Assembly: GCA_016183775.1 (NCBI GenBank)
Contig: JACPDY010000090.1
Span: 1-42,345 of the forward strand
Origin: Bacteroidota bacterium
GTDB lineage: Bacteria > Bacteroidota > Bacteroidia > JABDFU01
DNA length: 42,345 bases
Direction of reading: 5' to 3'
Shown here: positions 1 through 42,345 of the stretch, one piece after another
Numbering within the stretch: position 1 is the stretch's first letter
Layout of the letters: every line of letters begins with the position of its first letter
Program-made: the position numbers and the translations under genes
Notes under the pieces: generated by a model
Databases searched by the model: none
What the model was told of the DNA's origin: nothing
The model's input: the letters and a program-made list of their open reading frames with translations, nothing else

Positions 1-17
1 GTGTCGGTAAGTAACAT

Positions 18-72
18 AGGACTTGGGGTTGTAGAGGTTTATTTTTTTCCTCTAATTTTCACCTCAAGTCCT
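18..72. terminator. Long imperfect stem-loop at the left edge
   Basis: An outer arm AGGACTTGGGG (18-28) pairs with CCTCAAGTCCT (62-72) with one mismatch, and an inner arm TAGAGG (32-37) pairs perfectly with CCTCTA (49-54) around a T-rich loop. A T-rich stretch follows on the plus strand. It may end transcription of a gene lying left of the window, or be a leader structure of the PAP2 gene. No coding sequence is recognisable in 1-166. Confidence 0.4.
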
Positions 73-166
73 TATCTTTTTAATCTTAACTTTTTTATTA
101 TCAACCGTTTGTTGTCAATTTAATCCATAGCTCACGTTATAATAATCTAATTTGGTATAATCTCTA

Positions 167-943
167 TTGAAAAGAATAATTACCATACTATTAATTATTT
201 TCTGCTCTACTTGCTTTTCCCAGACCGATACCGGTTTTGTAAGGACAGGATTTAACAAAGCTTATTTTAAGTCATACATATATGACACTCGTGATGTAAT
301 CATTTCTCCATTTAAATCTTCCCCAAAACAATGGCTTATATTTTCGGCTGTTGTTGCAGCTGATATTACCATTGCTTCGCAGGATGCTGCCGTCCGCGAT
401 TTTGCTTTAAGGAACCGAAATTCAACAACTCAGGATATTCAACAATACGGCCTTGAGCCCTGGGGAAGCGGCAAATACTCCATGCCCCTGTTAGGTCTGT
501 TTTATTTATATGGTTCAGTTAAAAGTGATGAGCGTAGCAAACAAACCGCTTTGTTGGGATTAAAAGCATTTGTTGTGAGCGGTATAATTGTTACCATACC
601 CAAGCAGTTTTTTCATCGCCACAGGCCTTGTCCATCTATTTATGGCGGAAAACCTGATGCCGGTTGTGCGACTTATGTGAATATTTTTTTTCAATCAAGT
701 GATAATTCATTTCCATCGGGGCACAGCACATCGGCATTTGCCATGGCAACTGTTATATCCGAACAATACAAATACAAAAAATGGGTTCCGGTGGTTTCAT
801 ATACTTTAGCTGGTTTAGCAAGCCTGTCGCGCGTTGAGTCGAACAAACATTGGGCTTCAGATGTTTTTATGGGAGCTGTTTTAGGATACAGCATTGGGAA
901 ATTTATTACAAGAAAAAAGAACTGGAAAGTACGGACGTTCTAA
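167..943 (+). CDS. PAP2-superfamily membrane phosphatase
   Basis: A 258-residue phosphatidic acid phosphatase type 2/haloperoxidase-type protein, expected to dephosphorylate a lipid phosphate such as phosphatidate, PGP or undecaprenyl-PP at the membrane; the substrate cannot be read from sequence. All three family signatures are present: K-x6-RP at K146-P154, PSGH at 183-186, and SR-x5-H-x3-D at S221-D232, so the catalytic histidines (H186, H228) are intact. Residues 1-19 look like a signal peptide (hydrophobic, then CFSQT). The start is TTG at 167; no better ATG lies upstream. It converges on the MIP-family gene, the two ends overlapping by a few bases. Confidence 0.88.
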   Translation: MKRIITILLIIFCSTCFSQTDTGFVRTGFNKAYFKSYIYDTRDVIISPFKSSPKQWLIFSAVVAADITIASQDAAVRDFALRNRNSTTQDIQQYGLEPWGSGKYSMPLLGLFYLYGSVKSDERSKQTALLGLKAFVVSGIIVTIPKQFFHRHRPCPSIYGGKPDAGCATYVNIFFQSSDNSFPSGHSTSAFAMATVISEQYKYKKWVPVVSYTLAGLASLSRVESNKHWASDVFMGAVLGYSIGKFITRKKNWKVRTF

Positions 944-1575
944 ACTTCTTCTTTCAGAATATATCGGAAAAGGAGTGCTGCAGCTGCGGAACCGGTTATT
1001 GGTCCAACCAGGTATATCCAGGCATGATTTATCGGGTGACATTGACAAACACCAAGAATAGTTTCCATTAAAATAGGTATAACACCAACAGCAGGGTTAT
1101 AAGCCCCGCCCGATATATAACTTCCGGCATAGCCGATTCCTGTAACAATTATTCCGATAGCTAACCCATAATAATGGTTGCCCGCATTTCTTTTAGCAAC
1201 TGCAGTATACAAAATAACCATCATCATGGCGAATGTGAACATTCCTTCAACAAATAGTGGTTTCAGGATGTTAATCTTTATGTCAGGTGAAAGAAAAAAC
1301 ACACGGGTATTTCCATAGACCAGATGAAAGGCAATTGAAGCACTGGCAGCACCAAGCACCTGGCTTAAAATATAGAGACCAGCTTCTTTGGCGTTAATCT
1401 TTTTTTGTATCCAAACGGCAATTGTTGTCGCGGGATTATATTGGGCGCCCGAAACTCCGTAACCCATATAAATGAGTGCTGTTAATATTCCTCCGATCGC
1501 GACCGGATTTCCGGTAAACGCAATTGTAAGAACAAGAAAAAAAGTGCCAATAAACTCGATGATATATTTACTCAT
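940..1575 (-). CDS. MIP/aquaporin-family channel
   Basis: A membrane channel of the major intrinsic protein family, about 211 residues from the ATG at 1575 (MSKYIIEF). It has the two half-membrane NPA boxes of the family: YNPATT in the first half and YNPAVG in the second, with about six hydrophobic segments. It should pass water or small uncharged solutes such as glycerol; the selectivity filter was not assigned. An in-frame start at 1602 would add nine residues but lies inside the upstream fabG, so 1575, five bases after the fabG stop, is preferred. That spacing suggests co-transcription with fabG. Confidence 0.82.
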   Translation of the reverse strand: MSKYIIEFIGTFFLVLTIAFTGNPVAIGGILTALIYMGYGVSGAQYNPATTIAVWIQKKINAKEAGLYILSQVLGAASASIAFHLVYGNTRVFFLSPDIKINILKPLFVEGMFTFAMMMVILYTAVAKRNAGNHYYGLAIGIIVTGIGYAGSYISGGAYNPAVGVIPILMETILGVCQCHPINHAWIYLVGPITGSAAAALLFRYILKEEV

Positions 1576-1580
1576 GAACT

Positions 1581-2295
1581 TTATGTTAACATGCCGCCAC
1601 AAACATTAATGGTTTGCCCGGTTATATATGCTGATAGATCAGAAGCAAGAAATAAAGTGAGGTTGGCTACATCTTCTGCAGTACCGCCGCGCTTTAATGG
1701 AATTGCTTCGCGCCATTGTTCTACAACTTTAGGGTCAAGCGCTCCCGTCATTTCAGTCTCAATAAACCCGGGTGCTATTACATTACAGCGAATATTTCGT
1801 GATCCTAGTTCAAGCGCCACCGATTTTGAAAAACCAATGATTCCGGCTTTGGAGGCGGCGTAATTAGATTGTCCAGCATTGCCTTTTACACCAACCACCG
1901 AACTCATATTTATGATACTGCCTTTGCGTTGCTTCAACATAGGGCGCTGTATGGCTTTTGTCATGTTGAAAACCGATTTCAGGTTGGCATTTATCACTTG
2001 GTCCCATTGTTCTTCGCTCATGCGCATTAAAAGCGTGTCGCGGGTAATGCCTGCATTGTTCACCAATATATCTACAGTTCCAAATTCAGCCACTACAGCT
2101 GTCACCAGTTCGTCAGCAGCCTTAAAAGCGGCCGCGTCCGATTGATAACCTTTTGCTTTTATTCCAAGCGCTTTCAGTTCATTTTCAAGAGCCATGCCTT
2201 TTTCTACTGACGATAAATAGGTAAAAGCAATATTGGCACCCTGTTCGGCCAGCTTAAATGGTTACCAAAGCGACTTTCCCTTCTAATAGCTTCAT
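1581..2295 (-). pseudogene. fabG: 3-oxoacyl-ACP reductase FabG, missing the nucleotide-binding loop
   Basis: FabG reduces 3-oxoacyl-ACP with NADPH in fatty acid elongation. Reading from the ATG at 2295 gives MKLLEGKVALVT and then a stop two codons later; in another frame the protein resumes as KLAEQGANIAFTYLSS and continues to a normal C-terminus. The Gly-rich TGxxxGxG dinucleotide-binding loop expected between VT and KLAEQ is absent, with four bases (2256-2259) in its place, so about 32 nt are lost and the frame shifts. The rest is typical: NNAG, and catalytic Ser, Tyr and Lys in NMSS and YAASK. A 204-residue product could start at the internal ATG (2195) but would lack the first beta-alpha unit and should not bind NADPH. 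Either decay or a sequence error. Confidence 0.85.
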
Positions 2296-2310
2296 AATCA
2301 AATTGTCAGA

Positions 2311-3192
2311 TTAAGCTGTAACTTTTTTCAAAGCAGCAGCCATTGTTTTTCCTATAACAGCAGGTGATTCAACCACATGAACACCGCACTCACGTAAAAT
2401 TTTCATTTTAGCTTCTGCTGTATCATCGGCCCCTCCGACTATCGCACCGGCATGCCCCATGGTACGTCCGGCAGGTGCGGTCTTACCTGCAATAAATCCT
2501 ACAACAGGTTTGGTGCCATTTTGTTTTATCCAATATGCGGCATCCGCTTCCATTGTTCCACCGATCTCACCGATCATAACAATACCTTCGGTTTCGGGGT
2601 CGTTCATTAATAGTTCCACTGCTTCTTTTGTCGATGTTCCGATAATAGGGTCGCCACCAATGCCAATAGCAGTGGTAATTCCGAGCCCGGCTTTCACAAC
2701 CTGGTCAGCCGCTTCATATGTCAATGTTCCTGATTTCGAAACAATACCTATTTTCCCTTTTTTGAAAACGAATCCCGGCATGATACCTACTTTGGCTTCA
2801 CCTGCAGTAATAATCCCCGGGCAGTTGGGTCCTATAAGCCGGCAGTTGCGACCCTTAATATATTCTTTAGCCGTGATCATATCGCGGGTTGGAATACCTT
2901 CGGTAATACAAACGATCACTTTTATTCCGGCTTCAGCCGATTCCATAATAGCATCCGCTGCAAACGCGGGCGGGACAAATATGATGGAAACATCAGCTCC
3001 TGTTGACTCCACAGCTTGCTGAACCGTATTGAAAACGGGACGATCCAGGTGTTTGGAACCACCTTTACCTGGAGTTACTCCACCAACTACATTAGTTCCG
3101 TATTCAATCATTTGAGAGGCATGAAAGGTGCCTTCAGTACCGGTGAACCCCTGTACGATTATTTTCGATTTTTTGTTGACTAAAACGCTCAT
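2311..3192 (-). CDS. sucD: Succinyl-CoA synthetase alpha subunit
   Basis: The 293-residue alpha subunit of succinate-CoA ligase, which makes ATP or GTP from succinyl-CoA in the TCA cycle together with SucC (not in this window). The length is normal for the family. An N-terminal CoA-binding Rossmann domain ([11 protein letters not shown] at about 14-24, GVTPGKGG at 38-45) is followed by the ligase domain, where the phosphorylated histidine lies in GHAGAI (H247). The gene is intact, unlike neighbouring fabG, and starts at the ATG at 3192. A candidate promoter sits just upstream at 3219-3249. Confidence 0.95.
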
Positions 3193-3218
3193 ATCTTTTC
3201 AGTTATTTATAATGTTTG

Positions 3219-3249
3219 CGAAGTTAATTTTTTGATGCAGTATTACCAA
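3219..3249 (-). promoter_or_regulatory. Candidate promoter of sucD
   Basis: On the minus strand TTG (3249-3247) is followed after 20 bases by TAACTTCG (3226-3219), close to the Bacteroidota sigma-A form TTG-N19-TAnnTTTG. The downstream leader to the sucD start is about 26 bases. One base of extra spacing and a C in the -7 box make this weaker than the HU and clpC promoters. Confidence 0.4.
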
Positions 3250-3368
3250 TAAAAACAAGCGAATAAATATGGTAAATTGTTAGAATCTTTTAATAAATAT
3301 CAAACAGCTGATTATAGCCGGATTTTTCGCTAATTGCTATATTAGAAAGTATTTCATATTTTGCATAA

Positions 3369-4772
3369 ATCAGATACGATCCATTAAATAGCGAAACAAT
3401 TGTAGCCCTTGCCACTCCTGATGGAGTAGGGGCTATTGGTATTATTCGTGTGTCGGGAAAAAACGCATTTGCAATTGCGAGCCTGCTTTTTTATAAAAAG
3501 AATGGTAAATCCGTTGATGTTTCTAAATTAAAGTCGCATACGGTTCATTTTGGAGTAATAAAAGAGAAAGATATTGTATTGGATGAGGTATTGCTTACTG
3601 TATTCGTGGGTCCGCATTCCTATACTGCAGAGAACATTGTTGAATTTTCATGTCATGGTTCCCGGTTTATCCAGCAGCAATTGATTCAGCTTCTTATCCG
3701 TAAAGGTGCCCGCCTGGCTGATGCCGGCGAGTTCACCTTCCGTGCTTTTTTTAACAAGCGGCTCGATCTTGTGCAGGCTGAAGCGGTAGCCGATCTCATC
3801 GCATCTACTTCGGCTACCTCTCACCAGGTCGCCATGCAGCAAATGCGCGGCGGATTCTCAACCAAAATAAAGGTATTGCGTGAAAACCTCGTGAATTTTG
3901 CCTCACTTATAGAACTGGAGCTCGATTTCAGTGAAGAGGATGTGGAGTTTGCTGACAGGGATGATCTCAAAAAACTTGTTCTTTCTATTCAAAAAGTGAT
4001 CCATCGTCTTGTGGAATCTTTTGAATTGGGTAATGTGATCAAGAACGGGATACCTGTAGCTATAGTCGGGAAGCCGAATTCTGGCAAATCAACTTTACTT
4101 AACGTACTGCTGGAGGAAGACAGGGCGATCGTTTCCGAAATTCCCGGCACCACGCGTGATATTATTGAAGACGATATCAGTATTGATGGTATTTTGTTTC
4201 GTTTTATCGATACGGCAGGTATCCGCCAGACTTCCGACCTGATCGAGCAAATTGGTGTATCGCGTACATTTGAGAAAATTCAGAAATCGTCTATTATAGT
4301 GTATCTGTTTGATGTACATGAGTTGACCAGCAAAGAATTGCAAAAGGAAATAGATGAAATTAAGGAACACCTGAATGAGCGTTCGCAGCTGATCATAGTT
4401 GGCAATAAGATCGATAAAGAAGACCTGGTCTATACAGAGCGTGAGTTTGCCGCATTTAAGGATATACTTTTTATTTCTGCCAAGGAACGGATTAATATGG
4501 ATGCTTTACGGAAACGTTTTGTTGACCTGTTCGACAGCCGTACCATTAATGTTACCGAAACTGTTGTTACCAATGTACGTCACATGCAGGCATTACACAA
4601 TGCCGGCAGCGCGCTCGAAAAAGTGTATGACGGGTTGAGTAAAAATATATCCGGGGAATTAATCTCTGTGGATATTAAAAATGCTTTACACCAACTGGGC
4701 CTCATAACCGGAGAAGTGACCACCGAGGACTTACTTCAGAATATTTTTTCGAAGTTTTGTATCGGAAAGTAG
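3369..4772 (+). CDS. mnmE: tRNA modification GTPase MnmE, start codon missing
   Basis: MnmE, with MnmG, installs the carboxymethylaminomethyl group on the wobble uridine of certain tRNAs. The N-terminal tetrahydrofolate-binding domain, helical domain and embedded G domain are all present. Numbering from the GTG at 3450, GKPNSGKST lies at 207-215, GTTRD at 233-237, DTAG at 254-257, an NKID motif follows, and the protein ends in the diagnostic CIGK. The conserved N-terminus (ETIVALATPDGVGAIGIIRV) is encoded before that GTG, in an open frame running back to 3369, yet this stretch has no ATG, GTG or TTG in frame. The true start is therefore unknown: a rare ATC or ATT codon, or a start lost by deletion or error. 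Starting at 3450 would remove conserved residues. Confidence 0.9.
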   Translation: MRYDPLNSETIVALATPDGVGAIGIIRVSGKNAFAIASLLFYKKNGKSVDVSKLKSHTVHFGVIKEKDIVLDEVLLTVFVGPHSYTAENIVEFSCHGSRFIQQQLIQLLIRKGARLADAGEFTFRAFFNKRLDLVQAEAVADLIASTSATSHQVAMQQMRGGFSTKIKVLRENLVNFASLIELELDFSEEDVEFADRDDLKKLVLSIQKVIHRLVESFELGNVIKNGIPVAIVGKPNSGKSTLLNVLLEEDRAIVSEIPGTTRDIIEDDISIDGILFRFIDTAGIRQTSDLIEQIGVSRTFEKIQKSSIIVYLFDVHELTSKELQKEIDEIKEHLNERSQLIIVGNKIDKEDLVYTEREFAAFKDILFISAKERINMDALRKRFVDLFDSRTINVTETVVTNVRHMQALHNAGSALEKVYDGLSKNISGELISVDIKNALHQLGLITGEVTTEDLLQNIFSKFCIGK

Positions 4773-5043
4773 ACCCCCTATTAGTTAATCTGACAAAAAC
4801 ATTTTTTATCTGACCAACTCCTTTATTGTCAAGGCTTACAGGCCACTTGTTAATTATTTTTAATTCAGAAAATTTCCTTAGGACTTTTATATTGTTGTAC
4901 CTTCGTTGTACCTCGACATTTTGAGGTACAAATTCTACCTAAAGAGGTTTACAAAATGTTACAACATGTTACATCAGGATACAAAATGATATTAAAATGA
5001 GTAGCAACATCACTATACTGGTCAAATAGTTTTTACTTTTATA
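4773..5043. other. Gap after mnmE with TTGTACC repeats and a possible integrase scar
   Basis: No full gene is present. The motif TTGTACC occurs twice, 11 bases apart (near 4895 and 4906). The second copy begins a perfect 9-bp inverted repeat, TTGTACCTC (4906-4914) and GAGGTACAA (4923-4931), with an 8-base loop. Below it, a ten-codon ORF at 4997-5029 reads MSSNITILVK and stops; this resembles the beginning of Bacteroidota tyrosine recombinases, but the match is short and from memory. It could be the remains of an integrated element. Confidence 0.35.
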
Positions 5044-5184
5044 ATGGACGGTAAAGAAAAGGGGTACTTTATGACGCCACAATCTTTATTTGAAGTTCTT
5101 GAGGCTAATATGAAAAACAACAAGGGAACTCCAATAGTTTTTTCGCCTAAGGGTGTCGAAGAAATTTTAAAAACTCTTCCTTAA
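5044..5184 (+). CDS. Small hypothetical protein, 46 residues
   Basis: A short ORF in the gap between mnmE and the GT-C/TPR gene. The product begins MDGKEKGYFMTPQS and ends EEILKTLP; it has no signal peptide or membrane segment and mixes charged and hydrophobic residues in a plausible globular way. A second ATG at residue 10 may be the real start. No family is recognised. It may be a genuine small gene or a leftover of the possible element just upstream. The following stretch (5185-5441) shows no other gene, only a short CGTCTT/AAGACG palindrome near 5200. Confidence 0.35.
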   Translation: MDGKEKGYFMTPQSLFEVLEANMKNNKGTPIVFSPKGVEEILKTLP

Positions 5185-5441
5185 TATTGTCTGGAAGGCC
5201 GTCTTTAAGACGACCAATCATAACAATTTGTCCGCTTCCATTAAATAAAGACGTAGTCCATTAAAATAATGGCTGTGCGGCTATTTACACATAATCGTAA
5301 TTATAGGAAAAAATAGTGTTTGGCGTTCTTCACGCCTTATACTGTTTTGTCTTATAATTTGCATTATGTTAAATAGCTAAATAATGGTAATCAGGCAATT
5401 AAGCACTTCTCCTATTCAAATTTATTCAGTATGTTTGCCGA

Positions 5442-7097
5442 ATGGCAAATAAGAACAACCCTACTTCAAACAATAAACGCCTGCCATTTTTAGAGAACAA
5501 ACGATTACAAATCGCGATCATTTCATTATTCACTTTGTTCTTATATTCCGGCATAGTTTCGTACCAGTTTATTGGCCTTGATGAACCTACCCTTATAATT
5601 GATAATTATTCGTTTTTAAAGGATCCTTCCAATATCCCCCAGGCCTTTAAACAACATGTTTTTTATGCAAAACATCATACCGATAATCCCCGTGATTATT
5701 ACCGGCCCATTTTAACCCTTTCTTTCCTGCTTGACGCTCAATTTTCAAGCAAACCCAGTCCCAAGTTTTTCCATTTCACAAATATCATTTATCATATTCT
5801 TTCCTGCGTTCTTTTATTTATTCTGTTTCACCAGCTGCGCATTGATCCTTTGGCCACATTCCTGTTCAGTCTTGTATTCGCGGCTCATCCGCTTTTAACC
5901 CAGGCTGTGGCCTGGATACCGGGCCGTAACGATTCGCTTATTACTGTTTTTTGCCTGTTAAGTTTTATTAACCTGGTAAAGTATGCCGAAACGGGTTCTG
6001 TAAAGAACGTTATTCTTCACCTGTTATTATTCTTTGTCGCTTTGCTTACAAAGGAAAGCGCTATGGCGTTGACAGCTATTTCGTTTTTATTTCTTCTCAT
6101 TATAAGTCGTGAAAAACTACTCTCATTAAAAAGCATTTACCTGCTTTCGGGTTATTTAGTTGTGATCGCGGCCTGGTACTTTATGCGATACAGGGCTTTT
6201 GAAGGTATGCCCAATGAAGCCACGCTTAAAAGCCCATTTAACGAATTGCTTATAAACAGTCCTTTATTGCTGCAATACATTCAAAAAATGGTACTTCCCT
6301 TTAACCTTTCTGTCATGTCGACTGTTGGTGATACCAATTACATACTTGCCGGCATTGCTTTGCTGCTATTGGCTGTTGGAATATATTTCACGAAGCAAAA
6401 GCGCTGGAATTATATTTTGTTTGGGTTTATATGGTTTTTAGCATTTATCTCTCCTTCTTTGCTCACCGGCTATTTCGGGGGACTGGAACACCGCACTTAC
6501 CTATCAATGGTTGGAATTTTTATTGTGGTGAGTGAATTTGATATTTTTAAGCGCGAAGCCATAAGAAAATATAAATACATCATTCCGGCCATACTGTTAC
6601 TGTTCACGGGTATTACCATTTACAGGCTTCCCATTTTTAATAACGCGATCAGTTATTGGGAAAGCGCTGTTAAAACCTCTGATCATTCATCATTGGCCTG
6701 CCTCGATCTGGGAAAAACGTATGAAAGCATCGGGCAATATCAGAAAGCGATCGATGCATATCGTGAAGGGCTCAACAGAAATCCGAAGGAAAGATTGCTG
6801 CATAATAATATCGGCGCGGCTTACATTTACCTGGGGAACTACGAACAGGCAGAACTTGAAATAAAAAAGGAGATCGAACTATTTCCCGATAACTATATGG
6901 GCTATTTTAACCTGGGCCTGGTGAAAAAACGGATAGGAAAAAACGAAGAAGCTGCCGCCTATTGGAAAAAATCGCTGGAATTCAATAAAAATCTTGTGAA
7001 TGCCTATCAGCAGCTCGCTCAATACTACAAATCGATAAACGACACGGTAAATTTTAAAAAGTGCGTTGAGGAAGTTAACAGGACAAGTCGCTTGTGA
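5442..7097 (+). CDS. GT-C-like multi-TM protein with C-terminal TPRs (TMTC-like), paralogue 1
   Basis: A 551-residue integral membrane protein: one TM helix (about 22-40), an outer loop with an acidic pair (D47-E48), some eight to nine further TM helices to about 400, then three or so TPR units (about 415-540). This order matches the TMTC/PMT-like GT-C glycosyltransferases, which use acidic residues in the first outer loop and a polyprenyl-linked sugar donor; function here is inferred. Motifs shared with the two paralogues at 22686 and 35175 are YYRP, HPLLTQAVAW-PGRND and LLTKES. It is the most divergent of the three, with DE in place of DD. Its TGA stop forms TGATCA with the stop of the convergent TPR gene, leaving no spacer. 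Confidence 0.72.
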   Translation: MANKNNPTSNNKRLPFLENKRLQIAIISLFTLFLYSGIVSYQFIGLDEPTLIIDNYSFLKDPSNIPQAFKQHVFYAKHHTDNPRDYYRPILTLSFLLDAQFSSKPSPKFFHFTNIIYHILSCVLLFILFHQLRIDPLATFLFSLVFAAHPLLTQAVAWIPGRNDSLITVFCLLSFINLVKYAETGSVKNVILHLLLFFVALLTKESAMALTAISFLFLLIISREKLLSLKSIYLLSGYLVVIAAWYFMRYRAFEGMPNEATLKSPFNELLINSPLLLQYIQKMVLPFNLSVMSTVGDTNYILAGIALLLLAVGIYFTKQKRWNYILFGFIWFLAFISPSLLTGYFGGLEHRTYLSMVGIFIVVSEFDIFKREAIRKYKYIIPAILLLFTGITIYRLPIFNNAISYWESAVKTSDHSSLACLDLGKTYESIGQYQKAIDAYREGLNRNPKERLLHNNIGAAYIYLGNYEQAELEIKKEIELFPDNYMGYFNLGLVKKRIGKNEEAAAYWKKSLEFNKNLVNAYQQLAQYYKSINDTVNFKKCVEEVNRTSRL

Positions 7098-8384
7098 TCA
7101 TTGACAATCTAGGGACTTCGCCTTCGCATCCATCGCGTCAAACTTCTCCGTTTCCCCGGTGCTGATGTACATGCGTTTCAGCGCCAGGATAACCGAACAA
7201 TCGCTTCCATTTAACTTAAAGGCCTCTTCCAGGTATGGTTTGGCCAGCTTTAAAACATCGTTGGCCTCTTTCACTGCTTTCCTGTATTTTGTATCATCCT
7301 TTATCTCCGAACTTAGTTCCAGCATCCGCCTGGCTTTATTGTTGTACAGCGCTCCCAGGTTGAACAATGTTGTTCCATCGTTTTTGTTCAGCTGGTAAGC
7401 CGCTTTATAATATTTTTCGGAATTGGCCCAAAGCTCTTCGTAATTAGCGGGCTTGGGCAGATCCTTACCGGTATCAGCTGATTTGGGATTTGCCATGCGA
7501 TCGTACAGGTTTCCTAAGGCGAGATTCAGGATCGCATCATTGGGTGCCTTTTCCAGTGCCAGCTTAAGGTTATTAAGGGCTTTGGCAGCGTCATCCGGGT
7601 TGGTCGATTTCAGGAAAAAATTAGTCTCATCATTTATTAATGTTACATCGTTCGGGTAAAGCTCCCGTCCCTTTTTTATCACTTCCATTGCTTTGGGCTC
7701 ATCATTCAGTTTGTTCAATAGAAAATAATGGTAATTATGATATGTAGAAGCCTTTCCTACCTTGTGTTCCAGCAGTTTTTCATAGAGCATCTTCACCTTA
7801 TTGTTATTCTGTGCCAACTCGGCAGCAACCTTCGCATTCGACATATTGGTTGTGTCGGGTGAACCATTCATTGAATTGATCTCCATTGCTTTTTCAAATC
7901 CAATCAAGGCCTTGTCATAATTCTTCTGGTTGTAGTTGGCCACAGCGCAATTTTCAAAGTGGCGGGCGCAATCGGAAAAACGCGGCATTATCTCTTCTTC
8001 ATAATCTTTCTTCTTATCCAACTGCCTCGCGGTCAAATAGGCTTCATTCGCGATAAGCAAATAATCCATATTTGAATTCAAATAGGCTTCTAATACTCTT
8101 TTGTTTACATCGGTGATATTCTGACGTTTATCATACTCTACCTGATACATTTGTTCAAATATGGTCTGATATATTTTTCCACGGTAAGTCCATGTTTTTG
8201 CCGATGTTTTGGAGTCGGCATTTGCCGATGCAATGTCAATGGCTTCCTTCGCGTGTCTCAGCGACGAAGTGTCTTTTACATTGTAGTAATCCTGCAGGTA
8301 TTTCCAGGCGGCAACAACTTTGCTATTCTGAGCCTGTAATGACAGTGCACCGCTGATCAATAAGGCAAGAATATTTTTTTTCAT
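7098..8384 (-). CDS. Secreted TPR protein, tandem copy 2
   Basis: A 428-residue protein from the ATG at 8384 (MKKNILALL); an in-frame TTG two codons earlier is less likely. A signal peptide (about 1-18, ending LQAQ) points to the periplasm. The rest is helical TPR-type repeats, clearest at YNQKNYDKALIGFEKA, LALGNLYDRMA and FNLGALYNNKA. It is a diverged tandem copy of the gene at 8397-9569: both begin with a WxYL element after the signal peptide, share the repeat order and end with a short Lys-rich stretch. The partner is unknown; TPR arrays usually bind proteins. Confidence 0.7.
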   Translation of the reverse strand: MKKNILALLISGALSLQAQNSKVVAAWKYLQDYYNVKDTSSLRHAKEAIDIASANADSKTSAKTWTYRGKIYQTIFEQMYQVEYDKRQNITDVNKRVLEAYLNSNMDYLLIANEAYLTARQLDKKKDYEEEIMPRFSDCARHFENCAVANYNQKNYDKALIGFEKAMEINSMNGSPDTTNMSNAKVAAELAQNNNKVKMLYEKLLEHKVGKASTYHNYHYFLLNKLNDEPKAMEVIKKGRELYPNDVTLINDETNFFLKSTNPDDAAKALNNLKLALEKAPNDAILNLALGNLYDRMANPKSADTGKDLPKPANYEELWANSEKYYKAAYQLNKNDGTTLFNLGALYNNKARRMLELSSEIKDDTKYRKAVKEANDVLKLAKPYLEEAFKLNGSDCSVILALKRMYISTGETEKFDAMDAKAKSLDCQ

Positions 8385-8396
8385 GAACAATTTTGA

Positions 8397-9569
8397 TTAT
8401 TTATTATTCTTCATCTCCTCTTTAAGCTTCGCGTATTTATCATTATCGCCGGTGGTAACATATAACTGCAAAAGTGCCTTGGTGACATTTCCATCTTTCG
8501 GGTTGTCTGAATGAGCTTTTTCCAGGTAAGGAATGGCCTTTACAAACTCCCCTTTACCTTTATCAGACAATTCCTGTGCTTTCTTTGATTCTTTAGGTGG
8601 TAAATTGTTGGCGGTATTGTTGTAATTGATGCCCCTATCCAGGTATAATTTACCTAAATTATAATTTGCGTCACCATAGTCCGGCTTTAACTCAATAGCT
8701 TTCTTGTATGCTGCTTCGGCTTTATCAAGTTCATTTTTACCCTGGTAAATATTACCCTGCGTATAATGTAAAATTTCATTGTCGGGAGCAGCATCAATGG
8801 CTTTGCTCACTTTATCCAGCAATACATCAATTTTGTTTTGTTTGATATAATAATTCAATTCGGCAGTGATCAGATCAACGTTGTCGTCAAAGAGGTTGCG
8901 CCCCTGCTCAATATAACTTAATTGTTTCTCCGCGTTTCCTTCATTCTCATAAATGCCTGCCATATTGAGGTAGATATTAGGATCCTTATATTTCACATCG
9001 ATCAATTTTTGAAGGTACTCTTTGGCAAGCGTAAAGTTTTTGGCCGAATAAGCAATGCTGAATAGCTGATAATTCAGTTTGTCGGCGGTAATGTTCTGGT
9101 GCTTCATCGCGTCATCCTTATCAAAAGGCAAACCCTCAAAAAGAGCTGTAGTGTACCGGATAGCATTATCGTACTCCTTAGCGCTAAAAGCTTCGATCGA
9201 CCGGTTATATAACCTCACAGATGCGGGCATCAGCATTCCTTTGGCATCATCATAGTAAACTTTGTCCTTGTCTGTTTTAAAACAATTGACCACCGCGGTG
9301 AAAGCTTTCTCTGCCGCATCAGGATCAAGGTTTTTGTATTTATCTTCCTTGCTTTCCATTATAGCCATATAAGTTTGTGCACGATAAAGCCACATCTTGG
9401 GGCTGTTTTTGGTGTCATCATTTTGAGCAGCCGCATCAATTGCAGTTTTTGCTTTATCAAGTTCCTTTGAACGCAGGTAATTCCATGTATTTACCAGGTT
9501 GTTTTTTTGCGCGAACAGAGATGTGATAGAAACTGTAAGCATTACCGTCAATAATTTCAGTTTAGTCAT
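8397..9569 (-). CDS. Secreted TPR protein, tandem copy 1
   Basis: About 390 residues from the ATG at 9569 (MTKLKLLTVML); the frame stays open to 9677 but the upstream part is Lys/Tyr-rich and would bury the signal peptide, which ends at SLFAQ. TPR units include YLNMAGIYENEGNAEKQ, YTQGNIYQGKNELDKAE and ANYNLGKLYLDRG. It is 12 bases upstream of its paralogue and probably co-transcribed. A TPR gene next to gyrA is common in Bacteroidota (from memory); here a peptidase gene lies between. Function is not known. Confidence 0.7.
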   Translation of the reverse strand: MTKLKLLTVMLTVSITSLFAQKNNLVNTWNYLRSKELDKAKTAIDAAAQNDDTKNSPKMWLYRAQTYMAIMESKEDKYKNLDPDAAEKAFTAVVNCFKTDKDKVYYDDAKGMLMPASVRLYNRSIEAFSAKEYDNAIRYTTALFEGLPFDKDDAMKHQNITADKLNYQLFSIAYSAKNFTLAKEYLQKLIDVKYKDPNIYLNMAGIYENEGNAEKQLSYIEQGRNLFDDNVDLITAELNYYIKQNKIDVLLDKVSKAIDAAPDNEILHYTQGNIYQGKNELDKAEAAYKKAIELKPDYGDANYNLGKLYLDRGINYNNTANNLPPKESKKAQELSDKGKGEFVKAIPYLEKAHSDNPKDGNVTKALLQLYVTTGDNDKYAKLKEEMKNNK

Positions 9570-9613
9570 AGTCTTAATTTTTCTATATTTTACAATAAAC
9601 GTGCCTAAAAATA

Positions 9614-9645
9614 GAAAAACCTTCCCATATATGGAAAGGTTTTTC
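9614..9645 (-). terminator. Terminator after the M16 peptidase gene
   Basis: GAAAAACCTT pairs with AAGGTTTTTC around a short ATAT-centred core, with one mismatch in the stem, followed by a U-rich tract on the minus strand. It lies about 30 bases beyond the M16 stop and should separate it from the downstream TPR pair. Confidence 0.65.
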
Positions 9646-9673
9646 CTGATCGGAATATTATCGTATAAGCGGA

Positions 9674-12426
9674 TCAATCAACATCAAGTTCCTTGAATTT
9701 TTTAAGATTAAGTTTTTCATTGAAATCCTTAACGTTAAAATTCAGAGATTCCATTTGTTGTTTAATGGCCACCTTGTCTCCTACTATTAAAATAGCCATT
9801 TTGCTTGGGTCATAAGCCTTTTTGATCTGGTTATTAAAGTCCTCTTTGGTCATGCTTTTAAGGATCTGGGCCTGCTGTAAAGGATAATCCTTGCTTAAGT
9901 TATACTCAAGTATGTTCCCAAGGAAAAATGCCTTATCAAAATTGGTCTCATAGTTCATGGCCTGGCCGTTTAGCATGGAGTTTTTGGTATAATCCACTTC
10001 CGCGTCAGTAACACCATTCAGAATATAATTTTTAGTCTCCTTAATTATCTCGACCATAGAGTTGCCGGTTTCTTTACGCTTTACAGCCGATCCAATAAAG
10101 AAAGTGCCTTTGTACTTATCTCCATTGAAACCAGACCGAATTCCATAGGTATAGCCTTTCTCTTCACGCAAATTCATGTTAAGGCGTGAGTTGAAATTTC
10201 CACCAAGCACATGATTGGCAACAGTGTTTTTAAAGTATTCACCTGTAGCGTCATAAGGCAGCGATATCTGACCCATACGTATAATGGAAGATGGAGCGCC
10301 TATTTTATCAACCAAATAAACAACAGGATCAATCGGCGCCGGAGTAACAGCAGCATTAACCTTAACTTCTTTTGCCTGCCACTTGTTCAGGAATTCAAGC
10401 TTCGACAATATTTCATTTTGATCCACATCACCTACAATTACAACCCTTGCAGCCGAAGGAGAATAATTTTTTTCATAATATCCCTTTACGTCTGCAAGTT
10501 CCATTTTTTCGACATTTTTCTTTGTGGGATTTAATCCCCATATATTATTATTCCCGTATAGCAATGACGAAAACGCAACTGATGCGGTGTAATTTGGATT
10601 GCTTTTTTGCTGAACAAGACTTTCTTTATATTGTTTTTTTACGCGTTTAAAATCGGCTTCATCAAAACGTGGATTAAGCAGTTTCTCTTCAAGTAACTTT
10701 AAGGTTGCGTCAAGGTTTTTCTTCAGACATGAAATATAAACTGATGAAGTTGTTTTACCTGCAAAGAATGATATAGAGCTGCCTAACTTATCCAACTCAG
10801 CACTGACCTGTTCAGTTGTATAGTTTTTAGTCCCTTCATTTAAGAGCTGAGCAGTCAGTTCGGCAATACCATTCTTCTTTAATTCATCAGTATTTAATGT
10901 AAGATCTCCCCCATCAATCGTTATTGCTATCTGTACGATCGGGGTTTCCGATGTCTTAGTGCCGATTATTTTTAATCCGTTTTTAAGCTGTGATGAATAG
11001 TAATCGGGCACCTTTGCTGTTTTGGGAGCCGAAGGTGTGGGTTTTGCCCATCTTCGGATTATAACTCTTAACAGAATCTTTATCGGAAATGCGGGGGTAT
11101 ACGTTAACAACTCCCGCTCCTGCTCCTTTGATGTATTTATTGAAAACTCTCACTATATCTTCTTTGGTTACCTTATTATATCTTTCTATTTCATCCTTTA
11201 CATTGTATGTACGGCCCAGCATCCAATCCCAATTCGAAAGTATTTCCGCCTTGCCATATGCGCTTTCAACTCCGCGCAAAACGGTGGCTTCGCGCTTTGC
11301 TTTAACACGCTGAAGTGCCTCATCTGTTATTTCTGTCTTTTCAAATTCATCAATTGTTGCTTTGGTGCGCTCCTCTATTTCCTTGAACATTTTATCATAG
11401 GCGGTATAATCCTGGAATGCTTCCTGTGGAGGGTAGTAAAGTATACTGATCGTAAATTCTCCTGATAACTCATGCGTAGGGTGATAAACATCAACCTCTG
11501 CCGCTTTTTCGTTTTTTACAAAATTCCTGTAGAATATTGAATTGTTCCCGTCTCCCATCATATCAGCCAGGCAATCCAATGCCGGCTCATCTCTGTGATA
11601 CGCTGGAACTGTGGGGATTACACGATGTGACAAGGGTAGATATATTTTGTCCCTGTAACTTGCATACTTATCACCGGGAAGTGTTATCGCCGGAATTTTA
11701 AGTTTTTTTACATCCGGTCCTTGTTTGATATTACCAAAGTATTTTTCAACCCATGCCAATACCTGTTTTGTGTCAACGTCGCCGGCAATCGTTAAAACCG
11801 CATTGTTAGGACCATACCAGCGAAGAAAGAAATTTTTCACATCATTCAGTGAAGCCCTGTTCAGATCATCAACATAGCCTATAACAGGCCAGCTATACGG
11901 ATGCTTAAAGGGGTAAAGTGTTTGTCCCATGATCTCACTTATCATACCATATGGTTGGTTCTGTTGGTTCTGTGCCTTTTCATTTTTTACTGCGTCACGC
12001 TGATTTTCGAATTTTTTGCTTGTAAGTGAATCCAGTAAATAGCCCATACGGTCAGCTTCAAGCCACAGTGCCACTTCGACCTGGTTACTTGGGATATTGT
12101 TAAAATATTGAGTGCGATCCTGGGTTGTATTTCCATTCATATTACCACATCATGTGCTCAAAGAAATGAGCGAAGCCTGACTTTCCGACACTTTCACGAT
12201 CAGATCCCACTTTGTAGGTTATCATTACTGTCGCAACCGGATCAGAATGGTCTTCGTGAATTATAACAGTAAGTCCGTTAGGCATCTTATACTTTTCATA
12301 CGGGATAATTAATCCATCCGCACGTGGTTCAATCTTTTCAATGAGTTGCGGCTGTGCCTGTATAAAAACGAAAGGTGCAGCAATAAATAGTAGCGCAAAA
12401 AGTGTTTTCCTGATTCTACTTATCAT
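9674..12426 (-). pseudogene. Two-domain M16 (insulinase-like) zinc peptidase, broken in two places
   Basis: Three overlapping or abutting frames together make one secreted M16 peptidase of about 900 residues. Frame 1 (12426-12142) has a signal peptide and the zinc motif HFFEH (H87, E90, H91) and stops just after HMMW. Frame 2 resumes at 12140 with MNGNTTQDRTQYF and carries the RDAVKNE segment expected to hold the third zinc ligand. The block normally lying between (F-x-GS through E-x-GG, about 20 residues) is missing, roughly 59 nt. Frame 2 runs out of homology near 11055, and frame 3 takes over at WAKPTPSAP and ends at 9674 with the inactive second M16 domain. A terminator follows and no same-strand gene is close upstream. 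Two lesions in one gene suggest either a sequence problem or advanced decay. Confidence 0.85.
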
Positions 12427-12527
12427 ATGTATAGGGTTTTAGTGTATTGTTTCTTTGTTAAAAACATCATAAAAATAAGAGAATTATTCATTCGGCTGAA
12501 TAAATTGTACCTGCGGGTTAAAAACTA

Positions 12528-12564
12528 AATAACCCCGTCAATAATGAGTATGGACGGGGTTATT
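12528..12564 (-). terminator. Terminator of gyrA
   Basis: A perfect 12-bp stem (AATAACCCCGTC at 12528-12539, complement at 12553-12564) with a 13-base loop lies 25 bases beyond the gyrA stop, followed on the minus strand by TAGTTTTT. It has the form of an intrinsic terminator. Confidence 0.8.
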
Positions 12565-12588
12565 TTTAATTGAGACAATAAAATTGTC

Positions 12589-15165
12589 TTATTCAACAGC
12601 CGGAGGAGATGTTTCTTCTGTTCCTTGTTCAGGTGAAGTGTTCTCATTCGCCGGAGTATCAGTATCAGTTGGAGCTGCAGGAGTTCCATCAGTTACTGCT
12701 GGAACATCTACTGCACTATCGTCAACATCAGTTTTTGTAACCGCAGCTATTTCGTCATCATCTCTCAGGTTGATAAGACGTACGCCTTGAGTGGCGCGGC
12801 CCATAACCCTCAGGTCAGCCACCGCTAAACGTATAGTAATACCTGATTTGGTAATGATCATCAGGTCATTTTTATCTGTAACATCTTTTATTGCAACGAG
12901 GTTACCTGTCTTCTCAGTCATATTAAGCGTTTTCACACCCTTGCCGCCCCTGTTAGTTACACGATACTCTTCCAGTTCCGAGCGTTTACCCAGCCCCTTT
13001 TCAGAAACCACAAGTACGTTCACCGACGGATCAGGTAATGCAATCATACCAATTACTTCATTTGTATTTCCGCCTTCATCATCCAGGTTCACACCACGTA
13101 CACCGGACGCGTTGCGACCCATCGGACGGACTTTGGCTTCGTTAAACCGAACCACTTTGCCCTGTTTGGTGGCCAACATGATCTCGCAGCTTCCATTGGT
13201 AAGTTTCACTTCCAGCAGACTGTCACCCTCACGGATGGTGATGGCATTGATACCATTCTGACGTGGACGTGAATAAGCTTCCAGTGTTGTTTTCTTAATG
13301 GTACCTTTTTTAGTACACATTATAATGAAATTGTTATTCAGGTATTGCTCATCAGATAAATTGTTGACATTAATATATGCCTTCACTTTATCATCCGGAG
13401 GAATATTGATCAGGTTCTGTATGGCTCTTCCTTTAGATCCTTTATTGCCTTCAGGTATTTCGTAAGCCCTCAACCAGAAACAACGCCCCTGCTCTGTAAA
13501 GAACATTAAGTAATTATGTGTTGAAGCTACAAACAGGTGTTCCAAAAAGTCTTCATCACGTGTGGATGTTCCTTTTGAGCCTGTGCCTCCCCTGCCCTGC
13601 CTGCGGTATTCGGCAAGCGCTGTGCGTTTAATGTAACCCATATGAGATATAGTGATAACCACATCCTCATCCTTTATAATATCTTCCATACGGATCTCGT
13701 CGCCTGCAAAAACAATTTCTGTTCTGCGCTTGTCGCCGTATTTTTCTTTTATATCACGTAGCTCATCTTTAATGATCTCCATCCGAAGTATCTCGTCGCT
13801 TAAAACATCTTTCAAATATTTGATCAGCTCCATTAAGTTGTTATACTCTTCTTTGATCTTATCTCTCTCCAGACCTGTCAGCACACGCAGTCTTAATTCA
13901 AGAACGGCTTTTGCCTGAACCTCGGTAAAGCCGAAACTTTTTATCAGGCCATCCTGCGCATCCTGTGGAGTTGCGGATTCACGGATAAGTTTAATTACTT
14001 CGTCCAGGTGATCGAGCGCGATCAGATAGCCTTGTAATATGTGCGCACGTTTTTCAGCTTGCGACAGGTCGAACTTAGCCCTGCGGATAACCACATCATG
14101 ACGGTGAGCCACAAAGTGAGTGATCAGATCTTTCAGGTTAAGCATTACCGGGCGACCGCCTACAAGCGCGATATTATTTACACTGAAGGAAGATTGTAAT
14201 TCAGTTTGCTTAAACAGATTATTAAGTACTACATTCCCGATAGCGTCTTTCTTCAATTCATACACAATACGCATACCATTGCGATCGCTCTCATCACGTA
14301 TGTCAGAAATGCCCTCCAGTTTTTTATCATTAACCAGGTCGGCCGTTTTCTTTATCATCTCCGCTTTATTGATCTGGTAAGGGATCTCGGAAATAATTAT
14401 ACGTTCGCGTCCGTTAGGCAATGTTTCAATATTTGACTTGGAGCGCATTACAATACGGCCACGACCGGTTTCAAAGGCTTCTTTAACACCCGCGTAACCA
14501 TAAATAATTCCGCCTGTAGGAAAGTCGGGGGCTTTAACATATTGCATCAGTCCTGCAACATCTATAGATCTGTTATCGATATAGGCAATTGTAGCGTCTA
14601 TTACCTCGGTAAGGTTATGCGGAGGCATATTGGTGGCCATACCCACAGCGATACCCGAAGCGCCATTCACTAATAAATTAGGGATCTTTGTAGGAAGTAC
14701 AGTAGGCTCTGTCAAAGAGTCATCAAAATTGGGCCGGAAATCGACCGTATCCTTTTCTATATCAACCAGCATTTCTTCAGCTATTTTGCGAAGACGCGCT
14801 TCTGTGTATCGCATAGCAGCCGGTGGATCACCATCAACGGAACCGAAATTACCCTGTCCATCGATCAGTGTATAGCGAAGGCTCCAGTCCTGGGCCATGC
14901 GCACCATTGTGTCATAAACTGATGTATCTCCATGTGGGTGGTACTTTCCAAGCACTTCGCCCACAATACGGGCGGATTTTTTATAAGGCCGGTTGGACAT
15001 TACGCCCAGGTCGAGCATTCCGAATAAAACCCTGCGGTGTACAGGTTTCAGGCCATCACGTACATCAGGCAGGGCACGTGACACAATTACCGACATCGAA
15101 TAGTCGATGTAGGCTGTTTTCATTTCCTCTTCTATGTTGATCAGGATGATTTTTTCTCCGTTCAT
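12589..15165 (-). CDS. gyrA: DNA gyrase subunit A
   Basis: The 858-residue A subunit, which breaks and rejoins DNA and, with GyrB, introduces negative supercoils. The catalytic tyrosine lies in [10 protein letters not shown] (Y120). The quinolone-determining region reads [10 protein letters not shown], with Thr81 at the place of E. coli Ser83 and Asp85 at the place of Asp87, an ordinary wild-type arrangement. The C-terminal beta-pinwheel begins with a GyrA-box-like QGRGGTG, favouring GyrA over ParC. The last 45 or so residues form an acidic Pro/Thr-rich tail (ending SPPAVE). The gene is intact, is transcribed away from clpC, and the pair shares a 294-base intergenic region. Confidence 0.95.
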
Positions 15166-15287
15166 AATGCTATGTTGTCAGTTATTTCAGATTAGCACAA
15201 TATTTGTTTAGTGGCAGCTATACCCTTTAATTACAAAGGCGTTCGAAGGTAGTTAATTACCCTAAATTTCCCTCATTTATGAGGTAG

Positions 15288-15324
15288 ATTTATCAACAAA
15301 TCTCACAATGATTTGTTGATAAAT
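15288..15324. promoter_or_regulatory. Perfect 15-bp inverted repeat between gyrA and clpC
   Basis: ATTTATCAACAAATC (15288-15302) and its exact complement (15310-15324) flank a 7-base spacer. No T-tract follows, so an operator or DnaA-type site is more likely than a terminator. Each arm contains TTATCAACA, one base from the DnaA box TTATCCACA, and the two face each other. The same 13-base start, GATTTATCAACAA, recurs upstream of the HU gene (25718-25730). Confidence 0.6.
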
Positions 15325-15366
15325 AATAGATGCCACGGACTATGTAATTGAAACCTGTGCTTAGCT

Positions 15367-15396
15367 TTGAAACATCAATAAAATGCTGTATTTTTA
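15367..15396 (+). promoter_or_regulatory. Candidate promoter of clpC
   Basis: TTG (15367-15369), a 19-base spacer, then TATTTTTA (15389-15396): the Bacteroidota sigma-A form with A in place of the final G. The clpC ATG is at 15460, leaving a leader of about 55 bases. Confidence 0.6.
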
Positions 15397-15459
15397 AACA
15401 AGGAAGGTAAATTGAAACAAGTTAAGTGAAGATTACGTTAAACTAAAAAAACGCATGTT

Positions 15460-18006
15460 ATGGAAGCAAAATTTTCACCCAGGGTTCGTGACGTGATTAC
15501 CTTCAGTCGTGAAGAGGCTTTACGCCTTGGGCACGATTATATAGGTCCTGAACATCTTATGCTGGGTATAATCAGGGAAGGTGAAGGCTTGGCTATAAAG
15601 ATCCTTAAAAAATTGGATGTTAATGTGGCGGAATTGCGAAGGGTCATTGAGGAATTATTGGTTCCCGGCAGCAAGCAAGTCAACAATCTGGCTAATATAC
15701 CTCTGGTTAAGCAGGCCGAAAAGGCACTTAAGGTCACCTATCTTGAAGCTAAGTTGCATAGAAGTGACCTGATCGGAACAGAACATCTGTTGCTTTCGAT
15801 CTTAAAGGATAATAATAACATCGCGACAAAAGCGCTTAATAAATTTGAAGTGGATTACGACGCGGTTAAACAGGAACTGGAAGATATTACGATAGATCCA
15901 AAGGCTGAAAATCCCGGCACACCTGCAGATGATGAAGGTGATGATGATCCGGGAGCATTTGGCAGCAGCACTAAAAAAGTTACCGAATCAAAATCGAAAA
16001 CTCCTGTACTCGACAATTTCGGACGTGACCTTACAAAGTCAGCTGAAGAAGGCAAGCTTGACCCAATCGTTGGTCGTGAAAAAGAAATTGAACGTGTATC
16101 GCAGATTTTAAGCCGCAGGAAAAAGAATAATCCTATCCTGATCGGGGAACCGGGTGTTGGTAAATCGGCCATTGCTGAAGGACTTGCTTTGCGCATCATT
16201 CAGCGTAAAGTATCGCGTGTTTTGTTCAATAAACGGGTTGTTACACTTGACCTGGCATCCCTCGTTGCCGGTACAAAATACCGCGGACAATTTGAAGAGC
16301 GAATGAAAGCGGTTATGAATGAATTGGAGAAATCACCTGATGTGATCCTTTTCATTGACGAGATACACACTATTATTGGTGCGGGCGGCGCTTCCGGATC
16401 GTTAGATGCGTCAAATATGTTCAAACCTGCTCTTGCACGCGGTGAGATACAATGTATCGGTGCCACAACGCTTGATGAATACCGTCAGTATATTGAAAAG
16501 GACGGGGCTTTGGAAAGACGTTTTCAAAAGGTGATAGTTGAACCAACCACTCCTGAAGAAACAGTTCAGATATTGAATAACATTAAATCGAAATATGAAG
16601 ATCACCATAATGTAACATATACAGATGATGCTATTAAAGCATGCGTAAGTTTAACCGCACGATTTATCACCGATCGTCATTTGCCGGATAAGGCAATTGA
16701 CGCGCTTGACGAATCCGGTTCACGTGTACATATTAAAAACATTAATGTTCCGAAGAATGTTCTTGAGATCGAAAAGAAGATCGAAGACATAAAGGATGAA
16801 AAGAATAAAGTAGTACGCAGCCAGAAATACGAAGAGGCGGCCAAGCTTCGTGATACTGAGCGCCAACTGTTGGAACAACTGGATGCGGCTAAGAAAGCCT
16901 GGGAAGAAGAAACCAAGAACCATCGTGAAATGGTAAGTGAAGAAAATGTAGCTGAGGTGGTTTCAATGATGACTGGTATTCCGGTACAGCGTGTCGGACA
17001 AAATGAAAGTGCCAAGCTGGCCAAAATGGGCGAGGAATTGAAGGGACGTGTAATAGGTCAGGATCATGCTATAGCGAAAATTGTAAAAGCCATACAGCGT
17101 AACCGTGCCGGATTAAAAGATCCGAATAAACCGATAGGTTCATTCATTTTCCTTGGTCCGACAGGTGTTGGTAAAACCCAGTTGGCCAAGATCATCTCGA
17201 AATATTTATTTGACAGTGAAGAATCAATGATACGTATTGATATGAGTGAATACATGGAGAAATTCGCTGTATCACGTTTAGTTGGAGCGCCTCCGGGATA
17301 TGTAGGTTATGAAGAAGGTGGTCAGCTGACCGAAAAAGTACGCAGACGTCCTTATGCCGTTGTACTTTTGGATGAAATTGAAAAGGCTCACCCTGATGTG
17401 TTCAATTTATTGTTACAGGTTTTAGATGATGGACAGTTGACAGATAGTCTTGGCCGCAAGGTTGATTTTAAGAACACTATTGTTATTATGACATCCAATA
17501 TTGGCTCACGCCAGTTAAAGGATTTCGGACAAGGTGTAGGTTTCTCTACCGGCGCGAAGAAAGATCAGGCCGATGATAATGCCAAGAATGTTATTGAAGG
17601 TGCTTTGAAAAAAGCGTTCGCGCCTGAATTCCTTAACCGTATTGATGATGTGGTTGTATTCAACTCACTTGGTCGTGAAGATATTCACAAGATCATTGAT
17701 ATTGAATTGGAAAAATTATACAAACGGATCAATACACTGGGCTTTTCTGTTAAAATGACTGAGGAAGCCAAAGATTTTATTGCGGACAAAGGGTTCGATG
17801 CCAATTTAGGCGCCCGACCGCTGAAGCGTGCCATTCAGAAGTATGTTGAAGATCCTCTTGCTGAAGAGATCATAAAATCAAATCTCGGCGAAGGTGATAC
17901 TATTGAACTGGATCTTGATAAGGAAAAGCAGGAAATACGTATTAAAATCGTTAAACCAACTGTTCCAGGCGCTCCTAAAACGAGCAGGAAGAAAAAAGAG
18001 GATTAA
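15460..18006 (+). CDS. clpC: ATP-dependent Clp unfoldase ClpC
   Basis: An 848-residue Hsp100 unfoldase that feeds substrates to ClpP. In order: two Clp-N repeats (about 1-145), an acidic Gly/Asp linker (about 150-170), AAA+ domain 1 with Walker [10 protein letters not shown] (229-237) and Walker B FIDEIH, a UVR/coiled-coil middle segment (about 430-480, [10 protein letters not shown]) typical of ClpC rather than ClpB, AAA+ domain 2 with GPTGVGKT and [12 protein letters not shown], and the C-terminal D2-small domain. It ends in a Lys-rich tail. The gene is intact. A promoter and an inverted repeat lie upstream, and a terminator follows. Confidence 0.95.
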
Positions 18007-18027
18007 TAGTATAATGAATTAAACATG

Positions 18028-18059
18028 AAGCCCTTCCGTCTAAGACGGAGGGGCTTTTA
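18028..18059 (+). terminator. Terminator of clpC
   Basis: A 13-bp stem AAGCCCTTCCGTC / GACGGAGGGGCTT with one wobble pair and a TAA loop, followed by a T-rich tract, about 20 bases after the clpC stop. It merges into a T-rich stretch that holds a possible -7 box for rsmE (18067-18074). Confidence 0.85.
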
Positions 18060-18066
18060 TTTTATG

Positions 18067-18074
18067 TATTTTTG
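18067..18074 (+). promoter_or_regulatory. Possible -7 promoter box for rsmE
   Basis: TATTTTTG matches TAnnTTTG and lies five bases before the rsmE ATG, so the transcript would be nearly leaderless. There is no TTG at the usual distance upstream; that place is taken by the clpC terminator stem. Confidence 0.35.
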
Positions 18075-18078
18075 ATAG

Positions 18079-18752
18079 ATGAATTTATTCTACACCCCGG
18101 ATATAACTGCCCTTATTTACACGCTAAGTGAAGAAGAATCAAAACATGCTGTACGTGTATTGCGCTTAACTGAAGGAGATTGTATATACCTCGTGGATGG
18201 CATAGGCGGTTTTTATAAAGCCGAACTTACAGCCGCAAATGCAAAACGTTGCGTTGTAAAAATTATCGAATCGATGAAATAACGCCTATTGAATGTGAGC
18301 ACTCTGAGCGCACGGTCGTTAAAACCGAGCGATTAAATAAGATATTGGTTTCAGCCATTAAGCAATCTGTTAAGGCTTATTTGCCCAAGCTAAATGAAAT
18401 GAAGGGCTTTGAAGAGTTGGTAAAAAAAACGTTTGAGGGGCAGAAGTTTATTGCTCATTGCCACCCACTCCTCACCTCCCTGCCTGCCGCTGAAAAGCCA
18501 GCGCGACGGCAGGCAGGCGGCTCCTCTCCAAGCGGAGAGGAGAGTATGAGCCCACTACATCTAAAAAAATTATATATAACAGGTAAAAATGTCTTGGTTT
18601 TAATTGGACCCGAAGGAGATTTTTCTCCAAAGGAAGTTGAGCTGGCCTTACAAAACGGGTTTAAAGAAATAAGTCTTGGTGATTCGCGTTTACGTACAGA
18701 AACGGCGGCTTTGGTGGCCTGCAATGTGATTAATATTGTCAACCACACTTAA
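18079..18752 (+). pseudogene. rsmE: 16S rRNA m3U1498 methyltransferase RsmE, deleted and carrying a palindromic insert
   Basis: RsmE methylates N3 of U1498 in 16S rRNA. The N-terminal PUA-like part reads from 18079 (MNLFYTPDI) to KIIES near 18270 and then stops at TAA. The SPOUT domain resumes one frame over at about 18266 with RIDEITPIECEHSER and runs to IGPEGDFS and LGDSRLRTETAAL, the SAM-binding knot. About 30-35 conserved residues that join the domains (the family K-x-D-R-x-E-W and KATELG motifs) are absent, roughly 95 nt with a frameshift. In addition, 18463-18550 encodes some 28 extra residues between KFIAHC and LKKLYITGKN, formed by a palindromic repeat element that keeps the frame. 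A functional product is unlikely as the sequence stands. Confidence 0.85.
18479..18544. repeat. Palindromic repeat element inside the rsmE frame
   Basis: Two adjacent hairpins: CCTGCCTGCCG (18479-18489) pairs perfectly with 18507-18517, with a nested CGCTG/CAGCG (18488-18492, 18499-18503); and CTCCTCTCC (18521-18529) pairs with 18534-18542 around AAGC. It is much more GC-rich than its surroundings. The second hairpin resembles the CTCTCC-GAA-GGAGAG hairpin at 27309-27323, suggesting a dispersed REP/MITE-like family. Confidence 0.7.
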
Positions 18753-18835
18753 TGAGTTCGCAACTATGTTTTAAATGGGTAAATTAATTTCTTTGTTATT
18801 CATTTAAACCAATTTCACCTGCCTATCAAATTGCA

Positions 18836-19438
18836 TTGCTGAAATACAACGGCGGCGGCGATTGGTACGCTAATCTCGAGACCTCATTACCTAACCTCAT
18901 CAAATTCTGTAACGATAATTTAAAAACCAATATTAACCCCGAACAAGGGATTGTTGAAGCAGGCAGTCCTGAAATTTTCAATTACCCGCTTGTACACATG
19001 ACAGGTCATGGTAATGTAGTATTCAATCAGCAGGAAATAGACAACCTGCGTAAGTATCTTACCGGCGGCGGTTTTCTTCATATATCGGACAACTATGGTA
19101 TGGACAAATTTATCCGTAACCAGGTGAAAAAAATTTTTCCTGAACTGGAATTAGTTGAGTTGCCCTTCTCCCACCCTATTTACCACCAGAAATTTGATTT
19201 TCCCGGTGGCCTCCCGAAAATTCATGAACATGATAATAAAGCCCCTCAGGGTTTTGGAATTATTTATGAGGGCCGCCTGGTTTGCTTTTATGATTTTGAA
19301 TGTGACCTGGGCGATGGTTGGGAATCATTTGATGTTCATAAAGATTCACCCGAAGCTCACCAAAAGGCTTTAAAGATGGGAGCAAATATAGTACAGTATG
19401 TGTTGATGGGTGATGTGAGTAAAAACAGTAATCAGTGA
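18836..19438 (+). CDS. DUF4159-like protein, signal peptide out of frame
   Basis: About 200 residues resembling the DUF4159 family (a glutamine amidotransferase-like fold of unknown function). Seen are LLKYNGGGDWYAN at the N-terminus, MTGHGNVVF, LRKYLTGGGFLHISDN and DLGDGWE. The frame is open from 18788, but its only start codons are TTG (18836) and CTG, already within the conserved part. In another frame an ATG at 18775 begins MGKLISLLFI, like the first half of a signal peptide, and stops. A short deletion or frameshift near 18800 probably separated the two. The last residues (SKNSNQ) are encoded by a GTAATCAGT repeat that continues past the stop. Confidence 0.72.
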   Translation: MLKYNGGGDWYANLETSLPNLIKFCNDNLKTNINPEQGIVEAGSPEIFNYPLVHMTGHGNVVFNQQEIDNLRKYLTGGGFLHISDNYGMDKFIRNQVKKIFPELELVELPFSHPIYHQKFDFPGGLPKIHEHDNKAPQGFGIIYEGRLVCFYDFECDLGDGWESFDVHKDSPEAHQKALKMGANIVQYVLMGDVSKNSNQ

Positions 19439-19457
19439 TCGGAAGTCGGTAATCAGT
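19428..19457. repeat. GTAATCAGT direct repeat
   Basis: GTAATCAGT occurs at 19428-19436 and 19449-19457, 21 bases apart, with GATCGGAAGTCG between. The first copy encodes the end of the DUF4159-like protein. Similar strings built from GTAATCAGT and GATCGG occur between genes in other Bacteroidota (from memory). Confidence 0.45.
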
Positions 19458-19471
19458 CGTTATTGAAACGT

Positions 19472-20671
19472 ATGCAAAAACCAGCAGTTAAAGTAACTTT
19501 AAAATCTGGTAAGGATGCCAGTTTGCGCAGATTCCATCCATGGGTATTTTCCGGAGCTATAGACAGGATACACGGCACCGTGGAGGAGGGCGATCTTGTT
19601 GAAGTGTATGATAATAAAGAGAATTATTTAGGTACAGGTCATTGTCAGATCGGAACCATTGCCATTCGTGTTTTTGCTTTTAAAAACGAAACCATCAATT
19701 ATGATTTTTGGAAAGATAAGCTACAACGCGCATACGATTATCGTAAAAACATTGGTTTGATCGATGCACCTTCAACCAATGTGTATCGTTTGTTTTATGC
19801 TGAGGGTGATGGCTTGCCAGGGTTAATAATTGACTATTACAACGGAACGGCTGTTTTACAAACACATTCCATAGGGATGCATCTTGTAAAAAATCACATT
19901 GTTGATGCGCTTAAAGAAATTTATGGGGATAAGCTGAATGCCGTATATGACAAAAGCGAAGAGACCATGCCTAAACAATCGGAGATAAAAGCGCCGAATG
20001 GTTATTTGTTTGGGAAGCAACACTCAACAGAGGTTGCCGAAAATGATCATAAATTTTTAGTGGATTGGGAAGGCGGACAAAAGACAGGTTTTTTTGTCGA
20101 CCAGCGTGAGAGCCGGGAATTACTGTCCGGTTATTCAAGGGGAAGATCGGTGCTGAACACATTTTGTTATACGGGAGGATTCTCAATTTACGCTGCAAAG
20201 GCCGGTGCATCTGTTGTACATTCAGTCGACTCATCCAAAAAGGCAATAGAGCTTACAAACAGGAATATGGAATTAAATGGTTTTCCGACAGCTGTTGGGG
20301 ATAAATACGAATCATTCGCCATTGATACCTTTGATTTTTTAAAAGACAAGCAAAATGCATACGACATTATTGTCCTTGATCCACCTGCCTTTGCGAAACA
20401 CCAGAATGTAAAACACAATGCCATTATGGGTTATAAACGGCTCAATTATGAAGCGATCAAACAAATAAAGCCGGGAGGATTGATCTTTACATTTTCCTGT
20501 TCACAGGTGGTTGACCGATACTCGTTTAACAGCGCTGTAATGGCTGCCGCTATTGAAGCGGGAAGAAATGTGAGAATAGTTCATCAGCTGTCGCAGCCTC
20601 CTGATCATCCCGTAAATATTTTTCATCCTGAAGGGGAATATTTAAAGGGCCTGGTGGTTTACGTAGAGTAA
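19472..20671 (+). CDS. Class I SAM-dependent rRNA methyltransferase, RlmI-like
   Basis: About 399 residues from the ATG at 19472; a TTG at 19463 would add MKR. An N-terminal PUA domain (about 1-80: RRFHPWVFSGAID) is followed by an RlmI/RlmK-type domain and a Rossmann methyltransferase. Motifs seen: GGQKTGFFVDQR, LNTFCYTGGFSIYAAKAGA (SAM site), and DPPAFAK, the DPP motif of base methyltransferases; CSQV follows, at the place of the second catalytic cysteine in some members. E. coli RlmI makes m5C1962 in 23S rRNA; this is the likely activity but the exact target is not proven. The gene is intact and its end overlaps the convergent transporter gene by 13 bases. Confidence 0.85.
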   Translation: MQKPAVKVTLKSGKDASLRRFHPWVFSGAIDRIHGTVEEGDLVEVYDNKENYLGTGHCQIGTIAIRVFAFKNETINYDFWKDKLQRAYDYRKNIGLIDAPSTNVYRLFYAEGDGLPGLIIDYYNGTAVLQTHSIGMHLVKNHIVDALKEIYGDKLNAVYDKSEETMPKQSEIKAPNGYLFGKQHSTEVAENDHKFLVDWEGGQKTGFFVDQRESRELLSGYSRGRSVLNTFCYTGGFSIYAAKAGASVVHSVDSSKKAIELTNRNMELNGFPTAVGDKYESFAIDTFDFLKDKQNAYDIIVLDPPAFAKHQNVKHNAIMGYKRLNYEAIKQIKPGGLIFTFSCSQVVDRYSFNSAVMAAAIEAGRNVRIVHQLSQPPDHPVNIFHPEGEYLKGLVVYVE

Positions 20672-22131
20672 GTACCTGAGATCAATAGCATAGTTAAAGT
20701 TATCAGTATAACACCAATCAGATTTAGCCAAAATCCGGTTTTCATCATTTCATGAGTCCTTATCTTATTTGTACCAAACACAATAGTATTTGGTGCTGTA
20801 GCCACAGGCAACATAAACCCCAGTGAGGCCGCAAGGGTTGCAGGAATGAGTAATATTAAAGGGTGAATATTCATATCCTTTTGGATGACTAACAAAACAG
20901 GGATCATTAATTGAATACACGCTACATTGGAAGCGAATTCACTGATCAAGGTCGTTATCACACACATGATAAATATGAACAGGTAGATATTCGATCCTGA
21001 CAAAAAACTTAAATGACGGGCCAGCCAGGTGCTCAAGCCTGACACTTCAAAACCTTTTGCAAGGGCAAATCCACCACCAAAAAGTAAAATGATATCCAAT
21101 GGCAAACGTTTTGCATCTTCCCAGATCATAATAGCTCTTGTCCTTTCCGACCTTGCCGGAATTATAAATAACAGAACCGCCATAAAAAGTGCGACTGTAC
21201 TATCGTTTAAAAATTCCCTGTATTTAAACAAGTTATCCCAGCCTTTCATTATAAAGATCCCAAAATCAATATCAGACCGTGTGAACCACAGTAAGGCAGT
21301 GAGGGAAAACACTATGCTTACAACTTTTTCTTCGTAATTCATTGGTCCCAGTTTTTTATACGCGCCGGAGAAATATTCCCTTTCAACAACCGGGGTGTTT
21401 ATTTTTCTCAGGAATAACTGACTTATTATAAAGAAGGCCAATAGCATTAAAACGAGTGCCAGCGGAAAAGCTATTACAAACCAGTTTGCAAAATTCATAT
21501 CGTGATTACCCGGGAATTTGTCGTTGTATTGCCGTAAAAATATCATATTAGTTGGGGTGCCTACTAATGTGGACATACCACCAATTGTAGCGGAATAAGC
21601 AAGTCCAAGGAGTAATGCGAGTGATATTTCTCGTACCTGTTCTTTATTTTTAACATGGTACTCAATCTGGTAAATAACGGCAAGCACTGCAGGTATCAGC
21701 ATCATTACTGTGGCTGTATTCGATATCCACATTGACAGTAAAAATGCAGCGATCATTATTCCGAATAAAATGCTGGCCGGTTTTGAGCCCATAATTGTCA
21801 ATATTTTAAGCGCGATGCGCTGGTGAAGTTGCCATCGTTCAATGGCTATGGCAATTATAAAGCCGCCGATAAATAAAAATATTGTTTGATCCATGTATTG
21901 CACGGCTGTTGTTTTTCCGTCGAGAATACCTGTTATTGGCAATAAGATCAATGGCAATAATGCTGTTATGGCAAGAGCCACAGCCTCTGTAAACCACCAG
22001 GCAGCCATCCATACGGTAACGGCAGCCATTTTGGTAACTAATGGGTTGCCAGGTGACAAATCAAATGAAAACAAAATAATCAGGGCCAGTATGGGCCCGG
22101 AAACAATTTTAATTCGGTTTGATAAATTCAT
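20659..22131 (-). CDS. SLC13/DASS-family sodium:anion symporter
   Basis: About 490 residues from the ATG at 22131 (MNLSNRIKIV); an in-frame start at 22173 would add 14 unlikely residues. Twelve or so hydrophobic segments with the duplicated DASS signatures: MWISNTATVMMLIP in the first half with GGMSTLVGTPTN, and FASNVACIQLMIPVL with VATAPNTIVFG in the second. Such carriers import dicarboxylates, citrate or sulfate with Na+. The SNT and related motifs favour the carboxylate branch, but substrate cannot be fixed. It is intact and converges with the methyltransferase gene. Confidence 0.87.
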   Translation of the reverse strand: MNLSNRIKIVSGPILALIILFSFDLSPGNPLVTKMAAVTVWMAAWWFTEAVALAITALLPLILLPITGILDGKTTAVQYMDQTIFLFIGGFIIAIAIERWQLHQRIALKILTIMGSKPASILFGIMIAAFLLSMWISNTATVMMLIPAVLAVIYQIEYHVKNKEQVREISLALLLGLAYSATIGGMSTLVGTPTNMIFLRQYNDKFPGNHDMNFANWFVIAFPLALVLMLLAFFIISQLFLRKINTPVVEREYFSGAYKKLGPMNYEEKVVSIVFSLTALLWFTRSDIDFGIFIMKGWDNLFKYREFLNDSTVALFMAVLLFIIPARSERTRAIMIWEDAKRLPLDIILLFGGGFALAKGFEVSGLSTWLARHLSFLSGSNIYLFIFIMCVITTLISEFASNVACIQLMIPVLLVIQKDMNIHPLILLIPATLAASLGFMLPVATAPNTIVFGTNKIRTHEMMKTGFWLNLIGVILITLTMLLISGTYST

Positions 22132-22298
22132 GATACAGAGTACTACGAAGCTTAGGCGACAATATATTAACAAAAAACTCTATTTTACTATACTTACAAA
22201 GGTTTTAATTTCGCCCAAGTAATGAGCATAGTAGTATAAAAGTAGAAGAATTTGCATCGATATTTTTTTTAGCTTTAAATAAATTAAAATCATACAAG

Positions 22299-22658
22299 AT
22301 GAAGCACCTGAAATATCTACTATATATACTATTCGTTTTTATTTCTTCTCTTGGCATTATATCCTGCTGTTGTTCAAAGAAAGCGGCTTCAGCCACAGAT
22401 ACAGCTAAGAAGCAGGAAGTGCCTGATTATGAAAAAGCCGGATATGCGCGTGCCACTGTCATCAAATACGAAGTGGATGGATGCGGCTATTTACTTCAGC
22501 TTGGTTCAGGAAAGAAGCTGGAAGTGCTGAGTCTCCCTGAAGAACTTAAACAGGAGAAAAAGGAGGTCTGGATAAAATACGAATTAGATAAAAATGCGGC
22601 GAGCATATGCATGGCCGGAGATATTATAAAGCTGACAGATTATAAAGTGATCAAATAA
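22299..22658 (+). CDS. Small predicted lipoprotein
   Basis: A 119-residue protein with a hydrophobic N-terminus and a lipobox-like GIISC ending at C23, followed by two more cysteines. The mature part is mostly beta-like (YARATVIKYEVDGCGYLLQL, KKEVWIKYEL) with two further cysteines, in DGCG and SICM, that could pair. No family is recognised. It lies 27 bases before the second GT-C/TPR gene and may be co-transcribed. The surface or periplasmic location is inferred from the lipobox. Confidence 0.7.
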   Translation: MKHLKYLLYILFVFISSLGIISCCCSKKAASATDTAKKQEVPDYEKAGYARATVIKYEVDGCGYLLQLGSGKKLEVLSLPEELKQEKKEVWIKYELDKNAASICMAGDIIKLTDYKVIK

Positions 22659-22685
22659 GTAGCAAGTATAAAGTGTGTTCTGAAT

Positions 22686-24620
22686 ATGAGTAAAAAGAAT
22701 AAGAAAAACATACCTGTGCAGGAAAAGAGACCGGGTGTTAAATCTCCACTACCGCTGAACAACAGCAGATATCGCAAATTTTATATTGGCTCCTTATTTA
22801 TTATTTCAGTTTTACTATATGCTAATACACTATACAATGAGTTTGCGCTGGATGATGCTGTAGTTATTACAAATAACAGGTTTACACAACAAGGGCTTAA
22901 GGGGATTCCCGATCTGCTCACCAAAGATCTGTTTACAGGTATATATGGAAAGGCCCTGGACCTTAGTGGTGGCAGGTATCGCCCGCTTTCCCTCGTTCTG
23001 TTTGCTGTAGAATACGAATTATTCGGGAAGAACGCTTTTGTAGGACATTTAACAAATGTCCTGTTTTACGCGCTTATCGGTATCATTATTTTTATAACTG
23101 TCGAAACTATTTTTGAGAATAAAAGCCTTTTGGCTTTTGTAACCGCACTGATCTTTGTGTTCCACCCTATTCACACCGAAGTGGTCGCAAACATAAAAAG
23201 CTTAGATGAGATATTAAGTTTGCTCTTTCTTTTACTTACAATGTTTTGGTTGTTCAAGGGGGTGCGGTCCGGGATAAAGAAGCATGTCTACTTAGGCTGC
23301 CTGGCCTATTTTCTTTCACTTATGGCTAAAGAGAACGGAATCACATTTATGTTTATCATTCCGCTTTCATTGTACTGTTTCACTAATGATCCACTTAAAA
23401 AAAATATCCGCGACTCTATGCCCTATTTCGTCGTTGCAATTGTATTTGTTCTTATCCGCTGGCATTTTGTTGGGATTATCGGTGACCGCACGAACCCCGA
23501 CATCATGGAGAATCCTTTTGTGAACGCTACCCTGGGTGATAAACTCGCGACCATTTCATGCATATTGGGGAAATATTTATGGCTGCTGTTTTTTCCTCAT
23601 CCTCTTTCATCCGAATATTCATTTAACCAGATACCTATAATTGGCTGGGGCAGCATTTCCGCATTGTTTCCTTTTGCCGTTTATGCAGGTTTGGGCGGTT
23701 GGGCTTGGTTGAATATCTATAAAAAAGATAGTGTAAAAGAAATCAACCTGTTATTGTCCTTTTGCATTCTGTTCTTTATAGCCACCGTCTTTTTAATATC
23801 AAACATTGTATTTAATATAGGGGCACCAATGGGTGAGCGCTTTTTGTTTTTGCCTTCATTGGCATTTTGTATCGCTATTGCCGCATTGTTACTGAATACA
23901 CTTAAAGTCGATATGCGATCATTAAAACTTCCGGTAAAACTTATCCTGCCGCTTGCGTTTATATCGATCGCCTTCAGTTACAAAACGGTTACACGTAATA
24001 AAGACTGGTACGATGATCTCAGTTTATTTGCTAAAGATGTTAAGTCATCTCCCAACAGCGCAAAAGTCCATTATTATTATGGAAATGTTCTGCTTGGCAA
24101 AGCGAATGCAATAAAGGAAATGAATCCTGAAAAGCAGCAATACCTTATAAAGGCTAAAAATGAAATGATAATTTCTGTTGACATAAATCCTAAATTCCAT
24201 CATGCATTTTACGCGCTTGGATTGATCTGTGACGGGCTTGAGTTGGGTGATTCCTCCATCTATTATTTCCATAAAGTATTAGAGCTTCAACCTACACACA
24301 TTGCCACACAAAACGCGATCGGAAAGGCCTACGGAAAGGTTAAGGGTGATTTTGACAAAGCGATCTTCTATCTTTTAAGGGCGGTGCAGTATGATCCTAC
24401 AGATGCTGAAGCATTGGAAAATCTGGGGATCGCCTATGCCATGAAGGGGAATACAAGTGAAGCAATTAAGATTTTTGAAAAATCAATAACACTCAAGCCT
24501 GGTAATGCACAGGCATACCTTAATTTAGGTGTAGCGTACCACAACATCGGCGATCAGAAGAAGTCAGATGAAATGATGAGCAAGGCGTACCAGATTGATC
24601 CTTCTCTTAAAAAGAATTAA
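22686..24620 (+). CDS. GT-C-like multi-TM protein with C-terminal TPRs (TMTC-like), paralogue 2
   Basis: A 644-residue protein with a Lys-rich cytoplasmic start, a first TM helix (about 32-50), the acidic pair D56-D57 in FALDDAVVI on the outer loop, about nine more TM helices, and four or so TPRs in the last 190 residues (AKVHYYYGNVLLG, ATQNAIGKAYGKV, ALENLGIAYAMKG, AYLNLGVAYHNIG). Shared with paralogue 3 are YRPLS, FHPIHTEVVANIKSLDEIL and LMAKEN, so these two form one subgroup. A GT-C fold polyprenyl-sugar-dependent glycosyltransferase is the likely class; donor and acceptor are unknown. It is followed 11 bases later by fmt. Confidence 0.75.
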   Translation: MSKKNKKNIPVQEKRPGVKSPLPLNNSRYRKFYIGSLFIISVLLYANTLYNEFALDDAVVITNNRFTQQGLKGIPDLLTKDLFTGIYGKALDLSGGRYRPLSLVLFAVEYELFGKNAFVGHLTNVLFYALIGIIIFITVETIFENKSLLAFVTALIFVFHPIHTEVVANIKSLDEILSLLFLLLTMFWLFKGVRSGIKKHVYLGCLAYFLSLMAKENGITFMFIIPLSLYCFTNDPLKKNIRDSMPYFVVAIVFVLIRWHFVGIIGDRTNPDIMENPFVNATLGDKLATISCILGKYLWLLFFPHPLSSEYSFNQIPIIGWGSISALFPFAVYAGLGGWAWLNIYKKDSVKEINLLLSFCILFFIATVFLISNIVFNIGAPMGERFLFLPSLAFCIAIAALLLNTLKVDMRSLKLPVKLILPLAFISIAFSYKTVTRNKDWYDDLSLFAKDVKSSPNSAKVHYYYGNVLLGKANAIKEMNPEKQQYLIKAKNEMIISVDINPKFHHAFYALGLICDGLELGDSSIYYFHKVLELQPTHIATQNAIGKAYGKVKGDFDKAIFYLLRAVQYDPTDAEALENLGIAYAMKGNTSEAIKIFEKSITLKPGNAQAYLNLGVAYHNIGDQKKSDEMMSKAYQIDPSLKKN

Positions 24621-24631
24621 AGAATACCATT

Positions 24632-25606
24632 ATGCAAAATGAGAGTCCGTTGAGAATTATTTTTATGGGTACGCCCGATTTTGCTGTGGCTTCATTAGAT
24701 ATATTGGTTAAGAACAAGTTTAATATTGTAGGTGTAGTTACGGCGCCCGACAAACCTGCAGGTCGTGGATTGGAGATACATCAGTCAGCCATAAAAAAAT
24801 ATGCAGTTGAGAAGGGCCTTACTATTTTACAACCCGAAAAATTAAAAAGCGAAGAATTTCTTGCCCGGCTGAAAGCGCTAAATGCCGACCTTCAAATTGT
24901 AGTGGCTTTTCGCATGCTGCCTGAAATTGTATGGAGGATGCCTCGCCTGGGAACCTTTAACCTCCATGCTTCCCTCCTGCCCCAATACAGAGGCGCTGCA
25001 CCTATTAATTGGGCTGTTATAAACGGTGAAGTGGAAAGTGGAGTAACTACTTTTTTCCTACAACACGAAATTGATACAGGGAAGATTATATACAGAGAGA
25101 GAGTAGCAATAGATGAAAATGAAACAGCCGGTGAATTGCACGACAAACTGATGAACACAGGAGCAAACCTTGTATTAAAAACTGTTATGGCTATTCAACA
25201 TAAATCATATACAGAAACAGATCAGCAGCAATTGATCAGGCCGGGAGAAATACCAAGGCATGCGCCGAAGATATTTAAAGATGACTGCAGAATCGATTGG
25301 TCTAAGTCGGTAACGGAAATACATAATACCATTCGCGGATTGAGTCCGCATCCGGGAGCCTTTACTGAGCTTGTATCCCCGCAGGGAAAAATATTTACTG
25401 TCAAGCTTTTTAAAACCTCCAGAGAGTTGAATGTTTTATCTCAGGCGGCAGCAACTATTTTTACAGATTCAACTGCATATTTGAAAGTTTCAGCAAAAGG
25501 TGGTTATGTGTGCATACATGAACTGCAGCTTGCGGGTAAGAAGCGAATGACTACAACTGAGTTCCTGCGGGGTTTTCCCATTAATAATCAATGGAAATTA
25601 CGATAA
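24632..25606 (+). CDS. fmt: Methionyl-tRNA formyltransferase
   Basis: A 324-residue enzyme that formylates initiator Met-tRNA with 10-formyl-THF. The formyltransferase domain has MGTPDFAVASL at the start, the SLLPQYRGAAPINWA signature with the family's conserved Asn and His in FNLHAS, and HEIDTGKI with the catalytic-site Asp. The C-terminal domain is the OB-like tRNA-binding half (RGLSPHPGAFTE, ELQLAGKKRM). Length is normal and the gene intact. It follows the GT-C/TPR gene 11 bases after its stop. Confidence 0.95.
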   Translation: MQNESPLRIIFMGTPDFAVASLDILVKNKFNIVGVVTAPDKPAGRGLEIHQSAIKKYAVEKGLTILQPEKLKSEEFLARLKALNADLQIVVAFRMLPEIVWRMPRLGTFNLHASLLPQYRGAAPINWAVINGEVESGVTTFFLQHEIDTGKIIYRERVAIDENETAGELHDKLMNTGANLVLKTVMAIQHKSYTETDQQQLIRPGEIPRHAPKIFKDDCRIDWSKSVTEIHNTIRGLSPHPGAFTELVSPQGKIFTVKLFKTSRELNVLSQAAATIFTDSTAYLKVSAKGGYVCIHELQLAGKKRMTTTEFLRGFPINNQWKLR

Positions 25607-25717
25607 ACAAAGGGATACAGCTTTTTTGCCTTTTCCTGATCAGGTAAATCCGGGCACACCTGCTTTCTGAATACATCATGGATAAAGGCCTTCAGAGGCA
25701 GTTATTAACAAAATAGC

Positions 25718-25732
25718 GATTTATCAACAATC
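25718..25732. promoter_or_regulatory. TTATCAACA motif upstream of HU
   Basis: GATTTATCAACAATC at 25718-25732 is identical over its first 13 bases to a site in the gyrA-clpC inverted repeat (from 15287). It holds TTATCAACA, one base from a DnaA box, and is 24 bases before the HU promoter -33 element. Confidence 0.4.
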
Positions 25733-25755
25733 TTTCATTTTTATACCTCTGAACC

Positions 25756-25785
25756 TTGCATGAATGCTGAATTAAATTACTTTTG
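25756..25785 (+). promoter_or_regulatory. Promoter of the HU gene
   Basis: TTG (25756-25758), 19 bases, then TACTTTTG (25778-25785): an exact fit to the Bacteroidota consensus TTG-N19-TAnnTTTG. The HU start is at 25832, leaving a leader of about 40 bases. This is the best promoter in the window. Confidence 0.8.
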
Positions 25786-25831
25786 CTACTGTTCTGTTAA
25801 TTAATAAATGTTTAACCTAAAACTCAAAAAA

Positions 25832-26107
25832 ATGAACAAAGCTGAATTAGTAAATTCAATTGCAACTGAAGCAAAAATTTCAAAAGCTGACGCTGGTCGT
25901 GCTCTTGATGGATTCATCAACGCTACATCTAAAGCACTTAAAAAAGGTGATAGAGTTGCTCTTGTTGGTTTCGGTACTTTCTCTGTAGCAAAACGTGCTG
26001 CCAGAAACGGTCGTAACCCACAAACCGGAAAAACCATCAAAATTTCTGCTAAAAAAGTAGCAAAATTCAAAGCTGGTGCTGATCTGAAAAAGACAGTTAA
26101 CAAGTAA
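25832..26107 (+). CDS. hup: HU-family DNA-binding protein
   Basis: A 91-residue bacterial histone-like protein from the ATG at 25832 ([11 protein letters not shown]); an ATG at 25808 would add eight residues unlike the family. The dimerisation helices are followed by [24 protein letters not shown], the DNA-clasping beta-arm with the NPxTG turn whose proline intercalates. It has the usual HU length and ends DLKKTVNK. It is monocistronic, with its own strong promoter and terminator. It binds DNA as a dimer and shapes the nucleoid. Confidence 0.95.
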
Positions 26108-26127
26108 TTTCGCTTGTTCTCAGAACA

Positions 26128-26161
26128 AAAAGTCCTTCCGCATTAAGCGGGGGGACTTTTT
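26128..26161 (+). terminator. Terminator of the HU gene
   Basis: AAAGTCCTTCCGC pairs with GCGGGGGGACTTT (wobble in the middle) around ATTAA, followed by a T-tract. The sequence after the stem (TTTTATTTTATGTA) is nearly the same as after the clpC terminator and leads into another TAnnTTTG box (26170-26177). Confidence 0.85.
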
Positions 26162-26169
26162 ATTTTATG

Positions 26170-26177
26170 TAGTTTTG
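26170..26177 (+). promoter_or_regulatory. Possible -7 promoter box for the agmatinase-family gene
   Basis: TAGTTTTG matches TAnnTTTG; no TTG stands at the expected distance because the HU terminator stem is there. The gene start is 80 bases further. Confidence 0.35.
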
Positions 26178-26179
26178 CC

Positions 26180-26227
26180 GGACTTCGACTTCGCTCAGTG
26201 ACGAAGCGAAATCATTGAGCAGCGTGC
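26180..26227. repeat. REP-like CTTCGCTCA element
   Basis: ACTTCGACTTCGCTCAGTG followed by ACGAAGCGAAATCATTGAGC contains the arms TTCGCT and AGCGAA and a GCTCA/TGAGC pair. It has the look of the dispersed CTTCGACTNCGCTCAG repeats found between Bacteroidota genes (from memory). It lies in the leader of the agmatinase-family gene. Confidence 0.5.
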
Positions 26228-26256
26228 TTAACTCAGTTTAAACTTAAACGGATATT

Positions 26257-27306
26257 ATGAGCAAAGAGGATAAAATAAAAAACTTCGACCCTAATAGTAT
26301 TGGTGATACCAATAACAATATTTACGGGCTCCCTTTCTCTACCGATGAAGCAACCATTGTTGTTATTCCCGTTCCATGGGAAGTGACAGTTTCTTATAGT
26401 TCGGGAACTGCCAAAGGACCACAGGCTGTTTACGATGCATCGTACCAGGTTGACCTGTACGATCCCTATATAAAAGACGCGTGGAAGATCGGCATTGCTA
26501 TGGAACCGGTTTCTAAAAAGCTTCAAACTACCAGTAACGGGTTGAGAAAGAAAGCCGAAAAGTATATTGCCATGTATGAAGCGGGCAAAGAACCTTCTTC
26601 AAATAAAAGCATGAAACTTATCCAGGCGGAAATAAATAAAGCCTGCAGAAGTATGAATGAATGGGTAAAAGAAAGGGCCCTGCACTACATTGATAATAAT
26701 AAAATTGTCGCGCTGCTCGGCGGAGATCATAGTACTCCCCTTGGACTTATGCAGGCACTGGCTGAAAGGCACTCTTCCTTTGCCATATTACAGATCGATG
26801 CGCATGCCGACCTGCGTGATGCTTATGAAGGATTTGAGTTCTCGCATGCTTCCATCATGTTCAATGCCATAAAAATTCCGCAAGTGAGTAAACTTGTGCA
26901 GGTTGGAATACGTGACTACTGCGAAGCAGAAGCTAACCTGGAAAGAGCTTCAAATGGTAGGATAAAAACATTTTATGACAGGGATATTAAAACCCGTCAA
27001 TATGAAGGCGCTTCCTGGGCAGATATTTGCGCAGGTATTATTAAAGAACTTCCGCAAAAGATTTACCTGAGTTTTGATATTGACGGACTTGATCCGAAAC
27101 TTTGTCCGCATACCGGGACTCCCGTGGCGGGTGGATTTGAATTTGAACAGGTATTGTTCCTGTTTCAAAAGATAGTTGAAAGCGGAAAGCAGATCATTGC
27201 TTTTGATATTAATGAAGTAACTCCTGGTAGAGATGAGTGGGATGCCAATGTTGGAGCAAGGTTGTTGTATAGGATTGCCGGGTTGGCGGCAAAGTCCTCA
27301 GCCTAA
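26257..27306 (+). CDS. Agmatinase/arginase-family ureohydrolase
   Basis: A 349-residue binuclear manganese ureohydrolase. The metal ligands are all present: GGDHS (H158), DAHAD (D181, H183, D185) and SFDIDGLDP (D274, D276). Members of this long Bacteroidota subgroup are usually annotated as agmatinase and work in polyamine synthesis after arginine decarboxylase, but agmatine, arginine, guanidinobutyrate and formiminoglutamate are all possible. An insert of about 60 residues (near 85-145) before GGDHS makes it longer than typical 300-residue agmatinases. No decarboxylase gene is adjacent. The gene is intact. Confidence 0.82.
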   Translation: MSKEDKIKNFDPNSIGDTNNNIYGLPFSTDEATIVVIPVPWEVTVSYSSGTAKGPQAVYDASYQVDLYDPYIKDAWKIGIAMEPVSKKLQTTSNGLRKKAEKYIAMYEAGKEPSSNKSMKLIQAEINKACRSMNEWVKERALHYIDNNKIVALLGGDHSTPLGLMQALAERHSSFAILQIDAHADLRDAYEGFEFSHASIMFNAIKIPQVSKLVQVGIRDYCEAEANLERASNGRIKTFYDRDIKTRQYEGASWADICAGIIKELPQKIYLSFDIDGLDPKLCPHTGTPVAGGFEFEQVLFLFQKIVESGKQIIAFDINEVTPGRDEWDANVGARLLYRIAGLAAKSSA

Positions 27307-27308
27307 CT

Positions 27309-27323
27309 CTCTCCGAAGGAGAG
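27309..27323. repeat. CTCTCC-GAA-GGAGAG hairpin
   Basis: A perfect 6-bp stem with a GAA loop, three bases after the stop of the agmatinase-family gene and without a T-tract. It resembles the second hairpin of the element within rsmE and common Bacteroidota intergenic repeats, so it is more likely a REP-like unit than a terminator. Confidence 0.5.
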
Positions 27324-27369
27324 GGAACTAATTTACCAAATCAATAAAATCTGGTACAACCACTTGCTT

Positions 27370-28047
27370 ATGAGTGACAATAAAAAATTGATAGAATACT
27401 TATCGGGATTTGCATCTGAAGAGCGGGTAAAGAAATTTTACGATGTGATCAATAACCGTACACGACACTTTACTATTGTACTGGAAGATATTTACCAGCC
27501 GCACAATGCCAGCGCCGTGCTTCGTTCCTGTGATTGCTTTGGGATACAGGATGTACACATTATTGAAAATAAAAATCAATATACAGTAAACCAGGATATC
27601 GCCTTGGGCTCTTCAAAATGGCTCAATCTTATTAAGTATAAAGAGCATCCGAATAATACATTGGCTTGCATCAATGACCTTAAAAAGAAGGGGTATAAGA
27701 TCATTGCAACCAGCCCACATAAGGATGATAATATCATACAAAAACTGGATATAACCTCAAAAACAGCCCTGGTGTTCGGCACTGAACTAAAAGGTATATC
27801 TGATGAAGTTATGCGGCATGCGGATGGGTTTGTTAAAATACCCATGTTTGGATTTACAGAAAGCTTTAATATTTCAGTATCAGCCGCCCTGTGCCTGCAT
27901 ACACTTGTGCATAAGCTGCACCATTCGGAGATACACTGGCAGCTTGATAATAAAGAGAAAGAAGAGGTGATGATCGAATGGTTACGCAATTCCATTAACC
28001 GCTCGGAGCTGATAGAGGAAGAATATTACAAGAAGAAAAATACATAA
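27370..28047 (+). CDS. trmH: TrmH-family tRNA 2'-O-methyltransferase
   Basis: A SPOUT methyltransferase of about 225 residues, expected to methylate the 2'-OH of G18 in tRNA. Three SpoU motifs are seen: QPHNASAVLRSCDCFG with the catalytic arginine, VFGTELKGIS, and KIPMFGFTESFNISVSAAL, which forms the SAM-binding knot. The C-terminal RNA-binding helices (EEVMIEWLRNSI) fit TrmH rather than TrmL. The ATG at 27370 is preferred over the TTG two codons earlier. The gene is intact. Confidence 0.87.
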   Translation: MSDNKKLIEYLSGFASEERVKKFYDVINNRTRHFTIVLEDIYQPHNASAVLRSCDCFGIQDVHIIENKNQYTVNQDIALGSSKWLNLIKYKEHPNNTLACINDLKKKGYKIIATSPHKDDNIIQKLDITSKTALVFGTELKGISDEVMRHADGFVKIPMFGFTESFNISVSAALCLHTLVHKLHHSEIHWQLDNKEKEEVMIEWLRNSINRSELIEEEYYKKKNT

Positions 28048-28053
28048 GAGCTT

Positions 28054-28083
28054 TTGCCTTGTGAATTGCTTTGCCTACTTTTA
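28054..28083 (+). promoter_or_regulatory. Candidate promoter of the THX gene
   Basis: TTG (28054-28056), 19 bases, then TACTTTTA (28076-28083), one base from the Bacteroidota consensus. The start codon is 26 bases downstream. Confidence 0.55.
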
Positions 28084-28109
28084 CGGTATTAAACCAAATA
28101 AAAACAAAA

Positions 28110-28298
28110 ATGGGAAAAGGAGACAAAAAAAGCCGCAAAGGCAAAATATTTATGGGTTCGTATGGCGTAAGTCGCCCTCATAAAAAGAAAAAATCAAGAA
28201 GCGCATCACCAAAAAAGATAGCGAAGAAAGCTGAAAAAGCAGAGACAGCTGTTCCTAAAAAAACGGCTCCTAAGAAGGCAGCCAAGAAAAAAGATTAA
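28110..28298 (+). CDS. 30S ribosomal protein THX
   Basis: A 62-residue, very basic protein beginning MGKGDKKSRKGKIFMGSYG, the signature of the small 30S protein THX, which sits in a cavity at the top of the 30S head. An alternative start at 28071 would add 13 residues overlapping the promoter and is rejected. The C-terminal half is an unusually long Lys/Ala-rich tail (KKAEKAETAVPKK) that the Thermus protein lacks, but extended forms are normal in Bacteroidota. It has its own promoter and a bidirectional terminator. Confidence 0.85.
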   Translation: MGKGDKKSRKGKIFMGSYGVSRPHKKKKSRSASPKKIAKKAEKAETAVPKKTAPKKAAKKKD

Positions 28299-28301
28299 AA
28301 G

Positions 28302-28327
28302 AAACCCCTGAGCGATCGGGGGTTTTT
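28302..28327. terminator. Bidirectional terminator between THX and pdxH
   Basis: AAACCCC pairs with GGGGTTT around a nine-base loop with T-tract on the plus strand and TTTCTTTT on the minus strand. It lies 3 bases after the THX stop and 3 bases before the pdxH stop, and can serve both convergent genes. Confidence 0.8.
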
Positions 28328-28330
28328 GAT

Positions 28331-28987
28331 TTAAGGTGCCAGGCGTTGTAAATTCCAGCTAATCTCATCATCCGATAATGTAAACTGCATCCTGTCGTGC
28401 AAACGATTCTGACGGCCTTGCCAGAACTCTATCATTGATGGCTTTAACAAATAACCGCCCCAGAATGGAGGGCAGGGAACTTTTTCTCCGGGATATTTAG
28501 CCGATAATTCAACAAATTTTCCTTCAAGCACTTCTCTGCTTTTTATAACCTGGCTCTGTTCAGAAACCCATGCTCCTATCTTACTTTCACGCGGTCGCGA
28601 ATTAAAATATTTTTCTGATATTTCTGCACTTACCTTTTCCAGCCGGCCTTCAACACGTACCTGGCGTTCTATCTGCGGCCAGAAGAATGTCAGCGCAGCA
28701 TATGGGTTTTTAGCAATATCTACGCCCTTTTTGCTGTTATAATTGGTATAGAAAACAAATCCTTTATCAGTAAAACCTCTCAATAACACAATACGGGAAG
28801 ATGGCTTTCCATCAGCACTGACAGTGGAAAGGGCCATGGCATGGGGTTCGCTTACGTTGGCCGCGATGGCTTCCTTCATCCATAATTCAAACTGCAGGAC
28901 AGGATCTTTTGCAATTTCACTTTCATTCAGCTCCATCCGCGAATAGTCAGAACGGAGTTTTCGTATTTGCTGATTCAATTCATCCAT
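28331..28987 (-). CDS. pdxH: Pyridoxamine 5'-phosphate oxidase
   Basis: The 218-residue FMN enzyme that oxidises PNP/PMP to pyridoxal phosphate. It has RIVLLRGF (FMN phosphate contact), YTNYNSKKG, FFWPQIERQVRVEG, SRPRESKIGAWVSEQS and the C-terminal FWQGRQNRLHDR substrate and FMN motif. Length is normal and the gene intact. It is the last gene of a tight minus-strand run with the FPD-repeat, SpoIIE and caspase genes; the link in function is not obvious. Confidence 0.95.
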   Translation of the reverse strand: MDELNQQIRKLRSDYSRMELNESEIAKDPVLQFELWMKEAIAANVSEPHAMALSTVSADGKPSSRIVLLRGFTDKGFVFYTNYNSKKGVDIAKNPYAALTFFWPQIERQVRVEGRLEKVSAEISEKYFNSRPRESKIGAWVSEQSQVIKSREVLEGKFVELSAKYPGEKVPCPPFWGGYLLKPSMIEFWQGRQNRLHDRMQFTLSDDEISWNLQRLAP

Positions 28988-28995
28988 GGCATCTG

Positions 28996-29382
28996 TTATT
29001 TAATTCCGGGAAATGCTTCCACAAATTTAACTTTTATATCCGGAAACGCGTCTACTATCTGAACCTTCAGGTCGGGAAAGGCCTCGACTACCTGCCATTT
29101 CCCACACTGGTCAGGAAAAGCTTCAACCATTTTTACTTTAATATCAGGGAACGCGTCAACTATCTGGATTTTTATATCGGGAAAGGCGGTTACATATTTG
29201 ATCTTACCATATAATTTCATTCCATTGAATTTGCAATCGTCGGTGACCTTATCCCCATCAATCTTTCCCAACGCAATAGTCTTATTCACAACAGCCGAAT
29301 CCTTTGGCAAGGAGCCGGCAAAACAGGTAATTGCAATATGGCCGAAGAGAATTGGAAGAAATATTCTATTAACTATCTTCAT
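28996..29382 (-). CDS. Secreted FPD-repeat protein, possible 7(1) septoil-knot family
   Basis: About 128 residues from the ATG at 29382 (MKIVNRIFLP), with a signal peptide ending CFAGS. After CKFNGMKLYGKIKYV comes a regular series of six units of the form V-x-A-F-P-(D/G), each followed by a short strand such as IKIQIV, and one unit carrying QCGKWQ. Two cysteines (in DDCKF and DQCGKW) could pair. This pattern recalls the 7(1) septoil knot family (formerly a DUF), in which seven such strands make a very complex protein knot; I recognise it from memory, so the assignment is tentative. It lies 8 bases before pdxH and 15 after the SpoIIE gene. Its role is not known. Confidence 0.65.
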   Translation of the reverse strand: MKIVNRIFLPILFGHIAITCFAGSLPKDSAVVNKTIALGKIDGDKVTDDCKFNGMKLYGKIKYVTAFPDIKIQIVDAFPDIKVKMVEAFPDQCGKWQVVEAFPDLKVQIVDAFPDIKVKFVEAFPGIK

Positions 29383-29397
29383 TAAAAGCAATGTGAG

Positions 29398-32300
29398 TTA
29401 AAGGCGTGTTCCTATCAACAATATATCATCGACCTGCTCAAATCCCTCTTTCCATTGATCAATCGCTTTGGTCATGTATTCGCCCTGTTCTTTCATATCC
29501 AGGTGTTGCGTATCAAGCAGCATTTTCTTAAACGCGCTGTATTTCAGTTTTTTCCCATTCGCCCCTCCGAACTGGTCAGCATAGCCATCAGAAAAGATAT
29601 ATATACTATCCCCTTTTTCCAGTTGTATACTGTGATTTGTAAATTTATGCTGATCACCCGACTTAAGGTTGCCAATTGGAAATTTATTCGCTTTTATTTC
29701 ATTTAAAACACCGTTACGTATCCGGTACAATGGATTAAACGCTCCTGAATACTGCAGCTCGTTTGTTTTACGATCGAACATACAAAGCGCAATGTCCATG
29801 CCATCTTTTACCTGCTCTTCCGCGTGTGATTGGCGCAAAGTTTCACTTACACTTTTATTCAACGCGTCCAGAACAAGCGCGGGTTGAGTGATCCCCTGTT
29901 CACCCACTATTTGCTCAAGATGGTTATGCCCGATAATCGACATGAATGCTCCTGGAACGCCGTGTCCCGTACAATCAACTGCTGCGAACAACACTTTATC
30001 TCCTTTGTCGTGCAGCCAGTAAAAATCTCCACTCACAATATCCTTAGGCTTAAACAGGATAAATGTTTTCGGCAAATATTTTTCCACAAATTCATCAGGC
30101 GGCAGTATGGCATCCTGTATACGTTTTGCATAGCGTATGCTGGCCATTATATCTTTATTCTTTTCATCCAACTGCTTGTTCTTTTCCACTACTTCCGCCG
30201 TTCTTTTACGAACTTTTTCCTCAAGCACACGTTTTTCCACCACTAATTTGCGTTCCCTCCATTTTACATATGTAAAGAATAATACCACTCCGACAACCAC
30301 ATAGGTAAGGTATGCCCACCAGGTGAAATACCAGGGAGGCCTTACGCGGAATGAAAATGTTACAGGTTCCTTGTTCCATACTCCCAGGTTATTGGAAGCT
30401 TTGACTTTGAAGGTATAATTACCGGGAGCAAGATTTGAATAAATGACCGATGTTTGATTTGTTGCAGGCCGCCAGTTCTCTTCTTCCCCTTCAAGCATTA
30501 CCATAAATTTTACCGCGTCGGGATTGGAAATACATATACCTGAATAGCTGAACATCAATGTGTTTTGATCATAGCCCAAAGAATAATTATTTTCAAGGGG
30601 AATAGAGCGTGAGTAATTGTATTTGATATCAGTGATATTGGTAAGCGCTTCAAGCGTATTCAGCTGATCGTATGTAGAGTTGTATTTTATTACCCCGTTC
30701 ACAGTACCAAACCAGATATTTCCTTTTTTATCGACATGAACAGCATTCGGCTTGGTCTCAATGGCCGTGAACCCTTCGAATTTACCATAGGAAATAAAAT
30801 TTTTTGAATTTTGAACAAAACGACTGAGGCCTTTGTTTGTTCCTATCCAGACATCTCCTTTATTGTCTGTAACAAGCAGGTTAATATAATCCGATACCAA
30901 ACCATCCTGTGTTGTATAGTGCCTGAATGCTGTGCCATTGTATACAAATACCCCGCCGCCCGATGTGCCGATCCATAAGTTACCCGCTTTGTCTTCTGTT
31001 AATGCTGTGGGTGAGGTATTTGTTAATCCTTCCTTTTTAGCATATAATTTAAAATCTTTTCCATTGTATTTATACAACCCTCTTCCGACAACACTGATCC
31101 ATATATTATTTTTTGAATCGCAATATAACGCGTTTATTTCTTTCGCGTCGAAATTCCTTGTGCCTACAAAGTCTCTTATACTGGTGGCCTCAGGATCAAA
31201 CACAACCAAAGCATTACCAGTAGCGATCCAGATATTATCCTTTGCGTCAACGCACAACGCGGCAATGAATGGATTACTTATAAAGTCATTAACAACAGAA
31301 ACAGCACCGAACTCATTTGTTTTGGAGTTGTACTTCAATAATTTATCCTGGTAGGTACCCAGCCAAACATCTCCTTTGCTGTCGCGGACTGCCGCACGAA
31401 ATGCCACCTTTCCGCTGCCTATGATCTTTTCGTGATTGTTAAACGTGCCTGCGACAGGATCTAATACAGATACACCGTTGCCTGTTGCAATAAAAATATT
31501 TCCATTCTCCACTTCCTGAACAGCCCATACCTTGTCATTGATCAATCCCTGGGAAACATTATACGTAATAAAGCGCTCACCTTTAAAGATGAATAACCCG
31601 CTGCCCTGCGTACCAACCAGTATATTGCCTTCACGGTCAATACTCAGCGCGTAAATTTTCAAGGCTGGCAAACCATTACCTGCGTGATAGTTCGTCAATT
31701 TCCCATCAGCGGATAGTTTAACCAGTCCGTCGCCCCATGTGGCCGCCCAGGTATTACCATTCTTATCAAAAACAATATCGCGTATCCATACAGGAACGGG
31801 AAATGACCTGGTTGATCTTTTCACCGGATCATACTTTACAAGTGCCGGTTGACCTAAAGTGGAACCATACCAAAGGTTACCTTGTTCATCTTCTTTGATA
31901 GCGGACACATAAGCTACCGACTGTCCGTTTATACGAAGGAATTCGAACTTGTCTGAGCCGGGTAATAAATATTTTACTCCTACATCAGTGAGGAAACAGA
32001 TGTTTCCGTTTTTCGACTCAAACATACTGAACACATAGCTGCTCAGGCCGTCGCCGGAACAATAGAATTTTAAATTCCCTTCAGCAGTAAGTTCGTCATT
32101 TGGTTTATTGATCAGTACAACACCAAACATGGCAACGGACACCCATATTTTGCCTGTCTTATCTTCATAAATAGAATAGATCTTTTTATCCCTGATACTG
32201 TCAGGTGATAGCTTTTCAAACTTGTTGTCGATATAACGGGTTATGGTACCGGAACTGTGCCCAAGCCAAAGCTCGTCGTTACTGGTCAAGAGCATGGCGC

Positions 32301-32547
32301 TGATATTGTTATCAGCTAAGCCATCGTCGGTTGTGTAATTGTAAAAAGTCTTTCCATCGAATCGTGAAAGTCCGCCTTCTGTTCCGAGCCATATATTCCC
32401 CTTTTTATCCTGTACAATACCAATGACATTGGATTGAATAAGACCTTCGGTTACGGAGTAATTGTCGAATGAATAAAGTTGTGAGAATAACTGACCTGAA
32501 AGGAAGCAAAGGAGAATTAAAAAGAAACCATCTTTTTTACGATACAT
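29398..32547 (-). CDS. Propeller-Y_Y_Y sensor with SpoIIE phosphatase output
   Basis: A 1049-residue membrane receptor: signal peptide (1-22); about fourteen two-component-regulator propeller repeats (reg_prop, such as GNIWLGTEGGLSRFDG) filling roughly 25-680 and likely forming two periplasmic propellers; a Y_Y_Y beta-sandwich (about 690-765); a TM helix (about 770-790); a coiled coil (about 795-835); and a cytoplasmic PP2C/SpoIIE domain. Metal-binding aspartates are intact: SGDFYW (D841), DCTGHG (D858), FSDG (D987) and VDDILLIG (D1040-D1041). There is no histidine kinase or DNA-binding domain, so the output is dephosphorylation of an unknown partner. It sits between the caspase gene (14 bases upstream) and the FPD-repeat gene. 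Confidence 0.87.
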   Translation of the reverse strand: MYRKKDGFFLILLCFLSGQLFSQLYSFDNYSVTEGLIQSNVIGIVQDKKGNIWLGTEGGLSRFDGKTFYNYTTDDGLADNNISAMLLTSNDELWLGHSSGTITRYIDNKFEKLSPDSIRDKKIYSIYEDKTGKIWVSVAMFGVVLINKPNDELTAEGNLKFYCSGDGLSSYVFSMFESKNGNICFLTDVGVKYLLPGSDKFEFLRINGQSVAYVSAIKEDEQGNLWYGSTLGQPALVKYDPVKRSTRSFPVPVWIRDIVFDKNGNTWAATWGDGLVKLSADGKLTNYHAGNGLPALKIYALSIDREGNILVGTQGSGLFIFKGERFITYNVSQGLINDKVWAVQEVENGNIFIATGNGVSVLDPVAGTFNNHEKIIGSGKVAFRAAVRDSKGDVWLGTYQDKLLKYNSKTNEFGAVSVVNDFISNPFIAALCVDAKDNIWIATGNALVVFDPEATSIRDFVGTRNFDAKEINALYCDSKNNIWISVVGRGLYKYNGKDFKLYAKKEGLTNTSPTALTEDKAGNLWIGTSGGGVFVYNGTAFRHYTTQDGLVSDYINLLVTDNKGDVWIGTNKGLSRFVQNSKNFISYGKFEGFTAIETKPNAVHVDKKGNIWFGTVNGVIKYNSTYDQLNTLEALTNITDIKYNYSRSIPLENNYSLGYDQNTLMFSYSGICISNPDAVKFMVMLEGEEENWRPATNQTSVIYSNLAPGNYTFKVKASNNLGVWNKEPVTFSFRVRPPWYFTWWAYLTYVVVGVVLFFTYVKWRERKLVVEKRVLEEKVRKRTAEVVEKNKQLDEKNKDIMASIRYAKRIQDAILPPDEFVEKYLPKTFILFKPKDIVSGDFYWLHDKGDKVLFAAVDCTGHGVPGAFMSIIGHNHLEQIVGEQGITQPALVLDALNKSVSETLRQSHAEEQVKDGMDIALCMFDRKTNELQYSGAFNPLYRIRNGVLNEIKANKFPIGNLKSGDQHKFTNHSIQLEKGDSIYIFSDGYADQFGGANGKKLKYSAFKKMLLDTQHLDMKEQGEYMTKAIDQWKEGFEQVDDILLIGTRL

Positions 32548-32561
32548 GAGTCATTTCTACA

Positions 32562-34901
32562 TTATTTTTTCATGAAAAAGAAGGTGCCGTCTTCATCCTC
32601 GAGATCCTTGATCTTACGAAGTTTCGGGGCCTGGTTAGCTGTTTTCTGAACAGCAGAGGCTACCTTTTCCGAAATCTTGTCAATTGAAATGCAGCCATCC
32701 GGATTGTTGTTCAATGAGGCAGCGAATGTTTTTGTGAACTGGGAGTTGTCGGCAGCCAATTCGAAACCGGCGGATGAAAGTACCTGGGAGGATTTCAGTT
32801 TTGTTGATTCCCAATCATCACAGCGTCTTTCCTTAGGTGTTGCACGCATGGCAAGCATAAATGAGGGACCGGATTCACATGCATCAGTTATTACGAGGAG
32901 GTGGGCCAATTTATCATATCCCTGGAGCGATCCTTTTAAATTATTTATGCTAAAGTAAGTGAACTCATCATCCACTTTGGCATCCACAGGTATCCAATAG
33001 CCTGTCTGGTTCACGAACTTACCATGACCGGCATACCAGATAACAACTGATGTTACATTATTCAGCCTTAACTGATCGCGCAATTCAATAGAGAAGAATT
33101 TTTCAAGACCATCTTTGGTAAGATCTTTTTTATGAATTATTTTATTCACCTTATAATTTACAAGTGCTGATTTCATCATGGTCACGTCCTTACCGGGTCC
33201 TTCGAGTATCGGAAAGTTCTTGTAATTGGTATTTTCAACAAATACGACCCAGGTAATACCCATAGGATTATCCCTGGCCACAAGCGCCCCTTCCCTGTTG
33301 AGTTTGTATTTTACATTTGTTTCATTTCCATTGATATCTCTCACCCTGATATTTATATCGTTTTTATTGGCAATGCTCGCTTTGATGGAAAAGGTCGGAT
33401 TTAAAGCTTCAAGCGCATAACTGGCCGAAACACCTTCAACGATAATTGATTCGATCAGGCTCTCGTCCTTTACTTTGCCTTCAATATAAAGTTCGGGGTT
33501 GGTATTATCCATGAATATTTCATTGTCAGACGAAGCCATCGGCGATATTAATTCAACCAAAGGCTTATTGATCTCCGTGCGATCGATAGTGTAGATAATT
33601 TTTTTAGTATTATCGTATATATCGCTTGCCGTTATCGAAAATTCATTTCCGGTGCCTATCTGAATTCCTCCACTGAAATCGGGATTAAGAGTGTCCTTAC
33701 TAAAATTAGCAGGAACATTATTGATGTTTATAGCCTTGATCTTACTTGCATCCTTAACAGTCCCCCTTACTACGATCTCCGTTTTATCGCCGGGAAGTTT
33801 AACTACATTCTTTTCATTTGCTTTAGGTGTAAGAAGTTCTATTTCGGGTTTATAACTTTCACGGTTCAACTCGAACAGTTTTTCTATAGCGGCCTTCATC
33901 ATCTCTCTGGCTTTCTCATTATTCGGAGCAAGTGTCATTATCTTTTCATAATCGACCGCTGCCGATTTAAAATTGGTAAGCTGTTCATAGTTCCAGGCGC
34001 GTTTGTAATAAGCCTGCAAAAGATCCTTCCCGTTCATCCCGATCACTTTTGAGAAGTCGTATATCGCGTTCTGGTATTGACCTAATTTTTCGTAATACTC
34101 TCCCCTCTTCATGAATAACATTTCATTGTTCTGATCGCTGACAATTACCTTTGAAATATCATTCACAGCTGTTCCGAAATCATTTTTGCTGGCAAAGATG
34201 CAGCTGCGGGCATAAAAAATATCTTTATTGGTCGGATCTTTCGATATCGCTACATCAGCAATGCTTAATGCTTCGTCATACTTTTTCAGTTTATCCTGTA
34301 CAAGAATAAGTCCGACATAAGCTGGGATAAACTTTGAGTCATAGTATTTGGAATTTTTATAGTCCTTCTCCGCTTCAATATAATTTTTCAGACTGTCCAA
34401 CATAACCGCGTGATAGTAATAGGCCGGTGCTGTTCTTTTATTATCAATCCAGAGTTGTGAAGCCTCCAGTCCATCCTTGAAATTTTTGAGCTTCAAAAGA
34501 ACCTTGAGAAAAACCTCTATGGCTTCACTATATTCTTTATCCTTAACAATGGCATCCCTGAGCATTGCGTCGGCTTCCGTATACTTACCGAGATCATAAT
34601 AAAGACGTCCTGCATTGTAATAATTTTCTTTATCCTTGGGTGCAAAAACAGTTGCGCGCCTGTAGTCATCGGCCGCATCAGCACTTTTTCCTGTTTTTTC
34701 ATAGCAATATGCGCGGGCCTGATAAGCCTTAACATACTTGGGATCAAGTTCTATTGCTTTCGTATAACTGGCAATTGCATCCTGGTAGGACAGACTTTCA
34801 AGAAATTTCCCTCCGGTGCTGTAAAATTTTTTTGCACTCTGCCCTTTTACAAATAAAGTGCATATCAGAAGGGAAAATAACAGGAGTGTTTTCTTAAACA
34901 T
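32562..34901 (-). CDS. Secreted TPR protein with C-terminal caspase (C14) domain
   Basis: A 779-residue protein: signal peptide (1-20, ending KGQ), nine or so TPRs (about 25-345), two beta-sandwich/Ig-like segments (about 350-540, each ending in a D-x-x-G/N-x-x-K strand), and a caspase-like peptidase domain (551-779). The catalytic dyad is complete: H626 in WYAGHG and C675 in TDACESG. Orthocaspases of this type cut after basic residues or Asp depending on the S1 pocket, which I did not assign. Being exported, it may act in the periplasm or on the surface. It is the first gene of a four-gene run with the SpoIIE receptor. Confidence 0.87.
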   Translation of the reverse strand: MFKKTLLLFSLLICTLFVKGQSAKKFYSTGGKFLESLSYQDAIASYTKAIELDPKYVKAYQARAYCYEKTGKSADAADDYRRATVFAPKDKENYYNAGRLYYDLGKYTEADAMLRDAIVKDKEYSEAIEVFLKVLLKLKNFKDGLEASQLWIDNKRTAPAYYYHAVMLDSLKNYIEAEKDYKNSKYYDSKFIPAYVGLILVQDKLKKYDEALSIADVAISKDPTNKDIFYARSCIFASKNDFGTAVNDISKVIVSDQNNEMLFMKRGEYYEKLGQYQNAIYDFSKVIGMNGKDLLQAYYKRAWNYEQLTNFKSAAVDYEKIMTLAPNNEKAREMMKAAIEKLFELNRESYKPEIELLTPKANEKNVVKLPGDKTEIVVRGTVKDASKIKAININNVPANFSKDTLNPDFSGGIQIGTGNEFSITASDIYDNTKKIIYTIDRTEINKPLVELISPMASSDNEIFMDNTNPELYIEGKVKDESLIESIIVEGVSASYALEALNPTFSIKASIANKNDINIRVRDINGNETNVKYKLNREGALVARDNPMGITWVVFVENTNYKNFPILEGPGKDVTMMKSALVNYKVNKIIHKKDLTKDGLEKFFSIELRDQLRLNNVTSVVIWYAGHGKFVNQTGYWIPVDAKVDDEFTYFSINNLKGSLQGYDKLAHLLVITDACESGPSFMLAMRATPKERRCDDWESTKLKSSQVLSSAGFELAADNSQFTKTFAASLNNNPDGCISIDKISEKVASAVQKTANQAPKLRKIKDLEDEDGTFFFMKK

Positions 34902-35025
34902 AGTTATGCGCTTAACAAATGGATGATCGGTAATTTAACTACATCTGGTTTCTTATGCTGCTGATATAATCAGTTCCCACATGGTCCGCATGGCAAACTC
35001 CATAAAAACCAATATATTATACAGA

Positions 35026-35033
35026 CAAAAATA
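35026..35033 (-). promoter_or_regulatory. Possible -7 box upstream of the caspase operon
   Basis: TATTTTTG on the minus strand fits TAnnTTTG, about 125 bases before the caspase-gene start. No TTG occurs at the expected spacing. The 273-base region between the two divergent genes (34902-35174) holds no gene and is AT-rich. Confidence 0.3.
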
Positions 35034-35174
35034 TAAAAATACTGTATTATAGAAGGCTTAATTACTATTATTTATTATCAATTTTCAGCGCTCGTGTCCT
35101 TGCAATCCCCTTATTTTTATGTTTTAGCTTTTGTTTAAGGATAAATTGCGATTTTTAACACATCAATAGCGGAA

Positions 35175-37196
35175 ATGGTAAAAAAAAGCACCAATAAACA
35201 ACAGGGCAATCCTGCCGTAGTAAATAAAAATTTACATCCCGAGCTTAATAAAAAGCGGCTGGTAATTATGGCGCTGATTGTAGCATTGCTTGGTTTTGTA
35301 CTTTACTCAAATACATTCAATCACAAATTTGTATTGGATGATATCCCAACCATAAAGGGGAATTTTCTTACTAAACAAGGTTTTGCGGGGATCCCTAAAT
35401 TATTACAGACGGCATATTGGTACGGAAGTGATGGTAAAAATGAGATGTTTTACCGGCCCCTATCTGTGGTAATGTTCGCGGCGGAATGGGAGTTATGGCC
35501 TGATAATCCTACTGCGGGACATGTAATCAATGTTTTGCTATACGCGCTGACAGGTTTCATTCTGTTTTTTACGCTGCGGAAATTATTCATTGACATGAGT
35601 CCGCTTATTCCTTTTGCCGCAAGCCTTTTATTTATTGCTCATCCTCTGCATACGGAAGTGGTCGCCAATATTAAAAGCCGCGATGAGATCCTGTCATTTT
35701 TGTTTCTCCTTATTTCATTAAATACGCTATTGGACTATGTGAGAAATAATGTGCCGCGTAAATTAATTATCTCGTTGTTTTGTTTTTTTCTTGCCTTAAT
35801 GTCGAAAGAATCATCGATCCTGTACCTGGTCATTTTCCCCGTTGCTGTATTTTACTATACAAGTGCTACGGTTAAGAAGAATGCGGTAATTATGGCCGGG
35901 TATGTGTTTGCCGCGGTTATATACATGATCATACGAGCTTCCGTGCTTGACAGGCAGATGGTCGGAGAAATAGCTTCGGTAATTGACAATACAGTTTCCG
36001 CAAGCGATTACCCACATCGTTTTGCTACCGCTATGGTAATTATAGGAACCTATATTAAGCTGTTGATTATTCCTCATCCACTTGTTTACGACTACTCATT
36101 CGCCACCTTTAAAATTGTTGGTCCCGGGAATGTTTGGGCACTATTATCGGTATTGGTGTATGTAAGCATCGGTATTTATATTTTCAGAAATTTTTTGAAG
36201 AAGGATACGATCGTTTTTAGCCTGATCATTTACCTGCTTCCTGTGATCCTTGTCTCAAATATATTCTTTCTTACCCGCTCCACTGCTGCTGAACGTTTTT
36301 TGTACCAACCTTCACTTGGATTCGCTATCATCGCATCCTTACTGTTGGCAAAAGTCACAGGAACAGAAATTGTCAAACGAAATTTTTACAGCATTTCAAC
36401 ACTTATTAAAAACAATATGAAATTGTTTGGTTTGGTCGGAGTGCTGCTTGTCCTCTATTCATTTAAAACATATAAGAGGGCTGAAACATGGAAAGATAAC
36501 CTCACGTTGTTTCGCACCGATCTGCAATATATTCCCAACAGCGCACGGGCCCAGTTTAACTATGCAAAAGATCTCACCACAAAACTTGTACACGATTCAA
36601 TTAAAACACCAGCTGAACAGGAACGGGTTTATAATGAAGCAATAACCGCCGCTAATCGCGCTTTGCAAATAATCGATGGGTATGTTGAACCTTATTATTT
36701 GCTCGGACAACTGGCAGGCTACAAAAAAAATTATGCAAGATCAATTGAATATTATAAGAAAGTAATGTCCAGAAACAACCAATACCTTTATATGTACAAC
36801 AACCTGGGAACGAATTATTACCGTCTCAACCAATTGGATAGCGCCATGAAATACCTGAACATAGCAATTAAAATGCAGCCCGATTATGCGGAAGCATACA
36901 GTAACTTAGGAGCTGTTTATACAGCGCGGGGGATGCAAAAGAAAGCCATTGATAGCTATACAACGGCGATAGCACTCGTCCCCGGCTTTTACGATGCTTA
37001 CGTCAATATGGGCAATTGTTACGGAATAATGAAGGATTACACTAAAGCGCTGGGTTGTTTTTTGAAAGGGCTTAAAATAAAAAATAATGACCCCGGCTTG
37101 TATTCTTATATTGGCATGACCTATGGGTTTATGGGAGATACTGTTAATGCAAGGATATACAATGATAGGTCAGTCTTGTTAAAACAGTCGAGATAA
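35175..37196 (+). CDS. GT-C-like multi-TM protein with C-terminal TPRs (TMTC-like), paralogue 3
   Basis: A 673-residue protein built like the one at 22686: Lys-rich start, TM helix (about 29-47), D55-D56 in FVLDDIPTI, eight to nine further TM helices to about 430, then TPRs (YNNLGTNYYRLNQ, AYSNLGAVYTARG, AYVNMGNCYGIMK). Shared motifs with paralogue 2 are YRPLS, HPLHTEVVANIKSRDEIL, LMSKES and YDYSF/YSFNQ in a later loop. It is therefore the same subgroup and is likely a GT-C glycosyltransferase; the acidic pair is at the catalytic position of the PMT/TMTC families. It is divergent from the caspase operon and 29 bases before yqgE. Confidence 0.75.
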   Translation: MVKKSTNKQQGNPAVVNKNLHPELNKKRLVIMALIVALLGFVLYSNTFNHKFVLDDIPTIKGNFLTKQGFAGIPKLLQTAYWYGSDGKNEMFYRPLSVVMFAAEWELWPDNPTAGHVINVLLYALTGFILFFTLRKLFIDMSPLIPFAASLLFIAHPLHTEVVANIKSRDEILSFLFLLISLNTLLDYVRNNVPRKLIISLFCFFLALMSKESSILYLVIFPVAVFYYTSATVKKNAVIMAGYVFAAVIYMIIRASVLDRQMVGEIASVIDNTVSASDYPHRFATAMVIIGTYIKLLIIPHPLVYDYSFATFKIVGPGNVWALLSVLVYVSIGIYIFRNFLKKDTIVFSLIIYLLPVILVSNIFFLTRSTAAERFLYQPSLGFAIIASLLLAKVTGTEIVKRNFYSISTLIKNNMKLFGLVGVLLVLYSFKTYKRAETWKDNLTLFRTDLQYIPNSARAQFNYAKDLTTKLVHDSIKTPAEQERVYNEAITAANRALQIIDGYVEPYYLLGQLAGYKKNYARSIEYYKKVMSRNNQYLYMYNNLGTNYYRLNQLDSAMKYLNIAIKMQPDYAEAYSNLGAVYTARGMQKKAIDSYTTAIALVPGFYDAYVNMGNCYGIMKDYTKALGCFLKGLKIKNNDPGLYSYIGMTYGFMGDTVNARIYNDRSVLLKQSR

Positions 37197-37225
37197 AAAT
37201 TGGAAATTAATGAATATATTGCGCG

Positions 37226-37740
37226 ATGAGTAAGAAAACGATTCAGCCGGATAAGGGAAAACTACTGATAGCGGAGCCCTTCATGAAAGATCCATATTTT
37301 AAAAGGTCGGTGCTTATCCTTGCCGATCATAATGAGAAAGGATCATTTGGTTTTATACTGAACAAAGCCATTGAGATGAAAATATATGATGCCGTTATTG
37401 ACTTTCCTGAATATACAGAACCCATTTACCTGGGTGGACCTGTAGCGACCGATCAGCTGTTTTATATTCACACCCTTGGTGATGTAATTACAAAAGGTGT
37501 TGAATGATCAAAAAGAAAGAGATCGGTCCCGAACAAATTCGTTTTTTTGTTGGTTACGCAGGCTGGGATCCCGATCAGCTGGATAGAGAAATGAAAGAAA
37601 ATTCGTGGATCGTGGCAGAACCAAAAATAAATGTTATCATGGATCCGAAGGCAAATGAACTGTGGCCAAAAGTGATCAGATCGTTAGGCGGAGAATATAA
37701 AATGATGGCTAATTACCCGGAGGATCCACAATTAAATTAA
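37226..37740 (+). pseudogene. YqgE/AlgH-family protein, internally deleted
   Basis: YqgE/AlgH proteins are small cytoplasmic proteins of unclear function. The first half (KGKLLIAEPFMKDPYFKRSVL, GFILNK, YLGGPV, YIHTLGD) runs to a TGA after TKGVE at 37507; the second half begins one frame over with MIKKKEIGPEQIRFFVGYAGWDPDQLDREM and finishes normally. The block expected between them, containing the conserved YWGGDF and a short helix (about 16-20 residues, roughly 50 nt), is missing and the frame is shifted. The two frames overlap by four bases at ATGA, so translational coupling could join expression but not restore the missing part. Same kind of lesion as in fabG and rsmE. Confidence 0.83.
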
Positions 37741-37788
37741 TCAAAAGTACTGACTTTGTTATCTGATTAAGTATGCTTAAATTAGCGT

Positions 37789-40179
37789 ATGAACAATACG
37801 GGTATGCGTATATCCTTGTTTATTAAGTGTCTATCCGCTTTTATTGCAGCTTCAACAGGTGTAATAAGTGCCCAAACCGTTACTGTTAATGATGCTACAG
37901 TTTGCATGGGCCATTGCGCTACATTAGTGGCAACAGGAGCTGGCGGAACTTTTCCTTACACCTATTTATGGAGTAATGGGGAAACAGCTTCAACTATAAG
38001 TGTTTGTCCTTCAACAAGTACTAATTACACAGTAACATTATCTGATGCTTCCGGTGGTTTAGCAACTACAACCGCTTTGGTAACGGTAAAACCTCCCTTA
38101 AATATAGCGGCCCCGTCAATAATGCTAAAGTGTTTTGGTGACACTAATGGTATCGCGACTGTTACCCCGGTAAATGGCGGATCTCCTCCGTTTATATACA
38201 TTTGGAATACCGGTCAAACAACTCCAAGCATTTCGGGCCTGGGTGCCGGGACTTATAAAGTTACTGTGACAGAAAGCAAAGGTTGTTCCGCCGCAGCCAC
38301 AGTTATGGTCAGCCAGCCATCAGCAATAAGTGCCAATGTAATACCAGCAGCGGCAACATGCGGAGCTTCGAATGGTTCTGCAATCGTAAGTTCTACAGGG
38401 GGAACCGGTACACATAATTATTTCTGGAGTAATGGAGTAACAGGGAATGTTGCAAGCGGACTTTCAGCGGGGTTTTATATAGTGACTGTTAAAGATGTTA
38501 ATGCATGCTCAAAAGTCTTAATCACATTAATTCCCAACGCGGGCAGCGGAACTGCCAGTGCTTTTCGACTTTCAAATGTAAGTTGCTTTGGCGGGAACAA
38601 TGGTTCCGCCAAAGTAAATATGTCGGGAGGAATCACTCCCTATTCTTATAGCTGGAGCAATGGAGCGACCACACAGGTCGCCAGCGGGCTTCCGGCAGGA
38701 ACATATTATGTAATAGTGCGTGATGCCGCTTCCTGCCTGACCGGCTCTATTGTTAATATAACCCAACCTCCTCCCCTGAAAGTAACTCTGACAGTCAACC
38801 AACCCATCTGTGGTTCGGCAAATGGAAATGCTTCTGCCAATGCAACCGGGGGTACCGGGTCATATAATTACAGTTGGAGTAACGGCGCCACCTCCAAAAC
38901 CATATCGGGGCTTCCGGCGGGAACTTATAGCGTAACTGTTGCAGACACAAATAATTGTAAAACTTCAGATGTCGCAATGCTGCTGGGTATAACAGCTCCA
39001 ATTGTAATTTTAACTGCCAGTCCGTTGATGTGTAATGGTGATAGCAATGGTTCTGCAACAATTGCTGTTGCAAGCAGCACAGGTATGCCTTATACCTACA
39101 GTTGGAGCAATGGAGTAACAGGAACAACAGGTATCAGCGGTTTAACGGCCGGTACTTACGCTGTTACAGTAACCAATTCATACGGATGTGCTACAAGCAG
39201 ATCAGTCGTTATTACAGAACCTCCTGCAATTACATTAACGGCCAACTCATTAACCATTCCTTGCGTTATTGTAAATGGCAGCGCTCTTGCAACAGCAATG
39301 GGCGGAACCGGTACCTTCACGTACAGCTGGAGCAGCGGCGCGACCGGACAAACTGTTTCCGGGCTTACACCGGGCACACATTCCGTAACCGCAATTGATG
39401 CCAATGGCTGTATTAAAAGCACAACAATTAATATCGTCTATTCAGGCGGAAGTACAGCTGTAGCCACAGTTCTGTCTAATGTAAGCTGTAAGGGAGGCAG
39501 TAACGGAAGCGCAAGTGCCGTTTTATCCGGCGGAAATCTCATTTCCGCTTATTCATGGAATAACGGAGCAACAAATTCTTCAATTTCAGGAGTTATTGCG
39601 GGAAGCTATACTGTTACGATCACTGATAACAACGGCTGCAAATTCACCACTGTTGCCGTAATAGCCGAGCCACCTCAGCTTACTGACGCTGTATCTATAG
39701 TAAATGCTGCATCAGCAACAAGCTGCGATGGGTCTATCACTTCTGCGGCATCCGGCGGAACTCCGCCTTATTCTTATCAATGGTCGAATAGTGTTACAAC
39801 CGCTGTTATTTCCAGTCTCTGCACCGGACTTTATGCTTATACAATTACAGATAGCCAAGGCTGTGAGTTCAGGAACAGTGTCGTGCTCTCTGATACACTA
39901 AATGGCTGCAACCTGCATTTTTACAATATGATCACACCCAATGGCGATGGCAATAATGACTATTGGCACATCGACTGCATTACAGCGTACGCCTTAAATA
40001 ATGTCGCCATTTTTAACCGCTGGGGCAACAGGATATGGCAGACGGATGGGTACAACAACACAGATCGTGCGTGGAAAGGCACTGATCAATCCGGAACAGC
40101 AATGCCCGAAGGAACCTACTTTTACGTTGTTAAAGTAAATTCAATTGAATATTCGGGAAAGGTAGAACTTCTGAAATGA
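37789..40179 (+). CDS. SprB-repeat surface protein with type IX C-terminal signal
   Basis: A 796-residue secreted protein: N-terminal signal peptide (about 1-29, VISAQ), then nine repeats of about 75 residues, each with a WSNG/WNTG-type strand, a SGLPAGTYSVTV strand and a cysteine pair, as in SprB repeats of gliding flavobacteria. The C-terminal 92 residues (from about 705: ITPNGDGNND, IFNRWGNRIW, GTYFYVVKV) match the gliding motility-associated/type B C-terminal domain that routes proteins through the type IX secretion system. Likely an adhesin. It overlaps the PorP/SprF gene by four bases, a typical partner for type B secretion. Confidence 0.87.
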   Translation: MNNTGMRISLFIKCLSAFIAASTGVISAQTVTVNDATVCMGHCATLVATGAGGTFPYTYLWSNGETASTISVCPSTSTNYTVTLSDASGGLATTTALVTVKPPLNIAAPSIMLKCFGDTNGIATVTPVNGGSPPFIYIWNTGQTTPSISGLGAGTYKVTVTESKGCSAAATVMVSQPSAISANVIPAAATCGASNGSAIVSSTGGTGTHNYFWSNGVTGNVASGLSAGFYIVTVKDVNACSKVLITLIPNAGSGTASAFRLSNVSCFGGNNGSAKVNMSGGITPYSYSWSNGATTQVASGLPAGTYYVIVRDAASCLTGSIVNITQPPPLKVTLTVNQPICGSANGNASANATGGTGSYNYSWSNGATSKTISGLPAGTYSVTVADTNNCKTSDVAMLLGITAPIVILTASPLMCNGDSNGSATIAVASSTGMPYTYSWSNGVTGTTGISGLTAGTYAVTVTNSYGCATSRSVVITEPPAITLTANSLTIPCVIVNGSALATAMGGTGTFTYSWSSGATGQTVSGLTPGTHSVTAIDANGCIKSTTINIVYSGGSTAVATVLSNVSCKGGSNGSASAVLSGGNLISAYSWNNGATNSSISGVIAGSYTVTITDNNGCKFTTVAVIAEPPQLTDAVSIVNAASATSCDGSITSAASGGTPPYSYQWSNSVTTAVISSLCTGLYAYTITDSQGCEFRNSVVLSDTLNGCNLHFYNMITPNGDGNNDYWHIDCITAYALNNVAIFNRWGNRIWQTDGYNNTDRAWKGTDQSGTAMPEGTYFYVVKVNSIEYSGKVELLK

Positions 40180-41087
40180 TAAAAACGGGTAACTTATTTT
40201 TATACTTTATCATTTTATTTTTTGCCGGCACCCTGTCGGCCCAGCAGTACCCGCAGTACAGCGGGTATATGTTCAACCGGTTCGCCATCAATCCTGCCTA
40301 TGCCGGTAATTACAACACGTTCCAGGCTACAGCCATGATACGTAATCAATGGGTAGGTATACAGAATGCGCCCAATACCTCTTCCCTCTCATTTCATGGC
40401 AGCCTGAAAAACGAAAAGGTCGCGCTTGGCTTTAATGTATTCAGCGATGAGATCGGGTTCTCAAAAACAAATGCGGTTTTTGGCACCTATGCTTATCGTC
40501 TTATTATGCCCACCGGTACATTGTCGTTTGGCTTACGCCTGGGTGTCGCGAATGTTTCTTATAACTGGGAGGATGTCGACGTAAAGGATAAAGTTGACGC
40601 GTTGTTAGGAGCAGGGGTTACAAATGTTTCCCGTGTGCTTTCCGACGCCGGTGTATATTATCACAACAATACATTTTACGCCGGGCTTAGCGCCACAAAC
40701 CTAATCGGGACAGGAATGCCCACACTGAATTATTCCCAGCTGCTTCTCCCCCATTTCTTTGTCACAGCAGGTAAATCATTCAGCATATCCGATAATTTGA
40801 TAATCAACCCTTCCGTTTTAGTTAAACTGGTTCAGGGTGCCATGGGTGTTGATTTAAACTGTAACTTCCTTATCAGCAATAAACTTTGGTTAGGCATATC
40901 GGGCAGAATGGGATATGGTTACGTTCTGTTAATGCAATACAATATCACCGAAAAATTCAAAATAGGTTACGCGTATGATCTCGGCCGCAATGATATCGGT
41001 ATCATTGGCGGTTCATCGCACGAAATCATGTTGGGATATAATTTTAGTTTATTTAGCAGGAAAATGCAGTCATTCAGATTTCTCTGA
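40176..41087 (+). CDS. PorP/SprF-family outer-membrane protein
   Basis: A 303-residue beta-barrel-type protein with a signal peptide ending TLSAQ and the family hallmark YSGYMFNRFAINPAYAG right after it. PorP/SprF proteins accompany type B cargo of the type IX secretion system and help retain or deliver a neighbouring adhesin. It overlaps the adhesin gene (ATGA) and is followed five bases later by the TPR/PD40 gene, the usual three-gene order. Confidence 0.9.
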   Translation: MIKTGNLFLYFIILFFAGTLSAQQYPQYSGYMFNRFAINPAYAGNYNTFQATAMIRNQWVGIQNAPNTSSLSFHGSLKNEKVALGFNVFSDEIGFSKTNAVFGTYAYRLIMPTGTLSFGLRLGVANVSYNWEDVDVKDKVDALLGAGVTNVSRVLSDAGVYYHNNTFYAGLSATNLIGTGMPTLNYSQLLLPHFFVTAGKSFSISDNLIINPSVLVKLVQGAMGVDLNCNFLISNKLWLGISGRMGYGYVLLMQYNITEKFKIGYAYDLGRNDIGIIGGSSHEIMLGYNFSLFSRKMQSFRFL

Positions 41088-41092
41088 TCCGT

Positions 41093-42345
41093 ATGGTAAA
41101 AAAAACAGGTATACTATTTATTATTCTTGCCGTGATCTGTTCCGCGAAGATGAACGCGCAGCTCACGAAAGCCGATAAATACTATTCGAATTACGAATAC
41201 GCTAATGCCATACCCTGCTATTTAAAAGTTGTTAAAAAAGGAACTAACCTACCTGCTTTACAAAACCTGGCTCACTGTTACAGGCTCACAAAAAATTATA
41301 CCCAGGCGGAGATCTACTATGCACAGGCTGTGCAGCAAATGGGTGTTGATCCCATTACCTTTTTCTATTACGGCCTGGTTTTAAAGAACAATAAAAAGTA
41401 TGAAGAAGCCGAAAAACAGTTTAACCGTTATATGGAGCTGGTACCTTCCGATAAAAAGGCCGACCTCTCGGTAAAATCGATGCAGGAATTAAAACTCATC
41501 ATGTCGCAGCCATCCCATTATGAGGTAATCAACGTAAAAGCCCTCAACTCGCTCCGCTCGGAGTTCGCGCCGGCGTTTTATAAGAATGGCCTGGTTTATA
41601 CCAGCGACCGCGAGCCCGATCTCGTTAACTTTCAGAATAGCGAATGGAACAAGCATCCGTACTTCAACCTGTACTTTGCCGAAAAGGATCCGAAAGATAA
41701 AACTATATTCAAGTCCTCTCAACGCTTTTCCAAAAAGGTTAACAGTCCTTATCATGATGGTATTGCAACCTTCAATAGTGATCAGACGCAAATGTTCTTT
41801 ACACGTATTGAAACGCGTTCGGCATCGAACAAAATATTTGAGCCGCATATCTATTCTTCCAAGGCTTCCAATGGTAAATGGGATAAAGGAAAACTTGTTC
41901 CCCTGGCAAACGACAGCGCCTGGGTTTCACATCCAAGCCTGTCGGCCGATGGACAGCAATTGTATTTCGCGGCGGATATCGCCGGAGGTTTTGGAGGGAA
42001 AGATATTTATGTATCGAAAAAAGAAGGTGACAAATGGGGCGCGCCGCAAAATCTCGGACCTGTTATAAATACTGTGCTTGATGAGGTATTCCCATATATC
42101 CGTAAGGACAATGTTTTGTTTTTCAGTTCAACCGGTCATACAGGCCTGGGAGGATTTGATATTTTTTCATCATCACAGATCGATGGTAAATGGAATGAGC
42201 CCGAGAACCTGGGTACGCCACTTAACTCATCCACAGACGATTTCGGTATTCTATTCGGAGAGGATAATATATCCGGCTATTTTTCATCCGACAGGGCTGA
42301 TGGCCAGGGCGCGGATGACATTTACAGTTTCGTTCAGCTGAAACT
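41093..42345 (+). CDS. TPR-PD40 outer-membrane-associated protein, C-terminus beyond the window
   Basis: An open frame from the ATG at 41093 to the window end (417 residues and counting, no stop). A signal peptide ends KMNAQ (about 23), TPR units follow (about 25-130: LQNLAHCYRLTKNY, FYYGLVLKNNKKYEEAE), then PD40/WD40-like blades (AFYKNGLVYTSDRE, HPSLSADGQQLYFAAD, FPYIRKDNVLFFSS, GILFGEDNISGYFSSDR). Homologous genes after PorP/SprF carry a CRD and an OmpA-like peptidoglycan-binding domain at the end (PorE-like), which would lie outside. It may anchor the secretion or adhesin complex to the cell wall. Confidence 0.85.
   Translation, partial: MVKKTGILFIILAVICSAKMNAQLTKADKYYSNYEYANAIPCYLKVVKKGTNLPALQNLAHCYRLTKNYTQAEIYYAQAVQQMGVDPITFFYYGLVLKNNKKYEEAEKQFNRYMELVPSDKKADLSVKSMQELKLIMSQPSHYEVINVKALNSLRSEFAPAFYKNGLVYTSDREPDLVNFQNSEWNKHPYFNLYFAEKDPKDKTIFKSSQRFSKKVNSPYHDGIATFNSDQTQMFFTRIETRSASNKIFEPHIYSSKASNGKWDKGKLVPLANDSAWVSHPSLSADGQQLYFAADIAGGFGGKDIYVSKKEGDKWGAPQNLGPVINTVLDEVFPYIRKDNVLFFSSTGHTGLGGFDIFSSSQIDGKWNEPENLGTPLNSSTDDFGILFGEDNISGYFSSDRADGQGADDIYSFVQLK

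Follow-up and report, generated by a model that had tools for sequence, protein, structure and literature searches.

A conserved gene pair of Bacteroidota encodes a caspase homologue, predicted to be exported, and a propeller receptor with a phosphatase or cyclase output

Analysis of a 42,345-nucleotide stretch of Bacteroidota DNA (the window) and of related genomes showed a conserved unit of two genes, which encode a caspase homologue predicted to be exported (CASP) and a propeller receptor with a PP2C phosphatase output (SPOE). The pairing, together with an exchange of the receptor output domain and a loss of the caspase active site in one family (f8), suggests an as yet undescribed device for envelope signalling made of two proteins. 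We consider the chances about even that CASP and SPOE are a transmembrane signalling module in which CASP acts on the SPOE ectodomain and the output goes to a SiaB/SiaC switch. No description of the pair was found in the open-access papers searched (no preprints): the component proteins are members of known families, but neither this pairing, nor a second one, nor the output swap that goes with caspase decay was found there. Furthermore, SpoIIE and propellers are unmentioned in the text of PMC3501461 and PMC4933709.

The window is one entire contig (G000:C90) of a draft genome of 4.5 Mb in 164 contigs. The GTDB-style order of the source is represented by six sampled genomes, all of one genus, and among named records the closest is a MAG from Bacteroidia, with a CASP that is 96% identical. 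An earlier note, made from the letters of the window, had described four minus-strand genes spaced by 14, 15 and 8 bases, and the ORF coordinates agree. They encode CASP, a TPR-Ig-Ig-caspase protein of 779 aa (32562..34901); SPOE, a propeller-Y_Y_Y-TM-PP2C receptor of 1049 aa (29398..32547); a small secreted FPD-repeat protein (28996..29382, 128 aa from ATG, or to 29391, 131 aa from TTG); and PdxH, a pyridoxamine 5'-phosphate oxidase of 218 aa (28331..28987) with a Pfam PNPOx match and a TIGR00558 score above the curated cut-off. Just 3' of pdxH on the same strand, a probable terminator hairpin followed by T-rich sequence (28302..28325; fold of -14.1 kcal/mol, z only -1.24) makes a predicted operon boundary plausible. 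This hairpin is absent from the list of the terminator pattern scan, and the promoter and terminator scans gave counts near shuffled expectation.

The FPD gene was found only in the nearest relative (L041/L100) and the adjacency of pdxH only within the genus, and both products look like passengers. The earlier note had already suspected this of PdxH; its inclusion of the FPD-repeat protein in the module was not borne out. A conserved four-gene module was rejected, the four genes being together only in the nearest relative. An anti-phage defence system was also rejected, the PADLOC models yielding nothing beyond a weak match of the TPRs to PrimPol.

CASP begins with a signal peptide, MFKKTLLLFSLLICTLFVKGQS, read by eye, on which the prediction of export is based. 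The AF2 model has a mean pLDDT of 80.7 and starts with a TPR superhelix of about 10 TPRs at residues 23-345 (33867..34835, minus strand), with helix pairs throughout and pLDDT mostly >90. Two beta-sandwich (Ig-like) domains follow at residues 352-442 and 447-535 (33297..33848, minus strand), formed by AF2 strands with pLDDT about 72-90, in which none of Pfam's families exceeds its cut-off. Residues 547-779 (32565..33263, minus strand) are a C14 caspase domain according to Pfam (Peptidase_C14, E=1.5e-13, 51.4 bits against a cut-off of 21.4), modelled with low confidence (pLDDT about 44-74). Solved TPR structures were the best matches by sequence and by fold; in the fold search against solved structures they dominated, and the caspase domain drew none. 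The complete His/Cys dyad seen in the earlier reading was confirmed as H626 (GHG; codon 33024-33026, minus strand) and C675 (DACESG; codon 32877-32879, minus strand). Both residues and R686 are invariant in 52 orthologues. By domain and dyad CASP is a C14 caspase homologue, with putative activity after Arg/Lys.

The AF2 model of SPOE has a mean pLDDT of 85.4. A periplasmic Reg_prop double propeller at residues 24-637 (30637..32478, minus strand) was assigned by Pfam (3.5e-51), phmmer matches to 4a2l and 3v9f, and AF2, and is followed by a Y_Y_Y domain at residues 674-735 (30343..30528, minus strand; PF07495, E=7.6e-14). A TM helix at residues about 743-766 (30250..30321, minus strand), read by eye as a hydrophobic stretch followed by KWRERK, runs into a coiled linker (AF2 helix 743-781), and the protein ends in a SpoIIE/PP2C phosphatase domain at residues 849-1046 (29410..30003, minus strand; PF07228, E=7.1e-20). 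This confirms the PP2C output named in the earlier note. Among 44 orthologues, the metal residues D841, D858, D918, D987 and D1041 vary little or not at all. With its Reg_prop repeats, Y_Y_Y domain and single TM helix, SPOE is a propeller-type one-component sensor. The gut Bacteroides propeller hybrid sensors (4a2l, 3v9f) share these three features; however, their output is a histidine kinase, whereas that of the CASP-linked, caspase-paired receptors is a PP2C or a class III cyclase. Residues 774-1048 match the PP2C of SiaA (6k4e, E=1.1e-39). At E<=0.01 no other phosphatase chain among solved structures was hit, and in NCBIfam SiaA is likewise the sole phosphatase family with a match. Since the SiaA equivalog of NCBIfam gave 213 bits against a cut-off of 700, and matched the C-terminal part only, SPOE is SiaA-like but not SiaA.

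The distribution of the pair was studied in two sets that overlap in about ten genomes. In an even sample, 395 genomes of the class were searched for CASP with neighbours disregarded; full-length relatives were found in many families, and in 31 of the 51 loci with room the next gene downstream, on the same strand, encodes a receptor. These loci belong to nine GTDB-style families, eight with a PP2C receptor (f1, f18, f20, f27, f29, f33, f41 and f44) and f8 with a cyclase. In a named collection, whose search patterns include GHG and are unfit for counting dyad loss at His, 259 stretches encode CASP relatives; the best 80 were examined, 76 of them with room downstream, and the receptor is the next gene on the same strand in 73 of these 76 best loci. 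When the neighbours of 76 paired loci were clustered, only CASP and the receptor were common to every locus; the next commonest family occurred in 37. The earlier note had proposed an envelope signalling module and a count of caspase and SpoIIE genes as neighbours across Bacteroidota; the count upholds the neighbourhood, for two genes and not for four.

That the adjacency is inherited gene order devoid of functional meaning is already disfavoured, and we regard it as very improbable. Vertical inheritance of both genes and the agreement of their trees would fit it, but the pair keeps together in changing surroundings (RibD-type, YbaB/TauE-type, Tex-type or TMTC/PdxH genes at its flanks, depending on the group and named by eye), and a second caspase type, with WD40 repeats, has a pairing of its own, independent of this one, with a different clade of receptors.

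All receptors linked to CASP, whatever their output domain, form one clade (SH-aLRT 97-98) to the exclusion of 24 propeller-SpoIIE paralogues. The distances of CASP and of its receptor correlate with r=0.84 over 47 loci (0/1000 permutations), an agreement also expected from shared descent alone. In G171, CASP and SPOE are 92 kb apart and each is sister to its counterpart in the G318 (L055) pair, which indicates that both were retained after separation. Both genes are also present, but unlinked, in three f3 genera whose caspase is intact. L192 is placed differently in the two trees, and the AU test bears little on whether the cyclase output arose only once (support 52).

The receptors of f8 lack PP2C at 11 of 11 loci and end in a class III nucleotide cyclase (Guanylate_cyc), whose motifs FTD, GDSY, EKIK, YD-WGD and NTASR we take to be those expected of an adenylyl cyclase. 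A SpoIIE output for these receptors was rejected on the Pfam result. In all 11 of these cyclase-adjacent CASP copies the catalytic Cys is replaced by Ala and the protein stops at ...LTR, aligned to R686, while the dyad is intact in 20 of 20 PP2C-adjacent copies of the even sample. Furthermore, the dyad is lost in 5/5 CASP copies of genus g84 of f3, where receptor and SiaC are absent, and in f27 extra unlinked copies are dead (DATETG) and the paired copy is intact. The state of the caspase thus appears to follow the receptor output, with the exception of f62, where the dyad is intact without a PP2C receptor. The receptor of G276, of f62, also ends in Guanylate_cyc and its next gene encodes an MFS-HEAT-cNMP-binding protein, a type that comes after CASP in two other f62 genomes. 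L067 and L071 are truncated and have an intact caspase dyad. Since the output domain changed in f8 and G276 and CASP stayed, the conserved contact, and with it the CASP-SPOE link, would most simply lie on the periplasmic side.

These data also bear on the proposal that CASP is an effector, a stress/cell-death or envelope-processing protease merely co-expressed with a sensor of the same regulon and making no contact with it. Such a role is often proposed for caspase homologues (e.g., PMC3501461), and adjacency by itself shows co-regulation only; however, the f8 pair persists although a caspase without its Cys and C-terminal part cannot be a protease, the partner stayed when the receptor output domain changed, and in f3-g84, which has lost the receptor, the caspase has decayed. 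We therefore judge the effector role unlikely.

It is possible, though doubtful, that the module is activated by cleavage, with CASP working like a site-1 protease and cutting either the ectodomain of SPOE or, following an Arg (R686, for example), the junction between its own p20 and p10 parts. The intact dyad of the PP2C-adjacent copies, the invariance of R686 and the end of the f8 proteins at the Arg aligned to it, as if p20 alone were needed, agree with such cleavage, and orthocaspases cleave after basic residues (PMC6426788). However, the f8 pairs work, if at all, without catalysis; a conserved cleavage site in SPOE is not established, and R686 may be structural. As the f8 pairing persists without the catalytic Cys, catalysis is dispensable for pairing and proteolysis may be secondary.

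The threonine-phosphorylation switch SiaA-SiaB-SiaC(-SiaD) of Pseudomonas aeruginosa (PMC7647112) likewise has a membrane protein with a cytoplasmic, homologous PP2C, and SiaB and SiaC homologues share genomes with SPOE. Unlike that system, SPOE has a propeller/Y_Y_Y sensor and a caspase gene upstream, and SiaB and SiaC are encoded outside the operon, elsewhere in the genome. SiaC (PF09345) is present in 28/28 sampled genomes with a PP2C-type SPOE (tallied by hand) and in 0/9 genomes of f62 and f3-g84 that have CASP without one, a co-occurrence that rests on about two independent losses. SiaC tracks SpoIIE proteins generally, not SPOE alone. G007 encodes a single SiaC and two SpoIIE proteins. 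One of the two belongs to a type of roughly 410 aa that is retained in g84, where SiaC is absent, which matches SiaC to SPOE by elimination. Several paired genomes have SiaB-SiaC without a SpoIIE neighbour. The Bacteroidota SiaC has the motif NTSSSK, like the NTSSIK that contains the phosphorylated T68 of P. aeruginosa SiaC (PMC7647112). The genome of the window has 7 SiaC genes, 23 SpoIIE matches, three single-domain STAS proteins and one RsbW-like ATPase. The PP2C output most likely targets a SiaC-type protein whose phosphorylation SiaB maintains.

STAS proteins are the classical targets of SpoIIE-family phosphatases, and the earlier note had looked to an anti-sigma or STAS partner. In that case the module would stand as proposed, with its PP2C acting on STAS/RsbW-type partner switching, towards an anti-sigma or another target, in place of SiaC. 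The STAS proteins and RsbW-like ATPase of the genome could serve it; however, STAS was counted in this genome only, SiaA is the sole phosphatase match of SPOE among solved structures and in NCBIfam, SiaC presence tracks the receptor, and G007 leaves SiaC. A STAS target is not favoured, and we hold it to be rather improbable.

In the preferred reading, with SiaC as substrate, exported CASP would sense or process something periplasmic through its TPR and Ig-like domains, with caspase activity in most lineages, and would bind the SPOE ectodomain (propeller and Y_Y_Y) and set the state of the receptor. This state would be relayed through the TM helix and coiled linker to the cytoplasmic PP2C, which would dephosphorylate the SiaC-type protein that SiaB keeps phosphorylated. 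Catalysis may add a processing step in most lineages, with R686 or the receptor as its possible site, and in f8 CASP would be a fixed p20-only form. The contact, the direction of signalling, cleavage as a trigger and SiaC as the substrate are all inferred. The intact dyad of f62 without a PP2C receptor and the f8 pairing without catalysis stand against the model.

A similar idea is found in DegS-RseA, where a periplasmic protease controls a transmembrane signal protein; however, protease and target are unrelated to CASP and SPOE, and SPOE carries its own enzyme output. The TPR-CHAT protease Csx29, with Csx30 and CASP-sigma (PMC10028731), also joins TPRs to a caspase-like protease that feeds a regulatory output, but it is cytoplasmic and RNA-activated, cleaves a sigma inhibitor and has no receptor or phosphatase. 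Bacterial orthocaspases and metacaspases (C14) share with CASP the caspase domain, the His/Cys dyad and TPR or WD40 partners, and pseudo-variants exist (PMC3501461, PMC6426788); unlike them, CASP is predicted to be exported and has a deeply conserved receptor pairing. Pseudo-orthocaspases are tied mainly to phototrophs (PMC6426788), whereas the inactive CASP forms occur in Bacteroidota and are linked to the output swap.

For a bacterial caspase homologue predicted to be exported, a pairing of this breadth names a concrete candidate partner and an output that can be measured, as PP2C activity or as cAMP. Lineages with a dead but kept caspase, or with an exchanged output, are informative natural mutants. 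The pair would also offer an input route to SiaB/SiaC-type switches, and such pathways appear uncharacterised in this phylum in the papers searched.

Secreted WD40-caspases (about 850 aa, YYSGHG/DACFS) are encoded directly 5' of propeller-SpoIIE genes in L237, L238, L239, L240 and L242. The receptors next to them branch as a clade of their own among the paralogues of the CASP-linked receptors, and from these sequences the association of caspases with propeller receptors is taken to have arisen, or to have been kept, twice. A tentative generalisation, to which we give clearly less than even weight, is that secreted caspase-fold proteins, of two architectures or more (TPR-Ig and WD40), are dedicated input subunits of Bacteroidota propeller receptors with exchangeable outputs, in which proteolysis activates or licenses the PP2C in most lineages and, after the swap to adenylyl cyclase, a p20-only form acts as a non-catalytic ligand. 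If true, caspase-fold input subunits would define a class of bacterial caspase-receptor signalling with exchangeable outputs. Among the WD40-caspase loci, L237 comes from a species of the window's own genus.

The source genome of the contig contains many phosphatase receptors and few classical partners, with 23 SpoIIE-domain matches, seven SiaC and one RsbW-like ATPase in the whole genome. SiaB-SiaC operons are found after other propeller-SpoIIE genes, on its contig C37 (L202) and in loci L230, L234 and L236, which supports the view that PP2C domains commonly act on SiaC in Bacteroidota.

Receptors belonging to a separate propeller-SpoIIE clade are encoded immediately downstream of secreted WD40-caspases with the motifs YYSGHG/DACFS (L237, 1375-7252; L238, 1235-7055; L239, 1550-7623; L240, 1867-5349; L242, 3039-8897). 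In some Bacteroidales, the gene of the exported TPR-Ig-Ig-caspase protein (CASP) is closely preceded by one encoding a small secreted caspase of 258-270 amino acids with an intact dyad (L118, 1620-2432; L128, 7926-8726; L134, 283-1059; L150, 1432-2208); the pair of CASP and its downstream SpoIIE receptor is visible in three of these four loci, and the L150 sequence stops after CASP. Family f23 (L093, L094, L095) shows secreted caspase domains standing alone, without TPRs or receptor, which closely resemble that of CASP. The Bacteroidota pseudo-caspases of L079-L086 and L090-L092 all terminate at the Arg that is invariant elsewhere, and are an exception to the published link between pseudo-orthocaspases and phototrophs.

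Family f62 encodes an MFS-HEAT-cNMP-binding protein after either a propeller-cyclase or CASP (L192, 4282-8999; L060, 3921-9672; L071, 1-5207), a position which suggests it as a candidate cAMP effector.

The FPD-repeat protein (window 28996-29382) belongs to a small repeat family of wide distribution, which has no Pfam model. The repeat is similar to proteins encoded by replicons of Leptospira weilii and of Burkholderia stagnalis, as well as to the solved protein UU089.1 (8iwa; E=1e-10).

Follow-up and report, generated by a model that had tools for sequence, protein, structure and literature searches.

A short gene on a contig of a Bacteroidota bacterium encodes a protein built largely of regular V-x-x-F-P-D units. 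The initial annotation took the product for a possible 7_1 ("septoil") knot tied to a caspase/SpoIIE operon, and the locus raises the questions of which family the protein belongs to, what path its chain is likely to follow, and whether it is connected with the neighboring genes. We analyzed the window, which is the whole stretch of 42,345 nucleotides of contig JACPDY010000090.1, together with relatives of the protein encoded elsewhere. Loci of relatives are designated by L numbers and congener genomes by G numbers. The window protein most likely adds an exported member to an already known family of knotted proteins.

A gene encoding six V-x-x-F-P-D units

The gene and the parts of its product are as follows.

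28996..29382, minus strand: six-repeat septafoil-family gene with a probably exported product (128 aa; the stop is included, and the ORF without it is 28999-29382)
29311..29382, minus strand: presumed signal peptide, approximately residues 1-24 (MKIVNRIFLPILFGHIAITCFAGS), seen in the sequence
29233..29235, minus strand: Cys50 codon, presumed disulfide partner of Cys93 (family cysteine counts)
29176..29196, minus strand: repeat unit 1, YVTAFPD, residues 63-69
29143..29163, minus strand: repeat unit 2, IVDAFPD, residues 74-80
29110..29130, minus strand: repeat unit 3, MVEAFPD, residues 85-91
29104..29106, minus strand: Cys93 codon, in the D-Q-C-G-K-W insert between units 3 and 4 (family cysteine counts)
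29071..29091, minus strand: repeat unit 4, VVEAFPD, residues 98-104
29038..29058, minus strand: repeat unit 5, IVDAFPD, residues 109-115
29005..29025, minus strand: repeat unit 6, the closing unit, FVEAFPG, residues 120-126

Translation of the minus strand at 28996-29382 gave a reading frame of 128 residues from ATG to stop. The coordinates given in the initial annotation are exact, and the regular repeat, the two cysteines, and a signal-like N-terminus are present as described there. There are six V-x-x-F-P-D units, of which units 1-5 end in FPD and the sixth in FPG. C50 and C93 lie in the mature part, an extra cysteine (C20) falls inside the presumed signal peptide, and residues ~1-24 are signal-like by sequence. 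Units follow one another at 11, 11, 13, 11, and 11 residues from start to start, giving a VxxFPD repeat with a longer middle segment. The self-match of the units was 80 of 105, whereas 5000 shuffles of the part beginning at residue 25 never scored above 26; the repeat is far above chance.

The repeat units are old at the DNA level. Their mean nucleotide identity is 66%, and codons for the same amino acid were identical in 25 of 75 unit comparisons, versus 28.8 expected from the codon usage of six neighboring genes. The longest DNA repeat found in the gene (74 nt, 80%) relates units 1-3 to units 4-6, and the source genome, which is 97.7% complete, holds one copy of the gene. Recent duplication or gene conversion as the origin of the near-identical units was considered and rejected, codon agreement in the window gene being at expectation. 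Across 81 family genes, codon agreement ranged from 0.42 to 0.53 over the 15 unit pairs (0.48 overall), and valine codons in 80 family genes agreed slightly in excess (453 of 1203, versus 386 expected). A scan of the sequence for promoters and terminators returned counts similar to those of shuffles.

Relationship to the knotted protein Q9PR55

A 7_1 knot was predicted for Q9PR55 (UU089.1) of Ureaplasma urealyticum by Brems et al. (PMC9278004) and later confirmed by crystallography (PMC11223836, PMC13352647); in the accessible portions of these three papers, it is the only protein named with a confirmed 7_1 knot. The same portions of Brems et al. 2022 (PMC9278004) describe P73136, a protein of 112 aa homologous to Q9PR55 at 48% identity, with a predicted 5_1 knot and a core at residues 45-94. 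A search covering part of the literature returned, judging by titles and accessible text, no further papers on this family beyond those cited here.

A phmmer search with the single window sequence matched UU089.1 (8iwa) at E = 1e-10, aligning residues 60-117 with chain residues 26-85 and covering the knotted core of the solved member (27-83). A profile of 91 family rows matched the same chain at E = 6.9e-15. Entries of UU089.1 (8iwa and four more, 8iwb, 8iwc, 8jrm, and 8w68) were the only significant solved relative. The homology makes the window protein a relative of the solved 7_1-knotted protein, UU089.1/Q9PR55. The two have the VxxFPD repeat and homology over window residues 60-117 in common, with ~46% identity as counted by eye on the phmmer alignment, and the window protein is predicted to be all-beta like Q9PR55. 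Q9PR55 has five units whereas the window protein has six, and, within the alignment to chain residues 26-85, the spacing is 11-13-13-11 in the former and 11-11-13-11-11 in the latter. Unlike Q9PR55, the window protein has a signal-like N-terminus and a CGKW insert with a cysteine pair. Q9PR55 resists urea and proteolysis. P73136, which we take to be of cyanobacterial origin, is close in length to many of the relatives and differs in its reported 5_1 knot.

Membership in a septoil-knot family, which the initial annotation had considered, is supported by the homology and by Q9PR55 being the nearest solved fold of a confident model (see below). The profile search suggested there for a septoil-knot domain yielded nothing: no model of that name was among the Pfam or NCBIfam matches listed for the 91 rows (25 of 30 Pfam families). 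The window protein itself scored at best 11.7 bits against Pfam (cut-off 28.4) and 13.1 against NCBIfam (cut-off 34.2). Among the matches listed for the 91 rows, DUF6893 had the best E value in Pfam (0.00052; 29 of 91 rows) and an archaeal Xpf model the best in NCBIfam (0.00034; 37 of 91 rows); both families are of an unlike kind. The only profile family found to catch every row was phrog_6462 (PHROGs v4, function not known), which matched 91 of 91 rows and aligned with the window protein over positions 12-102 of 103 at E = 1.4e-31. It is a cluster of phage proteins, whereas the window copy has cellular neighbors.

The Knotted Solenoid fold is also a repetitive beta protein with a knot; the accessible text on it describes a 3_1 knot, a dimeric state, occurrence mainly in Caulobacteraceae, and identities down to 6% (PMC13123833). 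This fold was absent from the Foldseek matches of the window model.

Distribution and architecture of the family

Relatives were found to be encoded in 217 stretches of the GTDB genomes searched, and 79 loci were kept. According to record titles, they belong to Bacteroidetes, Ignavibacteria/Chlorobiota, Myxococcaceae, Alpha- and Gammaproteobacteria, Spirochaetes, and one cyanobacterium. Most come from MAGs; the named strains are Spirulina sp. CS-785/01, Minicystis rosea, Bizionia arctica, Aureivirga sp. CE67, and Henriciella barbarensis. Three plasmid records (two of Leptospira weilii and one of Burkholderia) and three viral contigs also matched. A protein search was positive in 7 of 100 genomes, the source genome counted and three of the other six weak (E 3e-9 to 3e-6), and a search with phrog_6462 was positive in 11 of 395 genomes of the phylum, the source genome among them. 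The family is patchy and spans several phyla.

When rows are read at fixed offsets, 82 of 83 show the unit spacing of the window protein (the exception is L102); this uniformity is partly selected because the rows were found using motifs of that type. Unit 1 is longer by two residues in L012 and L014, and F-P-D is missing in L005 and L006. L102, whose motif differs, was left out of the unit tables and of alignment A4; L021, from a congener of the window, was left out of A4 and of most counts. L018 (internal stop) and L007 (divergent) were kept out of all alignments, and L019 and L020 out of the structure input. Tree and partition counts for the residue before F (x2) were made without L005, L006, L012, and L014, and coupling runs without L005 and L006. 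Near-identical rows were down-weighted in the coupling runs alone and otherwise carried full weight.

Two loci carry the domain twice. At L097 (5908-6567 (+), JAFGME010000137.1), a 220-aa ORF has two complete tandem domains (E 1.1e-26 and 5.9e-41) behind a single signal-like N-terminus. At L025, two separate family copies start at 2644 and 5827 (+), ~3 kb apart on one Flavobacteriales MAG contig. Conserved genes flank the family gene at nine Ignavibacteria-type loci (L023, L028, L034, L041, L042, L058, L061, L066, and L079), and this shared gene order suggests vertical inheritance there.

Signal-like N-termini and paired cysteines

By a crude heuristic, the N-terminus is hydrophobic in 79 of 81 relatives, a set to which the window protein does not belong. 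The two misses are L024, in which inspection by eye shows a hydrophobic N-terminus following a non-ATG start, and L083, which is doubtful. The window protein is probably exported, as a periplasmic or secreted protein, judging from its own signal-like N-terminus.

Of the 91 rows, 86 contain both core cysteines, three contain neither, and two contain the N-terminal one only; the pair is accordingly kept or lost together in 89 of 91. The two rows with the N-terminal cysteine only, L005 and L006, have another cysteine at the C-terminus. The coupling between the two positions (C5-C48 in model numbering) ranks 44th. Taken with the signal-like N-termini, the cysteine pattern fits a disulfide formed after export, and a Cys50-Cys93 disulfide is presumed for the window protein. 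The cysteine-free members are L013 (1501-1734 (-)), which is also without an evident signal peptide, and L016 and L017, which have His before F in all six units.

The residue before F varies coherently among units

At x2, identity among the units of one protein (0.813) exceeded that between proteins at the same unit (0.524; shuffle 0.521; 81 rows). The residue is identical in all six units in 56 of 87 rows, and the dominant one is Ser, Ala, Asn, or His in 85 of 87, with Ala in the window protein. On the tree, 108 unit pairs changed to the same residue on the same branch, versus 18.5 expected. Weaker excesses of this kind were seen at x1 (52 versus 29.3), the residue after D (14 versus 3.6), and P (8 versus 1.2). 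No excess was seen at x0, the residue before V (12 versus 12.8). Since gene conversion should carry x0 along and x0 is unaffected, the simplest reading is that the six small residues pack together. A split of x2 into two triads ({1,4,5} and {2,3,6}) gave a best partition that was reached in 379 of 20,000 permutations, a pattern that is suggestive only.

Predicted structure

AlphaFold2 with the 91 rows gave a model of six short strands with a mean pLDDT of 95.3 and a pTM of 0.82, and its five models ranged from 92.6 to 95.3 in mean pLDDT. A full-length prediction from 14 rows (pLDDT 37.8) was not used. In a Foldseek search of the PDB, the four matches at E ≤ 0.001 were all Q9PR55 entries (E 5.4e-6 to 1.5e-4, probability 0.99-1.00). 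Foldseek superposed the model on these entries poorly, with a TMq of 0.33-0.35 and an rmsd of 10.2 Å across 64-67 columns, although the identity count in its alignment fits the sequence register by our estimate. VIA-align superposed the model on 8iwa with an rmsd of 2.0 Å over 54 residues and a Z of 6.2, which is middling per the tool's note; two other entries gave Z values of 5.9 and 4.4. The two tools thus disagree on the superposition. A BFVD search with the 91-row model found no match at E ≤ 0.001. The predicted all-beta model is confident, and Q9PR55 is its nearest solved fold. With regard to the knot in such models, the accessible text of PMC10672856 holds that AlphaFold may let chains pass through each other, and its authors single out 5_1 and 7_1 cases as possibly real.

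Coevolution favors a two-lap winding of the strands

Mean-field couplings were computed from 89 rows (Neff 58). Strong parallel coupled pairs occurred at separations of 46, 44, and 35 residues, corresponding to 4 and 3 units. Within two residues of register and with the x1 and x2 columns excluded, mean couplings between units k = 1-5 apart were 0.147, 0.096, 0.251, 0.574, and 0.035; mutual information within two residues of register was 0.021, 0.014, 0.029, 0.045, and 0.011. In exact register, again without x1 and x2, the means were 0.565, 0.290, 0.805, 0.771, and 0.363, with k = 1 not low. In 60 of 60 bootstraps, k = 3 and k = 4 exceeded k = 2, and in exact register each exceeded k = 1 in 93% of them. 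When the rows were halved at random four times or reweighted in two ways, k = 4 and k = 3 again ranked highest.

A chain following a (2,7) torus path is expected to have neighbors 3 and 4 windings apart, a (2,5) path 2 and 3 apart, and a three-sided solenoid 3 apart only. Among the 720 relabelings of the strands, the (2,7) pattern was reached by 8 including itself, (2,9) by 24, the solenoid by 288, (2,5) by 556, and a meander by 550, so that the last three do not stand out; with strands only, the counts were 8 for (2,7) and 36 for (2,9). Residues 82-83 of the tail (model numbering) couple best among the strands to strand 3 (2.89), residue 1 being slightly higher (3.04). The couplings favor a (2,7)-type winding in two laps over a plain solenoid, in a comparison that is post hoc because it was framed after the coupling list had been inspected. 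The initial annotation had named a predicted simple solenoid among the outcomes that would speak against a knot. Coevolution, with its peaks at k = 3 and 4, goes against a plain three-sided beta-solenoid in which strands stack one turn later only.

We also traced toy chains on a torus, ignoring the cases that intersect themselves, which were those with 3.0 units per lap and, at 2.5, those with long chains. At 3.5 units per lap, residues 5-83 formed a 7_1 knot in 57 of 60 closures and residues 14-83 a 5_1 knot in 55 of 60. The control, a plain solenoid, was unknotted in 30 of 30. Treated likewise, residues 15-89 of Q9PR55 gave 7_1 or 5_1, depending on the side of the strands, and its published core, 27-83, gave 3_1 in 57 of 60 closures, which means that the toy does not fully reproduce the real protein.

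Proposed fold

The likely topology, by a modest preponderance in our judgment, is 7_1, and otherwise 5_1. After being carried across the membrane by its signal peptide, the chain would circle a small ring for almost two laps and lay strands 4, 5, and 6 between strands 1, 2, and 3. The strand order would be 4-1-5-2-6-3, and the C-terminal tail would add a seventh strand. Every 11-residue unit would supply one strand and one V-x-x-F-P-D return; the core would be filled by the conserved V and F, and the small residue preceding F (Ala here) would pack with its five counterparts. The Cys50-Cys93 disulfide may pin the N-terminal segment.

The same family and fold could instead hold a 5_1 knot, with one terminal winding unthreaded. 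Such a path is described for P73136 (core 45-94; PMC9278004, in its accessible portions), it is the outcome of the toy torus when residues 14-83 alone are traced, and a path different from that of Q9PR55 would suit the poor Foldseek superposition. We consider it unlikely, while giving it real weight, as the couplings peak at k = 3 and 4 and not at 2 and 3, of all strands the tail couples best to strand 3, as expected of a seventh winding, and counting the N-terminal segment 5-13 turns the toy chain into 7_1 in 57 of 60 closures. Alternatively, the protein could be an unknotted beta-solenoid or sandwich that resembles Q9PR55 in its local repeats only. This would account for the Foldseek TM of 0.35 and rmsd of 10.2, and regular repeats are typical of solenoids. 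This reading is improbable in view of the 54 residues that VIA-align superposes at 2.0 Å, the 288 of 720 relabelings that reach a k = 3-only pattern, and the strength of k = 4, the highest within two residues of register. Scarcely any weight falls on a recent tandem expansion of low complexity with no specific fold, for which the near-identity of the six units might speak: the units are 66% identical in DNA with codon agreement at the codon-usage expectation, 82 of 83 rows have their spacing in common, and the model reaches a pLDDT of 95.

Beyond the window protein, we tentatively propose a large, mostly exported, disulfide-pinned family spanning several phyla, in which a (2,7) winding may be readable from coevolution and in which L097 might tie two knots, with up to 14 crossings, in one chain. 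A widespread family of near-fixed repeat architecture, with mostly apparently exported members, provides dozens of natural variants around Q9PR55. With these, one could study how a secreted chain comes to fold into a knot of this kind, what purpose the knot serves, and whether the disulfide helps to tie or lock it. Should coevolution reveal the strand order, the knot class would become testable without a predictor that may let chains pass through each other, and the tandem protein of L097 would allow the idea of two complex knots in a single chain to be examined.

Genomic neighborhood and role

The gene lies in a row of same-strand genes with the following neighbors.

32562..34901, minus strand: TPR + caspase (Peptidase_C14) protein, 779 aa (Pfam)
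29398..32547, minus strand: Reg_prop propeller + Y_Y_Y + SpoIIE phosphatase, 1049 aa (Pfam)
28331..28987, minus strand: pyridoxamine 5'-phosphate oxidase PdxH (TIGR00558, E = 1.3e-83)

The order is TPR-caspase, SpoIIE, family gene, and PdxH, with gaps of 14, 15, and 8 nt. Congener G002 (locus L021) has the family gene at the same place. In G004 and G005, caspase (63% and 61%), SpoIIE (41% over the N-terminal half), and pdxH (68% and 67%) genes are contiguous, with SpoIIE-pdxH gaps of 105-129 nt and 116 nt and no family gene between. Contiguity of these genes without the family gene indicates that an operon already in existence either acquired or lost it. Four congener genomes, 56-72% complete and searched by profile without a positive control, yielded no family copy (0 of 4). 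Relatives of the SpoIIE, caspase, or PdxH proteins of the window were found only at L021 among 82 relative loci (flanks of up to 6 kb per side). The neighbors that the initial annotation reported are therefore present on the same strand, but a functional tie to them is not supported, given the two congeners' operons and the single locus, itself from a congener, out of 82; the caspase/SpoIIE link looks incidental.

Two copies sit among phage structural genes. On a Leptospira weilii plasmid (L019, 5941-6252 (+)), the family gene is found among baseplate genes, two genes from the baseplate hub phrog_4930. On an IMG/VR contig (L102, 6004-6357 (+)), two baseplate-hub genes flank it, the family gene being on the opposite strand and adjoining phrog_4930. 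Both products have signal-like N-termini. Among 50,697 phage records, the window protein found no match at E 1e-3 and the Leptospira copy none at 0.1; a query with L100 at E 10 returned three records, the best at E 5.

The explanation that we regard as probable is that of an exported, torus-knotted all-beta protein of the Q9PR55/UU089.1 family, encoded by an accessory gene. The gene would be an accessory cassette that lies by chance inside the caspase-SpoIIE-pdxH operon, and the most likely role of its product would be that of a passive binding or inhibitor domain of the cell envelope that resists unfolding and proteases. Taken alone, this role is still doubtful; it is suggested by the probable export, small size, paired cysteines, and probable knot, and by the patchy occurrence in differing neighborhoods. 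Roles as phage cargo or in the caspase pathway are less likely than a resistant envelope domain of this kind. A dedicated caspase/SpoIIE component, for example a secreted ligand or a substrate of the pathway, would explain the tight same-strand gaps (14, 15, and 8 nt) and their retention in G002/L021, but is very doubtful given that the operon is contiguous without the gene in G004 and G005 and that such neighbors recur at L021 only. A mobile or phage-derived cargo gene (moron) that alters the host envelope, for example in superinfection exclusion, would agree with the capture of all 91 rows by phrog_6462, with the L. weilii and L102 copies among baseplate genes, and with the patchy distribution. 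It is improbable in light of the phage records, which held no match at E 1e-3, the conserved chromosomal gene order of the Ignavibacteria-type loci, and the window neighbors, which are cellular by Pfam and NCBIfam. The few neighbors scanned at L100 and L101 included a transposase and two nucleic-acid-type kinases, respectively, and no structural phage genes.

At eight of the 82 loci (L030, L033, L035, L037, L047, L051, L052, and L064), the gene directly upstream on the same strand is one that we take to be glutathione-peroxidase-like. This association was discounted because the eight N-termini are alike when compared by eye, suggesting a single lineage. In the window, a small basic ORF of 75 aa lies at 28071-28298 (+), read from TTG and perhaps with an internal start (MGKGDKKSRKGK); its sequence has a ribosomal-type look.
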